This document shows positions 1 through 64,000 of a DNA stretch of 64,000 nucleotides, one piece after another; the first letter of the stretch is position 1, and each line of letters opens with the position of its first letter. Where the stretch lies: contig NZ_AUHD01000008.1 in the NCBI RefSeq assembly GCF_000423005.1, positions 62,001 to 126,000 on the forward strand. The letters are read 5' to 3'. Origin of the DNA: Gelidibacter mesophilus DSM 14095. Lineage in GTDB: Bacteria > Bacteroidota > Bacteroidia > Flavobacteriales > Flavobacteriaceae. The notes under the pieces were generated by a model, which saw nothing but the letters and a program-made list of their open reading frames with translations, did not search any database and was not told the DNA's origin. A program made the translations under genes and the position numbers.

Positions 1-30
1 TTCTTCCGTCTCCCGTCTCCCGTCATCCAT

Positions 31-2130
31 CTACTTCAAGAGCTGAAATGCAATCAATGCTACAATATACGCAAAAGCGCTCATGATTACAAGCTGCCAT
101 ATGGGCCATTTCCATGAATTGGTTTCACGCTGCACAATGGCTAAAGTACTCATACACTGCATCGCAAAGGCATAAAATAGCAACAACGAAATACCTGAAG
201 CAAAATTAAACAAGGGGCCTCCCAAAATAGGATTCACCTCTCCTGCCATTCTGTTTTTAATGGTTTCTTCATCATCACTGCCTACACTGTATATGGTGGC
301 CAAGGTGCCAACAAACACCTCACGGGCAGCGAAAGAACTCACAAGTGCAATACCAATTTTCCAATCATAACCCAACGGTCTGATGGCAGGTTCAATAGCA
401 TGACCTGTAATCCCCAAAAAGGAATGCTCTAATTTCTGTGAAGCCACGTGTTCGTGCAACTCTTCATCGCTAAGGTTTTGATCAGCATATTCCTTCTTGA
501 CAATTTCTTCAGCGTTATTGAAACCATCACCAGGACCATACGAGGCTAAAAACCATAGGATAATGGAAATTGCCAATATGATTTTTCCTGCACCAAAAAC
601 GAAAGCTTTGGTTTTTTCAATCACAGTTAAAACCACATTTTTGAGTAATGGTAACTTATAATTTGGCATTTCAACCACAAAGAAAGTCTTAGATTTGTAC
701 TTAAGAATCTTATTCAAAATCATAGCCGATCCCAAAGCCGCACCAAATCCAATAAGATATAAAAGCATCAAGGTCATTGCTTGATAGCCCAAACCTAGAA
801 AACGTCCGTCCGGAATGACCAAGGAAATGATAATCAAATACACAGGCAACCTTGCGGAACAGGTTGTAAATGGTGTGACCAAAATGGTAATTAAACGCTC
901 TTTCCAACTTTCAATATTTCTCGTGGCCATAATTGCTGGAATGGCACAGGCAGTTCCAGAAATTAAAGGCACCACACTTTTTCCGCTTAATCCAAAACGC
1001 CGCATCCCGCGATCCATTAAAAAGACTACACGGCTCATATATCCACTTTCTTCAAGCACTGAAATAAACAGGAACAAGAAGGCAATTTGAGGTATAAAAA
1101 TGACTATTCCTCCCAATCCTGGAATGATTCCTTCAGACAACAAATTAGTAAAGGTTCCTGCAGGAAGCGCATTTTTGGTCCATTCGCTCAAAGATGCAAA
1201 TGTAGAATCGATAAAATCCATTGGCACGCTGGACCAATCATAAATGGCTTGAAAAATGGTCAATAAAATGAGAAAGAAAATCACATAACCCCAAATTTTA
1301 TGGGTCAAAATCCGATCTAACCTGATACGAAGATCTTTGGCAGTACTTAAATCGATAACTTGACCTTTTTTAAGCGTATCGTTTATAAATTGATAGCGCT
1401 TAATGGTTTCCTTTTGCTGAAGACGTTTTAAATCGGCCTTACTTTTGATCTTAAAACTGGCAACGCCTTCAATTTCATTTCTATCGACCTTTCCAAAATT
1501 AACATCTTGTGTAATAACGAGCCAAAGTTTATACAACAATTGATTAGGGAAAACGCTGGCCAAATTATCAAAATACTCCTTATCAATTTCAAAAGCATTC
1601 ATGCATGGTGTTGTGGATAATTCCCGATAATTGGTTATTAATTCCTTCAATTCATCAATCCCCGTATTTTTTCTGGTACTAACTAAGGCAATTTTGGTGT
1701 TCAGTTGTTTTTCTAAATGCGGAATATCTAAAGTAATACCCTTATAACTCATTCTATCCGCCATGTTGATGGCCAAAATGGTAGGGATTTCTAAATCTTT
1801 AATTTGGGTAAAGAGGAGTAAATTTCGCTTCAGATTTTCAACATCACTTACTACAACCGCAACATCTGGAAAATCCTTGTCGTTTTTGTTAAGTAGCAAT
1901 TCTATTACCACGTTTTCATCTAAAGATGAGGCGTTCAAACTGTAAGTACCCGGTAAATCAATGATATGCGCTTTTACGCCACGTTCCAATTTACAGATGC
2001 CCTCCTTTTTCTCAACGGTAATTCCTGGATAGTTCCCCACTTTTTGGTTCAACCCGGTGAGTGCGTTAAAAACTGAGGTTTTACCTGTATTTGGATTTCC
2101 TATTAAGGCAACATTAATCTGTTTACTCAT
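31..2130 (-). CDS. feoB: Ferrous iron transport protein B
   Basis: Inner-membrane Fe(II) permease of 699 aa. The N-terminal GTPase domain shows the P-loop GNPNTGKTS at about residues 11-19, the switch motif DLPGTYS near 58-64, and INMAD, which matches the NKxD-type guanine-specificity motif of this family. After a linker come the hydrophobic gating segments from about residue 285 to the C-terminus, ending in a membrane helix. Length is typical of Bacteroidota FeoB. It directly follows feoA (the feoA stop abuts the feoB start), so the pair is one operon read leftward from a promoter near 2,390. FeoB imports Fe(II) in low-oxygen or reduced conditions and complements the ferric-siderophore loci further along the window. 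Confidence 0.97.
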   Translation of the reverse strand: MSKQINVALIGNPNTGKTSVFNALTGLNQKVGNYPGITVEKKEGICKLERGVKAHIIDLPGTYSLNASSLDENVVIELLLNKNDKDFPDVAVVVSDVENLKRNLLLFTQIKDLEIPTILAINMADRMSYKGITLDIPHLEKQLNTKIALVSTRKNTGIDELKELITNYRELSTTPCMNAFEIDKEYFDNLASVFPNQLLYKLWLVITQDVNFGKVDRNEIEGVASFKIKSKADLKRLQQKETIKRYQFINDTLKKGQVIDLSTAKDLRIRLDRILTHKIWGYVIFFLILLTIFQAIYDWSSVPMDFIDSTFASLSEWTKNALPAGTFTNLLSEGIIPGLGGIVIFIPQIAFLFLFISVLEESGYMSRVVFLMDRGMRRFGLSGKSVVPLISGTACAIPAIMATRNIESWKERLITILVTPFTTCSARLPVYLIIISLVIPDGRFLGLGYQAMTLMLLYLIGFGAALGSAMILNKILKYKSKTFFVVEMPNYKLPLLKNVVLTVIEKTKAFVFGAGKIILAISIILWFLASYGPGDGFNNAEEIVKKEYADQNLSDEELHEHVASQKLEHSFLGITGHAIEPAIRPLGYDWKIGIALVSSFAAREVFVGTLATIYSVGSDDEETIKNRMAGEVNPILGGPLFNFASGISLLLFYAFAMQCMSTLAIVQRETNSWKWPIWQLVIMSAFAYIVALIAFQLLK

Positions 2131-2358
2131 TTATAAGATCTCTATTAAAATGTGAAGTGCAGTCTCCTTTCTAATGGCTAAATGGGTGCCATTGATGTTG
2201 AGATACATGGGATCAGAAAAATACGCAACCTGTACAAGCTCTACATAATTACCTGGCAAACAGCCCATTTCCAAAAGTTTCAATGGAATGTAAATCGATG
2301 AAACGTCAGTAATGATACCGCGTTGCCCTTTCTTTAAATGTGCGACTGTAACTTGCAA
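2131..2358 (-). CDS. feoA: Ferrous iron transport protein A
   Basis: Small cytosolic SH3-like FeoA of 75 aa. Visible family features are an MGCLPG turn around residues 31-36 and a C-terminal strand pattern (LAIRKETALHI) like that found in FeoA and DtxR C-terminal domains. FeoA binds FeoB and supports its transport activity. It is the first gene of a feoAB operon with no gap before feoB. Its leader carries the 21-bp box at 2,360-2,380 that recurs at the two TonB-receptor promoters, which suggests iron-responsive control. Confidence 0.95.
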   Translation of the reverse strand: MQVTVAHLKKGQRGIITDVSSIYIPLKLLEMGCLPGNYVELVQVAYFSDPMYLNINGTHLAIRKETALHILIEIL

Positions 2359-2359
2359 G

Positions 2360-2380
2360 CTTATTTAGATTGATTTTAAA
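2360..2380 (-). promoter_or_regulatory. Candidate iron-responsive operator at feoA
   Basis: A 21-bp partly palindromic AT-rich box (core AATCAATCT on the minus strand) sits between the -7 element and the feoA start, overlapping the expected transcription start. By eye it matches a box upstream of the TonB receptor at 48,419 in about 18 of 21 positions and one upstream of the receptor at 37,114 in about 17 of 21. The binding protein (Fur- or DtxR-like) is inferred only. Confidence 0.45.
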
Positions 2381-2384
2381 GAAG

Positions 2385-2415
2385 CAAAAGTAAGCGAAAT
2401 TAATTTTAGGTTCAA
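2385..2415 (-). promoter_or_regulatory. feoAB promoter (TTG-N20-TACTTTTG)
   Basis: On the minus strand a TTG at 2,415-2,413 is followed after 20 bp by TACTTTTG at 2,392-2,385, matching the Bacteroidota TTG / TAnnTTTG promoter pattern. Transcription would start near 2,378 and lead straight into feoA. Confidence 0.6.
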
Positions 2416-2653
2416 AATTTAGAGGATAAAGTTTAGGAATCGAAGTTTGGAGCGTGTAGAGAGGGATTAGGAATCTGGCATTAGGGATTTAGGGTAATTT
2501 TGTGGAAAATGATTGTGAGTTTAAAAATTTTGAATACGGTCAGGCCCAAACCTTAATATTCGCTATGTATTATTCGCTATTAAAGGTTAAAACTTAGAGC
2601 TTCTAAAGGTTTCTTGAATCGTAAATCATCAATTAAAAATCGTAATCATCAAC

Positions 2654-3322
2654 CTACCCCTCTCCCTTAAGCACTTTAATATCCTCTAACAATTTTTCAA
2701 TATCATCAGGTTCAGTGCCATCATAATACCCACGGATTTGTCGCTTTTTATCAATCAACATAAAATTTTCAGTATGGATCATATCATATTGATCACCATT
2801 ACCGTCAGTTTTGACTGCTAAATAACTTTTTCTGGCCAGTTCATAGATCTGTTTTTTATCGCCTGTAACTAAATTCCACTTTTCATCATTCACTCCTTTT
2901 TCGATCGCATAACGCTTTAATTGCGCTACATCATCAATACCTGGAGTTACCGAATAGGACAGCAACATAACATCATCATCCTTTGAAGTTGCTTTTTGGA
3001 TTTGAACCATATGATCGGTCATGATCGGGCAAATGGTTTGGCAAGTTGTAAAAAAGAAATCCGCCACATAAATTTTATCCTCATAATTTTGCTGCGTAAC
3101 CGTCTCACCATTTTGATTGATCAGGCTAAAATCTGCAATCTTATGATATTTGCTTTGGTATTGGAGGGTACTATCCACCATCTCAAAATTCACCATGGAC
3201 GGTTGATAAACGGGCAGTACTTTTTTAGGAGTCAGCACATTATACATTATAGTCACAATGATTGCAGACAAGAAGAACAGAAAGATGGCGAAAAACTTAT
3301 ATTCTTTAAAAAAAGATAACAT
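2654..3322 (-). CDS. SCO1/SenC family copper chaperone / thiol-redox protein
   Basis: Membrane-anchored thioredoxin-fold SCO protein, about 222 aa from the ATG at 3,322. One N-terminal membrane segment follows a short basic stretch. The copper-binding CxxxC is visible as TCQTIC in DFFFTTCQTICPIM, and the distal histidine lies in MIHTENFMLIDK. SCO proteins deliver copper to, or reduce, the CuA site of cytochrome c oxidase in the periplasm. An upstream in-frame TTG start at 3,364 is rejected because that TTG is the end of a TATTTTTG promoter element (3,362-3,369, minus strand). It is divergent from the M1 peptidase gene. No oxidase genes are visible nearby. Confidence 0.9.
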   Translation of the reverse strand: MLSFFKEYKFFAIFLFFLSAIIVTIMYNVLTPKKVLPVYQPSMVNFEMVDSTLQYQSKYHKIADFSLINQNGETVTQQNYEDKIYVADFFFTTCQTICPIMTDHMVQIQKATSKDDDVMLLSYSVTPGIDDVAQLKRYAIEKGVNDEKWNLVTGDKKQIYELARKSYLAVKTDGNGDQYDMIHTENFMLIDKKRQIRGYYDGTEPDDIEKLLEDIKVLKGEG

Positions 3323-3361
3323 TATAAAGTAATTTTGAAGATGTTTGATAAGATTTGTATG

Positions 3362-3369
3362 CAAAAATA
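3362..3369 (-). promoter_or_regulatory. -7 promoter element of the SCO gene
   Basis: TATTTTTG on the minus strand fits the flavobacterial TAnnTTTG -7 element and lies about 40 bp upstream of the ATG at 3,322. No well-spaced TTG -33 element is obvious. Confidence 0.4.
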
Positions 3370-3417
3370 CAATAGATAAGCTTCAAAAGCGCTATTTTTA
3401 ATCCAAAATTGCGCTTT

Positions 3418-5349
3418 ATGAAAAAGGTTCTGCTTTCAGTTTTTTTACCGATTTTTTCGTTGTTATCTGCGCAAGACCATCAAATGAACACCCTTCAAGA
3501 AGCAGAGGCGAAATCGGCTTTGAGCCGAATGCAATTTCAATCCAATGCCAATACTGGTAATTATGATGTAAAATATCACCGTCTTGAACTTGAGGTAAAT
3601 CCGTCAGTGGCGCAAATTTCAGGACATGTCACCACTTATTTTGAAGCAAAGTCGCCACTAGATCAAATTACTTTTGATTTATCTGCTAACATGATTGTGT
3701 CTCAAGTGTTACAACGTGGAAATCCGCTAGAATTTGCACAAAATAATACTGATGAAGTGGTCATTAAATTACCTCAACAACAGAATATAGGTGTTTTAGA
3801 TTCCTTGACCATCACCTATTCCGGGAATCCCGTAAGTTCTGGTTTCGGATCTTTTGAAGTCAATACCCATAATGGAAATCCTATATTATGGACCCTTTCC
3901 GAACCTTATGGCGCAAAAGGTTGGTGGCCGTGTAAACAAGATTTGATCGATAAAATTGATAGTATTGATGTGTACCTTACAACCCCTATTAACAACCCTA
4001 ATGGCGATACGTATGTGGCCGTTTCAAATGGTCTTGAACAATCACAGGTAAATATTGGCAGCAGTAAAACCACTCATTTTAGACATAATTATCCTATTCC
4101 GGCATATTTGGTAGCCATTGCAGTCACGAATTACGCCGTGTATGCTGATACTGTTCCTAATAATGGTAATCCCTTTGAGATTATCAATTATGTTTATCCA
4201 GAAAATTTAGCAACCATACAAACGCAAACACCAGTTACCGTAGCAATCATGAATCTATACTCAAGCTTATTTGGTGAATATCCCTATGCAGATGAAAAAT
4301 ATGGTCATGCGCAATTTGGTTGGGGTGGCGGGATGGAACATACGACCGTTTCGTTTATGGGCAGTTTTGGGCGGAATTTAATTGCTCACGAACTGGGCCA
4401 TCAATGGTTTGGCAATAAAGTGACCTGTGGCAGTTGGAAAGACATTTGGCTTAATGAAGGATTTGCCACGTACATGTCAGGACTCGTAATTGAAAATTTA
4501 GATGGGAATGCACAATTTAAAAATTGGAAGAAGCAAACTATAGCTTCAGTTACCTCATACCCTGATGGCTCAGTCTACCTAACAGATGCCGATACCTTGA
4601 ATGTCAATAGAGTCTTCAATCAGCGTTTATCCTACAATAAAGCGGCCATGGTTTTGCATATGCTCAGAAAAAAACTGGGCGATAGTGAATTTTTTAAAGG
4701 TCTTCAAAATTATCTCAATAATCCTGCGCACGCCTATGGTTATGCAAAATCAGAAGATTTTATCACTCTTATGGAAGCTAGCAGCAATCAGAATTTATCT
4801 GAGTTTTTTAAAGATTGGCTCTTTGGCCAAGGCTACCCCTCCTATACCTTGGAGTGGCATCAACCCAATCCCACACAAATAACAATTAATCTTACCCAAA
4901 CCCAAAGTCACACCTCCGTATCTTTTTTTGAAGCGAATGTTCCTGTGAGACTCATCGGCACTTCGGGAAAAACATTAGATCTACTATTAGACCATAACAA
5001 CAATCAGGAAAGCTTTACCAAAAAGGTGTCTTTTCCGGTTACTGAAGTGCTCATCAATCCGGACTTTGATATTATTTCAAAAGATAATGTGGTCCTATCT
5101 ACTTCCGATCAAAACATTTTAGATACGGAAATTTTACTCTATCCCAATCCAACTTCACGAAGTTTTAGTATAAAAAAATCAGAGTCTTTCACTATCGATT
5201 GCATTAAGGTTTACAATTTGATTGGCCAACTCCTCTATTCTTCAGGATGGACGCCTCATATTGACCTGACTTCTTTTTCATCTGGTTTGATTTTTGTAGA
5301 ACTCCAAACCAACCTTGGCAACATTACCAAAATGCTGTTAAAAAACTAG
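3418..5349 (+). CDS. M1 family aminopeptidase with type IX secretion sorting domain
   Basis: Secreted zinc metallopeptidase, about 643 aa from the ATG at 3,418; the upstream TTG at 3,409 adds only three residues. A signal peptide ends near LLSAQ. The exopeptidase motif is seen as GGGMEH, and the zinc site as HELGHQWFG followed by NEGFATY, which supplies the third zinc ligand. The final roughly 75 residues (ILLYPNPTSRSFSIKK ... KMLLKN) have the YPNP start and beta-rich pattern of a Por/type A sorting domain, so export by the type IX system to the cell surface or medium is expected. It likely removes N-terminal residues from extracellular peptides. Confidence 0.93.
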   Translation: MKKVLLSVFLPIFSLLSAQDHQMNTLQEAEAKSALSRMQFQSNANTGNYDVKYHRLELEVNPSVAQISGHVTTYFEAKSPLDQITFDLSANMIVSQVLQRGNPLEFAQNNTDEVVIKLPQQQNIGVLDSLTITYSGNPVSSGFGSFEVNTHNGNPILWTLSEPYGAKGWWPCKQDLIDKIDSIDVYLTTPINNPNGDTYVAVSNGLEQSQVNIGSSKTTHFRHNYPIPAYLVAIAVTNYAVYADTVPNNGNPFEIINYVYPENLATIQTQTPVTVAIMNLYSSLFGEYPYADEKYGHAQFGWGGGMEHTTVSFMGSFGRNLIAHELGHQWFGNKVTCGSWKDIWLNEGFATYMSGLVIENLDGNAQFKNWKKQTIASVTSYPDGSVYLTDADTLNVNRVFNQRLSYNKAAMVLHMLRKKLGDSEFFKGLQNYLNNPAHAYGYAKSEDFITLMEASSNQNLSEFFKDWLFGQGYPSYTLEWHQPNPTQITINLTQTQSHTSVSFFEANVPVRLIGTSGKTLDLLLDHNNNQESFTKKVSFPVTEVLINPDFDIISKDNVVLSTSDQNILDTEILLYPNPTSRSFSIKKSESFTIDCIKVYNLIGQLLYSSGWTPHIDLTSFSSGLIFVELQTNLGNITKMLLKN

Positions 5350-5390
5350 CGAATAGAATCGTTTATGTTTTCTAAATGGGGTTAAAAGAC

Positions 5391-5398
5391 TACTTTTG
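5391..5398 (+). promoter_or_regulatory. -7 promoter element upstream of rseP
   Basis: TACTTTTG matches TAnnTTTG. The in-frame GTG at 5,396 overlaps this element, so that GTG is unlikely to be the start of the downstream gene. Confidence 0.45.
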
Positions 5399-5428
5399 TG
5401 CCTTATAATTTTTTTTGAAAAGAGATCA

Positions 5429-6775
5429 ATGGAGTTTGTAATTAAAATTTCTCAATTTTTATTGAGTTTATCCCTACTTATCGTGTTGCACGAACTAGGG
5501 CATTTTATACCCGCAAGATTATTTAAGACACGTGTAGAAAAATTCTATCTGTTTTTTGATATCAAATACAGCTTGTTTAAGAAAAAAATAGGCGATACGG
5601 TCTATGGAATTGGATGGCTACCACTTGGTGGCTATGTCAAAATAGCAGGAATGATTGATGAAAGCATGGATAAGGAACAAATGGCATTACCGCCACAACC
5701 TTGGGAGTTTCGTGCTAAACCAGCCTGGCAACGTTTGATTATCATGTTGGGTGGAGTGACGGTCAATTTTCTATTGGCTATTGTTATTTATATTGGAATG
5801 AGTTACTATTATGGTGACGAGATTTTACCAAACAAAAACATTCCTGATGGCGTACTTATCGAAAGCACCGTATTAAACGATGCTGGAATTAAAACCGGCG
5901 ATAAAATCGTTGCTGTGGATGACTTTGTAATTGAGGATTTCATGCAAATTTACGAGCATATCCTATTTGGCCAGCAAGTGACCATTGAACGCGACGGCGT
6001 GCAATCCAAGATTGAGCTGCCTCAAGATTTTCTTTCCCAAATCAGTGATGCCAAAGAAAAAAGGTTTGTGAGTTTAAGAATGCCTTTTATCATCAATGAA
6101 GTTCCTGACTCTTCTTTTAATAAGTCGGCAGGACTTAAAAAAGGTGACATCATTACTGCTTTTGGGGATACTCAAACCAAATACACAGACGAAGTGATAA
6201 CCGCTTTAGATCACTATAAAGGACAGGTTGTGACTGCGACAGTTTTAAGAGACAAGAATACATTTACCACGCCTTTAACTATTAATGAAGATGGTAAGTT
6301 AGGTTTAGTGTATCTAACGGGCGCAACTCCTAAAACTTTGGGTGAGTTAGGCTACTATAAATTTGAAATAAAAAAATATGGCTTTTTGGAAGCCATCCCG
6401 GTAGGATTGGTCAAAACCAAAGACAAAGTATTGTCTTATTTCAAACAATTCAAAGCCATCTTTACACCGAGCACAGGCGCCTACAAAGAAGTTGGTGGTT
6501 TTAAAGCCATTTATGATGTGTTTCCAAGTGTTTGGAGCTGGGAATATTTTTGGAGCATTACAGCGTTCCTTTCCATTATGTTGGGGGTATTAAATTTATT
6601 ACCAATCCCGGCATTAGATGGTGGTCACGTGACTTTTTTACTCTATGAAATAATTTCAGGACGTAAGCCAACCGAAAAGTTTTTGGAGGGCGCTCAAGTA
6701 GTTGGGTTCGTGATTCTCATCATGTTAGTATTGTTCGCCAATGGGAATGATATTTTTAAAGCAATAACCGATTAA
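5429..6775 (+). CDS. rseP: RseP-like site-2 zinc metalloprotease (M50)
   Basis: Polytopic inner-membrane intramembrane protease, 448 aa from the ATG at 5,429. The first helix carries the zinc motif HELGH (around residues 21-25) and the last part carries LPIPALDGGH, the LDG motif giving the third zinc ligand. Between them lie periplasmic PDZ-like regions (DAGIKTGDKIVAVDD and KSAGLKKGDIITAFG). Family members cut anti-sigma factors or clear signal peptide remnants in the membrane. The longer frame starting at GTG 5,396 is rejected because that codon is part of a promoter element. It stands alone between the M1 peptidase and tRNA-Asn; no anti-sigma partner is nearby. Confidence 0.93.
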   Translation: MEFVIKISQFLLSLSLLIVLHELGHFIPARLFKTRVEKFYLFFDIKYSLFKKKIGDTVYGIGWLPLGGYVKIAGMIDESMDKEQMALPPQPWEFRAKPAWQRLIIMLGGVTVNFLLAIVIYIGMSYYYGDEILPNKNIPDGVLIESTVLNDAGIKTGDKIVAVDDFVIEDFMQIYEHILFGQQVTIERDGVQSKIELPQDFLSQISDAKEKRFVSLRMPFIINEVPDSSFNKSAGLKKGDIITAFGDTQTKYTDEVITALDHYKGQVVTATVLRDKNTFTTPLTINEDGKLGLVYLTGATPKTLGELGYYKFEIKKYGFLEAIPVGLVKTKDKVLSYFKQFKAIFTPSTGAYKEVGGFKAIYDVFPSVWSWEYFWSITAFLSIMLGVLNLLPIPALDGGHVTFLLYEIISGRKPTEKFLEGAQVVGFVILIMLVLFANGNDIFKAITD

Positions 6776-6791
6776 AAATTTTTGAAAATAG

Positions 6792-6823
6792 TTTTGTTCA
6801 ATTCAAAAATAACAATATATTTG
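6792..6823 (+). promoter_or_regulatory. Promoter of tRNA-Asn
   Basis: TTTTG at 6,792-6,796 is followed after 19 bp by TATATTTG at 6,816-6,823, a close match to the TTG / TAnnTTTG promoter. It predicts a leader of roughly 135 nt before the tRNA. Confidence 0.6.
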
Positions 6824-6966
6824 CATCCTCAAAATAGGGTTTTAAACCCTTCGCTTTTAAAAATCTCGAGAGATATAGGGATGTGAAAGCCACGAGAAAC
6901 GTTCTTTAAGAAAAAAGCAAAAGTTTTATCGAATATACGAAAAGCTTAAAAATACATAATTAACCT

Positions 6967-7040
6967 TCCTCTTTAGCTCAGTTGGTTAGAGCATCTGACT
7001 GTTAATCAGAGGGTCCTTGGTTCGAGCCCAAGAAGAGGAG
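6967..7040 (+). tRNA. tRNA-Asn (GUU)
   Basis: A 74-nt cloverleaf. The acceptor stem is TCCTCTT (6,967-6,973) paired with AAGAGGA (7,033-7,039), with discriminator G at 7,040. The anticodon stem CTGAC/GTCAG-type arm holds the loop with GTT, giving asparagine. The T arm is CTTGG-TTCGAGC-CCAAG with the conserved T-loop A58 present. CCA is not encoded. Its 3' half is the left attachment site of the 39.75-kb element, so the functional 3' end is supplied by the element. Confidence 0.97.
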
Positions 7041-7041
7041 C
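6999..7041. repeat. Left attachment site (attL) in tRNA-Asn
   Basis: 43 bp from the anticodon loop to one base past the tRNA. It is repeated at 46,752-46,794 with a single mismatch (A at 7,025, G at 46,778). Overlap with a tRNA 3' end is the usual target of tyrosine integrases. Confidence 0.92.
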
Positions 7042-7051
7042 GTAGTGAGAC

Positions 7052-7087
7052 AAAGCCATTCAAAAAATTGAGTGGCTTTTGTTTTTT
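7052..7087 (+). terminator. Terminator at the left end of the element
   Basis: Inverted repeat AAAGCCATTCAA / TTGAGTGGCTTT (one G-U pair, 4-base A loop) followed by a T-rich tract. It lies just after the tRNA and can end its transcript; the same hairpin recurs at about 27,896-27,929. Confidence 0.6.
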
Positions 7088-7092
7088 ACACC

Positions 7093-7112
7093 TGTACAAC
7101 ATCTGTACAACA
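7093..7112. repeat. Paired TGTACAACA repeats, left end
   Basis: TGTACAACA at 7,093-7,101 and 7,104-7,112, an 11-bp period. The same pair occurs at 27,935-27,954 and at 46,616-46,635 next to the integrase. Position and spacing suggest arm-type integrase binding sites. Confidence 0.6.
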
Positions 7113-7610
7113 ATTTGTCTTCTTTTGTTTTCATTTATTCTTATCTTTAAGATGTGGAACGATTAGGTGAGATATTTGCAAGTTGGCTGTATCAAAGTAG
7201 AAGAGAGCTAAAACTGTTGTGGTTAAAGCACGGCGCTTTGACTACCAATAGACTTTCTTTCTTGATAATCTGCATTTTCGGCATCCTGCCGCTGACCTGT
7301 TATTTTTTAATTTCAAGTATCAATTACTTGATAACACAAATTGTAGCAAGCTACATTTTCGTTTCGCTACTATTCTGTTTGTCCTTATTGCTCGTGATTA
7401 CTTGGTTCAAGTCCGAGGAACTATGCAAAAAAAATATTCAGGGTTTTTCTTTTTTGCAGTTACCCCCATCCAGTATTGATACTGTTTTTTTTGGTTTTGA
7501 TGCTAATGATGTCGAGAATCTTCTTAGGTTGAGCAACGGACTGCCCGCTGAGCAAAAAATCGTCATCAGGGAAATCCCGGATCAAGTCAAAAACTTGTGG
7601 GATTTTAAGA

Positions 7611-8564
7611 TTATGCAAAAATTGTAGTGAGTCTATATAGGAAGAATTCTACGTTCCTGACACCCCTGAACTGTGCTCTAAATGCTTTTATCTTGGCATT
7701 GAAAGATTCTGCTGAGGCATTGGTGCTTCTGTTATCAAAGTAGTTCAATATGTTTTGATAATGGATGGACATTGTTCTGGATATGGTGCTGAAGCTTTTG
7801 AATGCCGCCTGTCTGACTTTTTCGTCCCATTTTGCCAATCTTATAAGCGCCGATGTTTTGTCCTTTGTATTGTTGAATATCCAAGATAGGTTCTGACATA
7901 GTTTATATGCTTTTTCCAGATCGGGATAACGTTCAAAAAGTATTGCTGCTCTTTTAGATTGATTTTCAGTCCATTTACTACTTGGTTTATACAGTAGATA
8001 TCTGCTTCTAGCCAATAATTGTTTGAGCGAATCTTCATTGGGCAATAACTCTGGCGTGTATTTTATAGATTTGCTTCTGGCATTTTCTATGGCGTCATTT
8101 TCAGTATCGAGCGCTTCCCATCTGTGCTTGATCCTGATTTCCTGCAGTGCCTCCAATACCAGTTTCTGAACGTGGAAACGATCTATGACCAAGGTGGCTT
8201 CCGGGAAGGACCTTCTAACGATTAGCCCCATGTTCCCTGCCATATCCAAAGTGACCTCCTTGACCGTTCGTCTTTGCTTTAAAGGGATCTGTTGCAGTAT
8301 CCTTATCACATCCTCTGCCTTGGTACCCTTGACCATGGCTACTATAGCGCCCTTCTTTCCCTTGGCTCCTTTATTGGTTACTATGGTGTAGAGTTCGCCG
8401 TTGGAAAAGGCAGTCTCGTCGATTGAAAGATAGCTTCCCAGATTTTTTGGAAACAGGAGCCATTGCTTGGCATGCCCCTTTTGGTCCCAGGTCTTAAAAT
8501 CGCTCAGATAATCTTTGTACTGTCTCTGCAGGCTTCTGGGACTTACGCCATAAAATTGTGCCAC
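7611..8564 (-). CDS. ISL3/ISAon1-type transposase
   Basis: 317-aa DDE transposase. It begins with a short helix-turn-helix-like YGVSPRSLQRQYKDYL. The first acidic residue is in YLSIDETAFSNG, the second in VTLDMAGNMGLIVRRSFPEATLVIDRFHVQKLV, and the final glutamate in STNASAESFNAKIKAFR, the order seen in ISL3 transposases. It catalyses cut-and-paste movement of its IS. In this subgroup an upstream N-region protein is normally encoded in another frame; here that gene has a stop codon, so activity of the copy is doubtful although this frame is complete. Confidence 0.9.
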   Translation of the reverse strand: MAQFYGVSPRSLQRQYKDYLSDFKTWDQKGHAKQWLLFPKNLGSYLSIDETAFSNGELYTIVTNKGAKGKKGAIVAMVKGTKAEDVIRILQQIPLKQRRTVKEVTLDMAGNMGLIVRRSFPEATLVIDRFHVQKLVLEALQEIRIKHRWEALDTENDAIENARSKSIKYTPELLPNEDSLKQLLARSRYLLYKPSSKWTENQSKRAAILFERYPDLEKAYKLCQNLSWIFNNTKDKTSALIRLAKWDEKVRQAAFKSFSTISRTMSIHYQNILNYFDNRSTNASAESFNAKIKAFRAQFRGVRNVEFFLYRLTTIFA

Positions 8565-8586
8565 AACCGATGTGCTCGTAGCATTA

Positions 8587-8943
8587 TTACTGACGGATCT
8601 CTTTTAAAAAAGTAGCAAACTCACTAGTGATCCTAGTTCCTTTTGCTACCAACTCCCAATCTCTTGTGATTAATGCGCCTGTGTCCTGATCAACCTATCT
8701 GCGCCGTATGATGTGCAGAAAAACATTCTTGCCCCGTATGGGAAAATCTTGAACCGTAGCCTCTGGAAAGAAGCCCTTGGAATGGAGCTTCGTACTATCA
8801 TGTCCATCGGGAGCCTTGTTTTGCTCGGTAAAGTAAAAGTGGAGCTCTTCACCTTTGATCTCGTGCTTTTTTAAATCAAAATAGGAAACAAGAACTTCGG
8901 GAAGCAATAAATTCGCTATGGATAATAATGAATCTGAAAGCAT
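8587..8943 (-). pseudogene. ISAon1-type transposase N-region protein, amber-interrupted
   Basis: Reads as an N-region protein of about 118 codons (MLSDSLLSIANLLLPE ... FPIRGKNVFLHIIRRR) but codon 83 (8,697-8,695) is TAG. In related N-region proteins I would expect a tryptophan there, one base away from TAG. Past the stop the frame continues sensibly (VDQDTGALITRDWELVAKGTR ... EFATFLKEIRQ) to a TAA at 8,589-8,587, 22 bp before the transposase start in a different frame. The N-region normally supplies DNA recognition, so the nonsense codon probably inactivates this IS. Confidence 0.8.
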
Positions 8944-9366
8944 AGAAATTTTTGTTCCAAAGGTCTTTTATTTCTAGTTACTCCACAACTTTTTGTATTG
9001 ACCCGAAATCCCAAAGAACAAACAAACCGGAAACATTCGTTTTTTATTTACTTTTCTGGATCTCATTGTTCGCGGTGGCATCTTTCGGATGGACACAAAG
9101 CCCAAGGAGTCCTTGAACATGCTTATCTCAGAGCGTTTCACATTTCAAAATTCCGAAATCAACTCAAGTACACTTCTCTCAAGTTATTCCAAATGGTGCT
9201 CCGCTACCCATGAAGGCAGTTACGATGACGTGCGAAAGGACGTCTCAAAAGCCTTAGGTATTACCTAACATTTACACAACTCCCCTTCTTATAAAGAAAA
9301 CTTAGAACAATCTTAAAGCAATCGTGATTTCCCTTTTGTTTTTACTGCATCTATCGTCATATGTTT

Positions 9367-9396
9367 GCCCTGTACAATCAAAGTAAAGGGCTTTTT
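9367..9396 (+). terminator. Conserved small hairpin upstream of the HTH gene, copy A
   Basis: GCCCT (9,367-9,371) and AGGGC (9,387-9,391) followed by a T run. The same hairpin occurs at 28,775-28,803 in copy B; it likely ends transcription of the left-end membrane protein gene. Confidence 0.4.
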
Positions 9397-9426
9397 ACTC
9401 ATTATTAATTCTTAAATATAAAGATT

Positions 9427-9472
9427 ATGAATGAGCAAGAAAACGTTGTGGATTTGTTGCAGGATATCAAAG
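9427..9472 (+). pseudogene. 5' stub of the element HTH gene (copy A)
   Basis: Starts exactly like the intact HTH gene at 28,835 (MNEQE, then LLQDIK) and matches it for about 46 bp, then the homology stops at 9,472 and sequence belonging to the glycan locus begins. This marks the junction between the first left end and the polysaccharide utilisation locus. The remaining frame would run into unrelated sequence. Confidence 0.8.
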
Positions 9473-9482
9473 TACTTATGGT

Positions 9483-12400
9483 TTATTTTAAACCAAGTTG
9501 GTTTTTCGCTCTATAATTTGACGGAGTATCCTTAAATTGTTTCTTAAATAAACTACTAAAATGTTTTGTTGAGAGAAAGCCTATTTCATAACTTATTTCA
9601 GAGACATTCAAATCTGAAGTAATTAACAGTTCAGCAGCGTTACGGAGTCGCACTGTTTTTATGAATTCATTTGGTGTAAGACTGGTTAGACTTTTTATTT
9701 TTTTAAAAAATGGTGTTCGACTCATTCCTAAATCTTGCACTAAATGATCAATTGTAAAGTTTGAATCCGATATGTTATGTTGAATGACTTGTACGACTTT
9801 CTCCAAAAAGTCCTTATCTGGATTCGATCGAGCGAGATCCTTCGGCTCCATAGTTCTTTCTATTTTATATTTGCGGAGCGCAATTTTCCTATTTTCTAAT
9901 ATCGATTTTACCTTTTGAATTAAGGTGTTGATATTAAAAGGTTTAGTGATGTAATCCTCTGCGCCATAATTCAGGCCGTTAATTTGCGTCTCCTCATCTG
10001 ACAGAGCTGTTAATAAAATAAATGGAATGTGGCTGGTAGAAATATTGTTCTTTATTTTTCGGCAAAATTCGAGCCCTGAAAGCTTTGGCATTAATATATC
10101 TGAAAGTATCAGGTCTGGACTATTTTTAATTGCGATTTCAAGCCCCTCTTCTCCATTTTTTGCGGTGATTACTTTAAAAGATTCAGATAGCTCAGTTTCA
10201 ATAAATATCCTAATTTCGGGTTCATCTTCAACAATTAATATGGTATAATCTCCATACTGTTCAACCGGTTTATTTTTATCTAAATCAGGATTGGTAAAGC
10301 TTTCCTTAGGCTTCATTGTTTGTAATGCCTTAGAAGACGCTGTCTTGAAAGACTTTAATTGATCAGTAGTAAAATGGTCATTTCCTACAGGCAGAAATAC
10401 TGAAAAGATGCTGCCCTTTCCCGGAGTAGAGCGGAATTCTAATTTCCCATGATGCATTTCCACAATCTCATTGGAAAGTGATAATCCTATGCCTGTGCTA
10501 ATAGTTGGATCTTCATCAAAATCATAAAATCTTTCAAAGATATGGTCTTGTTTCTCCCATAAAATTCCCTTCCCGTTATCTGTGACAGTAAAATAGATCA
10601 AATCCATTTTAGTGTCCGTCTGATTAAAAATTCCAGTTTCAATGTTTATGATGCTGTTATCATCTGAGTACTTAATTGCATTTGAAATAAGGTTGGAAAT
10701 AACTTTTTCCATTTCAACGGGATCTATATAGGAGGGAATTGTATCATTTTTAGAATGAAAATTTATGGAGATTGATTTATCCTCCGCAAGGTCTGTAAAG
10801 GTATGGACAATATCTTTTGAAAACTTTCTAAAATCCTTCTCACACATATTTAATTTGGTTTTTTCTAATTTTATTTTTCTATAATCAAACCATTCATTAA
10901 TTAATTTCGTCAAATTATTGGAATTTCGTTGTATAGATAACAGTTGATTGTAAAACTCATAATTTGGAGGCGTTGCATTGATGATTTTTCCTAATGAACT
11001 TATAATCATAGTTAATGGGGTTTTTAACTCATGAGTCAAATTCGTAAAAAATTTGGTCTTAAATTCATTTAATAAAATTTGATTGTTTTTTTCTAAACGC
11101 TCAGCTTTAAATGCTTCTTTTAACTTAATTTTCTTAAGTATATAAATGTTTATAAAAATTAAAATTGTTGTGAAAAGAAGGATGAAAATTGATTTAACCC
11201 AAATGGTAGCCCACCATGGTGAAGCAACCAAAACTTTGATGGTTTTGATATGTGAATTCCATAGCCCGTCATTATTACTGGCCTTTATCTGAAATTCATA
11301 ATCTCCTGGGGGTATATTGGTATAAGGTGCCTTTCTTTCCTTATTTGAATTAATCCATTGCTCGTCAACTCCTACTAATCTATATGAGTACTCATTTTTT
11401 GCGGCGTTCGTAAAATTTATTCCAGTAAAATGGAATGTAAAGAAATTTTGATCATGCTTTAGTTTTATCTCATCCAGTTGATTAATAGGATGAGGGATAA
11501 CGGAAGTGTGTTCAACTTTCTTTCTATCGTAGAGATCGAATTCTGTAATTATTATTTTGGGTGGAATCGGATTGATTTTTATTTCATCAGGTTTAAAATA
11601 ATATACTCCATGAGTGTTTCCAAAATATAATATGCCATTGGAGCTTTTAAGTGCGGCCGCTTCATTAAATTCTAATCCTACGATTCCGTCTTCTTTACCA
11701 AAATTTCGAAATTCTCTGGTTTCAATTGCTAATTGGGATAATCCTCTATCGGTTCCCATCCAGAGATGACTAGAGGATTCCAATAAAAGTGAATTCACAA
11801 CGTTACTCGATAACCCATTTTTAGTTGTATACAATGTTGTTTTATCCTCATCTCGTTTTAAATGATAGAGTCCATTTTTTGAGGCTACCCACAAATTGTT
11901 TTCGTCAGATTCTATAATGGAAGTTAGCTGTCTCATAGATAGATCATTAGTGTCTAATTTTTCAACAATAGTATCGTCTATAGGATTGTAGGCGTATAAG
12001 CCGGAATAGCTTGCTATCCAAATTATCGCATCATTAGTTTGATAGATACTACTGATTTGTAAGGAATTGATGTAATGTTCTGGTTTAAACTCAGATATTT
12101 TATTGGATTTGGAGTTGAATATATAGATGCCTTTATTAGCACTACCGATCCAAATTTTGCCCTCCTTATCTTCTAAAAAACATTTTATTGTTGCATGGTT
12201 AAGTCGATTAGGGGAGGAGATGTCAAGTGATTTCAGGGTTTTGTGATCATTAAGTTTAAGAGTTTGACTCCCATGATTTAAAGTACCCAACCATAAACGC
12301 TTCTCTTTGTCAAAATGAACGGCATTATTGATTTTTAGATTTTCTGACTCTTCAAAATAAAAATTAAATTGTTTGGATTTAGGATTATATAAATTCATTC

Positions 12401-13508
12401 CTCCACCATCTAAGGCTAATACAATCCCTCCGTTATTGATTTCAGATATGCCTAAAACAGAATTGCTGCTTAAACCAGTTGCATTTCCTTTTTCATAAGT
12501 CCAGTGGTTGAAATGGCTTTTATGAGGATTCGATAATTTTAGTCCTTGATTGACCGTTCCAATCCAGAGAGATTGGTCCTCCGACTTGTAAATAGAGGTA
12601 ACTGCGCTTAGCGTTATGTCATCACCAAATTCAACGTCGTAAAGTTCTCCAGTTAAGATATCATATTCAAAAAGACCGTAACCATCAGTGCCGAACCAAA
12701 TTTTTTGATGATCCATTTCGAAAATTGATATTACAGAGTTTAATGATTTAGAATTGCGTAGTGAGTTTTGTTTCTGTATTTTCAAAAGATTTCCAGCGGT
12801 TCTCCAAAAATAAATTCCGTTATCTGTTGCCAAAACAACTGTTCCAGAGTTTAAAAGAGTCATCTTGTTAATACTAATGCCAGATAATTCTTTTAATGTA
12901 TTAGGGATGAAAAACTCTTCATTTTTAAGATGGAAAGTGAGTACTCCTCCAAACTTGTAGCTTATTAGTAACTCGTGCTCGTTAAGGGGGATAATACTAG
13001 AAATTGAACTGTAGTTGGGTAAGTTGTACCTGCGAATTTCATCTGGGTCTTTTTGGTACCGAATTAAATCTCCATCTGTTGTTCCCATATAAATAATGTT
13101 GGCATCGTCACTAAAAAAGCTAGTAATGAATTTACCTTTTGTTATTTTGGGGATGGGGTTGGAAGAAATTTCACCAGAATGGAAATTATATAAAACAGGG
13201 CCATTATTTGTTCCTATCCAAATGTTGTTTTCTTTATCCTGATATAAGGTTCTTATTTCATTATAGCCATAATACTTATTGACTAAAGGGATTTGAATAA
13301 AGTTATAGCCATCATATTTATAAAGTCCATTTCTCGTTCCTATCCACATAAAACCTTCTGAATCTTGAATGGTGCAGGTAATATAATTTTGAGTTAGTCC
13401 TTGTTCCAGATTTAAAGAAGATAATGTGATATTCTGGTTTATTTGAAAACCGAAGAGTACATGACAGATAAACAGGAAAAGGATAAAAATTTGATTTTTG
13501 ATGATCAT
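9483..13508 (-). CDS. Hybrid two-component system regulator (HTCS)
   Basis: One-protein glycan sensor of 1,341 aa spanning the inner membrane. A signal peptide is followed by a periplasmic two-bladed propeller sensor with repeated W[IM]GT.. motifs (MWIGTRNGLYKYDG, IWIGTNNGPVLYN, LWMGTDRGLSQL) and a Y_Y_Y-type domain near residues 690-755. A transmembrane helix lies at about 765-787. Cytoplasmic parts are HisKA (LTHELKTPL, His near 826), an HATPase domain (NLISNAIKYSDD, DNGKG), a receiver domain (ILIVEDEPEIR, Asp near 1136 in LILSDILMPKLSG), and an AraC-type HTH over the last 100 residues. It lies divergent from susC and should switch on the locus when its oligosaccharide binds. Confidence 0.95.
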   Translation of the reverse strand: MIIKNQIFILFLFICHVLFGFQINQNITLSSLNLEQGLTQNYITCTIQDSEGFMWIGTRNGLYKYDGYNFIQIPLVNKYYGYNEIRTLYQDKENNIWIGTNNGPVLYNFHSGEISSNPIPKITKGKFITSFFSDDANIIYMGTTDGDLIRYQKDPDEIRRYNLPNYSSISSIIPLNEHELLISYKFGGVLTFHLKNEEFFIPNTLKELSGISINKMTLLNSGTVVLATDNGIYFWRTAGNLLKIQKQNSLRNSKSLNSVISIFEMDHQKIWFGTDGYGLFEYDILTGELYDVEFGDDITLSAVTSIYKSEDQSLWIGTVNQGLKLSNPHKSHFNHWTYEKGNATGLSSNSVLGISEINNGGIVLALDGGGMNLYNPKSKQFNFYFEESENLKINNAVHFDKEKRLWLGTLNHGSQTLKLNDHKTLKSLDISSPNRLNHATIKCFLEDKEGKIWIGSANKGIYIFNSKSNKISEFKPEHYINSLQISSIYQTNDAIIWIASYSGLYAYNPIDDTIVEKLDTNDLSMRQLTSIIESDENNLWVASKNGLYHLKRDEDKTTLYTTKNGLSSNVVNSLLLESSSHLWMGTDRGLSQLAIETREFRNFGKEDGIVGLEFNEAAALKSSNGILYFGNTHGVYYFKPDEIKINPIPPKIIITEFDLYDRKKVEHTSVIPHPINQLDEIKLKHDQNFFTFHFTGINFTNAAKNEYSYRLVGVDEQWINSNKERKAPYTNIPPGDYEFQIKASNNDGLWNSHIKTIKVLVASPWWATIWVKSIFILLFTTILIFINIYILKKIKLKEAFKAERLEKNNQILLNEFKTKFFTNLTHELKTPLTMIISSLGKIINATPPNYEFYNQLLSIQRNSNNLTKLINEWFDYRKIKLEKTKLNMCEKDFRKFSKDIVHTFTDLAEDKSISINFHSKNDTIPSYIDPVEMEKVISNLISNAIKYSDDNSIINIETGIFNQTDTKMDLIYFTVTDNGKGILWEKQDHIFERFYDFDEDPTISTGIGLSLSNEIVEMHHGKLEFRSTPGKGSIFSVFLPVGNDHFTTDQLKSFKTASSKALQTMKPKESFTNPDLDKNKPVEQYGDYTILIVEDEPEIRIFIETELSESFKVITAKNGEEGLEIAIKNSPDLILSDILMPKLSGLEFCRKIKNNISTSHIPFILLTALSDEETQINGLNYGAEDYITKPFNINTLIQKVKSILENRKIALRKYKIERTMEPKDLARSNPDKDFLEKVVQVIQHNISDSNFTIDHLVQDLGMSRTPFFKKIKSLTSLTPNEFIKTVRLRNAAELLITSDLNVSEISYEIGFLSTKHFSSLFKKQFKDTPSNYRAKNQLGLK

Positions 13509-14039
13509 AATTTGTTTTCCATTATTGAGAAACAGACAAAACGGATATGGTTAAGCTCCAAAATCGAAGTTACATAAAAAATGTGGTCAAATTAGTTATT
13601 AAATCCATTAAAGAATTCCTTTTGAAAATTCATTGGTTAAAAAGCTCTTTAAGAGGAGATGACAAGAACTAGGGTTGGCCTACTATAGTATATCTTTAAA
13701 AAGAAGTCCTTTATCTCAAAGCCTGGTACACGTAGGTTTGGGAATAATTCAGTTAACTAAATGCTGTAAATAGCCCTATAAATTATAACCGGAATTTATC
13801 ATTTGGTTTATTTTTGAATATATCAATAAATTCATGTTAAAGATTAAAACGGACGATAATGGGTGTTAAAAGTCAAATTTTGTCCTATTCTGGTATAATT
13901 TCACCCTTGAGTCAGTCAACTATTGTGATTGGTTTCAGTGTTTCATGTATAAATTTGTAAGGCGTCTAAATGAAGTTTTGCTTTGATTGAGAATAGAGTT
14001 TAACAATTACAAAAAATTAACCATTAAACACTTAAATGT
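13509..14039. other. Divergent regulatory region between HTCS and SusC genes
   Basis: 531 bp without a gene. It holds the candidate susC promoter at 13,929-13,957 and probably the HTCS binding site, which I could not pin down. No RNA gene is seen. Confidence 0.5.
13929..13957 (+). promoter_or_regulatory. Candidate promoter of the susC operon
   Basis: TTG at 13,929-13,931, 18 bp spacer, TAAATTTG at 13,950-13,957, about 80 bp upstream of the SusC start. This fits the TTG / TAnnTTTG pattern. Confidence 0.5.
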
Positions 14040-17000
14040 ATGAAATTACAATTACGGAAGAGAACCACTTCCAATATAAAAGGGTTACGTAATCTCATAA
14101 TGTTGACGGTTGTCTTATCAAGCGTTAATTTTGCGTTAGGTAATTTAAATGTCACTGAAACGGTTTTTGACAGTTCCACTAAAATAGGTCAGCAGTTGTT
14201 GAAAGTACAAGGGAGGGTTTATGATTCTAATGAACCGCCTATGGCAATAGCTTTTGTTACTGTTGCCGTAAAAAACACAAACAAAGGAGTGATCACGGAT
14301 GACAATGGTTACTTTACCATTGAGGTGGAAAGAGGCGATATTCTTCGATTTTCTTCTGTTGGATATAGTTCCCAAGAGTTTAAAGTTGAGAAAGCTTATC
14401 CAGATTTGATAATCTCTTTAAAAGAAGATATTGCAAAATTAGATGAATTAGTAATTACCGGTTACGGGGAAGAACGTAAGATGAATATGATCAGTTCTAT
14501 CTCCACTTTGGATGTAGCCAAAAATGTGGCCAATAAACCTATTACCTCTATGTCTCAAGCATTGCAGGGTGGTGTAACTGGATTAACGGTCACTCAAAGT
14601 ACAGGTTTGCCCGGGGGCGATGCTGCATCTATAAAAATTAGAGGTATTTCAACCTTGGGCCATTCTGATCCCTTGGTTTTGGTAGATGGCATTCCCATGG
14701 ATATGAATGATTTGGATCCCAATACCATTGAAAGTGTTACCGTATTAAAGGATGCTTCGGCCGCGGCAATTTACGGCGCAAGGGCGGCTAATGGTGTTAT
14801 TATAATCAAGACTCAACGTGGAAAAACTGGCCAGGTTAGCGTAAGTTATAATGCTTATGTAGGGATACAAAATGCAACCTACCTCCCTGATTTTATGGAT
14901 GGTGGAGACTATATGGAAATGGTCAATACTGCCTATATAAATAATGGGGGAAATGGGATATATAATCAAGAAACCATTGACATTACCCGTAATAAATCTG
15001 ATATATTTAACTATCCTAATACCAACTGGTTAGATGAAACTTGGATAAAGAATCCTTTGATGACCAGTCATTCGGTAGGTGTTCAGGGGGGGAATAATAT
15101 TGCTCGATTTGCACTTACAGTTAACTATCTTGATCAAGAAGGATTCATTGAAAATGTCGGATTTGAACGGGTTAATATACGTGCCAATACGACCATAACT
15201 CTTACAGACAATGTAACTGTAAACATGGATTTTAATGCCATCCGTAAAGATCAAATGGAAACCAATATCCGAGATGGAGAAACCGACTATGTATTAAACT
15301 ATATTTATAGAGCTCCTCCAAATCTAGTTCCAAAATATCCTAGTAAGGATGGAATCGATTTTTACGGGATTTTCTTTGAAATGAGAAATCCCAAGGCTAT
15401 GTTGGAAAGAGGTGGTTTTACGCAGAGGCTAGATGATAATATGAGCATTAATCTTCAGCCAAAATGGGAAATTTTACCAAATTTGAACCTTAACGGGCAA
15501 TATAGCTATAGAATAAATAGCGACGCAATGAAGCAGTCAAGAGATGCTTATAACTTTTTTGAATATGAAACCGGGGTTCTCAACTATACTTGGGACAATG
15601 TACGGTCATCCTCAACCGGAAGGTCCAGCTATTATTTTCTTGGTGCCAATGTGGATTACACTTATGTTAATGATAAACACCGTTTATTCCTATTAGGCGG
15701 ATACAATCAAGAGCTTACCAATGCAGGCAATTGGGACCAGTGGGCAATGCGTTCTTATTTTGGAAAGGCTAATTATACTTATAATAATAAATATTTAGCA
15801 GAAGTTACTTTTAGGGCTGATGGTTCTTCCAGATTTGGACAAGATAATAAAAATGGATATTTTCCTTCTTTTGGTCTCGGATGGAATATGCACGAGGAAT
15901 CATTTCTAAATGAATATTCTTGGTTGGATAACTTGAAATTACGTGTTTCTTACGGACAATTAGGGAATGAAAACATTGGATTGTATCAATATCAAAACCT
16001 CGTATCCGCAGGGAACGGCGTGGAAACTGTTTTTGGAAATCCCAATATTACTTGGGAAACTGTTAATATGCTCAACTACGGCTTTGATCTGGCAATATTT
16101 GATGATTTTACTTTAAATTTTGATGTCTATGATAAGTTAACCAAAGACATAATTTTGTCTCCACCAACATCACTTATAGGCGGTACGACCTCTGCGAAAA
16201 TTAATGCCGGAGAGGTAAGAAACCGCGGTTTTGAATTAAGCGTTAACTACAGTAGGAATTTTGAAGATGCATATTTTGCAGTGCATGGTGGTATATCGCG
16301 AAATAAAAATGTTGTTGAGAAATTGCCTGGTGGTCCTTATATTAACGGTTCATCAATTCATAAGGTGGGTTACGCCTTAGGTTCAAACTATAGATTTTTA
16401 ACAGATGGTTTGTTGCAAGAATCAGATTTTACGACTAACGCCACTGGAGAACTCATTCCAAAAGAAGGTGTAACGTTGTGGGGAGATCAGAAACCTGGAG
16501 ATATCAAGTTTATTGATGTTAATGGCGACGGTAATTTTGATAACAATGATAGAGTTATCACCGGTGATGGACAACCAGACTTTAATTATTTCACGAATTT
16601 TTCAGCTGGATATAAAAATTGGGATTTCGAGCTATTACTTCAAGGGGTTCAAGGGGTAAATGCTGCTTATTCTGGAGCACATGCAATTCCTTTAAATTTG
16701 AATGGTGATTCAGGAAGTACACCACAAAAGTTTCATTCTGATTATTGGACTCCTAGTAATCCTAATGCTTACTATCCTCGACCAACCCCAGAACCAGGGA
16801 ACAATTTACAGCCATCCGACTATTGGAATTTTGATGCTTCTTATTTACGAGTCAAATATATACAGTTGGGCTATACATTTAAAGAAGGTCTTTTGAGTCC
16901 GGTTGGGATTAAATCAGGCAGGATTTATGTTAACGCTCAAAATCCTTTCACCTTCACTTCTCAAAAAGTCACTGATCCTGAAAATTTAGGTGGCAGTAGC

Positions 17001-17051
17001 ACTTATCCATTGATCAAAGTGCTGACACTTGGTATTAATGCAAAGTTTTAA
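14040..17051 (+). CDS. SusC-like TonB-dependent outer-membrane glycan transporter
   Basis: 1,003-aa outer-membrane importer. After a signal sequence comes a CarboxypepD_reg-like domain (VQGRVYDSNEPPMAIAFVTVAVKNTNKGVITDD), a TonB-box-proximal stretch (LDELVITGYGEERKMNMISSIS), the plug domain with the SusC signature (IRGISTLG.SDPLVLVDGIPMDMNDLDPNTIESVTVLKDASAAAIYG) and a long beta-barrel ending in a C-terminal phenylalanine (LGINAKF). It pairs with the following SusD gene, which starts on the very next base. It would move fucosylated oligosaccharides into the periplasm with energy from TonB-ExbBD. Confidence 0.96.
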   Translation: MKLQLRKRTTSNIKGLRNLIMLTVVLSSVNFALGNLNVTETVFDSSTKIGQQLLKVQGRVYDSNEPPMAIAFVTVAVKNTNKGVITDDNGYFTIEVERGDILRFSSVGYSSQEFKVEKAYPDLIISLKEDIAKLDELVITGYGEERKMNMISSISTLDVAKNVANKPITSMSQALQGGVTGLTVTQSTGLPGGDAASIKIRGISTLGHSDPLVLVDGIPMDMNDLDPNTIESVTVLKDASAAAIYGARAANGVIIIKTQRGKTGQVSVSYNAYVGIQNATYLPDFMDGGDYMEMVNTAYINNGGNGIYNQETIDITRNKSDIFNYPNTNWLDETWIKNPLMTSHSVGVQGGNNIARFALTVNYLDQEGFIENVGFERVNIRANTTITLTDNVTVNMDFNAIRKDQMETNIRDGETDYVLNYIYRAPPNLVPKYPSKDGIDFYGIFFEMRNPKAMLERGGFTQRLDDNMSINLQPKWEILPNLNLNGQYSYRINSDAMKQSRDAYNFFEYETGVLNYTWDNVRSSSTGRSSYYFLGANVDYTYVNDKHRLFLLGGYNQELTNAGNWDQWAMRSYFGKANYTYNNKYLAEVTFRADGSSRFGQDNKNGYFPSFGLGWNMHEESFLNEYSWLDNLKLRVSYGQLGNENIGLYQYQNLVSAGNGVETVFGNPNITWETVNMLNYGFDLAIFDDFTLNFDVYDKLTKDIILSPPTSLIGGTTSAKINAGEVRNRGFELSVNYSRNFEDAYFAVHGGISRNKNVVEKLPGGPYINGSSIHKVGYALGSNYRFLTDGLLQESDFTTNATGELIPKEGVTLWGDQKPGDIKFIDVNGDGNFDNNDRVITGDGQPDFNYFTNFSAGYKNWDFELLLQGVQGVNAAYSGAHAIPLNLNGDSGSTPQKFHSDYWTPSNPNAYYPRPTPEPGNNLQPSDYWNFDASYLRVKYIQLGYTFKEGLLSPVGIKSGRIYVNAQNPFTFTSQKVTDPENLGGSSTYPLIKVLTLGINAKF

Positions 17052-17090
17052 ATGGATATTAATTTGGATATAAAGAAAAACATAAATAAG

Positions 17091-18698
17091 ATGAAACAAA
17101 TAGGCTATATATTACTAATAATTTTATGTACTGGTTGCTCAGATGATTTTTTAACGCGGGATCACCCAACGGGAATAACCGATCAGGATTTTTGGAAAAC
17201 AACTAATGATGCGGTTAATGCTCTCAATAGTTGTTATGGAGGACTTCCTCATGGGGGGTATCATTATACAGAACCATACGTTTCCAATGTCGCACTGGAA
17301 GGAATGACTGATAACATGTATCATTCAGGAAACTATTTAGGAGATGCTAAAACAATCGGGACGGGCACAAACAATCCTTTGCTTAATTTCCCTGAGGATA
17401 TGTGGCGTGCCTATTATCAATACATAAGAAGATGCAGCAGGTTTATTGAAAATATCGATAAACCGTATTTTACGGATGAAGGTGAAAGACAAAGAATGAT
17501 TGGTGAGGCTCATATTTTAAGAGCTTATTATCACCTGCAGCTTTTCTTTTATTTTGGAGGTAATGAGGGCATCCCGATTGTTGATCATTCTTTAAATCCT
17601 GACGAAATCTTTATGGCGAGAGCCACTAAGGAAGAAAGCGTTGATTTTATATTAGCGGAATTGGATAAGGCCATCAGTATACAAGCCTTGCCTAATAAAT
17701 ATAATGAAGATAAAAGTTGGAGAATGTCAAAAGCGGTAGCATATTCTTTAAAGGCTATAGTCGCTTTACAAGCAAAGCGCTATGAGGTGGCTCGAGAGTC
17801 ATCATTGAAGATTATAGAAATGCAGCAATTTAGTCTTTTTCATACCTCAGATCCAGAGCAATTGCACTACAGAGATCTATTTAGATATATTGGAAAAATT
17901 AATAATGAGCGCATCATGTACACCAGAAATGGATTTACAGAATCTTGGTTTAGATCCATGCCAAAATCAATGGGAGGGCAAGGTGCCTCAAATCCAACGG
18001 CATCCATCGTGAATGCTTATGAAACATTAGAAGGAAAAACAATTGACGAGTATGGTTCAGACAGGGAGGAGTTTATTAAAAATCCCGATTTTATGAAAAG
18101 AGATCCAAGGCTTGACGCTACTATATGGTTACCTGGAAAGAGTTTCACCGGACATGTTCTCACGCCTTTTGACTCTAATAGTGATGACGCTATTTCTGTA
18201 AGTGGTGCTTCTAAGACCGGATTTGCATTAACTAAGTTTATTGACCCAGAAGATGTGAATAAACCTTACAGTGGCAGTTTGGATTATATGATTATTAGAT
18301 ATGCAGAGATACTCTTGATTTACGTTGAATCTTTGATTGAAAGTGGTGATTATAACAACCCTGATGTCATATTTTACCTCAATAAAATTAGAAATCGTGC
18401 GGGTATGCCCAATGTAGATGAGACAGTTTATAATTCTCAAGAAAAAGTAAGAGAATTACTAAGACGTGAACGTCGCGTGGAATTGGCATTTGAAGGACAG
18501 CGTTATTTTGATTTAAGGAGATGGGGAATTGCGAAAGAACAAATGCCAGGGGTATTAGAAGGTGCTTATGACCCTATAAATAAAAAGCCTGTTGTAATTG
18601 AAACAAGGGTGTATTCTTCTCCTAAAAATGATTACCTCCCAATTCCACAACGTGAGTTAGACGCCAATGAAAATATGGAACAAAATGCGGGATGGTAA
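17091..18698 (+). CDS. SusD-like surface glycan-binding lipoprotein
   Basis: About 535 aa from the ATG at 17,091; an upstream in-frame ATG at 17,052 would put 13 polar residues before the signal peptide and is less likely. The lipobox is LCTGCSDDF. RagB/SusD features include the TPR-like helices (RMIGEAHILRAYYHLQLFFYFG) and the C-terminal signature RRERRVELAFEGQRYFDLRRWG. SusD forms the lid on the SusC barrel and captures glycans at the surface. It follows susC without a gap, so both are one operon under HTCS control. Confidence 0.95.
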   Translation: MKQIGYILLIILCTGCSDDFLTRDHPTGITDQDFWKTTNDAVNALNSCYGGLPHGGYHYTEPYVSNVALEGMTDNMYHSGNYLGDAKTIGTGTNNPLLNFPEDMWRAYYQYIRRCSRFIENIDKPYFTDEGERQRMIGEAHILRAYYHLQLFFYFGGNEGIPIVDHSLNPDEIFMARATKEESVDFILAELDKAISIQALPNKYNEDKSWRMSKAVAYSLKAIVALQAKRYEVARESSLKIIEMQQFSLFHTSDPEQLHYRDLFRYIGKINNERIMYTRNGFTESWFRSMPKSMGGQGASNPTASIVNAYETLEGKTIDEYGSDREEFIKNPDFMKRDPRLDATIWLPGKSFTGHVLTPFDSNSDDAISVSGASKTGFALTKFIDPEDVNKPYSGSLDYMIIRYAEILLIYVESLIESGDYNNPDVIFYLNKIRNRAGMPNVDETVYNSQEKVRELLRRERRVELAFEGQRYFDLRRWGIAKEQMPGVLEGAYDPINKKPVVIETRVYSSPKNDYLPIPQRELDANENMEQNAGW

Positions 18699-18764
18699 TT
18701 CATCGACTTATCAATGTGGTTAATAAAGAAGATGAATATTTATAATATGACTCGAGATTTTATT

Positions 18765-20273
18765 ATGAATTTAAGAATAATTATGATTTACTTTTTTTGT
18801 TTTTTGTTAAGTTTTGGATGTTCGAAAGAAAAAGACGACAAAGAAGATGTCGTTGAGAAACACGAAGTAATAGCCCCGGAACCTTATAACTCAAATCGTC
18901 TCTTTATTAAGCATGGGCTACAATTACACTGTTGGGTAGGTAGTGAAGAATTGGATGTGGAAAGGGTTGATGCAGCATATTACAAAATTAATACTAACGA
19001 TTGGAAGACGAGCGGATTTAAGGGAGCTACGTTTTTTACAGCACCAGTCTTATTTAATAAAAGCTTTGTTTTAAAGGATTTTCCAAATACGCAATGGTCG
19101 ATGGCTAAAGCGCCCTATGGAAAGCACTTGACCTCTGGACCTTCCGGTGTCGATTGGGAGAATGGGTTTCTTGTGGAAGATCAATTAAAAGCCTTACCAA
19201 GATTGACGAGTGTGTGTTTTGGTGATGAGGAGGATTACACTCCCAATCTGGTAAAATGGACTCGAGATTGGTTTGGTGTGGCACGTAAGCATTATCCGGA
19301 TGTAATTTTGCATAATAATCAAACGGGATATGGAGGCCAATGGAGCATTGATCAAATGAGAGGCTATATTAAAACTGCCAAGCCTGATTTGTTAACCTAT
19401 GATGCATACTACTTTTTACCTATAGGGGACCAAATTGATTACTATAGGGGTGCGAAGGCCATGGCCGAAGATCTCATGTTATACAGAGGCTTGGCATTAG
19501 AAGGACATGATGGAACAGGGCGCGAGCCCCTTGCATTTGGACAATACACACAAGGGTATAAACAGAATGGCAATTATGATATCTCAGAGTCAGAGCTACG
19601 GCTATACTATTCTATGACTTGGACTTTTGGTGGAAAATGGTTGAACTGGTTTCGATGGTTGCAAGGCAATGACGTTAATGGCAATACTGAGCCTACCAGC
19701 TGGGCAATGCTTTTGGAAAATGGAATGCCTGGACAACATACTAAATATATGGAGTGGACTGCTAAGGCCAATAAAGAGACCTCTGCAATAGGTGATCATT
19801 TGGTAAGATTGCAAACCAAAAATGTAACGTTTAAAAGCGGTAGTGCAGATTTATCAAATGGCAGACCAGAAAATGTTTATGCATGGCAACCTAACAATGG
19901 CCAGTTTTTGGAAAGCTTGGAAAATACATGTAATAAGGATGACTATATTGGAAAGTCTGGCGATCTGTATATTGGAAGCTTTGAAATAATACCTAGTCAC
20001 AAAAACGGTGATCCTCAATTCTTTGATTCTCCGGACGCAAACTACCTTATGATAACTAACGCATTAACCAGTAATGATAACGAACACGCTTCAGAATTAT
20101 CCCAGATAGTAAGATTTTCACTTAAAAAAGATGTTACGACAGATAAAACGCTCTATATAATTAAAAAAAGTGATGGGTCTGAACATCTTTTAAATGGAGA
20201 GCCTGCAGACGATCGAGTATATTATGAAGTGGAAATCGATGGTGGCGACTATGCTTTTTTTGTACTCAAATAG
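18765..20273 (+). CDS. Unclassified lipoprotein, possible TIM-barrel glycosidase
   Basis: I do not recognise the family. From ATG 18,765 it is about 502 aa with a lipoprotein signal (LLSFGCSKEKDD) and an acidic, lysine-rich linker; earlier in-frame ATGs at 18,714, 18,732 and 18,747 are possible. The body reads like a (beta/alpha)8 barrel: alternating short hydrophobic strands (GATFF, TSVCFGDEED, DVILHNNQ, DLLTYDAYYF, LALEGHDG) and helices. Acidic residues end candidate strands 4 (GDEED) and 7 (ALEGHD), where retaining clan-A glycosidases carry their catalytic pair. Its position between SusD and the fucosidases suggests a surface or periplasmic glycan-active enzyme. Function is inference only. 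Confidence 0.55.
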   Translation: MNLRIIMIYFFCFLLSFGCSKEKDDKEDVVEKHEVIAPEPYNSNRLFIKHGLQLHCWVGSEELDVERVDAAYYKINTNDWKTSGFKGATFFTAPVLFNKSFVLKDFPNTQWSMAKAPYGKHLTSGPSGVDWENGFLVEDQLKALPRLTSVCFGDEEDYTPNLVKWTRDWFGVARKHYPDVILHNNQTGYGGQWSIDQMRGYIKTAKPDLLTYDAYYFLPIGDQIDYYRGAKAMAEDLMLYRGLALEGHDGTGREPLAFGQYTQGYKQNGNYDISESELRLYYSMTWTFGGKWLNWFRWLQGNDVNGNTEPTSWAMLLENGMPGQHTKYMEWTAKANKETSAIGDHLVRLQTKNVTFKSGSADLSNGRPENVYAWQPNNGQFLESLENTCNKDDYIGKSGDLYIGSFEIIPSHKNGDPQFFDSPDANYLMITNALTSNDNEHASELSQIVRFSLKKDVTTDKTLYIIKKSDGSEHLLNGEPADDRVYYEVEIDGGDYAFFVLK

Positions 20274-20430
20274 TGATGGTCATTATTTTTTATTCCAAAT
20301 ATTAATTTTATGATAATGAGCATATATTGGCTGAATTAGAAAGGTCAATACCAGTTCCTTTTTTTCGATAATTCTAAAACTTTTGGTCTGTTTTGTTTTC
20401 AATGACTGAAAAGATTAATCAAATTCAACT

Positions 20431-22536
20431 ATGACAAAATTAAAGTTTTACCTAATGTTCATATTAGTCATGAGCTTTTATGCCTGTGGTCTTCAAACGC
20501 CATCAACGACTGTTGCTCCACCAGAGCCAGTTTTACCGATCCCTACGACCCAGCAGATGGAATGGCAAGAAATGGAGTTTTACGGCTTTATCCATTTTAG
20601 TATCAATACTTTTACAGATGAGGAATGGAGCTATGGCGATTCATCTCCAGAACTTTTTAATCCGTCTGAATTGGATGCGCGTCAATGGGCAAGAATAGCC
20701 AAGGAAGCAGGTATGAAAGGGTTGATCTTAACCAATAAACACCATGACGGGTTCTGTCTATGGCCTTCAAAATACACAGAATATTCCGTAAAGAATTCTC
20801 CCTGGAAAAATGGAAAAGGGGATGTCGTAAAGGAATTAGCGGAGGCCTGTAGAGAATACGGACTCAAAATGGGCATTTATTTATCGCCGTGGGATAGAAA
20901 CCATGCCGACTATGGAAAGCCAAAATATATTGATTATTTTAGAAATCAGCTCACGGAAGTACTTACCAATTACGGCGATATTTTTGAGGTCTGGTTTGAT
21001 GGTGCCAATGGCGGCGATGGCTATTATGGAGGCGCAAAAGAAGTCCGTACCGTAGATAAGAAAAGTTATTACGATTGGGACAACACTATCGCACTTATCC
21101 GGAAACTTCAACCTAATGCTATTCTTTTCAGTGATGCAGGTCCAGATGTTCGCTGGGTAGGTAATGAACACGGATATTCATATAAAACCACATGGTCGCC
21201 ATTGTTGAAAGATTCAGTTTATGGGGGAATGTTGGACTACAATGAAAAATATTCAATGGGACAAGAAAACGGTACCCATTGGGTGCCTGCAGAGTCGGAT
21301 GTTTCCATTCGTCCGGGTTGGTATTATCACGCCTCTGAAGACAACAAAGTCAAAACTCTTGAAGAATTGTTGAATATTTATTATAAATCAATTGGCCGAA
21401 ATAGCACCTTACTACTTAACCTACCAGTAGATCGAAGAGGTCTGGTTCATGAAAATGACGAAAAGCAATTGAAAAAGTTAACGGCGCAGTTGAAGCAAGA
21501 CTTTGCAAATAACTTAGCATTAAATACTAAAACATCTGCATCGCAAGTGCGCGGAAATGCTTCAACTTATCAATCTGGAAGGGCTGTTGATGGAGATAAA
21601 AATACTTATTGGGCTACCGATGATGGCGTAATAGCAGCGTCCATCACTCTTGACTTTGAAACACCAACCCTCGTTAATCGGTTTTTGGTGCAAGAGTATA
21701 TCCCCTTAGGACAACGCGTAAAACAATTCTCTTTGGAGGCTGAGATTGATGGCCGTTGGCAAACAATTGATCATCAAACCACCATTGGTTACAAGCGCAT
21801 TCTAAGGTTTGATGACATCATGGCCACAAGGATCAGATTAAATATTGAAGATGCCAAAGCAAATCCGCTTATTTCCAACATTGAGGTTTACCATGCGCCG
21901 TTAATCGTCGATGTTCCGTATGTAATAAGAGACAAACAGGGCAGGGTGAGTTTAATAGCTCCGGCAGAAGGATTGGATATGTATTATACCTTAGATGGAA
22001 ATGGTCCAACAACGGGGTCATCTAAATATTACCAGCCGCTAATGAGTACAAATCCTGTCGTTCTAAAAACTTTTTCAATTGATCCAGAAACGCAACGTCA
22101 GAGTGAAGTTATTACCAAGCATTTTGATATCAGTAAAAATCTTTGGAAAATAACAACCCAGAATGGTGTGCCATTACCAGAAACAGCTATTGATGAAAAT
22201 CCGCTGAGCGACTGGGAAACAAATAAACAGGAATTAGTTGATTATAAAATTGATTTAGGTGAAATCATCACAATAAATGGATTTACATATACGCCCACTC
22301 AAGGGCGGTGGGTTTCAGGATTGATCAGCCACTATAGCTTTTATGGTAGTACTGATGGTGAAAATTGGAAAAAAATAGCCAAAGGAGAATTTTCAAACAT
22401 TGCCGCAAATCCTGTACAGCAAACCATAAAATTTGACAAACCGGTGTCACTTAAATACATTAGATTAATCGCAGATAAAGTAATTGGTGCACAAAATCAG
22501 GTACGTATAGCGGAGATTGGCGTTATTACAGAATAA
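20431..22536 (+). CDS. Alpha-L-fucosidase (GH29) with C-terminal F5/8-type domain
   Basis: 701-aa lipoprotein (signal ending at SFYACG). The GH29 catalytic domain covers about residues 35-370: FYGFIHFSINTFTDEEW, ILTNKHHDGFCLWPSKYT, LKMGIYLSPWDRN, and the nucleophile aspartate in FEVWFDGANGGDG. After it come a discoidin-like segment (VDGDKNTYWATDDG), a chitobiase-like stretch (YYTLDGNGPTTGS) and a second F5/8-like segment (IDENPLSDWETNKQ), often carbohydrate-binding. It removes alpha-linked fucose from oligosaccharides. Architecture closely parallels the chromosomal fucosidase at 52,222. It is part of the cargo glycan locus, followed 26 bp later by the GH20 gene. Confidence 0.93.
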   Translation: MTKLKFYLMFILVMSFYACGLQTPSTTVAPPEPVLPIPTTQQMEWQEMEFYGFIHFSINTFTDEEWSYGDSSPELFNPSELDARQWARIAKEAGMKGLILTNKHHDGFCLWPSKYTEYSVKNSPWKNGKGDVVKELAEACREYGLKMGIYLSPWDRNHADYGKPKYIDYFRNQLTEVLTNYGDIFEVWFDGANGGDGYYGGAKEVRTVDKKSYYDWDNTIALIRKLQPNAILFSDAGPDVRWVGNEHGYSYKTTWSPLLKDSVYGGMLDYNEKYSMGQENGTHWVPAESDVSIRPGWYYHASEDNKVKTLEELLNIYYKSIGRNSTLLLNLPVDRRGLVHENDEKQLKKLTAQLKQDFANNLALNTKTSASQVRGNASTYQSGRAVDGDKNTYWATDDGVIAASITLDFETPTLVNRFLVQEYIPLGQRVKQFSLEAEIDGRWQTIDHQTTIGYKRILRFDDIMATRIRLNIEDAKANPLISNIEVYHAPLIVDVPYVIRDKQGRVSLIAPAEGLDMYYTLDGNGPTTGSSKYYQPLMSTNPVVLKTFSIDPETQRQSEVITKHFDISKNLWKITTQNGVPLPETAIDENPLSDWETNKQELVDYKIDLGEIITINGFTYTPTQGRWVSGLISHYSFYGSTDGENWKKIAKGEFSNIAANPVQQTIKFDKPVSLKYIRLIADKVIGAQNQVRIAEIGVITE

Positions 22537-22562
22537 ATTAAATTAACTAAATTAAAAAAATC

Positions 22563-24275
22563 ATGAAGTTTTCAATATCGTTAATAGTGTGCCTATTACT
22601 TTTTACCTGTCACAATCCAAACAAAACCCATCAAAATACCACTAGTCAGTATCATATTATTCCAAAACCCGTCTCTTTAAAAATGCAAGATGGACAATTC
22701 GTAATAGATTCGAACACCAGCATATCTAGGGGCACAGACTTAGAAAATGAAGGTCAATATCTTGCTGATATGCTGAGTCATATTACGGGTAAGTCTATTG
22801 ATTTTAATACGGATACGACTGGAAACATCCAATTAAAGTTAGATGATGCTATTGAAAATAAAGAAGGTTATGAACTCTCTGTAACGTATGATGCGATTAT
22901 CATTTCAGGAAAAAACGCCACTGGTGTATTCTATGGCATTCAAACCTTACGGCAATTAATGCCGGCGTCCATTGAGTCAGAATCTAAACAAATCACCACC
23001 GTCAGTATTCCAGCAGTGCATATTAAAGATCATCCTCGTTTTGTCTATCGAGGAATGCATTTGGATGTCGCAAGACATTTTTTTCCTGTAGAATTTATTA
23101 AAAAGTATATTGATTTATTGGCGTTACACAAAATGAATACGTTTCATTGGCACTTAACTGAAGATCAAGGATGGAGAATTGAAATTAAAAAATACCCCAA
23201 GCTCACTGAGGTCGGATCAAAAAGATATGGTACCCTCATAGGTCACCATCCTGGAACCGGAAATGACGAAACTGAATATGGTGGTTTTTACACGCAAGAA
23301 GAAGTAAAGGATATTGTAAAATATGCTACGGAAAGGCACATTAATGTCATTCCAGAAATTGAATTGCCAGGTCATGGAAGTGCTGCTATAGCGGCTTACC
23401 CTCACTTAAGTTGTTTTCCTGATGAACCAACTATTGTATTCGATAATATGGGATCCAAGGCTGGAAAAGAGGTTCAACGCAGCGGAACACCCAAGATAGT
23501 GCAAGAAACGTGGGGCGTATTTGATGATGTGTTTTGTGCAGGAAATGAAGAAACTTTTCAGTTTTTGGAGGATGTTTTTGCTGAAGTTATTCCATTGTTT
23601 CCTTCTGAATATATTCATATTGGTGGTGATGAATGTCCAAAATCCAATTGGGAAAGATGCTCTCCTTGTCAAAAAAGAATGAAAGACAATGGATTGGTCG
23701 ATGAGCATGAGCTGCAAAGTTATTTTATTCACCGAATCGAAAGATTTTTAAATGCAAATGGCAAAAAAATAATTGGATGGGATGAAATTTTGGAAGGAGG
23801 GTTGGCGCCCAACGCAACAGTGATGTCTTGGAGAGGTGAAGAAGGTGGCATTGCTGCGGCCAAACAAAACCATGATGTAATTATGACCCCAGGTCATTCT
23901 TGCTATTTTGATCATTATCAGACAGCGGACAACATGAGCGAACCCTTGGCCATTGGAGGAAAGACAACCGTTGCTGATGTGTATGCCTATGAGCCCTACC
24001 CCGATGAATTGACTGGAGAGGCCCGTAACTATATTCTTGGCGCGCAAGCTAATGTATGGACAGAATATATGAAAACATCAGACCAGGTGGAATATATGAT
24101 TTTACCGCGAATGACCGCCTTATCTGAAGTTGTTTGGGCTCCCATTGAAAACAGGGATTGGGCGGATTTTCGAGTACGTTTAAATAGTTTAAAAGAACGC
24201 TATGAAACAATGGGATTGAATTATGCCAAACATGTTTTTAAAATAAAAATCGATTCTCTCGAAAATGTACAATAA
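22563..24275 (+). CDS. Beta-N-acetylhexosaminidase (GH20)
   Basis: 570-aa lipoprotein (LLLFTCHNPN). An N-terminal GH20b-like domain occupies about residues 30-155, then the barrel begins at FVYRGMHLDVARHFFPVEFIKKYIDLLALHKMNTFHWHLTEDQGWRIEIKKYPKL. The catalytic Asp-Glu pair lies in HIGGDECPKSNW. Further family landmarks are IPEIELPGHGSAAIAAYP and IIGWDEILEGGLAPNATVMSWRG. It hydrolyses terminal beta-linked GlcNAc or GalNAc using the substrate 2-acetamido group. Together with the flanking fucosidases it indicates glycans with fucose on or near N-acetylhexosamine, as in host or algal glycoproteins and mucin-like chains. Confidence 0.96.
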   Translation: MKFSISLIVCLLLFTCHNPNKTHQNTTSQYHIIPKPVSLKMQDGQFVIDSNTSISRGTDLENEGQYLADMLSHITGKSIDFNTDTTGNIQLKLDDAIENKEGYELSVTYDAIIISGKNATGVFYGIQTLRQLMPASIESESKQITTVSIPAVHIKDHPRFVYRGMHLDVARHFFPVEFIKKYIDLLALHKMNTFHWHLTEDQGWRIEIKKYPKLTEVGSKRYGTLIGHHPGTGNDETEYGGFYTQEEVKDIVKYATERHINVIPEIELPGHGSAAIAAYPHLSCFPDEPTIVFDNMGSKAGKEVQRSGTPKIVQETWGVFDDVFCAGNEETFQFLEDVFAEVIPLFPSEYIHIGGDECPKSNWERCSPCQKRMKDNGLVDEHELQSYFIHRIERFLNANGKKIIGWDEILEGGLAPNATVMSWRGEEGGIAAAKQNHDVIMTPGHSCYFDHYQTADNMSEPLAIGGKTTVADVYAYEPYPDELTGEARNYILGAQANVWTEYMKTSDQVEYMILPRMTALSEVVWAPIENRDWADFRVRLNSLKERYETMGLNYAKHVFKIKIDSLENVQ

Positions 24276-24458
24276 TGGAAGATGTTTTTTAATATTTTCC
24301 TTTTCAGTTTTGTATATGTCCAGGCCGATTTTGGATCATCGAAAAAGATAAAAAGTGGCTTTATTGCCATATGAGAAAGAGCTCGGGATTATCCTGATGC
24401 TCTTTCCTTAAAAAATCGATTTGAACCTATTACGAAGTATAATATTTTTAAAACAAAA

Positions 24459-25101
24459 GGATACTCGTTGGGGTGGCAGTGAATTGGGAACGGTTCCATG
24501 CCCATCTTGGGGTTGTTTTTAACCATCCCTCTTGGTGTTGATAATGCCGGTGAAAAGGAAGGTTTTAAGCTGATAAAACATGGTTTTACTTAACGAGAAA
24601 TCTATGTGCCAGCCGTGAGGGATACGCCTTTACACGGTTATAATGGTCGTCACATATGGTTATGGGAGCCAGATGATGATGAATCATATTATTCCATTGG
24701 AAAACTTGATGGAAATGTATAAAAATAGTGTAGGACATAATTCTACTTTTATTTTGAGAATTACCCTGGATATTCAGGGTTTGGTGCCTGGACCCGATGC
24801 AAAACGGATGATGGAATTTGGTGAAGAAATCTATCGTCAATATGGTTATCCTATAGCCCAAATTTCAGGAGAGGGCAAAGTAGTAAATTTAGAATTAGAA
24901 AATCCGCAAAAAGTAAATCAAGATGTCCTTCAAGAAGATATTATCAAAGGCGAACGGGTAAGAGAATTTAAAATTCAAGGTAAAGTTAATGAGAAATGGA
25001 TTAATCTTTATGAAGATACTTCCATTGACCCTAAGCATATTGGCCAATTTGAAAATTGGAAGGTAAGTCCTTTAAAAGTTAAGATAACGAAATCGGTTTA
25101 G
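24459..25101 (+). pseudogene. Decayed GH29 alpha-L-fucosidase fragment
   Basis: Pieces of the C-terminal half of a fucosidase are readable in shifting frames: RWGGSELGTVPCPSWG near 24,465, then VPAVRDTPLHGYNGRHIWLWEPDDDES around 24,607-24,690, a frame change near 24,700, then IIPLENLMEMYKNSVGHNSTFILRITLDIQGLVP and onward to TAG at 25,101. The N-terminal half with the catalytic aspartate is absent or unrecognisable (24,276-24,458 has only scrambled fragments). It is a relic of a third fucosidase in the locus. Confidence 0.75.
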
Positions 25102-25409
25102 GATCCGATTTTAACGAATTTCGCTATTTATTAAGTGTCTCTTTTTCTCAGAACCAAAACTTCTTTATGAAATGAAAATTTTTAATATGCTTAATTTAAA
25201 ACAAAGCTTATTCTGCTTTGTTAGTAGCTTTGTTCTTATTTTTCTTGTAGAAAAAAAGAAGCACATTTTATTATGTTTCTCCAGAAGATCAAATTCAGAA
25301 GAACGAAACAGGGGATCTAAGAGAACCAATAGATTCTGTAAAATGATTCTCAGCGTGTAATACGACGAGGTTATTCAGACGTCTCATGTAAATTTTTAAT
25401 ATATATATT
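25102..25409. other. Short gene-poor stretch with a decayed secreted-protein start
   Basis: About 308 bp. A 62-codon frame at 25,172-25,360 begins like a signal peptide (MKIFNMLNLKQSLFCFVSSF) and then turns to low-complexity basic residues; another frame reads FYYVSPEDQIQKNETGD before a stop. I take it as gene debris and cannot assign a family. Confidence 0.3.
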
Positions 25410-26903
25410 ATGATTAAAAAAGTTAGAAGAAAATTGTTTGTATGCCTAATGGGCAGTTTGTTCTTGTGTATAGGGTCATTGCAAGCACAGGAAAATTATA
25501 AACCAACTTGGGAGTCGTTGGATTCCCGGCCAGTGCCTGATTGGTTTCATGATGCAAAATTTGGGATTTTTATTCATTGGGGTCCATATTCGGTACCTGC
25601 GTGGTCTCCAAAAGGTACTTATTCAGAATGGTATCAATATTGGTTGCAGGATGAAACGCTCTTTGGAAATGGTGATTTTACAGGGAAAGAAATTGTTGAT
25701 TTCCACAATGAAACCTATGGGGAAGATTATAGTTACTACGATTTCGGGAAAGAGTTTAAAGCTGATTTATTTGAACCGGACCAGTGGGCGTCCTTGTTTA
25801 AAGAATCGGGGGCACGTTATGTGATATTGACGTCTAAACATCACGATGGCTTTGCGCTGTGGCCAAGCGAAGAAGCCAATGATCGTGGATTTCCTTGGAA
25901 CAGTAAAGAAGTGGGGGCAAGAAAAGATCTATTAGGCGAATTATCAGAATCGGTAAAATCAGCTGGTTTAAAAATGGGCTATTATTATTCATTGTATGAA
26001 TGGTATCATCCGTGGTGGCAAAATGATAAAGAACGCTTTGTAAACGAACATTTTTTACCACAGATTAAGGATCTTGTGAAAACCTATAAACCCGATGTTT
26101 TATGGGGCGATGGCGAGTGGGATATAACCTCGGATGATTGGAAGTCAAAACAGTTTTTAGCGTGGCTTTTTAACGAATCTGAAGTAAAAAAATCGATTGT
26201 GATCAATGATCGGTGGGGCAAAGAGACCCGAAAGAACCACGGCGGTTATTTTACCACAGAATACGAAGCTGAGGCACCGGAATTTGATCGTCCTTGGGAA
26301 GAAACCCGTGGGATGGGATTTTCGTTTGGCTATAACCAAAACGAAGATAGTGGAGATTATAATTCACCACAAGCTTTAATACTCATGTTGGTAAATGTGG
26401 TGTCTACGGGCGGGAACCTCTTGCTGGATGTCGGTCCGGATGCCCGAGGAAATATACCACCCATAATGCAGGAGCGCCTCTTGCAAATGGGGAAATGGTT
26501 AAAGGTGAATGATGAAGCTATTTATGGTACCAGGCCGTGGAAAGAGTCTTTCCAATGGTCTAAAGGTGAGAAGAAGGTTAAGGCTGATGTTCATTACCTG
26601 GGGGGTGACTTTATTTTAAAACAAACCTTGAATCCCCACCTAGGCCAAGCAGTTAAGGAATTCTTTTTTACGCAAAACGAATATTCTTATTTCGCAATAG
26701 TTCCCAAATGGCCGGGTAAAGAAATGAGAATCAAAGATTTTCAACCAAAAGACAACGCCAGAATAACTTTATTAGCAACAGACCAAAATTTAAAATGGAA
26801 TCAGGAAGGGAATGATATTGTGGTGGAATTACCAGATTATGATCCGAATAATTTTAAACCTGAAGAGGAGTTTGCCTATGCATTTAAAATTTCGAAATAT
26901 TAG
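25410..26903 (+). CDS. Alpha-L-fucosidase (GH29), classical type
   Basis: 497-aa secreted enzyme with a cleavable signal peptide (SLQAQ). GH29 landmarks in order: PDWFHDAKFGIFIHWGPYSVPAW, YVILTSKHHDGFALWPS, GLKMGYYYSLYEWYHPWW, the nucleophile aspartate in KPDVLWGDGEWD, and the late barrel signature GGNLLLDVGPDARGNIPPIMQERL. A short C-terminal beta domain follows. Length and organisation match broad-specificity GH29-A enzymes rather than the multi-domain type at 20,431, so the locus carries two different fucosidases. It is the last intact gene of the glycan locus. Confidence 0.95.
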   Translation: MIKKVRRKLFVCLMGSLFLCIGSLQAQENYKPTWESLDSRPVPDWFHDAKFGIFIHWGPYSVPAWSPKGTYSEWYQYWLQDETLFGNGDFTGKEIVDFHNETYGEDYSYYDFGKEFKADLFEPDQWASLFKESGARYVILTSKHHDGFALWPSEEANDRGFPWNSKEVGARKDLLGELSESVKSAGLKMGYYYSLYEWYHPWWQNDKERFVNEHFLPQIKDLVKTYKPDVLWGDGEWDITSDDWKSKQFLAWLFNESEVKKSIVINDRWGKETRKNHGGYFTTEYEAEAPEFDRPWEETRGMGFSFGYNQNEDSGDYNSPQALILMLVNVVSTGGNLLLDVGPDARGNIPPIMQERLLQMGKWLKVNDEAIYGTRPWKESFQWSKGEKKVKADVHYLGGDFILKQTLNPHLGQAVKEFFFTQNEYSYFAIVPKWPGKEMRIKDFQPKDNARITLLATDQNLKWNQEGNDIVVELPDYDPNNFKPEEEFAYAFKISKY

Positions 26904-27895
26904 GAGAAGATACTTATACCTATGAAATTTTAGTATACCATGATCAGCTTCTGGACGTAATAAACTTTATTTCAAATTCACAAGATCAAACATTGGTAAT
27001 ACATCACATGGTTATGCCCGGTCTAAAAATTAATTATAACTCAGTACGATATAAGGATTTATCAAAAAAAAGCTAATTGCGTTGTGTTTTCGGATTCAAC
27101 CTTAATACTAAGTTTTTTCTTGAAACGAATAAGCAATTAGACTTGCGACTAAATTTATAATAAAGTTGCCAAAACTTTTATTTCTGGAATGTTCAACTTG
27201 GCCTATTTTCTTTAATTGGTAATTAATGTTTTCTATAACCGAGTATTTTCTGAACAAAATTTTATCCCTTATGGTCATCAATATATTTTCATGTTATACG
27301 TGATATCGGTTACCATGCGCTGTCTCTGGTCGAACAACAGGGCTGTAAGTTGCTTCTTCTATAATGTAGGGTCAAACAATAGATAAAATCATCTTTGAAA
27401 CAAAAAATATCAGTAATTTTATTTTTAGAGATCTTAAGCGAAAAGTTATATAATGCGCTGGATTTTTTGTGTTTAATGTATTAAGAATTATGCTTTTTCT
27501 ATACTAAAAAATTACTTTTCTTACGTCCAACTCAGGTAAATAACAACAATAGTCCATTCATAAATAATTAGATGTTAATAACAAAAAAAGAAACTAAAAA
27601 GAGGAGAAATATAATCAAAAAACTGATGAGTACCCAAAAGATGGTATATTTTGAACTATCATCTTCTAAGTGTTTGCTTTAGAAAAGCTTATAGTCTTCC
27701 ATCGATCCAATAAGCTTGAATGTATAGAAACCAACAGAATTTCGCACTTTTCAGCGAAGAGAGAGGTAAACGTGACATAACCGTAATTTAAATACTGTTT
27801 ACTGATGCTAATTTAGAAAGAACAGTTTAAAAACTTGATTTAAAATGATTAAGGAGTTGTAACCCAACCCAGGTGAGACCACACCAGTAAACACA
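26904..27895. other. Gene-poor junction between glycan locus and second left end
   Basis: About 1 kb with no convincing gene. It holds a short open tail just after the fucosidase (to a stop near 27,076, ending ...RYKDLSKKS), an IS982-type transposase relic (27,108-27,310, minus strand) and AT-rich sequence from 27,311 in which I see nothing identifiable. The second left end begins with its hairpin at about 27,896. Confidence 0.5.
27108..27310 (-). pseudogene. IS982 family transposase C-terminal relic
   Basis: Minus-strand reading gives ILMTIRDKILFRKYSVIENI, then QLKKIGQVEHSRNKSFGNF and LVASLIAYSFQEKT before TAG at 27,110-27,108. The order RxSVIExxNxQLKxIxQxEHSR and INLxAxLIAYxFQ is the C-terminal signature of IS982 transposases. 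The upstream part is broken by stops and no inverted repeats were found, so this is a dead fragment. Confidence 0.65.
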
Positions 27896-27929
27896 AGCCA
27901 TTCAAGAAATTGAGTGGCTTTTGTTTTTT
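27896..27929 (+). terminator. Left-end hairpin, second copy
   Basis: AAGCCATTCAA / TTGAGTGGCTT with a T-rich tail, nearly the same as the hairpin at 7,052-7,087 next to attL. Homology to the element left end starts here; no att core precedes it. Confidence 0.55.
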
Positions 27930-27934
27930 ACACC

Positions 27935-27954
27935 TGTACAACATCTGTACAACA
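27935..27954. repeat. Paired TGTACAACA repeats, internal left end
   Basis: TGTACAACA at 27,935-27,943 and 27,946-27,954, same 11-bp period and flanks as the pair at 7,093-7,112. Confidence 0.6.
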
Positions 27955-27995
27955 ATTTGTCTTCTTTTGTTTTCATTTATTCTTATCTTTAAAGT

Positions 27996-28676
27996 ATGGA
28001 ACGATTAGGGGAGATATTTGCCACTTGGTTGTATCAAAGTAGAAGGGAACTGAAACTATTATGGTTAAAGCATGGCACTTTAACTACCAACAAACTTTCT
28101 TTCTTGGTAATCTGCATTTTCGGCATCCTGCCGCTGACCTGTTATTTTTTAATTTCAAGTATCAATTACTCGATAGCACAAATTGTAGCAAGCTACATTT
28201 TCGTTTCGCTATTATTCTGTTTGTCCTTATTGCTTGTGATTACTTGGTTCAAGTCCGAGGAACTATTTAAGAATAATGTTCAGGGTTTTTCTTTCTTGCT
28301 GTTGTCCCCGTCCAGAATCGATACCGTCTTTTTTGGTTTTGACAGTAAGGATGTAGAAAACCTTCTTCGGTTGATAAATGGTTTACCTGCTGAGCAAAAG
28401 ATTGTCATCAGGGAAACCCCTAAGAACAAACAGACCGGAAACATTCGGTTTTTATTTACTTTTTTGGATCTCATTGTTCGTGGTGGCATCTTTAGGATGG
28501 ATACGAAACCCAAGGAGGCATTAAATATGCTTATCTCCGAACGTTTTACCTTTCAAAATTCCGAAATCAACTCAGGTACACTGCCTTCAAGTTACTCCAA
28601 ATGGTGCGCTGCTACCCATGATGGTACTTATGATGACGTGCGAAAGGACGTCTCAAAAGCCTTAGGTATTACTTAA
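27996..28676 (+). CDS. Conserved left-end membrane protein of unknown function (intact copy B)
   Basis: 226 aa; family not recognised. A basic amphipathic N-terminus (residues 1-32) is followed by two membrane segments (about 34-52 and 63-84) and a soluble C-terminal domain with TKPKEALNML and a conserved tail KWCAATHDGTYDDVRKDVSKALGIT. A nearly identical gene at 7,154, split by an IS, occupies the same place in the first left end. Always sitting between the terminal repeats and the HTH gene, it looks like a backbone gene of this element family rather than cargo. A role in transfer or element maintenance is inference. Confidence 0.7.
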   Translation: MERLGEIFATWLYQSRRELKLLWLKHGTLTTNKLSFLVICIFGILPLTCYFLISSINYSIAQIVASYIFVSLLFCLSLLLVITWFKSEELFKNNVQGFSFLLLSPSRIDTVFFGFDSKDVENLLRLINGLPAEQKIVIRETPKNKQTGNIRFLFTFLDLIVRGGIFRMDTKPKEALNMLISERFTFQNSEINSGTLPSSYSKWCAATHDGTYDDVRKDVSKALGIT

Positions 28677-28774
28677 CATTTACACAACTCCACTTTTTAT
28701 AAAGAAAACTTAGGGCAATCTTAAAGCAATCGTTATTTCCCTATTGTTTTTACTGCATCTATCGTCATATGTTT

Positions 28775-28803
28775 GCCCTGTACAATCAAAGTAAAGGGCC
28801 TTT
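28775..28803 (+). terminator. Conserved small hairpin upstream of the HTH gene, copy B
   Basis: GCCCT (28,775-28,779) with AGGGC (28,795-28,799), then CTTTT. Same position and loop as the hairpin at 9,367-9,396. Confidence 0.4.
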
Positions 28804-28834
28804 TACTCATTATTAATTCTTAAATAAAAAGATT

Positions 28835-29143
28835 ATGAATGAGCAAGAACATGTTGTGGAATTGTTGCAGGATATCAAAGGGCTGCTTTCCCACACAAAA
28901 AAAGTATACAACATCGATGACCTTGTCAGATATACAGGATTATCCAAAAGCAAGATCTACAAACTCTCGCAGTTAAAATTGATACCGGCGGGGAAGAACA
29001 GGCATGTACGGCAGCTTTTCTTTAACAAGGAAAAAATCGACGCCTGGCTTCTGGGAGAACCCAATCTATCGGACGAATTTCTGGAACAGCGGTTCAATGA
29101 ACAATTGCTGAACCATAAAAAATCCGGATCATGGAAGACTTGA
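28835..29143 (+). CDS. Excisionase-type helix-turn-helix protein
   Basis: 102-aa DNA-binding protein. The winged-helix/MerR-like HTH of the excisionase family is visible at about residues 22-70 (YNIDDLVRYTGLSKSKIYKLSQLKLIPAGKNRHVRQLFFNKEKIDAWL). Such proteins in Bacteroidota elements act in excision or regulate the adjoining replication genes. It overlaps the helicase gene start by 13 bp, so they are co-translated. A 46-bp stub of the same gene survives at 9,427. Confidence 0.85.
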   Translation: MNEQEHVVELLQDIKGLLSHTKKVYNIDDLVRYTGLSKSKIYKLSQLKLIPAGKNRHVRQLFFNKEKIDAWLLGEPNLSDEFLEQRFNEQLLNHKKSGSWKT

Positions 29144-30327
29144 CATACATACGGGTTGGCACCGCCTACTATAAATTGGTATATGTCCCAACTATCAGCG
29201 GAAAGTTCAACGAAACTCTTGTGCCCTGGAACATGGAAACCATCCGGCAAGATCATGGAAGGAACTTTATCGGAACGATCAAAAGATATGATGGATTTAC
29301 CTGCATTCCCAGCCACTTAAACTTTGTAAGGGAATGGCACGGATTTTATAATACCTATTCGCCCTTGCCCCATCAACCAAAAGAAGGGGAGTTTCCTTAC
29401 ACCTTAAAACTATTGGAACATATTTTTGGTGGACAGTTGAACTTGGGCCTAGATTATTTGCAGCTTTTATTTGAGCGTCCGATTCAGGTCCTGCCTATTC
29501 TCTGTTTGGTGTCCAAAGAGCGTTCTACGGGCAAGACCACCTTCCTAAAATGGCTCAAAATGTTTTTCGACAATAACATGACCTATTTGACCAACGACAG
29601 CTTCAGCAGCCAGTTCAATGCCGATTGGGCGAACAAGCTCCTGATCTGCATTGACGAGGTGCTTTTCAACAAAGAAGAACTCACCGAACGCATCAAATAC
29701 TTGAGCACGACCAATTTCAATAAGGTAGAAGCCAAAGGGAAGGATAAAAGGGAGATAGAATTTTTTGGGAAGTTCATTCTCTGCAGCAACAATGAGGACA
29801 ACTTTATAAAGATCGACAGTAACGAGACCCGTTTTTGGGTATTGAAGATCCCATCGCTTAAAAAGGAGGACACAAGGTTTTTAGACTATCTGGATGCAGA
29901 GTTGCCGGAATTCCTACATCACTTGCAACAGAGGGAACTCACCAGTCCACAATTGACCCGCATGTGGTTCACGCCAGCACAGATCAGGACCCAAGCTTTG
30001 GAAAATTTAATGTCCAACAACAGAAACCGCGTGGAAAAGGAATTAGCCAGCATTATTCTTAATGCCATGGACACCTTGGAGGAGCAAGCGATACAATTAT
30101 GCCCATTGGATGCCCTTAACCTATTAAATCGGACCCGGATCAGGACAGATCTTACCCAGTTGCGGCATATCTTAAAAAAGGACTGGAAATTGACCAATCA
30201 GGATAATTCCATGGGCTATAAAAAATTAATGATCTGGCAGGAGGGCGGAATGGGGTTTACCGATGCTAAAGGAAGGTATTATTCAATAGAAAAAGATTTT
30301 TTATTAAAACGCTTTGGAGAGGATTAG
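29131..30327 (+). CDS. Primase-helicase family protein (DUF5906-like, SF3-type ATPase)
   Basis: 398 aa. The Walker A region is KERSTGKTTFLKWLKMFF near residues 130-147; a Walker B-like strand LLICIDEVLFNKEEL follows at about 171-185, and the sensor-1 asparagine lies in KFILCSNNEDNFIKI. This matches the virus/plasmid primase-helicase group. It probably unwinds the excised circular form during replication. It overlaps the HTH gene and is followed by an iteron-bearing spacer and the primase. Confidence 0.85.
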   Translation: MEDLTYIRVGTAYYKLVYVPTISGKFNETLVPWNMETIRQDHGRNFIGTIKRYDGFTCIPSHLNFVREWHGFYNTYSPLPHQPKEGEFPYTLKLLEHIFGGQLNLGLDYLQLLFERPIQVLPILCLVSKERSTGKTTFLKWLKMFFDNNMTYLTNDSFSSQFNADWANKLLICIDEVLFNKEELTERIKYLSTTNFNKVEAKGKDKREIEFFGKFILCSNNEDNFIKIDSNETRFWVLKIPSLKKEDTRFLDYLDAELPEFLHHLQQRELTSPQLTRMWFTPAQIRTQALENLMSNNRNRVEKELASIILNAMDTLEEQAIQLCPLDALNLLNRTRIRTDLTQLRHILKKDWKLTNQDNSMGYKKLMIWQEGGMGFTDAKGRYYSIEKDFLLKRFGED

Positions 30328-30592
30328 AAAAAATGATATCGTGATTCGATGACAAGGGACTCCAATGTTTGTGGGTGATAGAAACAGTTTTCATCATTTT
30401 CGACAGTATGTGCCGATGTAGAGAGAAAACACCTTGCATATTATGTTTTATTTTGATGAAACGATGACAGATAGTGATTAAGCCCAGTAAATATAAGGGA
30501 TTAGGTTGTCATCGTTTTGTCATCATTTTGTCATCAAAAAAAAACTAAGCTTTAAATGGGTTGTAAATACTGGGTTTAAAACAAACTGGCTG
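30328..30592. promoter_or_regulatory. Candidate replication origin or oriT region with iteron-like repeats
   Basis: A 265-bp gap in an otherwise packed operon. It contains three head-to-tail 11-bp repeats TTGTCATC[G/A]TT (30,506-30,516, 30,517-30,527, 30,528-30,538; the last ends AAA) and two inverted copies of the core (GATGACAA at 30,348-30,355; AACGATGACAG at 30,460-30,470). Position between helicase and primase genes suits an origin; oriT is an alternative. Confidence 0.5.
30506..30538. repeat. Three tandem 11-bp iterons
   Basis: TTGTCATCGTT, TTGTCATCATT, TTGTCATCAAA in perfect 11-bp phase, roughly one helical turn each, immediately upstream of the primase gene. Confidence 0.7.
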
Positions 30593-31447
30593 ATGAAAAG
30601 AAAAATAAACTGTGAAAGAGCCCGAGCTTTTCCCATCGGAAGGGCGCTGGCAAAACTCGGGCACTTTCCCCAAAAGACAGCGGAAAAAGAAGCTTGGTTT
30701 CTGAGTCCTTTCAGGTCAGAAACCCAAGCCTCTTTTAAAGTTTCCAAAACCAGCAACCGATGGTATGACCATGGCGAAGGGAGTGGAGGCAATGTGATTG
30801 ATTTGGTCTTTAGGATTTTGAAATGTCCTGTGAAGGAAGCTCTGGCGTATTTGAATCAAGATTGGCCTTCTTTTTCTTTTCATCAGCAACCAGATTTTAG
30901 TCAAAATCAAACAGGAATCAGCATTACCAAAATACAGGACATCATCCATCCCGCACTGATCCAGTATTTGAACCTGAGAGGGATTCCATTACCTATTGCG
31001 AAGGTCTATTGCCATGAAGTGTGGTACAGTTTTAAGAACTCTAAGTTTTTTACGATTGGGTTACGGAACGACAACGGTGGATGGGAATTGCGCAATAGGA
31101 TTTTCAAGAATGGATGTAGCCCTAAATCCTATACCTATCTCCGAAACAACAATAAGCAGCTGATCGTTTTGGAAGGGATGTTTGATTTGTTATCGCTGGC
31201 CGTCTTAAACGAAAATTTGATAAAGGTTTCAGATGTTTTGGTTTTGAATTCCGTTGCGTTTGTCAAAGATGTTGAAGTGCATTTTTCAAACTATGAAGTG
31301 ATTGGTCTCTATTTAGATCATGATGAAGCAGGAAGAAATATCACCCTTTATTTAACAAATAAATATCGCCATGTCCTGGATAAAAGTGATGGTTATAAAA
31401 ACCATAAGGATTTAAACGATTTTTTGTGCCATGAGAGAAAAGGATGA
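30593..31447 (+). CDS. Toprim-domain DNA primase of the mobile element
   Basis: 284 aa from the ATG at 30,593. A longer frame from 30,506 is rejected because its first codons are just the iterons. The N-terminal part resembles the CHC2 primase zinc-ribbon fold but without its cysteines (WFLSPFRSETQASFKVSKTSNRWYDHGEGSGGNVIDLVFR). The Toprim part shows LIVLEGMFDLLSLAV (glutamate), then LYLDHDEAGRNIT (DxD). It would prime replication of the excised element. It overlaps mobC by 17 bp. Confidence 0.85.
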   Translation: MKRKINCERARAFPIGRALAKLGHFPQKTAEKEAWFLSPFRSETQASFKVSKTSNRWYDHGEGSGGNVIDLVFRILKCPVKEALAYLNQDWPSFSFHQQPDFSQNQTGISITKIQDIIHPALIQYLNLRGIPLPIAKVYCHEVWYSFKNSKFFTIGLRNDNGGWELRNRIFKNGCSPKSYTYLRNNNKQLIVLEGMFDLLSLAVLNENLIKVSDVLVLNSVAFVKDVEVHFSNYEVIGLYLDHDEAGRNITLYLTNKYRHVLDKSDGYKNHKDLNDFLCHERKG

Positions 31448-31940
31448 GATTGAACGAAAAAGGGAGCAGCAGTATCTAAAGATTCCTGCCCATTTGCTCA
31501 AACATTCTGAAAGTGTGGAATTGGATCTGGAAGAGGATGCCAATGGAATGGAAATTATTCTGGGTAGGAATTCGAGATGTGTGTCTGTGGCCACATTCTC
31601 GTTTGCTCCCGAAGGTCGCAAAGAAAAAAAACGGGTGTTTAAGGGGAAAAGTGATCTGGTCAAGTTCAGATGTTCCATCTACGAAAAGAAGCTCTTGACA
31701 ATTAAGGCATCGTCTTCAGGATTGAGCCTAAGCGAGTATATCCGGCGTGCCGTATTCGATAAGGAAATTACGGAACGTTTTAGCGAGGAACACATCAAAC
31801 TTTATAAAATGATGATCAAATACCATAATAATTTTAAGGCTATTGGGAACATGTACAGAAAACGGAATCCCAAACTGACCGAATCGGTATATGCCCTGGC
31901 CAATGAAATCAAGGCACATCTCAAAAAATTTCAATCATGA
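31431..31940 (+). CDS. mobC: MobC-like relaxosome accessory protein
   Basis: 169 aa. The central segment VKFRCSIYEKKLLTIKASSSGLSLSEYIRRAVFDKEI (about 83-120) is a ribbon-helix-helix pattern of MobC proteins, which bind oriT and help the relaxase. The N-terminal 80 residues are charged and element-specific. It overlaps the primase upstream and shares an ATGA start/stop overlap with the relaxase, a classic mob operon arrangement. Confidence 0.85.
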   Translation: MREKDEIERKREQQYLKIPAHLLKHSESVELDLEEDANGMEIILGRNSRCVSVATFSFAPEGRKEKKRVFKGKSDLVKFRCSIYEKKLLTIKASSSGLSLSEYIRRAVFDKEITERFSEEHIKLYKMMIKYHNNFKAIGNMYRKRNPKLTESVYALANEIKAHLKKFQS

Positions 31941-32794
31941 TAGGAAAGGGCAAAAGCATATCACACACCCGGGCATCGATGGCCTATGGCTGGAACCAGG
32001 AAAAGGATGCCGAGATCGTGCTCAAGGAATTTTTGCATGGCGATTCCCCAGCGGAAATCACCAGAGAATTCAAAATGATCCAGGATCTTAATCATAACTG
32101 TACCAAGAACACCCTGTCCTTTATCCTGAGCCCCACAATAGATGATGGCAGAAAACTGGATAAAAGCAAACTGCAGGATATTGCCAAACGGTTCATCCAC
32201 GAGATGAAACTCGGCGAGCGTCAGGCCATCGCCTTTGTGCATAAGGACAAAGAACATAAGCACATCCATTTATATGTCAACCGTATTAATTTTAGGGGCG
32301 TCGCCTACAATGACAGTTTTATAGGGAAACGGAGCCAGTTGGCGGCAGAAAAAGTCGCCGAAAAGATGGGGCTTACCACCGTCAAACAGGTGCAATTTGA
32401 AAAGGAATTGAACCTAAAGGAAATCCGCACCGAGATCAAGCGCAGACATGACCTTACCATGACCCAGTTTAAACCGAAATCCTTTGATGCCTACATAAAA
32501 GATATGGAAACCAATGGCGTAAAAGTGATCCCAACCATAAATAAGCAAAACAATCTACAAGGCTTTCGGTTTCAGTTTGATGGGCACAATTTAAAGGGTA
32601 GTGAAGTCCACCGCAACATGTCCATAGGCAATATCGGCAAACAAATGGGCGGTATTGAAATAGCCAAGAATTTAAAGAATAATACGGTGGGAGTGAAGTT
32701 TGCTGGAAACACGGTAGGATTGGCGCCCAAACTGGCATTCAAACTGACCAAATTCTTAATCAAGAAAACCATACAACAGGGACTGTCCTATTAA
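31937..32794 (+). CDS. Relaxase / mobilisation nuclease
   Basis: 285-aa MobA/VirD2-type relaxase. The metal-binding histidine triad is visible as KEHKHIHLYVNRINFRG near 112-128, and an early serine/threonine/tyrosine-rich block (SISHTRASMAYGWN) lies near the N-terminus. It would nick oriT and pilot the strand into a recipient using another element's conjugation apparatus. Length is short but ordinary for Bacteroidota mobilisable elements. The gene follows mobC with a 4-bp overlap. Confidence 0.9.
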   Translation: MIGKGKSISHTRASMAYGWNQEKDAEIVLKEFLHGDSPAEITREFKMIQDLNHNCTKNTLSFILSPTIDDGRKLDKSKLQDIAKRFIHEMKLGERQAIAFVHKDKEHKHIHLYVNRINFRGVAYNDSFIGKRSQLAAEKVAEKMGLTTVKQVQFEKELNLKEIRTEIKRRHDLTMTQFKPKSFDAYIKDMETNGVKVIPTINKQNNLQGFRFQFDGHNLKGSEVHRNMSIGNIGKQMGGIEIAKNLKNNTVGVKFAGNTVGLAPKLAFKLTKFLIKKTIQQGLSY

Positions 32795-32805
32795 ATAAAA
32801 CGATC

Positions 32806-33129
32806 ATGACAAAACTTGAAGAATTTACCGCGCTTTTGGTCAATGAGACCACCGACTTTAAAAACAGCTTGGAAAAGTTGGAGAAACTTAATGAGCAATT
32901 AAAAGAGACAAAAATTAAGATGGACATTATGGAATATAAAACGCTTATCCAATCCCATCAAGAGCAATTGATCTCCAACATTAAAGCGATTGAGCGTTTT
33001 GAAAATCATTTTAACACTACAATTAAGCAGGCCAAAATTTATCCAAATTGGGCGGTGGTGGTGTTTATGGTGAGTTTGGTTCTGGGAGGTGGGGCGGTGG
33101 TGTTTTTGGTGATAAGTTATTTAAGGTAA
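32806..33129 (+). CDS. Small coiled-coil membrane protein of the mob operon
   Basis: 107 aa, family not recognised. Residues about 5-75 are a heptad-like charged helix (LEKLEKLNEQLKETKIKMDIME), and residues 82-104 are one membrane segment ending ISYLR. It starts 11 bp after the relaxase, so it belongs to the mobilisation operon; similarly placed small membrane proteins often accompany relaxases, though the role is unknown. Confidence 0.7.
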   Translation: MTKLEEFTALLVNETTDFKNSLEKLEKLNEQLKETKIKMDIMEYKTLIQSHQEQLISNIKAIERFENHFNTTIKQAKIYPNWAVVVFMVSLVLGGGAVVFLVISYLR

Positions 33130-33164
33130 TATATTTATTTTTAAAATGTGTACTTATTTTAAAT

Positions 33165-33189
33165 AAAAAAGTCCCACCGAAGCAGGACT
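33165..33189 (-). terminator. Rho-independent terminator of the tracrRNA-like gene
   Basis: 8-bp stem (two wobble pairs) with a TTCG tetraloop and a T6 tail on the minus strand. Confidence 0.75.
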
Positions 33190-33250
33190 AAAGATTTTCA
33201 TCTACGGCATATAGCCTTATTGTGATAAGATTAAAGATTAGAAGTTTTAA
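33165..33250 (-). ncRNA. Type II-C tracrRNA-like gene
   Basis: Minus-strand reading gives an anti-repeat ending CTTATCACAAT, then the nexus AAGGCTATATGCC (GGC/GCC stem), a small AGAT-GAAA-ATCT hairpin, and a terminator AGTCCTGC-TTCG-GTGGGACT followed by six T. This order (anti-repeat, AAGGC nexus, hairpin, UUCG-capped terminator) is that of type II tracrRNAs. A promoter fits immediately upstream. Pairing rules predict a cognate CRISPR repeat beginning GTTGTGATAAG; no array with that repeat is seen. The gene is divergent from the Cas9 fragment that starts at 33,354. Confidence 0.7.
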
Positions 33251-33257
33251 TCTGATT

Positions 33258-33288
33258 CAAATATAGCAAAATATTTCAAATATAACAA
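33258..33288 (-). promoter_or_regulatory. Promoter of the tracrRNA-like gene
   Basis: On the minus strand TTG at 33,288-33,286, 20-bp spacer, TATATTTG at 33,265-33,258; a second TATATTTG lies at 33,284-33,277. Start of transcription near 33,250 gives an RNA of about 85 nt. Confidence 0.5.
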
Positions 33289-33353
33289 TGCGGATTCCCG
33301 CACGGTAGATTCAAGTTAATTTGTATCTTGAAACTGTTGAAAATTAAAACATC

Positions 33354-33890
33354 ATGGCAAAAATATTAGGATTGGATTTAGGGACTAACTCGATTGGATG
33401 GGCTATTGTGGAAAAGGAGAGAGATGAAAAAGAGTTTACGTTAATTGATAAAGGTGTAAGAATATTTTCCGAAGGTGTAAATCTGGAGCCTAAAACAAGT
33501 AGCGAAAGTTCAAAAGCAGCGCAGCGTACGGGTTATAGGAGCGGAAGAAAATTAAAATATAGAAGAAAATTAAGAAAACTTGAGCTTTTAAAGGTGCTGT
33601 CGGACAGTGTTTTATGTCCGATATTAACGGATGATGAGCTTAATCTTTGGCGCTATAAAAAAATATATCCTACAAATGATGATTTTAGATTGTGGTTAAG
33701 TACGGATAATCAAGATGATAAAATAGAGCGAAAGGAACAGAAGAAAAATCCTTACGTTTTTCGATTCAAGGCTTCAACACAAAAACTTGATTTAAACAAA
33801 ACAAGTGATAGACATGAATTAGGTAGAGCTTTATATCATTACAAGTTGCTCATTAGAGGTCGTGATAGAACATTTGTTTGTGAAGAATAG
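33354..33890 (+). pseudogene. cas9: N-terminal fragment of a type II-C Cas9
   Basis: 178-codon frame with the RuvC-I motif ILGLDLGTNSIGWAIVEKE (catalytic Asp at residue 8) and an arginine-rich bridge helix (AAQRTGYRSGRKLKYRRKLRKLELLKVL), then the start of the recognition lobe up to LGRALYH. Intact II-C Cas9 proteins continue IAQRRGF at that point; here a roughly 5-nt offset followed by GTTGCTCAT-TAG-AGG looks like a decayed version of that block, and the frame instead runs off to TAG at 33,890. HNH, RuvC-II and RuvC-III are absent. Full Cas9 is 1,000-1,500 aa. No cas1/cas2 nearby. Most likely a pseudogene, but the retained frame and tracrRNA leave open residual expression. Confidence 0.85.
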
Positions 33891-34201
33891 TGTTTTTTTT
33901 AGCATATTTAGTCATTAGGTTATGGTGGAATTCGCTAAGTAACAATGGGAGGGAACTTTAAATATATAAAATTCGGTTTGTAATATGCTGAAAACCTGTA
34001 AGATTTTTATGGCAACAGCTCAATCCTTTTGATGGTAAATCTAAAACATACTATCAAAACAGGTCTTCTAATCCGAGTTTTCAAATTATAATTAATGTAA
34101 TTTTTCCATTTTATTAGTGAGTTTTAAAAAGAATAATCTATTTTTACCATTCGTGTAACGATAGACCCCATTATTTAGGGTCTATTGAAACGTAAAAGGT
34201 A
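33891..34201. other. Spacer after the Cas9 fragment
   Basis: About 310 bp. The first bases look like decayed Cas9 sequence. One frame near 33,988-34,110 reads KPVRFLWQQLNPFDGKSKTY without a start codon and is not recognised. The inverted repeat at 34,161-34,185 belongs to the abiE promoter. No CRISPR repeats are seen. Confidence 0.4.
34161..34185. promoter_or_regulatory. Inverted repeat operator upstream of abiEi
   Basis: ATAGACCC (34,161-34,168) and GGGTCTAT (34,178-34,185) form a perfect 8-bp inverted repeat with a 9-bp centre, ending 16 bp before the abiEi ATG. AbiEi proteins are known to repress their own promoter by binding inverted repeats. Confidence 0.55.
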
Positions 34202-35005
34202 ATGGCAAAAGGGACATACATATCAGAAAGTCTAAACGAAGATCAAATGGCTTTATTAAAGTATTTGGATGATTATGAACTCCTTTATTTTAATCTGAAG
34301 GACTTGACTTCACAATTGCCTAAACATCTAGCTAACAATATAAACGAGTTGGTAGAAAATTTATACCAAAAGGGCATGTTAAACCGTATAGAACGCGGCG
34401 TATATGCTAAGCCCAATTACAACAATATAAATGTACTGGCCACCTATATAAGCTCAAATAGTGCCATTGCCTATTGGACAGCGTTGCACTATCATGGTTT
34501 GACAGAACGTTTCCCTAACACCTTATTCCTTAAAACTACCCAACGAAAAAGAGATACACAAATATTGGGTTCTACTGTAAAATTTGTTACTGTAAAAGAA
34601 GACAAGAACATAGGAGTGATTCAGAAAGGGTATGGAGATGACAGTTTTAATATCACCGATATAGAAATGACCTTGGTTGATTGCTTTGACCAACCTCGTT
34701 ACGCTGGCGATTTTGCTGATGTCATAAAAGCGGTTGCTAATGCCAAGTTAACAAACAACAAATTAATAGCCTACACCAAGGCTTATGATAACATAGCGTT
34801 GACAAAACGTATGGGCTATTTGACAACATTATTTCATAATGATAAGTTGCAGAGTTTTATCAAGTATGCCAAAACACAAGTCAACCAAAAGTATAATTTA
34901 ATGGATGCCGGCGGATTGCAACAAGGAGAATTTATAAGTGAATGGAAACTGCGATTAAACACTAGCAAAGAAGATTTATTGCAAATGGCGCAAACCGAGT
35001 ATTAA
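34202..35005 (+). CDS. abiEi: AbiEi-type antitoxin / transcriptional regulator
   Basis: 267-aa cytosolic antitoxin. The N-terminal winged helix (about residues 15-75: LLKYLDDYELLYFNLKDLTSQLPKH ... LNRIERGVYAKP) binds DNA; the rest has the AbiEi C-terminal fold with YISSNSAIAYWTALHYHGLTE and EMTLVDCFDQPRYAG. It represses the operon and counters the AbiEii nucleotidyltransferase in a type IV toxin-antitoxin system. The stop codon abuts the ATG of abiEii. A perfect inverted repeat sits just upstream of the start. Confidence 0.92.
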   Translation: MAKGTYISESLNEDQMALLKYLDDYELLYFNLKDLTSQLPKHLANNINELVENLYQKGMLNRIERGVYAKPNYNNINVLATYISSNSAIAYWTALHYHGLTERFPNTLFLKTTQRKRDTQILGSTVKFVTVKEDKNIGVIQKGYGDDSFNITDIEMTLVDCFDQPRYAGDFADVIKAVANAKLTNNKLIAYTKAYDNIALTKRMGYLTTLFHNDKLQSFIKYAKTQVNQKYNLMDAGGLQQGEFISEWKLRLNTSKEDLLQMAQTEY

Positions 35006-35875
35006 ATGATTTTACAGAAAGAGATTATAGAAAAAGCCAAAGAGTGGAAAGTGCCACCTGATACTGTAGATAAAGATTATGTATTGGGGCATTTTCTATC
35101 GGCATTCATAGCACATTATAAAGATGAGTTGGTCTTTAAAGGTGGCACATGTTTGCGTAAATGTTACATTGAAAATTACCGATTTTCAGAAGACTTGGAT
35201 TTTACGGCTTTAGATAAAAATTTTGTGTTAGACCAAAAAACACTACAAAACATAGCTAAAACTACAGAGGAAAACACGGGCATTCTATTTCTTGTAGACA
35301 AAATAAAACCTCTGATGTTTCAGGATGAACCCAAAGGGTATCAAGTGTATATAAAATACTGGGGAGCCAACCATTCTAAAAACCAAAGGCCATTGCCTCC
35401 AAACCGTTGGCATACTAAAATAAAATTGGAAATCAGTACTGATGAAATAATGTTATTGGATACAGAGACATTAGATATTATGCATCCCTATTCTGACACC
35501 TTAATGGGCGAAAATCAAATTAGATGTTACAGCATTAATGAAGTGATTTCCGAAAAACTAAGGGCATTAAAACAACGCTCCTATACCGCACCAAGAGATT
35601 TTTACGACCTATATCATTTAACCCAAGAATTTTCAGAGGAAAATTGGAAAATGGTCATTCCTGTTTTTGTCAAAAAAATGATGCATAAAAAACTGGCATA
35701 TGAATCGCCTGATGATCTCATAGACGCTTCTAAAATAGCAAATGTAAAACGTGCGTGGAGCACCAGTGTAGCCCACCAAATTACAGAAGCCCATCAACCT
35801 AGTGCAGACGAAATAATAGAAATAATTGCAGAGCGTATTAAAACGTATCTACCTAATGATAAACCGCGAAAATAA
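35006..35875 (+). CDS. abiEii: AbiEii/AbiGii family nucleotidyltransferase toxin
   Basis: 289 aa. The nucleotidyltransferase motifs are LVFKGGTCLRKCY (GG[S/T]-type loop, about residues 42-54) and FSEDLDFTAL (DxD metal site, about 61-70), followed by the C-terminal part with EVISEKLRALKQRSYTAPRDFYDLYHL. AbiEii/MenT-type toxins add nucleotides to tRNA acceptor ends and stop growth, acting in phage abortive infection and element stabilisation. It immediately follows abiEi. On this mobile element it may serve as an addiction and anti-phage module. Confidence 0.92.
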   Translation: MILQKEIIEKAKEWKVPPDTVDKDYVLGHFLSAFIAHYKDELVFKGGTCLRKCYIENYRFSEDLDFTALDKNFVLDQKTLQNIAKTTEENTGILFLVDKIKPLMFQDEPKGYQVYIKYWGANHSKNQRPLPPNRWHTKIKLEISTDEIMLLDTETLDIMHPYSDTLMGENQIRCYSINEVISEKLRALKQRSYTAPRDFYDLYHLTQEFSEENWKMVIPVFVKKMMHKKLAYESPDDLIDASKIANVKRAWSTSVAHQITEAHQPSADEIIEIIAERIKTYLPNDKPRK

Positions 35876-36020
35876 GAAAGCTCAAATATGAGCGTTCATA
35901 TAATATGGCATCGGACTAATTATTCGTAGCGTGTTAGCCTCTTCCTTTGCTTTATACTCAATAGATTTTAAAACTCATTATGATATTCTTGAAGTAGTAA
36001 TTACCTTCTCCCAATATCCA

Positions 36021-37004
36021 TTACTTAATTAATTGGCTAGGTAAATACCCTAACTTCTTTTTAAAAGCAACTGTAAAATGTTGTGGGTTTTTATAGCCTA
36101 CCTCGTATGAAGCTTGAGCAATGGTATGATCGTGTTCTGAAATCAACTGCATCGCTTTTTCAATCCTTAGAGCGGTTATATATTTAAATACGGGAATTCC
36201 ATAAACTTGTTTAAATGCAGTTTTAAATTTTGATGTATTAAAACCAGCTAACTCAGATAGTTTTTTTATACTTAATTCTTCTTTTAAATGAGTCTGAATA
36301 TAGTTTTCTATTCTTATTAAATTCTCTCTTTCCTCTTTCCTTAATCCATTAATCACAGGTTCAGAATCACCTGATACTACTGCTATCAATAACAATTCTG
36401 TTAATTTAGATTCTAAATATGATTGCTTTATAACTCCACTATAAGAGCAATTAAGAAAATCATTTACAATAGTTCTTAGTTGACTGTTTAACACCAAACC
36501 TTTATTAAAAAATGAGCAAAGCTTATTCTCTTGTTTTGCTTGTTGATATTTTTTAGAATTTTTTAAGAAACAGTTCCCCATCTTACATTCTAGAAAAGGC
36601 GCAGTAAAATAAATATTTAAAATACTTTTTTTATGATTAGGATATTTGTACAGATTTTTTGAAGCTGGAATATAAAATAGGTTGTACATGTTTTTGTTTA
36701 AATTAAACTCCGTACATGTATTCTCATTAAAAGAAAAAGTCACTTCTCCGTCAATCACTATTTGGAGTAAAAAAACAGGAAAGTTTTGAGCAACTTGTAT
36801 GGTGTGATTTTCTAATTTTTTAATAGTATGACTTTGGAAAAGGACAAATGCTTTGTTTAGATGTATTTCTTTTACTGTGCCTAATCCCGATTGTTTGCAT
36901 TCACAATATTCAGTTTCTGATAAATAGGAGGTTTCAAAGTCTTTATTAAAACATTTTACTAATTCCCTGCCATTGCATTCAGAGCTTTTAAATCGAATTT
37001 CCAT
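36021..37004 (-). CDS. AraC family regulator of the island iron locus
   Basis: 327 aa. The N-terminal sensory part (1-225) contains a cysteine-rich stretch (EYCECKQSG); the C-terminal about 100 residues hold two HTHs: LSIKKLSELAGFNTSKFKTAFKQVYG and HTIAQASYEVGYKNPQHFTVAFKKKLGYLPSQ. It resembles siderophore-responsive AraC regulators such as PchR, which activate receptor genes when a ferric siderophore enters the cell. It is divergent from the TonB receptor, and the shared region carries a 21-bp-spaced direct repeat. Confidence 0.9.
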   Translation of the reverse strand: MEIRFKSSECNGRELVKCFNKDFETSYLSETEYCECKQSGLGTVKEIHLNKAFVLFQSHTIKKLENHTIQVAQNFPVFLLQIVIDGEVTFSFNENTCTEFNLNKNMYNLFYIPASKNLYKYPNHKKSILNIYFTAPFLECKMGNCFLKNSKKYQQAKQENKLCSFFNKGLVLNSQLRTIVNDFLNCSYSGVIKQSYLESKLTELLLIAVVSGDSEPVINGLRKEERENLIRIENYIQTHLKEELSIKKLSELAGFNTSKFKTAFKQVYGIPVFKYITALRIEKAMQLISEHDHTIAQASYEVGYKNPQHFTVAFKKKLGYLPSQLIK

Positions 37005-37009
37005 TTATG

Positions 37010-37045
37010 CCTTTTACGTTATAATAACTTCCCTTTGCGTTATTA
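37010..37045. promoter_or_regulatory. Direct-repeat AraC operator, island locus
   Basis: CCTTTTACGTTATAA (37,010-37,024) and CCCTTTGCGTTATTA (37,031-37,045), 12 of 15 identical and spaced 21 bp (two turns of helix), between the AraC gene and the TonB receptor. Confidence 0.5.
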
Positions 37046-37063
37046 AGAATCAGTCTTAATAAG
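37043..37063 (+). promoter_or_regulatory. Candidate iron box, island TonB receptor
   Basis: 21-bp AT-rich box with core AATCAGTCT, about 17 of 21 like the feoA box. It also forms a 14 of 15 inverted repeat with 37,093-37,107, and a second weaker box lies at 37,094-37,114. Confidence 0.45.
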
Positions 37064-37113
37064 AGACCTTTGCAAATGTAAGTATTATTTTAATTAAGAC
37101 TAATTCTAGATAA

Positions 37114-39546
37114 GTGAATATAAAATTGTTTTTTTTGTCCTTTGCAATCGCGCTATCTGCCTATTCGCAAGGTAACAAAAATATTATTTCGGGAAAGATA
37201 GTGGATCATTCAGGGCAACCCCTATTTGGAGCTACTGTTGTTGTTGTTGTTGTTAATCAAAATTTACGGGCAACAATTACCGATGAAAACGGCAACTATA
37301 CCCTTAGTAATATCCCTGAGGGGATCCATATTATTGAGACATCTTATATGGGGTTTGTAACGCAATCTAAAGAAGTAAGTTTTAATAACAACGCAACGAA
37401 TAAAAACTTTACACTAGACTTTGCTTTAACAGAAAAAGTTGAAAGTTTAAAACAAATATTTCTTAAAGGTAAAACTGAAAAGCGTAAAACTGAAGAGAAA
37501 GGCTTTGCTGTAAATGTTATAAAAACGGAAGAGGCCAGTTTGCGTAATGTTCAAACAAACGAATTATTAAACACTACAGCTGGTGTAAAAATTCGGACAA
37601 ATGGTGGTTTAGGTTCAAACGTCAGCTATAGTCTTAATGGATTATCTGGGAATGCGGTACGAATTTTTATCGATGGAATCCCTATTTCTACATATGGTTC
37701 TTCATTTAGTCTCAACAGCATTCCTGCTTCAATGATTAAGAATATTGAAGTTTACAAAGGGGTAGTTCCTGGTTATTTGGCAGACGATGCTTTAGGAGGA
37801 GCCATTAATATCGTCTTATATAATGATGTGAAAAACAATCTTAATGCCTCACTTTCTTATGGGTCGTTTAACACCTTACAAGCCAACGCTAATGCTTTAT
37901 ATCGTTTTAAACAATCTGGTTTTACTGTAAAAGCTTCCCTTTTTCATAATTATTCTGATAATGATTATAAAGTTTCAGACAGAAGTGTTTTGGTTACCGG
38001 TTTGGGAGGTGTACAAACCCCTATTACCGCCAGAAGGTTTAATGATGCTTATAGATCTACTGGTGGTATGGCACAAATTGGGTTTACCGATGTCAAATGG
38101 GCAGATCAGTTTTTTGTGGGCTTCACGGCTTCTGATGATTATAAAGAGGTGCAACATGGTGCTTTTATGACCATTATGCCATACAAAGGACGGTTTTTGG
38201 AATCGGATGCTATGTTGGCAAATCTAAGCTACCAAAAGAAGGATCTTCTCGCCAAAGGCTTGGATTTAAATGTACATGGTGTATACGGCAAAAGAAATCG
38301 CGCAGTAAATGACACCGTCGCTTGGGCATATAGTTGGAATGGCGAAAAGGCTATTGATTTTAGAGGAAATGAATATAAGTATTCATGGGGTTCTCAACAA
38401 GAAGGCGGTCCTACGTTGGCCAAAATTAATAGAAAGGTAGCTTCCATTAGAACTGGCTTGTCCTATGCTGTTAACGAGCAACATAAGTTTTTATTAAACC
38501 ATGTGTATAGCGGCATTGACAGAGACGATAGTGATGCTTTGAAGTCTGTTTTGGAAAATACATTTAAAGCCACAAGGGATTTACATAAAAACATTTATTC
38601 TTTAAGCTATGAATTAACAGCCATAGAAGACCAACTAAAAGTTAGTTTATTTGGGAAGCATTATCAACAAAAAACAATTAGTAGTGATCCTGCTATTGAA
38701 AAAAACTCAAATGGACAAAATATAATAGTGGACGAAATTATAAGTAGTAATAAGACCTATGATGGCTATGGCTTTGCCGCTTCTTATGCTGTTATTCCAA
38801 ACCTTGCACTATTAACCTCCGCAGAAAAAGCCGTACGATTACCCAATGAAACCGAAGTGTTTGGTAATGATGGAGATAATGTCGTCGCAAATCCAGGGAT
38901 TAATCCTGAACTAAGCAACAACTACAACTTAGGATTTAGATTTGGATCGTTTAAAATTAAAAACCATCAATTTACTATTTCAACCAATCTTTTCACACGA
39001 AATATTAAAGACAGAATTGGCTTGCCTATCGAGACCTCATTAAATGTGGATAAGGACTTAATATTATATGTAAATCAAGGAAGTGGCACATCTAAAGGAA
39101 TAGACGCACAATTGAACTACACTTATGATAACAATTTCGGACTTAATTTTAATCTTTCTCGTTTCAATTTAAAAATCGAAAACAGAGGAATCGATATTGA
39201 CGTTCCTAACACACCATTTTTTACTATGAATGGTAGTTTACATTATTCCTTTAAAGATGTAATTAAAAAACACACACGATTAAATCTATTCTACACCATG
39301 TATTTTACTGATAAGTTTTCATACTTGAACATTCAGGGGGCAAACACAGTAGGTGATGATTTTTTTAAAGTTCCCCAACAAATATCACAAGATATCGGAC
39401 TTAGTTACGCATTTCCCAGCAACACGTTTGTGATGAGTTTTGATATCAAAAACATCTTTGACAAACCCGTATTTGATAATCTATCTGTACAAAAACCAGG
39501 TCGAGCTTTTTACCTAAAGCTTAATTACAAAATCAATAATTTTTAA
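37114..39546 (+). CDS. TonB-dependent receptor, XusA-like
   Basis: 810-aa outer-membrane receptor starting at GTG with a signal peptide (LSAYSQ). A CarboxypepD_reg-like domain (IISGKIVDHSGQPLFGATVVVVVV) is followed by the plug (NAVRIFIDGIPISTYGSSFSLNSIPASMIKNIEVYKG ... GGAINIVLY) and a barrel ending in an aromatic-rich strand. The first gene of a five-gene operon with a DUF4374 lipoprotein and a PepSY reductase, as in the Bacteroides xenosiderophore system Xus. A (GTT)6 tract at 37,237-37,254 encodes the valine run. Expected substrate is a ferric siderophore or other chelate. Confidence 0.92.
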   Translation: MNIKLFFLSFAIALSAYSQGNKNIISGKIVDHSGQPLFGATVVVVVVNQNLRATITDENGNYTLSNIPEGIHIIETSYMGFVTQSKEVSFNNNATNKNFTLDFALTEKVESLKQIFLKGKTEKRKTEEKGFAVNVIKTEEASLRNVQTNELLNTTAGVKIRTNGGLGSNVSYSLNGLSGNAVRIFIDGIPISTYGSSFSLNSIPASMIKNIEVYKGVVPGYLADDALGGAINIVLYNDVKNNLNASLSYGSFNTLQANANALYRFKQSGFTVKASLFHNYSDNDYKVSDRSVLVTGLGGVQTPITARRFNDAYRSTGGMAQIGFTDVKWADQFFVGFTASDDYKEVQHGAFMTIMPYKGRFLESDAMLANLSYQKKDLLAKGLDLNVHGVYGKRNRAVNDTVAWAYSWNGEKAIDFRGNEYKYSWGSQQEGGPTLAKINRKVASIRTGLSYAVNEQHKFLLNHVYSGIDRDDSDALKSVLENTFKATRDLHKNIYSLSYELTAIEDQLKVSLFGKHYQQKTISSDPAIEKNSNGQNIIVDEIISSNKTYDGYGFAASYAVIPNLALLTSAEKAVRLPNETEVFGNDGDNVVANPGINPELSNNYNLGFRFGSFKIKNHQFTISTNLFTRNIKDRIGLPIETSLNVDKDLILYVNQGSGTSKGIDAQLNYTYDNNFGLNFNLSRFNLKIENRGIDIDVPNTPFFTMNGSLHYSFKDVIKKHTRLNLFYTMYFTDKFSYLNIQGANTVGDDFFKVPQQISQDIGLSYAFPSNTFVMSFDIKNIFDKPVFDNLSVQKPGRAFYLKLNYKINNF

Positions 39547-39565
39547 CACTTAAACAAAACCAAAA

Positions 39566-40924
39566 ATGACACGTAATTTTTTAAATTTCAAAACATTAAT
39601 ATTAGCTGTAGCCTCTGTTGGCTTAGCGACATCTTGCAGCAGTGATGACGTTAGCAAAAGCCCTAACCCAGAACCCAATGATTATCGATGGATCACAATA
39701 GCAGCCGCAAGAATGGGAAGTAACCCCGGAGATGGAAATGGAGGCACACTAATTTATGCAATTAGCAGCGAAGACGCAAAAGACCCTACTAAGACTGTTG
39801 AACCTTTTGATAATGGATTTATCGTACCGTCAAATAGAACTGCCAGATTACAAGCTTCTGAAGATGGCAACACTATATTTAACATTAGCTATGCAGGTGA
39901 TACAGGTGGTAATTATTCTAAATATACGGTTAAAGGTGGCCAAAATTTCACACCAACAGGTTCAGAAATTAGTATCGCACCTTATGTAGGATCAGCTCCA
40001 CGATGGATTAAATTATTTGATGGCGATCAAACGGGGGCAGCTGTATATGTATCAACAGAACATGAAATTAACGACAATGGCACACCAAATGATGTGACCG
40101 ACGATAGGTATATCCGTACAAATGCTAAAATAGGCGTGGTTACTTTAGACTTGGTGAACTCTTCAATAAATAATTTTGAAGAGCATAGTATCCCTTTAAG
40201 TGCGGAAGAAGAAGCCAACGGTTATTATTTTTCTCGAATTGATATGCCTGTTTTAAATGCTGCGGGAGATAAATTGTACATTGGGGGTCGTTTAAGCAAG
40301 GTTGACCCTGCTACTGCGGAAAGTGAGAATGATTACGAAATTTTAGGCTCTAAAACCATTGTATTAGACTACCCATCATTATTAAATCCAACTGTAATCA
40401 CGTCTGCTGTAGGAAACGGAAACACCAACGGATATCGTAGTATTAATGCTTTTGAATACAACGGAAGCGTGTATCAAGCAAACCAAAGTGATCCAAACGG
40501 TTCTCACATCTTAAAAATTGGTGCAGATAATAAATATGATAATTCTTACGAGTTTAACTTAAGCGATGCTTTAGGTGTTGAAGATGCTTATGTGCTTGCT
40601 TGGAGACCAGCGGCAAATGGAAAAGCCTTATTAGCTTACCGTCATGCTGGTTCTGTGGAAGGTGTCGCTGGTGCTCAAGGATTTTTTGCGCTTATAGATT
40701 TGAATGCTAAAACAGCGAAAAAACTGGATGCTATTCCTTATGATCCAGATTTCTACCTCTTCCAATACCAAGGTTTTGCCGTTGATGAAACAGAAATATA
40801 CCTAACCCAAGCTCCTGTAGGTAAAGATGGAAATATTTACATTGTTGAAACAGAAACAGGAGAAGTTACTAAAGGTGCTAAATTACAAAACGTAGCAGGA
40901 AGTCACTTTATTGGAACTTTCTAA
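39566..40924 (+). CDS. DUF4374 lipoprotein, XusB-like siderophore-binding protein
   Basis: 452-aa lipoprotein (lipobox LATSCSS). The body is a beta-rich, propeller-like series (WITIAAARMG, DDRYIRTNAKIGVVTLDL, DKLYIGGRLSKV, QGFFALIDLNAKTAKKLD, GNIYIVETETGEVTKG). DUF4374 proteins accompany TonB receptors; in Bacteroides thetaiotaomicron the equivalent XusB binds ferric enterobactin at the surface. It starts 20 bp after the receptor, so it is co-transcribed. It probably captures a ferric siderophore and hands it to the receptor. Confidence 0.85.
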   Translation: MTRNFLNFKTLILAVASVGLATSCSSDDVSKSPNPEPNDYRWITIAAARMGSNPGDGNGGTLIYAISSEDAKDPTKTVEPFDNGFIVPSNRTARLQASEDGNTIFNISYAGDTGGNYSKYTVKGGQNFTPTGSEISIAPYVGSAPRWIKLFDGDQTGAAVYVSTEHEINDNGTPNDVTDDRYIRTNAKIGVVTLDLVNSSINNFEEHSIPLSAEEEANGYYFSRIDMPVLNAAGDKLYIGGRLSKVDPATAESENDYEILGSKTIVLDYPSLLNPTVITSAVGNGNTNGYRSINAFEYNGSVYQANQSDPNGSHILKIGADNKYDNSYEFNLSDALGVEDAYVLAWRPAANGKALLAYRHAGSVEGVAGAQGFFALIDLNAKTAKKLDAIPYDPDFYLFQYQGFAVDETEIYLTQAPVGKDGNIYIVETETGEVTKGAKLQNVAGSHFIGTF

Positions 40925-40990
40925 CTCTAAAAGATAACTGTAAGTCTCTTTCTGAATATTTGGAAAGGGACTTTACTAATAAAAATCATA

Positions 40991-42481
40991 ATGAGAAAAT
41001 CACTTATTTTACTGCTATTAACTCCTGTTTTTATTTTTGCTCAAAGTCCGCAAAGCACTAACCAATTTCACGACAGAACTTTTTGGGAAACCCAACCCAA
41101 TGTTGCTACTGTAAAACAAAAAATAAAAGAAGGTAACGACCCTATAACACCTAATCCAGCAGCTTTTGATGCCGTTTGTTTTGCTATAATGGCAAAGGCT
41201 CCGGTAAAAACTGTTGAATATTTATTGTCCTTACCAGGAAACAACGTCAATAAATCAACTCATGATGGAAGAAGCTATTTAATGTGGGCAGGTTCTGCTG
41301 GTGATTTAGAAATTATGAAATTATTGATCGGTAAAGGTGCAGATACAAAAGTAGTAGGTAGCCACGGGTTTGATTGGTTTACATTTACTGTAAATGCTGG
41401 TCATTTCAACCCAGATATTTATGACTTTATGGTAGTCAATGGTGTTGATTTAAATCAAACCAACAGAGCAGGTGCTAATGCTATTTTATTGTCAGCCCCA
41501 CATAGTAAAGATGGAAAAGCTATAAAGTATTTTCAGCAAAAAGGAGTAGATGTCCATGCGACAGATATACAAGGAAACAACATTTTATTCTATGCTGCCA
41601 AAAGAGGAAATATAGATTTGATGAAAAAATATATTGATCAAGGTTTCGATGATAAAAAATTGAATACAGAAGGAGAAAACCTAGTACTTTTTGCAAGTCA
41701 TGGAGGAAGAGGCTATAGCAATCCATTAGAAGTTTATCAATACTTAGACAGTCTAGATCTGGATATGACTTTAACGAGCCACAATGGGGAAAATGCATTG
41801 CACAATATTGCATCAAATACAAAAGATGTAAGCATTGTAGATTTTTTTATCAAAAAAGGAATAGACAGCCATCAAATGGATAAAGAAGGAAACACTGCTT
41901 TTTTAAATGCTGCTAAAAGTAATAATCTTTTAGTATTACGAAAATTAGCTCCGTTAATTAAAAACATCGACCAGCAAAATAAAGAAGGATTTTCTGCTAT
42001 TACTTATTCGACAAGAGCTTTGAGCTTAGAAGCTTTTGAATTTTTAAAAGAAAAGGGAGCCAATGTGCATATTGTAGATGCTGATGGAAACAACTTGTTT
42101 TATCATTTATTTAATGCTTACAGTCATAGAAATAGGGAGCGATTTGGAGTATTTGAAAATGCCTTAACCACTGCTGGTGTATCATTTAAAAACGCTTCAA
42201 AAAAGGAATCTACTTTACACATTGCTATCGCTAAGGGAGAAAAGGATTTGATTCAAAAAGCCTTAGAATTAGGAGCAGATGTTAATCAAAAAAACAGTGA
42301 TGGATTAGCGCCTTTACATTTAGCTGCCATGAAAGCTATTGACGAAAAATTATTACAACTTTTAATCAATCAAGGAGCTGACAAAAATATGCTTACCGAT
42401 TTTGACGAAAGTGCTTATGATTTGGCTCAAGAAAACGAGCTATTGAACAAAACGAAAATTATTTTTTTAAAACCATCTTAA
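40991..42481 (+). CDS. Exported ankyrin-repeat protein of the iron locus
   Basis: 496 aa with a cleavable signal peptide (FIFAQSPQ). From about residue 50 onward it consists of ankyrin repeats, for example DGRSYLMWAGSAGDLEIMKLLIGKGAD, KRGNIDLMKKYIDQG and DGLAPLHLAAMKAIDEKLLQLLINQGAD. It likely acts in the periplasm as a protein-binding scaffold. Placed 66 bp after the DUF4374 gene and 11 bp before the DUF2271 gene, it belongs to the iron operon. Its exact partner is unknown; joining the receptor, DUF2271 protein and PepSY reductase is a guess. Confidence 0.88.
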   Translation: MRKSLILLLLTPVFIFAQSPQSTNQFHDRTFWETQPNVATVKQKIKEGNDPITPNPAAFDAVCFAIMAKAPVKTVEYLLSLPGNNVNKSTHDGRSYLMWAGSAGDLEIMKLLIGKGADTKVVGSHGFDWFTFTVNAGHFNPDIYDFMVVNGVDLNQTNRAGANAILLSAPHSKDGKAIKYFQQKGVDVHATDIQGNNILFYAAKRGNIDLMKKYIDQGFDDKKLNTEGENLVLFASHGGRGYSNPLEVYQYLDSLDLDMTLTSHNGENALHNIASNTKDVSIVDFFIKKGIDSHQMDKEGNTAFLNAAKSNNLLVLRKLAPLIKNIDQQNKEGFSAITYSTRALSLEAFEFLKEKGANVHIVDADGNNLFYHLFNAYSHRNRERFGVFENALTTAGVSFKNASKKESTLHIAIAKGEKDLIQKALELGADVNQKNSDGLAPLHLAAMKAIDEKLLQLLINQGADKNMLTDFDESAYDLAQENELLNKTKIIFLKPS

Positions 42482-42492
42482 ATTAGATTTAC

Positions 42493-42987
42493 ATGAAATT
42501 TTCTAAATATATTCTTTTGGTAATATGCTTTTCATTTTTGGCTTTTACTACCGTGAAGAACACCGAACCCTCTTCAAAGTATAAATGTATGGTTCAGTTA
42601 AAAAACTATCAAGGCGAAGGTGCTTACGTTATTGTATCCCTAGTAGATAAAAATAATAAGTATGTAAAGACTTTACAAATTCTCGGTGATGATGAAAAGT
42701 GGTATCCAGACATTCGGAGCTGGTGGCCGTTTTTTGAAAATACTGAAAACACTAATGTAGATGCAATTACAGGTGCGACCATTGCTGGAGGGGAACGATC
42801 TGTTTTTGCTTTTCAATTAAACGAGGGGTATTTAAACCAGGGATATAAATTAAGATTCGAAACCTCTGTAGAAAATCAAAATTATTATGAGAAGGATTTA
42901 GAAATTTTGTTAGATAGCAAAAATCTTCAAAATAAATTTGAAGGAATAGGTTATATACGTTACGTTAGAATTATGCCAACTAAATAA
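42493..42987 (+). CDS. DUF2271 protein with a flavinylation-like motif
   Basis: 164-aa exported protein (signal peptide ending near FTTVK). The body matches DUF2271 (YKCMVQLKNYQGEGAYVIVSLVDKNNKYVKTLQI ... WWPFF). Residues about 93-99 read DAITGAT, which fits the D-x-x-[ST]-G-A-[ST] site where ApbE attaches FMN to RnfG/NqrC-type domains. This suggests a covalently flavinylated periplasmic electron carrier. It ends 3 bp before the PepSY-reductase gene. No apbE is in the window, so the transferase would be encoded elsewhere. The family assignment is good; flavinylation is inferred. Confidence 0.78.
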   Translation: MKFSKYILLVICFSFLAFTTVKNTEPSSKYKCMVQLKNYQGEGAYVIVSLVDKNNKYVKTLQILGDDEKWYPDIRSWWPFFENTENTNVDAITGATIAGGERSVFAFQLNEGYLNQGYKLRFETSVENQNYYEKDLEILLDSKNLQNKFEGIGYIRYVRIMPTK

Positions 42988-42990
42988 ACT

Positions 42991-45189
42991 ATGCTCAACA
43001 AAATATGGAGATACAGTCATTTTTATTTGACTGTGTCTTCTTTCTTATTCCTATTTTTGGCGACTGTTACAGGCGCATTTTTGACTTTCGAGCCCATTCA
43101 GGAAAAACTACAGCCATATTATATTAAAAATGCTGAAGATGTTTCAGTAGCTAAATTAGTAGAAACTTTAAAAAGCAAATACGATGAGGTTTTAGATTTT
43201 GAAGTAGATAAAAATTATTTTGTGAAAGCAAGTGTTTTTAGCATGGATGACAATGTTGGCGGACAGTTTTTCATAAATCCTTTTGATGGAAGTAAAATTG
43301 CTAACATTCCAACTAAAAATATTTTTTTTGAATTTTTAACCAATTTCCATCGTTCCTTATTTTTAAAAACCCCTGGAAGAGTTTTTGTAGGTATTACTTG
43401 TTTTTTATTATTTTTAATAGCCATTACAGGCTTGTTATTAGCAATTAAAAGACAAGGTGGGCTTTTAAAGTTTTGCTCAAAAATTATAAATGATAAGTCT
43501 ATACAGTACAACCATGTAGTTTTGGGGAGATTGTTGTTAATTCCTATTATAATTTTAGCTTTATCTGGAACCTATTTGTCTATGGACAGGTTTCTATTAT
43601 TACCAGAAATGAAAGCCATTGTTACCCAGCAAATATTAGTTTCAAAGCCTATAATTCCATTTTCTAATTTCCCTATTTTTAAGAACACGACATTAAAGGA
43701 TGTTAAGAAATTAGAATTTCCTTTTTCTACAGATGAAGACGACTTTTTCGTACTAAACTTACAGGATAAAGAGCTTAAAATTCATCAAAAAACAGGAGAG
43801 ATTGTACAAACAACCAATTATCCTTTTACCAAAGACTTAGCCGTGTTAAGTTTTAATCTGCACACAGGAGCAGGAAGTGTTATTTGGTCTTTAGTTTTGT
43901 TGATAAGCGCACTCTCTATTTTGTACTTTATGTATTCAGGAAGTATGATTACATTTAAAAGATTACGATCTAAAACTAAAAACAAATACAGCGCTAACCA
44001 AGCCAATTTCATTATTTTGGTAGGTTCGGAGAACGGAAACACAAAAAGATTAGGAAAAATAGTGCAGCAATCTCTGATAAAATCAGGTGAAAAAGTGTTT
44101 TTAGACATCTTAAACAACTACTCCAATTATTCTAATATCGAGCATTTAATCATAATCACTTCAACTTACGGTGAAGGAGAACCACCAAGTAATGCTCATT
44201 TATTTATAAACAAACTTCAACAAATAAAAATCACTAAACCTTTTACTTGTCATGTTATTGGCTTAGGTTCTTTTTCTTATCCAAAATTTTGTGAATTTGC
44301 TAAAAGTATTCATAGTCAAATTTTATCACAAGATAAGATTAATGTTCCGTCTGAAAGTCCTTTATTAATTCACAATCAGAATTATGAACAGTTTAGACAA
44401 TGGGTTTTAAAATGGGCTACTTCTTTGAATTTGAACTTAGAAATCCAAAATGAATTATCTCCCAGGAAACTGAAAGAAACTTCTTTTAAAGTGATTGACA
44501 AACAAGGCATCATCGATGAATATGATGAGACATTTAAACTCACATTAAAAGCAAAAAACAGAAGAAAATTTGTGCCAGGAGATCTGTTAGGCATTACACC
44601 TCCCAACGAGACTGCCGAAAGGTTATATTCTATTGGTAAAAATGCAAATGGAGATTTGTTATTGAGTATAAAAAAACACTCTCATGGTATTTGCTCAAAT
44701 TATTTAAACGATTTAAAGCCAAATCAAGAACTAAACGTAAGAATTAAAAAAAATAAGGACTTTCATTTACCTAAAAAGGCTAAACATATAATATTTATAG
44801 CTAATGGGACTGGAATAGCCCCATTTTTAGGCATGATTCATATAAAAACAAAGGCTTCTAAATCCTTATATTGGGGGACGCGAACAAAAACTTCCGAAGA
44901 ATTATATAGGCCACAAATTTTGGAAGCTTTGCAAAAAGAGACCTTGCAACAATATAATGTTGCTTTTTCCAAGGAGGAAAACCCCAATAACTATGTTCAA
45001 GATTTAATTGAGAAAGATGAAAAAAAGATTTCAAAAACACTTGCGTCTGGAGGAATAATAATGATTTGTGGATCAATTACTATGCGTAATGACATCTTTG
45101 TTCTATTGGAAAAGATTTGTAATAGAAACGGACTACATTCAATTGAAGTGTACAAGAAGAAAGAACAAATTTTAACAGATTGTTATTAA
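42991..45189 (+). CDS. PepSY membrane protein fused to flavodoxin/NADPH reductase
   Basis: 732 aa. Residues 1-325 are a PepSY-associated membrane domain with about four helices (near 12-32, 130-152, 180-200, 295-318) and periplasmic PepSY segments (FFINPFDGSKIANI). From about 338 a flavodoxin domain begins (FIILVGSENGNTKRLGKIV, TSTYGEGEPPSNA), followed by an FAD-binding part (RLYSIGKN) and an NADPH-binding part (IIFIANGTGIAPFLGMI, GGIIMICGS). The C-terminal half resembles sulfite reductase flavoprotein. It should carry electrons from cytosolic NADPH through FMN/FAD and membrane haems to the periplasm to reduce ferric siderophore. XusC is the simpler PepSY counterpart. Confidence 0.9.
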   Translation: MLNKIWRYSHFYLTVSSFLFLFLATVTGAFLTFEPIQEKLQPYYIKNAEDVSVAKLVETLKSKYDEVLDFEVDKNYFVKASVFSMDDNVGGQFFINPFDGSKIANIPTKNIFFEFLTNFHRSLFLKTPGRVFVGITCFLLFLIAITGLLLAIKRQGGLLKFCSKIINDKSIQYNHVVLGRLLLIPIIILALSGTYLSMDRFLLLPEMKAIVTQQILVSKPIIPFSNFPIFKNTTLKDVKKLEFPFSTDEDDFFVLNLQDKELKIHQKTGEIVQTTNYPFTKDLAVLSFNLHTGAGSVIWSLVLLISALSILYFMYSGSMITFKRLRSKTKNKYSANQANFIILVGSENGNTKRLGKIVQQSLIKSGEKVFLDILNNYSNYSNIEHLIIITSTYGEGEPPSNAHLFINKLQQIKITKPFTCHVIGLGSFSYPKFCEFAKSIHSQILSQDKINVPSESPLLIHNQNYEQFRQWVLKWATSLNLNLEIQNELSPRKLKETSFKVIDKQGIIDEYDETFKLTLKAKNRRKFVPGDLLGITPPNETAERLYSIGKNANGDLLLSIKKHSHGICSNYLNDLKPNQELNVRIKKNKDFHLPKKAKHIIFIANGTGIAPFLGMIHIKTKASKSLYWGTRTKTSEELYRPQILEALQKETLQQYNVAFSKEENPNNYVQDLIEKDEKKISKTLASGGIIMICGSITMRNDIFVLLEKICNRNGLHSIEVYKKKEQILTDCY

Positions 45190-45390
45190 ATCGCTCTTTT
45201 GAACTTTAGGGTACAATCAAGTGGAGGCCTAGAGTATCTATAAAAAAAATGATATTCAGAGTTTAATCGATTTTTAATTAGTTCTTCCACGATTTTTTTA
45301 CGAGTACTTATTTTTAACAAATGAACAAATACTAATAGAACATACTTTGTGGCCCTATGTTACGTGTAATTGATTAAACATATTTTTCTC

Positions 45391-46599
45391 TCAAACCAAT
45401 ATTTCAATCGCATCATCTAAAACGGAATTGTCAAACTCTTTGAGATAAGCTTGCGTGACAGCAAGATTTTGATGACCCATAGATTCACTGATTATATCGG
45501 TAGCGACTCCTTTTTGTTTTAAACAGTTTGCAAAACTATGTCTAGCGACATAACTGCTCAAGGGTTTATTGATTTCACATATTTCCGCAATCTCTTTTAA
45601 TTCCTTGTTGTAACGTTGAAGGGTTTTATGTTTTCTATTCTCTAGCTGTGATGGGGTTAAGCTGTTTTTCAAAAGAATTGAAAATACGTAATTAGTACCT
45701 GTTGATAACTGTTTGTAATAGCTCAGTATCTCTTGAACAGGGAGAACAATCTTAATTTTAAAATGTCCTTTTGTTTTGGATCTCGTATAATAGATGTTGT
45801 CGAAGTCAGTGTCTTTCCATTCAAGCTTCATCATGTCGGCAAAATTCATACCTCTAGTATAAAAACTGAAGATAAAATAGTTTCGGGAATTAATAAACGA
45901 TGGATATTTATTTAAGTCCAGATCTCTAATTTTTAGGACTTCCTCTATTGATAAAGCCTTTTTTAGGTTTTTACCTTTAAGTTTTGAGACCTTATATATC
46001 TTCAAGGGATAATCCTGTTCTTTCACAATGTTTCTTTCAATGGCGAAGTTGTATAGCGCTCTAATTGTCCTCATCCGCACACCTATGCCTCCATCACTTC
46101 CGCCTCGCGACCTTAAAAAAGCCTCATATTTATATAAAAAAGAAGGAGTAACTTCTGTAAAGTTAAGTCTGGTACTCTTATTGAATTTTTTTAAAGATTC
46201 AAAAGTATCTTTATTTACTTTTGCATTTCCTGTTCTTCCTGCGTAGATCATTTCGCCAATAATCTCATCCCAGAAATAAAAAACATTTTGCTGTACGGGA
46301 TTAGATACAATTCTAAAACGATTCTCAAAGTCTCGCAAGGTGAAATCACTCTTTTCCATTTCGAGTTCTGAAAGGATTTTTAAAGCTCTGTCCTTAAATT
46401 TTAGAAGTAACCTGTTATTCTGGGTGCTATTTGAATTCTTAGTTGTGAAACTACCCGTTGTTTGGTTCCATTCATTCGGAAAAGATCTGAATATCGTTTG
46501 AAAAAATTTCGAATGTCTATCTTTAGATACCCTCAAAGAGATGGGGTAACTGCCATCAGCGAGCTTTGTTTTTCTTAATACGGTTTTTACGGTTGCCAT
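45391..46599 (-). CDS. int: Tyrosine site-specific integrase
   Basis: 402-aa recombinase of the Bacteroidota IntDOT-like group. The N-terminal arm-binding domain (about 1-90) and SAM-like core-binding domain (95-200) precede the catalytic domain: first arginine in FYTRGMNFADMMKLEW (near 248), ARHSFANCLKQ, GHQNLAVTQAYLKEF with the nucleophile tyrosine near 384. It faces inward from the right end; its start lies 16 bp from the paired GTACAACA repeats and about 150 bp from attR. It would integrate and excise the element at tRNA-Asn. Confidence 0.95.
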   Translation of the reverse strand: MATVKTVLRKTKLADGSYPISLRVSKDRHSKFFQTIFRSFPNEWNQTTGSFTTKNSNSTQNNRLLLKFKDRALKILSELEMEKSDFTLRDFENRFRIVSNPVQQNVFYFWDEIIGEMIYAGRTGNAKVNKDTFESLKKFNKSTRLNFTEVTPSFLYKYEAFLRSRGGSDGGIGVRMRTIRALYNFAIERNIVKEQDYPLKIYKVSKLKGKNLKKALSIEEVLKIRDLDLNKYPSFINSRNYFIFSFYTRGMNFADMMKLEWKDTDFDNIYYTRSKTKGHFKIKIVLPVQEILSYYKQLSTGTNYVFSILLKNSLTPSQLENRKHKTLQRYNKELKEIAEICEINKPLSSYVARHSFANCLKQKGVATDIISESMGHQNLAVTQAYLKEFDNSVLDDAIEILV

Positions 46600-46615
46600 A
46601 GGTTTAGAATAAATC

Positions 46616-46635
46616 AGTACAACATCTGTACAACA
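46616..46635. repeat. Paired GTACAACA repeats, right end
   Basis: AGTACAACA at 46,616-46,624 and TGTACAACA at 46,627-46,635, the same 11-bp period and neighbouring bases as the left-end pairs. They lie between the integrase gene and attR, as arm-type sites would. Confidence 0.6.
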
Positions 46636-46751
46636 AATTGCCTTTTAAAGGTAAATCAAATGAAAATAAAAACAAAACTAAAAACTATAAAATATTGATT
46701 ATCAGTTGATAAGAAGCCAAATATTGACAAATGAAAACTGAAATTAATTGT

Positions 46752-46794
46752 CTGTTAATCAGAGGGTCCTTGGTTCGGGCCCAAGAAGAGGAGC
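46752..46794. repeat. Right attachment site (attR), displaced tRNA-Asn 3' end
   Basis: 43-bp copy of the tRNA-Asn 3' half with one change (G at 46,778), which alters T-loop position A58. It lacks the 5' half, so it is not a tRNA gene. Confidence 0.92.
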
Positions 46795-46799
46795 AAACA

Positions 46800-46827
46800 A
46801 AGCCGTTACGAAAGTAGCGGCTTTTTT
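46800..46827 (+). terminator. Original tRNA-Asn terminator, displaced
   Basis: AAGCCGTTAC / GTAGCGGCTT (one wobble) with a GAAA loop and a T run, just past attR. It probably terminated tRNA-Asn before the element inserted. Confidence 0.6.
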
Positions 46828-47160
46828 GTTTCAAATACCTTTGGATTATGACGAATTAACACCCATCAAATTCCTTTTATAAACGTATAAAGAACCGCTC
46901 AAAGCAACATCACATCCTCATCTAATCTTATATCTTCAAATAATTAGCTGTTCTCATTTTTTTGATTAGTTGAGGCTGTGACAAAACCCCAAATGCAATC
47001 TATAGCTGCTTTATGACAATTTTTTGAATATTCCATTTGAGGTAAATCTAAAATAACGATCACTCAAATAGTGAATTAAAAAGTTATGGGATAAAATGGA
47101 GATTTCTCACTTTTACTATCGGGCACCTTCAGTGCATTGAAATTTTCAACCTTCGTTCTA
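46828..47160. other. Intergenic stretch after attR
   Basis: About 330 bp of chromosomal DNA between the displaced terminator and the AraC gene. I see no gene, repeat or RNA in it. Confidence 0.4.
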
Positions 47161-48171
47161 TTAATTCCTGCCAGTATATTTTTCATTTTGTTCCAATAAC
47201 CCCTGTTTTGGAGTATACCCGAAAGTTTTCTTGAAGGTACTTATAAAATGAGAGACACTTTTATAGCCCAATATTTCCGCCATTTCCTGAACGGTGTGTT
47301 TTTCTGCCAACATAGTTTGTGCTTTTTCCATTTTCAATTGGATCACATAAGCATATATTGAGGTGTTATATAATTGTTTGAATCCCTGCTTTAATTTTAG
47401 TTCATTTAAAAAAACCATCCTTGAAAGTTCCTTTGCCGTCGGCGGGTTATCAAAATGCAATGTAATATAAGCCTTTGCGGCCTCTATTTTTTCATAATCC
47501 TCTCTGTTTATACTGGTTTTGTTGGTTATTGCCTCAGAAAATTTGATCAAAATGTGCAAAAACAGTTCCTTTAATTTTAAATCGGTCAAGTGCTTTGCGT
47601 GTCTTTTAGGGAATCCCTGCAACATCAGTTCATTTAAAACGCGCTTTGAAGAGCTATCTAACGGACAGGTAATCTCTCCATATCCCACGGTCTTTTCCTC
47701 CATTACTGATCTGTAAAATTTAGAATGGCGAATCCAAGGTTCATGAAAAAACAAACTTAAATAGTAATTCCGACTCATAACCACCGATAGGTATCGCGAT
47801 TTTTTTTGGGAAACAATCTCCAATGTGGTTTCTAGTCCCTTACAATATACCAGATGCATGATTCCCAAATTGAATTGACATTTTTTATGGCATGATCTCC
47901 TTCCTACGGAACAGCCATCCATCATACAGAAAATTTGTATATAATCTTCTGAAACAGAAATCTGATCCGTTAATTGTTGTTTAGGTTTTATGGAGGTGTC
48001 TATTAAACATAATCCTTTAGTGTAAATTAAATTACTTGAAATCTCCGAATCCTTATGTAAGTCCTTTTCTACTGACAGATTGCTCATTCTTTCCGCAATC
48101 AACTTATCATCATAAAGATTAACGTTATAAATTATTCTATCAAGTTCAATCAATTTTGATTTCACATTCAT
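47161..48171 (-). CDS. AraC family regulator of the chromosomal iron locus
   Basis: 336 aa. The N-terminal part carries a cysteine cluster (GCSVGRRSCHKKCQF); the C-terminal two-HTH domain reads NPPTAKELSRMVFLNELKLKQGFKQLYNTS and HTVQEMAEILGYKSVSHFISTFKKTFGYTPKQG. It resembles PchR-type siderophore-sensing activators and is equivalent to, but clearly diverged from, the island regulator at 36,021. Divergent from the TonB receptor at 48,419; direct repeats lie 9 bp upstream of its start codon. Confidence 0.9.
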   Translation of the reverse strand: MNVKSKLIELDRIIYNVNLYDDKLIAERMSNLSVEKDLHKDSEISSNLIYTKGLCLIDTSIKPKQQLTDQISVSEDYIQIFCMMDGCSVGRRSCHKKCQFNLGIMHLVYCKGLETTLEIVSQKKSRYLSVVMSRNYYLSLFFHEPWIRHSKFYRSVMEEKTVGYGEITCPLDSSSKRVLNELMLQGFPKRHAKHLTDLKLKELFLHILIKFSEAITNKTSINREDYEKIEAAKAYITLHFDNPPTAKELSRMVFLNELKLKQGFKQLYNTSIYAYVIQLKMEKAQTMLAEKHTVQEMAEILGYKSVSHFISTFKKTFGYTPKQGLLEQNEKYTGRN

Positions 48172-48179
48172 AATACGGT

Positions 48180-48212
48180 TTCCGATATTTTTAGTCCCAA
48201 TTCCGATATTTT
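48180..48212. promoter_or_regulatory. Direct-repeat AraC operator, chromosomal locus
   Basis: TTCCGATATTTT at 48,180-48,191 and again at 48,201-48,212, exact repeats spaced 21 bp. They end 17 bp before the TATTTTTG element of the receptor promoter, where an AraC activator would replace a -33 element. Confidence 0.6.
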
Positions 48213-48229
48213 AATGGCGGGTCTCTTTA

Positions 48230-48237
48230 TATTTTTG
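48230..48237 (+). promoter_or_regulatory. -7 element of the TonB receptor promoter
   Basis: TATTTTTG; no TTG -33 element is present at the proper distance, as expected for an activator-dependent promoter. Confidence 0.5.
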
Positions 48238-48246
48238 CCAAATCTA

Positions 48247-48267
48247 TTTATAATAAATCTAAATAAA
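48247..48267 (+). promoter_or_regulatory. Candidate iron box, chromosomal TonB receptor
   Basis: 21-bp box with core AATAAATCT, about 18 of 21 like the feoA box, again overlapping the expected transcription start about 10 bp past the -7 element. Confidence 0.45.
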
Positions 48268-48418
48268 AATAAGAGATGACAAAATATTTAAGTTTTACCC
48301 GTATTCATTTCATAAAAAAAACAATTATCCCATGTGAAAGAAATGGTTTGTAACTATGACATTCCAAAATCACTTCTCTATTTCATACTTTCAATTTTAT
48401 AAACAATCCTAAACAACT

Positions 48419-50797
48419 ATGATCAAATATATAAGTCTTTTTATGCTACTGACAATACAATTGTCATTTGCACAATCAAAAATCACTGGTACTATTACTA
48501 ATCAAAATCACGAACAAATTCCTTATGCTTCCGTGCTTGTTGAAAATACTGTCAAAGGAACATCTGCCGATGAAAACGGCTTTTTTGAGTTGACTAATTT
48601 AGCACCTGGTAATTATGAAATAAAAGTGTCCTTTGTTGGCTATAAATCTCTCGTCAAAACAGTGACCCTACATGAAAACGACCACATAAAATTGTCGTTT
48701 CAATTGATCGATGATTCCCAATTGGAAGAAGTTGAGATTTTTGGAAGTCGATTTCAACATCCCGATAAAATTGAGGCCTTGACCCGTTTGCCTTTGGCGC
48801 CATATGAGCAGATACAGAGCATCTCTATTATTTCGGATAAGCTGATAGCACAACAAGGGAATTTGACCATTTCAGACGCCACCAAAAATGTGCCTGGTGT
48901 TTACACTTTTGCAACGTATGGCAATAAAAGAGAAAGTATGTCTTCACGTGGCTTTAGAGGCATCCCTATTTTAAAGAATGGGGTTCGGGTACACTCAGAT
49001 TTTAGAGGTACTGGCATTCTTACTGACATGCAAGGTGTAGACAATATTCAGGTATTAAAAGGTGCTGCATCCATCACGCAAGGTGTGGCTACTGATTTAG
49101 GTAGTCCGGGTGGTGTTGTAAATATTGTGACCAAAACACCAAAATATGTTTTTGGTGGAAATGCAGGTTTAAGATTAGGAAGTTATGGCCAAGCGAGATC
49201 GACATTTGATGTTTACGGACCCATAGTAGAAAGCCAAAAAGTAGCATTCAGAATCAATACGGCCTTGGAACGTTCAGATAGCTATAGGGCTATGGTGTCT
49301 TCTGACCGATTTTATATTAACCCCTCCTTAGAATGGAAGCCAGATGAGAAAACAACGTTTACAGTTGAAATGGATTATTTTGAAGATAGCCGTACGCCTG
49401 ACCTGGGCACGGTAAATCTTGGAGAAAATGACGAAAATAAAATCTACGACTTGCCTCACGATATGTTTTTAGGCTTTGACAACGATAAATCTTTAACTTC
49501 AAATACTACGTACGCCATACGGTTTAAAAGAGACCTCAGTGATAAATTGAGTGTCAATGGTGCATTTTACAAATCCAATTTAGATTTGGACGATAAAGGT
49601 GCCAGTTTGGGAAATGTCATTAAAGACAGCGCCGGAGAACCCATTTATAACCAAAGAAATCGCGGCTATTCTGTCTCGACCCGACAAGATGACAATAGTG
49701 TCATACAATTTGATTTAATAGGTGACGACATAGAAACCGGGGGAATTTCTCATACGTTTCAAGTTGGTTTTGATTATCGCACAACAAATTACAGTACCTC
49801 ATCAATGAGCATCTCCAATGTAGATATGATAGACGTTTTTGCTCAAAACTCACATGATTTACCCGATGATCTAATTTTTCCAGAAGCTACAGTGTTAGGC
49901 GCAAAATCAAAAGCTATCGGTTTTGTGGCCCAAGATGTCATTACGTTCAACAACTATATAAAAACATTTTTAGGCGCTCGCTATAGTAAGACGCAAACCA
50001 TTACCGCTACAGAAACGACCCAAAGCGATGCCTTTAATCCGTTGGGAGGCGTTATTATTACTCCAGTTAAAAATTTAAACGTCTTCGCATCCTATACCAA
50101 TAGTTCCTACCCAAGAACCGCAACACGTTTAGATGTCAATGGAAACGAATTAGGCAACGAACGTTTCGATCAATTCGAAACAGGTATTAAAACCAATTGG
50201 TTAAATAATAGATTGCGCTTTAACTTAACCTTCTTTAAAATTAACAATAAAGACATCAATTTACCTGTATACGATGAGAATTGGGTGGCTACTGGATATT
50301 ATCAAAAAGGAGGTAATGATGAGCGAAAAGGAATCGAAGTAGAGCTTACCGGACGGCTATTGGATAATTTAGAGGTTATAACCGGATATTCTTATATCGA
50401 TGCGCAGTATAAAGAACACACCTCCTATGTCTATGGATCGGCGCCATTAAATACACCAAAACATACGTTTAATGCGTATGCCAACTATAGCTTCAAGGAA
50501 AGTCTTGAGGGTTTATCCATTGGTGCTGGCATCTATTTTACAGGAGAACGCCCAATCAACGATTGGAGTTCTGGAGCCGTGACACACGAAGGGATTGTAC
50601 CTAATCAAAAACCCTTTGATGTTGAAGCCTATACCCAAGTCAATGCTCAGCTCGCCTACAGAATTAATTCTCATTGGAATTTAAGATTTCTACTCAATAA
50701 CGTCTTTGATAAGATTGGATATAACGCTTATAGAACCCGTTATATTAACCAAACTGACCCTCGGAACTTCGCAGGCGTCTTGAGTTATTCATTTTAA
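48419..50797 (+). CDS. TonB-dependent siderophore receptor
   Basis: 792-aa outer-membrane receptor with a signal peptide (QLSFAQS), a CarboxypepD_reg-like domain (ITGTITNQNHEQIPYASVLVENTVKGTSAD), a plug (IQSISIISDKLIAQQGNLTISDATKNVPGVYTFATYGNKRESMSSRGF) and a barrel ending in SYSF. The plug wording is that of hydroxamate/catechol siderophore receptors. It lies with an AraC regulator and a PepSY protein, a common ferric-siderophore uptake set. A hairpin with T tract separates it from the PepSY gene. Confidence 0.93.
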   Translation: MIKYISLFMLLTIQLSFAQSKITGTITNQNHEQIPYASVLVENTVKGTSADENGFFELTNLAPGNYEIKVSFVGYKSLVKTVTLHENDHIKLSFQLIDDSQLEEVEIFGSRFQHPDKIEALTRLPLAPYEQIQSISIISDKLIAQQGNLTISDATKNVPGVYTFATYGNKRESMSSRGFRGIPILKNGVRVHSDFRGTGILTDMQGVDNIQVLKGAASITQGVATDLGSPGGVVNIVTKTPKYVFGGNAGLRLGSYGQARSTFDVYGPIVESQKVAFRINTALERSDSYRAMVSSDRFYINPSLEWKPDEKTTFTVEMDYFEDSRTPDLGTVNLGENDENKIYDLPHDMFLGFDNDKSLTSNTTYAIRFKRDLSDKLSVNGAFYKSNLDLDDKGASLGNVIKDSAGEPIYNQRNRGYSVSTRQDDNSVIQFDLIGDDIETGGISHTFQVGFDYRTTNYSTSSMSISNVDMIDVFAQNSHDLPDDLIFPEATVLGAKSKAIGFVAQDVITFNNYIKTFLGARYSKTQTITATETTQSDAFNPLGGVIITPVKNLNVFASYTNSSYPRTATRLDVNGNELGNERFDQFETGIKTNWLNNRLRFNLTFFKINNKDINLPVYDENWVATGYYQKGGNDERKGIEVELTGRLLDNLEVITGYSYIDAQYKEHTSYVYGSAPLNTPKHTFNAYANYSFKESLEGLSIGAGIYFTGERPINDWSSGAVTHEGIVPNQKPFDVEAYTQVNAQLAYRINSHWNLRFLLNNVFDKIGYNAYRTRYINQTDPRNFAGVLSYSF

Positions 50798-50812
50798 TCA
50801 ATTAGCCATCTT

Positions 50813-50846
50813 AAGTGCAATCAAATTTGGTTGCACTTTGTTTTTA
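50813..50846 (+). terminator. Terminator or attenuator between receptor and PepSY genes
   Basis: AAGTGCAA (50,813-50,820) / TTGCACTT (50,831-50,838) perfect stem followed by TGTTTTT. It lies inside the possible TTG-initiated extension of the next gene, which argues for the ATG start at 50,861. Confidence 0.6.
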
Positions 50847-50860
50847 ACTCACGTTTATAT

Positions 50861-52018
50861 ATGAAGAAGAATAACAAATACAGTTTTAGAAAATTTATAA
50901 ATGATGTGCATCTATGGCTAGGCTTAGCAAGCGGAATCATATTATTTATAGTCTGTTTCACCGGTACCATTTTGGTGTTTGAAAAGGAAATAAAAGAGTT
51001 CTTTGCGGATGACTTTGTAGTGGAGGCTATTGCTGAAAAACAATCCGTGCACGACTTGGCCGAAGAGTTAAAAGCTTCTAAAGACTATTTTATAACCGGA
51101 GTAACCATTCCCAATAGCAAGGACGAGGCCTATGCTTTTATGGTAAAAGAAAATTTAAAGGAACAGCGTGGTACTAAAGTATTGGTAAACCCGTACACGA
51201 AAGCGATCCATAAAGCGGAAAAAACAAAAGCTGACGAGTTTATGTTGACCATGTTTAAACTGCACAGATGGCTGTTGTTGGATTCTGATATAGGACGGCC
51301 TATTGTTGGTGTTGCCACCATTATCTTTTTATTATTATCAATTTCAGGAATCGTCCTTTGGTTTCCTAAAAAGATAAAATGGAAAACTATCAAACCAGGC
51401 CTTAAAATAAAAACCAATGCCAAGTGGAAGCGGGTCAATCATGATCTACATAATACCTTAGGTTTTTACGCCTGCATATTTTTGGTTATCATGGCAATTA
51501 CAGGGTTATGTTGGTCCTTTGAAGCATATCGGGAAGGTTTAGGTTATGTTATGGGAACTAAAATATTTGACAGGTCAAATCCTGAATTTCAACTTAAAAA
51601 CTCAACAAATACCAAAGTAATCTCTTACGATAAAGCTATCGAAATAGCGAATGCATCTTTAAATTATCCGGGTGAACTTGCGGTTACGTTTCCCAACCCA
51701 AAAAGCAATTACTATAGTTTTAGAAAATATAGTGCCAACAACTGGTCACCTTCTACTTCTGATAAAATTTATATAGATACCGAAGGATCTATTTTGAAAA
51801 TAGAATGGTTTGATGAAAAACCTATAAACGACAAAATTGCATCGGTAATCAAACCATTGCACACCGGCGATATTTTTGGAACCTTCTCAAAGATTATCTA
51901 TTTCTTGGCGTGTTTAATTGGTACGAGTTTACCTGTAACAGGAACTATAATTTGGCTTAATAAGTTGAAAAAGAAGAATAGGAAAACCAAAACGGCAAAT
52001 AACACAAAGCCTTCGTAA
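50861..52018 (+). CDS. PepSY domain membrane protein, probable ferric-siderophore reductase
   Basis: About 385 aa from ATG 50,861 (a TTG at 50,831 is inside a hairpin). Four membrane helices are evident: near 18-40 (LWLGLASGIILFIVCFTGTI), 150-170 (VGVATIIFLLLSISGIVLWF), 200-222 (LHNTLGFYACIFLVIMAITG) and 340-362. Periplasmic PepSY segments lie between them (VLVNPYTKAIHKAEKT; IYIDTEGSILKIEWFD). Conserved histidines next to helices (NDVHLWLG, KLHRWLLL, HDLHNTLG) may bind haem. It is thought to pass electrons to ferric siderophores in the periplasm. Unlike the island homologue it has no flavodoxin reductase fusion. Confidence 0.88.
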   Translation: MKKNNKYSFRKFINDVHLWLGLASGIILFIVCFTGTILVFEKEIKEFFADDFVVEAIAEKQSVHDLAEELKASKDYFITGVTIPNSKDEAYAFMVKENLKEQRGTKVLVNPYTKAIHKAEKTKADEFMLTMFKLHRWLLLDSDIGRPIVGVATIIFLLLSISGIVLWFPKKIKWKTIKPGLKIKTNAKWKRVNHDLHNTLGFYACIFLVIMAITGLCWSFEAYREGLGYVMGTKIFDRSNPEFQLKNSTNTKVISYDKAIEIANASLNYPGELAVTFPNPKSNYYSFRKYSANNWSPSTSDKIYIDTEGSILKIEWFDEKPINDKIASVIKPLHTGDIFGTFSKIIYFLACLIGTSLPVTGTIIWLNKLKKKNRKTKTANNTKPS

Positions 52019-52221
52019 TCGGCTGATTCACAAAATGACCTTATGTAGAGCGAAACACATTTACAAGTGCCCAGCTAATAACTAACTTTTTTCAATACCT
52101 TTACTCATGATTTCCCCTGTTTCAAAGATTTTAAAGTAAACATAGGAAACTTTTCCCTAAAATTAGCCATTTCATTTTAGAAGAGAAATTGGCAAGTATT
52201 AAAGAAACAATTGTTATAGCA

Positions 52222-54453
52222 ATGAAAAATTTATTTTTTTACACCCTTTTAACGTTATACATCAGCTCCTGTTACGATCTCATGGGTCAGCAAATGACGC
52301 CCAGTTCAACTATTGGAATAGAGGCCACTGACACTAAAGAATCCATAATAGTTAAAGCTGCTCATGTAGTGCCGACAAAAAATCAATATGAGGCTTTAAA
52401 AAATGAATATATCGCGTTTGTCCATTTCGGTCCCAACACCTTCACGAGGATGGAATGGGGAAATGGCAAGGAAGATCCTAAGATCTTTGACCTTCAGAAT
52501 CTTGATACTGACCAATGGTGTAAAGCTATGAAAGATGCCCAAATGAAGATGGTGATTATCACGGTTAAACATCACGATGGATTCGTACTTTGGCAGAGTC
52601 GATACACGGATCACGGGATAATGTCTACAGGGTTTCAAGATGGCAAAGGGGATATCTTAAAGGAACTATCTGCATCCTGTCAAAAATACGGTTTGAAATT
52701 AGGCGTGTATTTATCGCCAGCTGATTTATATCAAATTGAAAATAAAGAAGGATTATATGGTAATTTAAGTGAATATTCTGACCGTGTCATCCCAAGACCT
52801 ATTGCCGGCCGACCATTTGAAAATAAAACTACCTTCACCTTTAATGTAGATGATTATAATGAATATTTTCTAAATCAGCTATTCGAGTTGCTCACGGAAT
52901 ACGGCCCAATTCACGAAGTTTGGTTTGATGGTGCACATCCAAAACGTAAAGGCGGACAAGTATATAATTATTTGGCTTGGAAAGAACTTATCACCACATT
53001 GGCGCCTGAAGCTGTTATTTTTGGAAAGCAAGATATCCGCTGGTGTGGCAATGAGGCCGGCGCCACAAGAGATACGGAATGGAATGTGATTCCGTATGCA
53101 AACAATCCTTTGGCCATGAATAGTTTTGCTGATATTACCGGAGAAGATATTGGGAGCAGAGCAAAACTTTATGACGCTAAATATTTGCACTATCAACAGG
53201 CAGAAATCAATACTTCAATACGCGAAGGTTGGTTTTATAGGGATGAAGACAAGCAAAAGGTACGTAGTGCGGATGATGTTTTTGATATGTATGAACGTTC
53301 AGTTGGCGGCAATGCCACCTTATTATTAAATATCCCGCCTAACAGAGAAGGAAAATTTTCATCTGAAGATGTGGGGGTTTTAGAAGACGTTGGACAGCGT
53401 ATTAAGGATACCTACGGCACTAATTTATTTGCTGATGCTGCTGGAGTTAAAAGTGTTTTGGATGCAGATTCCAAAACTTTCGAACTGTTGGATAAAGACC
53501 TCAAAGAAATCATCATTGAAACCAAAAGCCCGGTGACAATTAACCGAATAGCCATTCAAGAAGCTATTACAACCCATGGTGAACGTGTAGAGAAACATGA
53601 GGTTGATGCATGGATCAACAATGCTTGGCAAAAAATTGCCTCCGCTACTAATATTGGCTATAAACGTATTCTGCGTTTTCCTGAAACAACTTCAAATAAA
53701 TTTAGAGTTCGTATTTTAGAATCACGATTAAGTCCTGCAATTTCAAATGTAAGTGCCCATTATTATAAAACTCGTCCTCCACAATTAAGTGTTACAAGAG
53801 CATTAGATGGTTTGGTCAGTATACATCCCAAAAAACACGAATTTGGCTGGAAGCCCCATGGCGAAGATATCTCAGGGAATATTAATTCCGGTATAGAGAT
53901 TCGTTTTACAACAGATGGTTCAGATCCTACAGAAAATTCTGAAGTGTATGATGCTCCTTTTTTAGCTGCTCCAGGAGAGATAAAAGCAACTGCTTTTTCG
54001 AAGAATCAAAAAGGCAGTATGGTTTCCAGAACCTTAGGAATTCTCAAAAACAATTGGAAAGTTTTAAAAGAAGATAGTTGGGCCTTAGATAATAAAGGCA
54101 GTTTGGCGATAGATGAAGATCCAAATACCTATTGGATATCTGGAGAAAAGGGTGCACCACATTTTATAGAATTAGATTTAGGACATGTGGAGATCTTTAA
54201 AGCATTTGGCTATACCCCACCAAAAGGCATTTCAGAGGGCATGATAGAACAGGGTATGATTATGATAAGTAGTGATGGAAAATCATGGAAAGAGGTTGAA
54301 AGCTTCGAGTTTGGTAACCTTATAAATGATCCTAGCCAAAGAACCCACTATTTTAAAGAAGCGGTTAGTGCGCGATTTGTTAGAATTGAAACTAAAACTA
54401 TTGCAGGAGGCAAAAGACAAGCAGCCATTGCAGAATTGGATTTTTTTAAATAA
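52222..54453 (+). CDS. Alpha-L-fucosidase (GH29) with F5/8-type C-terminal domain
   Basis: About 743 aa from ATG 52,222 (an earlier TTG at 52,189 would add polar residues before the lipoprotein signal LYISSC). GH29 landmarks: YIAFVHFGPNTFTRMEWGNG, VIITVKHHDGFVLWQSRYT, LKLGVYLSPADLYQ, nucleophile aspartate in HEVWFDGAHPKRKGG, and GGNATLLLNIPPNREG. The C-terminal half has discoidin-like and chitobiase-like segments (IRFTTDGSDPTENSE, IDEDPNTYWISGEKG). It shares domain order with the island enzyme at 20,431 but is chromosomal and stands next to the iron locus, not in a glycan locus. Confidence 0.92.
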   Translation: MKNLFFYTLLTLYISSCYDLMGQQMTPSSTIGIEATDTKESIIVKAAHVVPTKNQYEALKNEYIAFVHFGPNTFTRMEWGNGKEDPKIFDLQNLDTDQWCKAMKDAQMKMVIITVKHHDGFVLWQSRYTDHGIMSTGFQDGKGDILKELSASCQKYGLKLGVYLSPADLYQIENKEGLYGNLSEYSDRVIPRPIAGRPFENKTTFTFNVDDYNEYFLNQLFELLTEYGPIHEVWFDGAHPKRKGGQVYNYLAWKELITTLAPEAVIFGKQDIRWCGNEAGATRDTEWNVIPYANNPLAMNSFADITGEDIGSRAKLYDAKYLHYQQAEINTSIREGWFYRDEDKQKVRSADDVFDMYERSVGGNATLLLNIPPNREGKFSSEDVGVLEDVGQRIKDTYGTNLFADAAGVKSVLDADSKTFELLDKDLKEIIIETKSPVTINRIAIQEAITTHGERVEKHEVDAWINNAWQKIASATNIGYKRILRFPETTSNKFRVRILESRLSPAISNVSAHYYKTRPPQLSVTRALDGLVSIHPKKHEFGWKPHGEDISGNINSGIEIRFTTDGSDPTENSEVYDAPFLAAPGEIKATAFSKNQKGSMVSRTLGILKNNWKVLKEDSWALDNKGSLAIDEDPNTYWISGEKGAPHFIELDLGHVEIFKAFGYTPPKGISEGMIEQGMIMISSDGKSWKEVESFEFGNLINDPSQRTHYFKEAVSARFVRIETKTIAGGKRQAAIAELDFFK

Positions 54454-54741
54454 CCAATAGAACAAGCTCTCCATAAAGGAAATTAACTATTGGAATTTGT
54501 GGTAATGGCTCCAATCTGATTGCTAATAGACGGAGAATAAAAGAATTGATGAGGTCTAAAAGAAATTACTTTACCTCTTTCAAACAAAAGGATTGTGGGG
54601 ATGACTTCTTAAATCAAAAAATAATTCATGCTTAATCCTAATTTTGGATTAAAGCATGAATATTTTTTTGGTGAGCATTAAAATACCTTTCAGTAAGTTT
54701 AATGTCTTCTGAAAGGTTTCAAATAATTTGCTTTCAGACAA

Positions 54742-54840
54742 GGTAGGTTTAGGTAGATTTGGAGCGGTATTCATAAGTCAAAATTTATGGTAGATTTGGG
54801 GCTAATCATAAGTTAGGTTTATGGTAAATTTGGTTGTTAG
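54742..54840. repeat. Imperfect tandem repeat, unit about 34-37 bp
   Basis: GGTAGATTTGG...TCATAAGT...TTTATG begins at 54,752 and 54,789, with a third partial unit GGTAAATTTGG at 54,823. The units are adjacent and degenerate; no unique spacers lie between them. Confidence 0.55.
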
Positions 54841-55167
54841 GTTAACTAGATTTGGTTTTGTAAATATGTAACTTTATTTCAATATATCAGTTGAAAGTCG
54901 TTATAATTCGATGAAATGCGCTTAATTTTAACAATTAACATACATTATGAAGAATAGTCTTACAAATTATAATATACTTAATCTTACGATTTTAAAGAAT
55001 TGCCTCAGAAAAATACACTCACTAAACTAGCACCATTATTTTCTATTAACATATTTAGAGCTCCAAATGATTTCTAAGCGATCATTTTATAAACTCCAAA
55101 TAAATTTCAAGATTCGCCATGGAATATCGTGAATTGAAAATATCCTATCATATATTAGGTCAGAAAC

Positions 55168-55216
55168 AAAAAAGCCCCCAATACTCAAATTCTTAACAAA
55201 TTGGAGTTTTGGAAGC
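55168..55216 (-). terminator. Terminator of scoAB
   Basis: Imperfect stem between 55,176-55,191 and 55,198-55,212 with a T6 run on the minus strand, about 25 bp after the scoB stop. Confidence 0.55.
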
Positions 55217-55239
55217 CAAAATATACGATGATTATAATT

Positions 55240-55893
55240 TTATAAAACCATTTCAGGAATATCCCCATCTACAATCAAATGCCCTTCTGTCGCTTTTTTA
55301 ATCTCGTCCACTGAAATTCCTGGAGCGCGTTCCAACAATTTAAATCCGTTTTCAGTAACTTCTAAAACCGCCAGATTGGTGACTATCTTTTTGACACAGC
55401 CTACTCCTGTAAGTGGTAAACTACATTTTTTTAGCAGTTTGGATTCGCCGGCTTTATTGGTATGCATCATGGCAACGATAATGTTTTGGGCACTCGCAAC
55501 CAAATCCATGGCACCTCCCATGCCCTTTACCATTTTACCAGGGATTTTCCAATTGGCAATATCCCCTTCTTCAGACACCTCCATAGCGCCCAAAATGGTC
55601 AGATCGACATGTTGCCCCCTGATCATTGAAAAACTCAAGGATGAGTCAAAAAAACTGGCTCCTGGCAATGTGGTAATGGTTTGTTTTCCTGCGTTAATTA
55701 AATCGGCATCTTCCTCCCCTTCAAAAGGAAATGGACCCATGCCCAAAACACCATTTTCGCTTTGAAATTCAACTTCTATTCCATCTCTTACATAATTGGC
55801 AACCAATGTTGGGATACCTATCCCTAGATTGACGTAATACCCGTCCTGGACTTCTTGTGCAATGCGTTTTGCGATTCCTATTTTATCTAACAT
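55240..55893 (-). CDS. scoB: 3-oxoacid CoA-transferase subunit B
   Basis: 217-aa beta subunit of succinyl-CoA:3-ketoacid CoA-transferase. The catalytic glutamate motif is seen as QSENGVLGMGPFP, with the glycine-rich VNLGIGIPTLVANY before it and GGAMDLV later. With ScoA it transfers CoA between succinyl-CoA and acetoacetate in ketone-body and butyrate/leucine catabolism. It lies 115 bp downstream of scoA on the same strand; the pair forms an operon ended by the terminator at 55,168-55,216. Confidence 0.95.
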   Translation of the reverse strand: MLDKIGIAKRIAQEVQDGYYVNLGIGIPTLVANYVRDGIEVEFQSENGVLGMGPFPFEGEEDADLINAGKQTITTLPGASFFDSSLSFSMIRGQHVDLTILGAMEVSEEGDIANWKIPGKMVKGMGGAMDLVASAQNIIVAMMHTNKAGESKLLKKCSLPLTGVGCVKKIVTNLAVLEVTENGFKLLERAPGISVDEIKKATEGHLIVDGDIPEMVL

Positions 55894-56008
55894 GTCTTTT
55901 AAGTTATTTCATTCCTGTCAAAGCAGGAATCTCATGAATGTATTACAATGTTTGTTCGTTTTTCAATTCAATTCTCTGTCCTAAAAATGAAAACCCGAAC
56001 AATTCTGC

Positions 56009-56710
56009 TTATGACCTCTGCCTCACGGTTAATTGTTCAATGCGTTTTTCATAATCTTTGCCCTGGAAAATACGCTGGACAAATATGCCCGGAATATGGA
56101 TTTGATTGGGATCCAAACTTCCAACCGGCACCAGCTCTTCAACCTCAGCAACCGTAATTTTTGCTGCCCCACACATGGACGGATTAAAATTTCTGGCAGT
56201 CCCTTTAAAGATCAGATTACCTGCCGCATCGCCCTTCCAAGCCTTTATAAAAGCAAAATCGGCCTCAAAAGCTTTTTCCAAAACATACATTTTCCCGTTA
56301 AATTCTCGAACCTCTTTACCTTCGGCTACCTCAGTGCCATAACCTGCAGGTGTAAAAAAAGCTGGAAATCCAGATTGGGCGGCTCTACAGCGCTCAACAA
56401 GTGTGCCTTGGGGAACCAATTCAACATCCAGTTCTCCACTAAGCATTTGCCGTTCAAATTCATCATTTTCGCCAACATAAGAGGATACCATTTTCTTTAT
56501 CTGGCGTTTGTGCAATAGCAAGCCCAAACCGAAATCATCCACGCCAGCATTATTGGAGATACAGGTCAGTCCTTTAACGTTTAATTTAACGAGATTATTT
56601 ATGGCGTTTTCTGGAATACCACAAAGTCCAAAACCGCCCAACATAAGCGTCATATCATCTTTTACCCCTTGCATGGCTTCCGTAACGTCAGCTACTTTTT
56701 TATTAATCAT
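56009..56710 (-). CDS. scoA: 3-oxoacid CoA-transferase subunit A
   Basis: 233-aa alpha subunit. Family landmarks are [16 protein letters not shown] near 20-35, [41 protein letters not shown] and [26 protein letters not shown]. It supplies the CoA-binding half of the heterodimer with ScoB. It is the first gene of the scoAB operon; a 9-bp inverted repeat at 56,827-56,851 lies about 120 bp upstream of its start. Confidence 0.95.
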
Positions 56711-57076
56711 GAGTACTTTATTTTAGGAGTTTAAAATTACGAAATAAAACAGCCAATCTAAAATGATTTGACTTTGTAGATGGTGTGACTTTTCCAAAGC
56801 TGAAAAATTTTTCAAATCTCTTGACATTCAAAAACTCAGAATGTTTTTGAAAATCAGCAGCATTCTCACCAGACCACAAAATAAAGTAATTTCTAACTGT
56901 TTAAACCCCGAGATTAAATTATATTTATTCTGAATTAAAGTTTGTGAAATTCACGCTCTCAACAATCTGCATTTCATAAACTTTGACCTGAAAAGAGAAT
57001 TTCCATTAAAAAAGCCAATTTAAAATGTGATGTTCATTTCAAATTGGCCCTTAATTAAAAATCTAAGTTTTGATGC
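56711..57076. other. Intergenic region upstream of scoA
   Basis: 366 bp. Contains a 9-bp inverted repeat TTCAAAAAC / GTTTTTGAA (56,827-56,835 and 56,843-56,851), possibly a regulator site for scoAB, and the terminator of the penicillin-binding protein gene. No gene seen. Confidence 0.45.
57008..57048 (-). terminator. Terminator of the penicillin-binding protein gene
   Basis: GCCAATTT / AAATTGGC stem (57,014-57,021 and 57,041-57,048), extended by AATG/CATT, with a T6 run on the minus strand. Confidence 0.7.
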
Positions 57077-59392
57077 TTAAAAATCTAAACCATCAAAACC
57101 GTCAGTATCTGATGACGTGTTTTCATCTATTTTATTACAGTCTACATTTATCGTAAGATTGGCTGGACGTTCAAACTCTGCTTTAGAAACTTCAAGATCC
57201 TTATCGGCATAGCATTTTTTCATATACAGTCCCCAAATAGGCAAGGCCATAGTGGCCCCTTGCCCATATGTAATGGTTTTAAAATGCGTGGCACGCTCTT
57301 CTCCCCCAACCCAAACACCGGTGACCAAGTTGGGCACCATGCCCATAAACCAACCATCACTTTGATTTTGTGTGGTTCCTGTCTTTCCTGCAATTGGATT
57401 CGTCAATGCGTACGGATAACCCGTCATGACTTCCTTGTACATGGTATTGTACTTATCAACCCCAACCGACCTTAAGCGTGCTCCTGAACCTGATTGCGTT
57501 ACACCCTCTAAAAGATTGGTTGTAACATACGCTACTTCTTCACTCAACACATCCTTGGACTCTGGCGTAAATTGATATAAAACAGTTCCATTTTTATCTT
57601 CAATACGCATGACCATCACTGGTTTGGTATAAACTCCTTTATTGGCAAATGTGGCATAGGCCGCGACCATCTCATAAACACTTAAATCTGGTGTACCCAA
57701 AGCGATGGCAGGAACCGGAGGAATCTCAGATTCAATGCCTAAGTTTCTGGCCATGTCAATTACGGGCTGCGGACCTACTTTATCCATTAAGCGCGCAGTA
57801 ATGGTATTAATTGAGTTTGCCAAAGCACTCTTTAAACTTCTAAAACCGCCATATTCTCTATTTGCATTGTCAGGACTCCAAGGCAATGGATTCCCAAATT
57901 TACCTGCTTCAATCGTTATTTTGGTATTTGGAAACGTATCACATGGTGATAAATGCAATTGGTCAATAGCTGTCGCATAAACAAACGGCTTGAAGGTAGA
58001 TCCTACCTGACGTTTACCTTGTTTTACGTGATCATATTGAAAATGTCTATAATTGATACCACCCACCCATGCTTTTACATGACCCGTTTGGGGTTCCATA
58101 GACATCATACCCGCATGCAAAAATGATTTATAATACCGCATGGAATCTGCTGGTTTCATAATGGTATCAATCTCACCTTTCCAGGAGAACACCGTCATTG
58201 GTGTTGGTTTTTCAAAGGAGGCTACTATTTCCTTTTCACTTTTACCATTCGCTTTCATTTTCCTCCAGCGCTCTGATTGACGCATACTTCTGTTGAGAAG
58301 CCCTGTAATCTCATCTGGTTTTAAATCTAAAAACGGCGCGGTTTTATTTCGATCAGGGGTATTTTGCTGAAAAAACTCGGCCTGCAATCTTGCCATATGT
58401 TCGTGTACCGCATCTTCTGCATATTGTTGCATACGCGAATCAATGGTGGTATAAATTTTCAATCCATCGTCATATAAACTATAAAGGCCAGTACCATCGG
58501 CCTTAGGATTGTTTTTGATCCAATCCTTCATAAAATCGGTAAGGTAAGCTCTGAAATATGTAGCTAAACCTTCGCGATGGGATTCTGGAGTATAGCGCAA
58601 GCCCAGATCTAATTGTTTAATAGAATCGCTTACGCTTTCAGTAATATAATCATACTTCTCCATTTGATTCAAGACCACATTTCTTCTGTTTCTTGTGCCT
58701 TCTGGATTTCTCGTAGGCCTTGGATTATAAAGTGCTGAATTTTTGAACATCCCCACCAACATTGCTGATTCTTTAACGTCTAAATTTTTTGTTTCTTTAC
58801 CAAAGTAAATTCTGGCAGCACTTCGGATGCCATCGGCGTTATTTCCAAAATCATAGATATTGAAATACATGGCTATGATTTCTTCTTTAGTATACTGACG
58901 CTCCAAACGAATAGCGATAACCCATTCCTTTATTTTTTGGGTTGCCGTTTCTAATTTGTTTTTTGACCTTACGCCAACAAACAATTGTCTTGCCACCTGT
59001 TGTGAGATGGTACTTGCTCCCCCTCTTTTTCCTAAGAAAAAGAAGGCTCTTAAAGTTCCTCTTGCATCAATACCTGAATGCTCGTGAAAACGCGCATCTT
59101 CCGTTGCAATTAGAGCATCCACCAATGATGTTGGCAATTCTGTAAAATCAACAGGCGTACGGTTGTCATTATCGTATATTTTAGCTAAAAGTTCACCATC
59201 AGCAGAAATTATTTCAGTTGCTAAATTAGTGGTTGGATTTTCCAATCGCGTATAATCTGGCATTTCTCCAAAAACACCCTGGGATGCCAAAAAAAACATT
59301 AAAACCACAAATAACACACCTCCTAAAATAGTCATCCAAAACCATTTTATATATTTTGAAAAATTTTGAGTAGCTGCTTTCTTTTTTGCCAT
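57077..59392 (-). CDS. Class A penicillin-binding protein (PBP1A type)
   Basis: 771-aa bifunctional peptidoglycan synthase. An N-terminal cytoplasmic tail and membrane anchor (residues about 15-38) precede the glycosyltransferase GT51 domain: ATEDARFHEHSGIDARGTLRAFF with the catalytic glutamate, then GGASTISQQVARQLF and RLERQYTKEEIIAMYFNIYDFG. The transpeptidase domain has SxxK as GSTFKPFVYATAID, SxN as ANSINTITARL, and KTG as AGKTGTTQNQSDGWFMG. It polymerises and crosslinks peptidoglycan on the outer face of the inner membrane. It follows gldH by 8 bp, so ricT-gldH-pbp may be one transcription unit. Confidence 0.95.
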   Translation of the reverse strand: MAKKKAATQNFSKYIKWFWMTILGGVLFVVLMFFLASQGVFGEMPDYTRLENPTTNLATEIISADGELLAKIYDNDNRTPVDFTELPTSLVDALIATEDARFHEHSGIDARGTLRAFFFLGKRGGASTISQQVARQLFVGVRSKNKLETATQKIKEWVIAIRLERQYTKEEIIAMYFNIYDFGNNADGIRSAARIYFGKETKNLDVKESAMLVGMFKNSALYNPRPTRNPEGTRNRRNVVLNQMEKYDYITESVSDSIKQLDLGLRYTPESHREGLATYFRAYLTDFMKDWIKNNPKADGTGLYSLYDDGLKIYTTIDSRMQQYAEDAVHEHMARLQAEFFQQNTPDRNKTAPFLDLKPDEITGLLNRSMRQSERWRKMKANGKSEKEIVASFEKPTPMTVFSWKGEIDTIMKPADSMRYYKSFLHAGMMSMEPQTGHVKAWVGGINYRHFQYDHVKQGKRQVGSTFKPFVYATAIDQLHLSPCDTFPNTKITIEAGKFGNPLPWSPDNANREYGGFRSLKSALANSINTITARLMDKVGPQPVIDMARNLGIESEIPPVPAIALGTPDLSVYEMVAAYATFANKGVYTKPVMVMRIEDKNGTVLYQFTPESKDVLSEEVAYVTTNLLEGVTQSGSGARLRSVGVDKYNTMYKEVMTGYPYALTNPIAGKTGTTQNQSDGWFMGMVPNLVTGVWVGGEERATHFKTITYGQGATMALPIWGLYMKKCYADKDLEVSKAEFERPANLTINVDCNKIDENTSSDTDGFDGLDF

Positions 59393-59400
59393 AATCTAAA

Positions 59401-59904
59401 TTAATTCTTTGCAGGTTCTATTCTAAAACCCACATCTGTAATACCTTCTAAGTTATCAACGCCATTTACCTCACCGTTATTACGCATGGCCTGTTTAATT
59501 GTAACGGTATATTCGCCAACCTCATCAAACTGTACGGCTTCTTTGTACCATAACTTATTTTCCTTAATATCAGTAAATCCTTCGCCCAGAAGCGTTCCGT
59601 CAGGCTTTGTCATTTGATATTCCAAAGTATCCGTAACGATTTTGCCATGAGGAAAATTCATTTCAGCAATCAAAAATAAATTGCTGAATTGATAATCATT
59701 AGTGTTCCTGATATTAATGAACAAATTGTAAAGACTTGTTGAATCTGGAGGTGTCATGGTAAAGGAAATCACGGCATCCTTATTCCACTGATTTGGTACC
59801 GATTTATACTCGTCAAAAATTTGATTGGAATCACAACTCAGTATAAAAAAACTCAGTATAAAAAGCAAAGGTGTTAAAAATATCCAAGAAAATTTATTTG
59901 GCAT
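59401..59904 (-). CDS. gldH: Gliding motility lipoprotein GldH
   Basis: 167 aa from the ATG at 59,904. A longer frame to 60,096 is rejected because it lies inside the upstream RicT gene and lacks a signal peptide. The lipobox is FILSCDSN; the body has the GldH pattern QWNKDAVISF, DYQFSNLFLIAEMNFPHGKIVTDTLEYQM and GEYTVTIKQAMR. GldH is needed for gliding and for the type IX secretion machinery in flavobacteria. It overlaps the end of ricT by 11 bp in another frame. Confidence 0.92.
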   Translation of the reverse strand: MPNKFSWIFLTPLLFILSFFILSCDSNQIFDEYKSVPNQWNKDAVISFTMTPPDSTSLYNLFINIRNTNDYQFSNLFLIAEMNFPHGKIVTDTLEYQMTKPDGTLLGEGFTDIKENKLWYKEAVQFDEVGEYTVTIKQAMRNNGEVNGVDNLEGITDVGFRIEPAKN

Positions 59905-61180
59905 CGTTAGGATTGGATTTTTTCGGGTTTGGTTTTCTTCGTTTTTTCTGACCAGTTTTCTTCGCAGGTACCTGATCTGATTTTTGTTGTGGCTTTTGTT
60001 GCGGTTTTTGTTGATCTGAATCCTGTTTTGGCCGTCCTGGTCTTTTACTTTTTCCTTTTGTATTTCTACGTTTGTTAGTACGTTTTGGACCATCAAACCG
60101 TGTTAAACTATCTTGACCAACCACATTTTCATAATCAGCTTTGGTATCGACAATCAATTCTGACGCATACTCTTCAAGACTTGCTACCTTTTCCCTTTTC
60201 TTATTTAATGAGATGATTTCGTTGGCCTGATCTGTCGTTAATTTATGCCAATTCATCCATTCACCTTCATAAGCATACCACATAAAGCCACCAAAAATAT
60301 CAGTTTTCTGGCAAACCGCAGTCCCTTTTTCTGTATAGAGCTTCACATCTGTTTTAGGAAACTCTTTTAAAGCATCCAAATAAGCGTCCAATTCATAGTT
60401 AAGACAACATTTTAATTTTCCACATTGTCCTGCTAACTTTAACGGATTCAGGGATAATTGCTGGTAACGCGCCGCAGAGGTACTTACCGATCTAAAATCA
60501 GTCAACCAAGTCGAACAGCACAGTTCTCGTCCACATGATCCAATACCACCAAGACGCGCAGCTTCTTGACGAAAACCTACCTGTTTCATTTCAATTCGGG
60601 TACGGAATTCTTTCGCAAACAATTTTATCAATTCCCTAAAATCAACGCGTTCTTCTGCCGTATAATAAAACGTTGCTTTGCTGGCATCTCCCTGATATTC
60701 AATATCAGAAATTTTCATCTGTAATTTTAAGTCAATGGCAAATTGGCGCGCTTTGACTTTCATCGGCTCCTCTTTATCGCGGGCATCAGACCATATATCA
60801 ATATCTCGTTGTGAGGCTTTACGGTAGATTTTTAAAACGTTTTCTTCATCGTCAATCTTAACGTGCTTACGCTTCATTTGAATCCTTACCAATTCTCCAG
60901 TAAGGGTGACCATACCAATATCATGGCCAGATTGGGCTTGTGTAGCAACAACATCGCCAATACTTAAGGTTAAATTTTCTGTGTTTTTATAATACTCTTT
61001 GCGTCCATTTTTGAAACGCACTTCTACTCCAATAAAAGGCTCTTCGCCTTGAGGAAGAGACATGTTGGCCAACCAATCAAAAACAGTAAGTTTGTTGCAG
61101 CTATCTGTGCCGCAGGTACCATTGTTTTTGCATCCTTTTGGTTGTCCATCCTTTCCGGTTGAGCAACTGTTACAACTCAT
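59894..61180 (-). CDS. ricT: PSP1-domain protein (RicT)
   Basis: 428 aa. The N-terminus is cysteine-rich (MSCNSCSTG ... GCKNNGTCGTDSC), the PSP1 domain covers about residues 75-270 (EAARLGGIGSCGRELCCSTWL, AGQCGKLKCCLNYELDAY), and the last about 70 residues are a glutamine/lysine/proline-rich low-complexity tail. The clustered cysteines match those that hold Fe-S clusters in the Bacillus YaaT (RicT) complex, which affects RNA processing. In Bacteroidota ricT commonly sits upstream of gldH, as here. Confidence 0.88.
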   Translation of the reverse strand: MSCNSCSTGKDGQPKGCKNNGTCGTDSCNKLTVFDWLANMSLPQGEEPFIGVEVRFKNGRKEYYKNTENLTLSIGDVVATQAQSGHDIGMVTLTGELVRIQMKRKHVKIDDEENVLKIYRKASQRDIDIWSDARDKEEPMKVKARQFAIDLKLQMKISDIEYQGDASKATFYYTAEERVDFRELIKLFAKEFRTRIEMKQVGFRQEAARLGGIGSCGRELCCSTWLTDFRSVSTSAARYQQLSLNPLKLAGQCGKLKCCLNYELDAYLDALKEFPKTDVKLYTEKGTAVCQKTDIFGGFMWYAYEGEWMNWHKLTTDQANEIISLNKKREKVASLEEYASELIVDTKADYENVVGQDSLTRFDGPKRTNKRRNTKGKSKRPGRPKQDSDQQKPQQKPQQKSDQVPAKKTGQKKRRKPNPKKSNPNDAK

Positions 61181-61499
61181 GTTATGTTATATATATAATT
61201 CGTCTGGAAACGAATGAGGATTAATAAATTATGACACTGCAATCCAAAATTTTCCAACTTAACGGAAATAGCAGGTCATATAATTTGAAAACGTAAAGAT
61301 AAGATTATTTATTTCAGTTATATAATTGAAAACTACGGAACTGCTTGAAATCATTTAAAAAAATATAAAAAGCTTAATAGCATTGTATTAAAGATAATTT
61401 TTTAAGTTTACAACGCATAATTTTAATGGCTAAACCTAGTTATGCTTACATTTAAATCCTTATACGATGTCTTCTACATAAACTTAAAACCACACCATT
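61181..61499. other. Divergent intergenic region ricT / M23 gene
   Basis: 319 bp, AT-rich. It must hold promoters for both flanking genes, but I could not place a convincing one. No RNA gene or repeat is seen. Confidence 0.4.
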
Positions 61500-62906
61500 A
61501 TGAAATTAAATTTTACACTACTCATTATTTTTTGTTTGTTACTCTTTTCAATAGACGCTAATTCTCAAAATATAGCATCCACCCTTACAGGCGGCGAATA
61601 TAAGTTTAATGCAAATAAAACGCCTTGTTTGACTGATGTGCAAAGAGAAGAGGTTCTTTTAAAAATCAAATCGAATATCGCAGTATTAAAATCCCAAAAA
61701 AGACTGGCTTATGATGGTGCACAGCAACGTGCCACACACCCATTATTCAGTTGGCCCGTTAAAAAGAAAGAAGGCACCCCATACCATGAAGTTTGGGCCA
61801 TTTCTAACTATGTAGATCAAAACCCAGAATTCCCAAACAAAGTTTTAGACTATAATTGTGGTAGTAAAACGTATGATAACACTGCAGGGTATAATCATAT
61901 GGGTGTGGATATCTATACTTGGCCATTTACATGGAAAATGATGGATTATGATGAAGCTGTCATTGTTGCAGCAGCTCCAGGACAAATTATAGACATAGGC
62001 AGAAATCAATTTGATAGAAGCTGCTCCTTCAATAATAATGTATGGAATGCAGTGTATATACAACATGCCGATGGCAGCGTGGCACTTTATGGCCATATGA
62101 AAAAGAATTCTCCAACTACAAAAAGTATTGGTGATATGGTAGAACGCGGAGAATACCTTGGGATTGTGGGAAGTTCAGGCAACTCCACCGGACCACATTT
62201 ACATTTTGAAGTGTATTCATCCATTAATCCTGACGTGTTCATTGACCCTTTTGCGGGGAAATGCAATGACATGAATACAGATTCTTGGTGGGAAAATCAA
62301 AAACCATATGTAAACACCAATATCAATGCGCTTTTGACACATTCCGCACCTCCTATTTTGCCTACATGTCCGGATCAGGAAATAACGAATGAAAAAAATA
62401 TTTTTGCGCCTGGCGAAGAGGTTTATGTTGCAGTTTATTTAAGAGACCAAATGAAAGGGACTAAAATAAATCTAGAAGTTCTAAGACCGAATGGCTCAGT
62501 ATATAATAATTGGGATTTTGATCTAGCAAAAGATTATTCCAGCTCTTATTGGTATTGGATAATTGAAGTACCTTCCGTGCAAGGCGAATGGACTTGGCGT
62601 GCCACCTACCAAGGTCAAGTTTTAGATCATAAGTTTACAGTAAAAACATTGGGCATTGAAGATGAAGACTTCCAAACCGCTTCCATATATCCAAACCCGT
62701 TTAATGACGTGGTCAATATCCAATCCAAGAGCCCTGTCAAAAAAGTATCCGTAGTGGATATTCTTGGAAAAACAGTAATGGCCAAAGCCAATGCTGCAGC
62801 TAGCATCAATGAAATCAATCTCGAATCGTTATCTAAAGGCCTTTATTTTTTGACTTTGGAAGGGAATGACAATCAGAAAAAGATCATTAAAATGATTAAA
62901 GAATAA
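61500..62906 (+). CDS. M23 family peptidase with type IX sorting domain
   Basis: 468-aa secreted zinc endopeptidase. Signal peptide ends at DANSQ. The LytM/M23 domain (about 125-260) shows the zinc ligands in YNHMGVDIYTW and GPHLHFEVYS, with VYIQHADGSVALYGHMKK between. A beta-rich linker follows (APGEEVYVAVYLRDQ). The last about 75 residues (ASIYPNPFNDVVNIQSKS ... KKIIKMIKE) form a Por/type A sorting domain, so it is exported by the type IX system. M23 enzymes cut peptide bridges in peptidoglycan or other glycine-rich peptides; on the surface it may attack other bacteria or proteins. Confidence 0.93.
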   Translation: MKLNFTLLIIFCLLLFSIDANSQNIASTLTGGEYKFNANKTPCLTDVQREEVLLKIKSNIAVLKSQKRLAYDGAQQRATHPLFSWPVKKKEGTPYHEVWAISNYVDQNPEFPNKVLDYNCGSKTYDNTAGYNHMGVDIYTWPFTWKMMDYDEAVIVAAAPGQIIDIGRNQFDRSCSFNNNVWNAVYIQHADGSVALYGHMKKNSPTTKSIGDMVERGEYLGIVGSSGNSTGPHLHFEVYSSINPDVFIDPFAGKCNDMNTDSWWENQKPYVNTNINALLTHSAPPILPTCPDQEITNEKNIFAPGEEVYVAVYLRDQMKGTKINLEVLRPNGSVYNNWDFDLAKDYSSSYWYWIIEVPSVQGEWTWRATYQGQVLDHKFTVKTLGIEDEDFQTASIYPNPFNDVVNIQSKSPVKKVSVVDILGKTVMAKANAAASINEINLESLSKGLYFLTLEGNDNQKKIIKMIKE

Positions 62907-62991
62907 GACAGTTATCCAATTGACAGCAGTTGTAAGAGCTATTCTTAACTGCTGTCAAGCGGAAACTACGGGTTCGTTGGGCCCAGAGAGT

Positions 62992-64000
62992 TTATTTTTC
63001 TAATATCTCAAAAATATTTCTTAAGTCCTGCTTGAAAGGCAAATGGTCAGCACGTCCTTTTTTAAAGATATCATTGCTATTTCCCTGACCTTTACGGAGT
63101 TCCTTTTGGGCCTCATAAGGTAATTGATGAACTTCCATACATGTGGTAGAACAACAGTTATCCATTTTCTCCTTACATTCCTCACATTGTATAAAAAGCA
63201 AATGACAGGCGTCATTGGCACAGTTAGTATGCAAATCAGCGGGTTTTCCACATTGATGGCAATGTGCAATCACATCATCAGAAATACGTTCTGAACGGCG
63301 CTCATCAAACACGAAATTTTTTCCGATAAACTTATTTTCGAGGCCTTTTTCATTAATCTGCCTCACATAATTGATGATACCACCATCCAATTGAAAAACA
63401 TTTTTAAAGCCTTTATGCTTATAATAGGCACTGGCTTTTTCGCAACGAATCCCTCCCGTGCAATACATCACCAAATTCTTATCTTCTTTATGGTCTTTTA
63501 AATCTTCCTCAATGATGTCCAAAGATTGCCTAAAAGTGTCCACATCAGGAGTTACAGCATTTTTAAAATGCCCTATTTCACTTTCATAGTGGTTGCGCAT
63601 ATCCACCAAAACCGTATTCTCATCTTCAATAAGCTCATTGAATCGCTCAGCATTGACATGAACACCTATATCAGTCACATCAAAAGTGGCATCGTTCAAT
63701 CCGTCCGCCACAATTTTATCACGCACTTTGATTTTTAGCTTCAAAAAAGCAAAATTATCTTGCTCTATGGCAATATTGAGCCTGACGTTTTCCAAAAAGG
63801 AAATACTGTCTAAATGGGTCTTGAAGGCTTCAAAATGATCCGCAGGTAGCGACAATTGGGCATTAATACCTTCATGTGCGACGTAAATCCTGCCAAGAAC
63901 GTCAAGGTCGTTCCAAGTTAAAAATAAATGGTTTCTAAAAGTTTCCGGATTGCCAATTTTGGCATACGCGTAGAAAGAAATAGTCAAGCGGTCTTTTCCG
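62992..64000 (-). CDS. trhO: tRNA uridine(34) hydroxylase / rhodanese-like TrhO, 5' end cut by window
   Basis: At least 336 codons. The frame stays open past the TTG at 63,987 to the window edge (reading GKDRLTISFYAYAKIGNPETFRNH), so the start lies outside. The acylphosphatase-like N-terminal region is followed by a rhodanese domain with the active-site cysteine in LVMYCTGGIRCEKASAYYKHKGFKNVFQLDGGI. A C-terminal cysteine-rich segment (CHQCGKPADLHTNCANDACHLLFIQCEECKEKMDNCCS) is typical of the longer family members. TrhO makes 5-hydroxyuridine at the wobble position of tRNAs. Confidence 0.93.
   Translation of the reverse strand, partial: GKDRLTISFYAYAKIGNPETFRNHLFLTWNDLDVLGRIYVAHEGINAQLSLPADHFEAFKTHLDSISFLENVRLNIAIEQDNFAFLKLKIKVRDKIVADGLNDATFDVTDIGVHVNAERFNELIEDENTVLVDMRNHYESEIGHFKNAVTPDVDTFRQSLDIIEEDLKDHKEDKNLVMYCTGGIRCEKASAYYKHKGFKNVFQLDGGIINYVRQINEKGLENKFIGKNFVFDERRSERISDDVIAHCHQCGKPADLHTNCANDACHLLFIQCEECKEKMDNCCSTTCMEVHQLPYEAQKELRKGQGNSNDIFKKGRADHLPFKQDLRNIFEILEK

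Follow-up and report, generated by a model that had tools for sequence, protein, structure and literature searches.

We analysed a 64,000-nucleotide stretch of the Gelidibacter mesophilus DSM 14095 genome (hereafter the window, whose positions are used throughout) and identified a type II-C tracrRNA gene on its minus strand (33243-33165). Its anti-repeat, AAGGC nexus (GGC/GCC), GAAA hairpin and UUCG terminator are arranged as in related loci. A promoter -7 box of the Bacteroidetes type, TATATTTG, lies at 33265-33258 on the same strand. The consensus for this box is TAnnTTTG, and a 13-sequence alignment conserves the TTT in every sequence and the preceding A and the following G in 12 each. A covariance model built from 26 relatives, with the window left out, matches the gene at 107.3 bits (E 3.2e-18), which confirms an earlier note, made from the sequence alone, that described a complete-looking II-C tracrRNA here. 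Rfam returned nothing at its gathering score at this locus and gave weak sub-threshold hits only. The consensus structure has 15 pairs, four of which have changed on both sides, and the predicted fold of the window strand (-19.8 kcal/mol, z -2.6) pairs the 5' leader with the anti-repeat. A tracrRNA match was obtained in 47 of 62 loci examined and not in the other 15; the 79-nt core is identical in nine of the 47 (two of the nine, L002 and L040, are from one genome). Of 2475 first-look candidates in the genome, 150 were scored with the model, and the gene was the sole match at E values up to 1. With its promoter intact, the tracrRNA is probably still transcribed.

Facing the tracrRNA gene is a 178-codon open reading frame on the plus strand (33354-33890). 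Its first 162 codons (33354-33839) encode RuvC-I and the arginine-rich bridge helix of Cas9 and are 93.8% identical in protein sequence to the Cas9 of Gelidibacter salicanalis. The frame aligns with profile positions 2-117 of 1070 in the NCBIfam Cas9 family (TIGR01865) at 83.6 bits, which falls below the family cut-off of 100 bits. It has no Pfam match, and its top PDB matches are the N-termini of Cas9 proteins. The piece amounts to 162 of about 1435 residues, roughly the first ninth of Cas9. The parts of Cas9 beyond it are RuvC-II, RuvC-III, HNH, most of the recognition lobe and the PAM-interacting domain. The window locus thus lacks the full set of RuvC I-III, HNH, recognition lobe and PAM domain that makes up a whole effector and, because those parts are gone, a 178-aa protein, if made, should be unable to form a RuvC nuclease. 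No disabling change is seen in either the tracrRNA core or the cas9 piece.

Homology to Cas9 stops at codon 162 (33839). The 16 further codons and the stop (33840-33890, plus strand) are the reverse complement of the start of cas1, and by this alignment the tail is read as the end of the cas9 frame by chance. The earlier note had taken all 178 codons as Cas9, which holds for codons 1-162 and fails for the last 16. It had also read the residues after LGRALYH as a decayed IAQRRGF, favouring a relic; we reject that reading of the residues, which are antisense cas1, while the conclusion of a relic stands. The cas1 remnant itself runs from 33905 to 33838 on the minus strand and comprises the first 22 codons with two bases of the next. 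A tblastn search aligned Cas1 residues 1-23 to 33905-33837 on the minus strand at 95.65% identity; position 33837 belongs to cas9, and cas1 homology begins at 33838. The junction therefore lies at 33838-33839, where the dinucleotide AT is the only microhomology between the two breakpoints. Beyond the remnant, the region upstream of cas1 (33906-34104) can be aligned to G. salicanalis.

The nearest relative of the Cas9 piece is found in this congener, G. salicanalis IC162 (loci L031 and L040), which carries a homologous mobilizable element with a complete type II-C locus. The element genes run in the order 226-aa ORF, HTH protein, VapE-like helicase, primase, MbpA, MbpB relaxase and DUF6730, followed by the tracrRNA gene. 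After it come a 1435-aa Cas9, a ParDE-like pair, an array and then cas2 and cas1, both oriented convergently to cas9. The array has 39 exact 36-nt repeats and 38 spacers of 29-31 nt; against the window and the related loci, these spacers gave matches of 14-18 nt only, which we take as chance. The ParDE-like genes lie between cas9 and the array (L031 6406-6970), with ParE above its Pfam cut-off and ParD below, and ParE-like matches also occur near cas9 in L048 and L050-L054. The window shares the element genes with this locus, a tracrRNA identical over 89 nt, the first 162 residues of Cas9 and the start of cas1, but the G. salicanalis locus is complete, with full Cas9, ParDE-like pair, 39-repeat array, cas2 and cas1. 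Aligned identity is 84.8% over window positions 32001-33839, whereas 33838-34104 matches, at 83.6%, G. salicanalis DNA lying 8.25 kb further on. About 8,253 bp are missing from the window by this comparison.

These alignments indicate that the window locus is almost certainly a relic, left when a fairly recent deletion removed the middle of a type II-C CRISPR-Cas9 locus borne by a mobile element. An integrating, mobilizable element would have carried the locus as cargo, of which the window keeps the two ends. Illegitimate recombination at the 2-bp AT match would have deleted about 8.25 kb, presumably laid out as in G. salicanalis: all of cas9 after codon 162, the ParDE-like pair, the array, cas2 and everything in cas1 after codon 22. 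The same event, probably recent, would have placed the start of cas1, in antisense, directly after cas9 codon 162. The intact parent form on the G. salicanalis element supports the simplest reading of the earlier note, in which the element bore a II-C locus and this is its relic. Parent form and product can thus be viewed side by side, as an element-borne CRISPR-Cas9 locus that appears to have been lost in one step with leftovers.

The earlier note had suggested looking for the same truncation in related elements; we found no break at cas9 codon 162 among 33 related loci, eight congeners and 298 other sampled genomes of the family. Thirty-two of the 33 loci read on through the xxQRRGF motif, and the remaining one (L054) ends at a contig edge at residue 138. 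Among the 32, the frames of L048 and L064 are broken further on, and L061 and L068 reach the contig end. Cas9 matches occur in 63 of 299 family genomes (own genome included), with a frame counted in this search as 180 codons for the window and at least 612 codons for the 62 others. Within the genus (nine genomes, own included), matches occur at five places in four genomes, and this break is in the window alone. A search of viral contigs, in which single-protein queries reach close relatives only, returned 22 pattern matches and no relative. Plasmids gave distant matches in five records, none reaching 80% query coverage.

Between the window and G. salicanalis, the cas9 piece has diverged by dN 0.034 and dS 0.418. 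Polarising the changes with seven other loci assigns six nonsynonymous and 13 synonymous changes to the window branch and five and 11 to the sister branch, with nine sites unpolarised. On the window branch, the nonsynonymous calls at codons 29 and 31, two of the six, are doubtful because both lineages changed there. The ratio of nonsynonymous to synonymous changes is about equal on both branches. These counts appear to show a sign of neither decay nor new constraint, presumably because the deletion is young relative to the split. The pattern would fit a young deletion and, equally, a fragment that is still constrained. Residue 86, which is Val in the window and Asn in the eight other sequences compared, may be a slight hint of relaxation. 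Synonymous divergence is uneven along the element (0.42 in the cas9 piece, 0.84 in the relaxase, saturated in VapE), which may reflect a mosaic history, with a deletion that could be older than the arrival of the element in this genome.

The rest of the genome (4.43 Mb, 55 contigs, rated 100% complete) holds no second cas9, as both a full-length Cas9 query and the Cas9 profile matched the window piece only. The general Cas1 family, tested twice, has no match in the genome. The repeat core of the G. salicanalis type is absent from both window and genome with up to three mismatches allowed. The earlier note had proposed searching the rest of the genome for a full cas9 and a CRISPR repeat, and neither turned up. 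Its statement that the locus has no array, cas2 or further part of Cas9 is correct: we found no repeat-spacer array and no further Cas9 part there, and no Cas2 match within the window. It had also stated that cas1 is absent, which overlooks the surviving start; of the cas1 and cas2 of a type II-C locus, these roughly 22 codons are what is present. As a positive control, the same genome-wide searches recovered both cas genes in G. salicanalis IC162. In control runs on 14 named genomes, the Cas1 search gave matches in ten in one run and nine in another, and the Cas9 profile gave matches in four, none of them over the cut-off; in the same run, the profile found Cas9 over the cut-off in G. salicanalis, G263 and G301. 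The window tracrRNA is probably left with neither a crRNA nor a Cas9 as partner.

Two other accounts of the locus have to be weighed against a deletion relic. The source genome is a draft, and two separate parts of an intact locus could have been wrongly joined in assembly. However, there is no repeat to mislead an assembler because the breakpoints share 2 bp only, and the missing cas9, cas1 and repeat have no match on the other contigs of a genome rated complete; we consider such an artefact exceedingly improbable. The other account accepts the deletion and holds that its product has been maintained. On this view, the orphan tracrRNA, either by itself or together with the RuvC-I/bridge-helix peptide, would sequester crRNAs, disturb or otherwise alter the related II-C Cas9 of cells that the element enters, or act in regulation; for instance, it might compete for crRNA or feed a Cas9 that has no tracrRNA of its own. 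All parts of the tracrRNA gene, from promoter box and anti-repeat through nexus and hairpin to terminator, are intact; its 79-nt core does not differ from that of intact relatives, and the 178-codon frame is open. This lack of any disabling change is unexpected for a long-dead relic. Against a retained role, the genome has no other Cas9, cas1 or matching repeat that our searches could find, no second example of the codon-162 break came to light, and the window branch carries no excess constraint. Moreover, an RNA with exactly the sequence found in intact relatives would be expected to serve their Cas9, not to obstruct it. On this balance, we regard maintenance for any of these functions as very unlikely. 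A perfect tracrRNA beside an open Cas9 N-terminal frame need not, then, amount to a functional module, although if a role were shown, it would represent a minimal tracrRNA-based modulator of Cas9.

Several known systems bear on these readings. A phage offers a precedent for a retained role, in that its RuvC-inactive Cas9 and phage tracrRNA are thought to sequester crRNAs (PMC11656645). Both cases place a tracrRNA and a Cas9-derived protein on a mobile element; the RuvC domain of the phage protein is described as inactivated, and the protein is believed to hold crRNA in stable complexes (PMC11656645), whereas the window piece, at 162 residues, would not be expected to hold a guide. Anti-CRISPRs that resemble Cas proteins are also on record: AcrIB3 is given as a Cas5 mimic, and AcrIB4 as Cas8b-like (PMC13131331). 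Racrs, RNA anti-CRISPRs that mimic repeats, resemble the window in that a mobile element bears one CRISPR RNA component by itself, as outlined in PMC10651486. They differ in that they are repeat mimics (PMC10651486), while the window RNA is a tracrRNA of exactly the sequence found in intact loci. An anti-CRISPR would also be expected to recur as the same module in several elements, and the loci and genomes sampled gave no further case. The Campylobacter integrative conjugative element CampyICE1 is described as bearing a degenerate type II-C system, with an inactivated cas9 copy reported in one genome (PMC8743540). Here too, a type II-C cas9 is cargo of an integrating, transferable element and optional in related elements, but CampyICE1, on that description, keeps a single Cas9 and as many as three short arrays (PMC8743540), in contrast to the Cas9 piece, tracrRNA and cas1 stub kept in the window. 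A keyword search for literature on mobilizable elements with Cas9 in Flavobacter found none.

The carrier element precedes the tracrRNA gene on the plus strand (27996-33129) and encodes the 226-aa ORF, HTH protein, VapE-like helicase, primase, MbpA, MbpB relaxase and DUF6730 in the same order as in G. salicanalis. The next cargo of the element is an AbiE-type pair (34202-35875, plus strand), of which AbiEii scores over its Pfam cut-off and AbiEi below cut-offs only. A 402-aa protein (45391-46599, minus strand) is presumably the element's tyrosine recombinase. The relaxase is also present in four other congeners, at two places each in G299 and G303 and at one each in G300 and G302; MbpA and DUF6730 adjoin it at all six. 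The CRISPR locus looks like an optional cargo of the element because none of these six places has a Cas9 match within the stretches fetched, which were longer for three of the six.

The window element resides in an island bounded on one side by a tRNA-Asn gene (6967-7041) and on the other, near 46749-46831, by a copy of the 3' part of that gene, whereas the G. salicanalis element adjoins a tRNA-Met gene. A further 22 kb of the own genome (L036 and L037) and the G. salicanalis stretch L032 entered the analysis for tRNA genes and for bulk comparisons only. The island has two left ends, at 7053 and 27895. It is composite, and the two ends are alike (89.5% over 7053-7578 and 91.2% over 9005-9472, the second copy lying at 27895-28880). 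An ORF that we take to be transposase-like (7611-8564) adjoins the first copy of the 226-aa gene, which is truncated. Just before the second left end, at about 27868-27882, the sequence CCCAGGTGAGACCAC resembles by eye the 3' end of a tRNA-Met, the tRNA-Met gene being the one that adjoins the homologous element in G. salicanalis. It is as if the window element had earlier resided in a tRNA-Met gene.

We also surveyed tracrRNAs elsewhere in the family and found matches at E 0.01 in 36 of 299 sampled genomes, 23 of them below 1e-6 over at least 59 of 89 tracrRNA bases. Four of the 23 (G121, G170, G263 and G264) lack a Cas9 N-terminus match. G263 has a Cas9 on a contig other than that of its tracrRNA, and the tracrRNAs of G170 and G264 lie less than 400 bases from a contig end. 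G121 is a one-contig genome with an orphan tracrRNA (L124 10667-10745) that scores 90.5 bits and is slightly degenerate, with one hairpin pair broken by eye; this genome has no Cas9 and no Cas1 match. Judging from these sequences, orphan tracrRNAs do arise, and G121, the other clear case, is further decayed. In G263, on a contig different from that of its cas genes (L094, about 1430-1583), two CRISPR repeats are seen by eye, and the second continues without a gap into a 3' part that resembles a tracrRNA, making a repeat-tracrRNA hybrid.

Short N-terminal pieces of Cas9 likewise recur in the genus. G301 has two such frames, of 496 and 126 codons, which derive from other Cas9s and end at other breaks. 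On contig C37 of this genome (L129 6479-6844), about 63-73 N-terminal residues of Cas9 are in frame, by eye, with hydrophobic, membrane-like segments (121 aa). The adjoining gene (L129 6849-7595) encodes DUF6994, a family with a predicted HNH-like fold (PMC11701544). The two DUF6994 loci found among the 299 family genomes (L131 and L132) have no Cas9-fusion neighbour. The G301 frame is perhaps another fusion relic.
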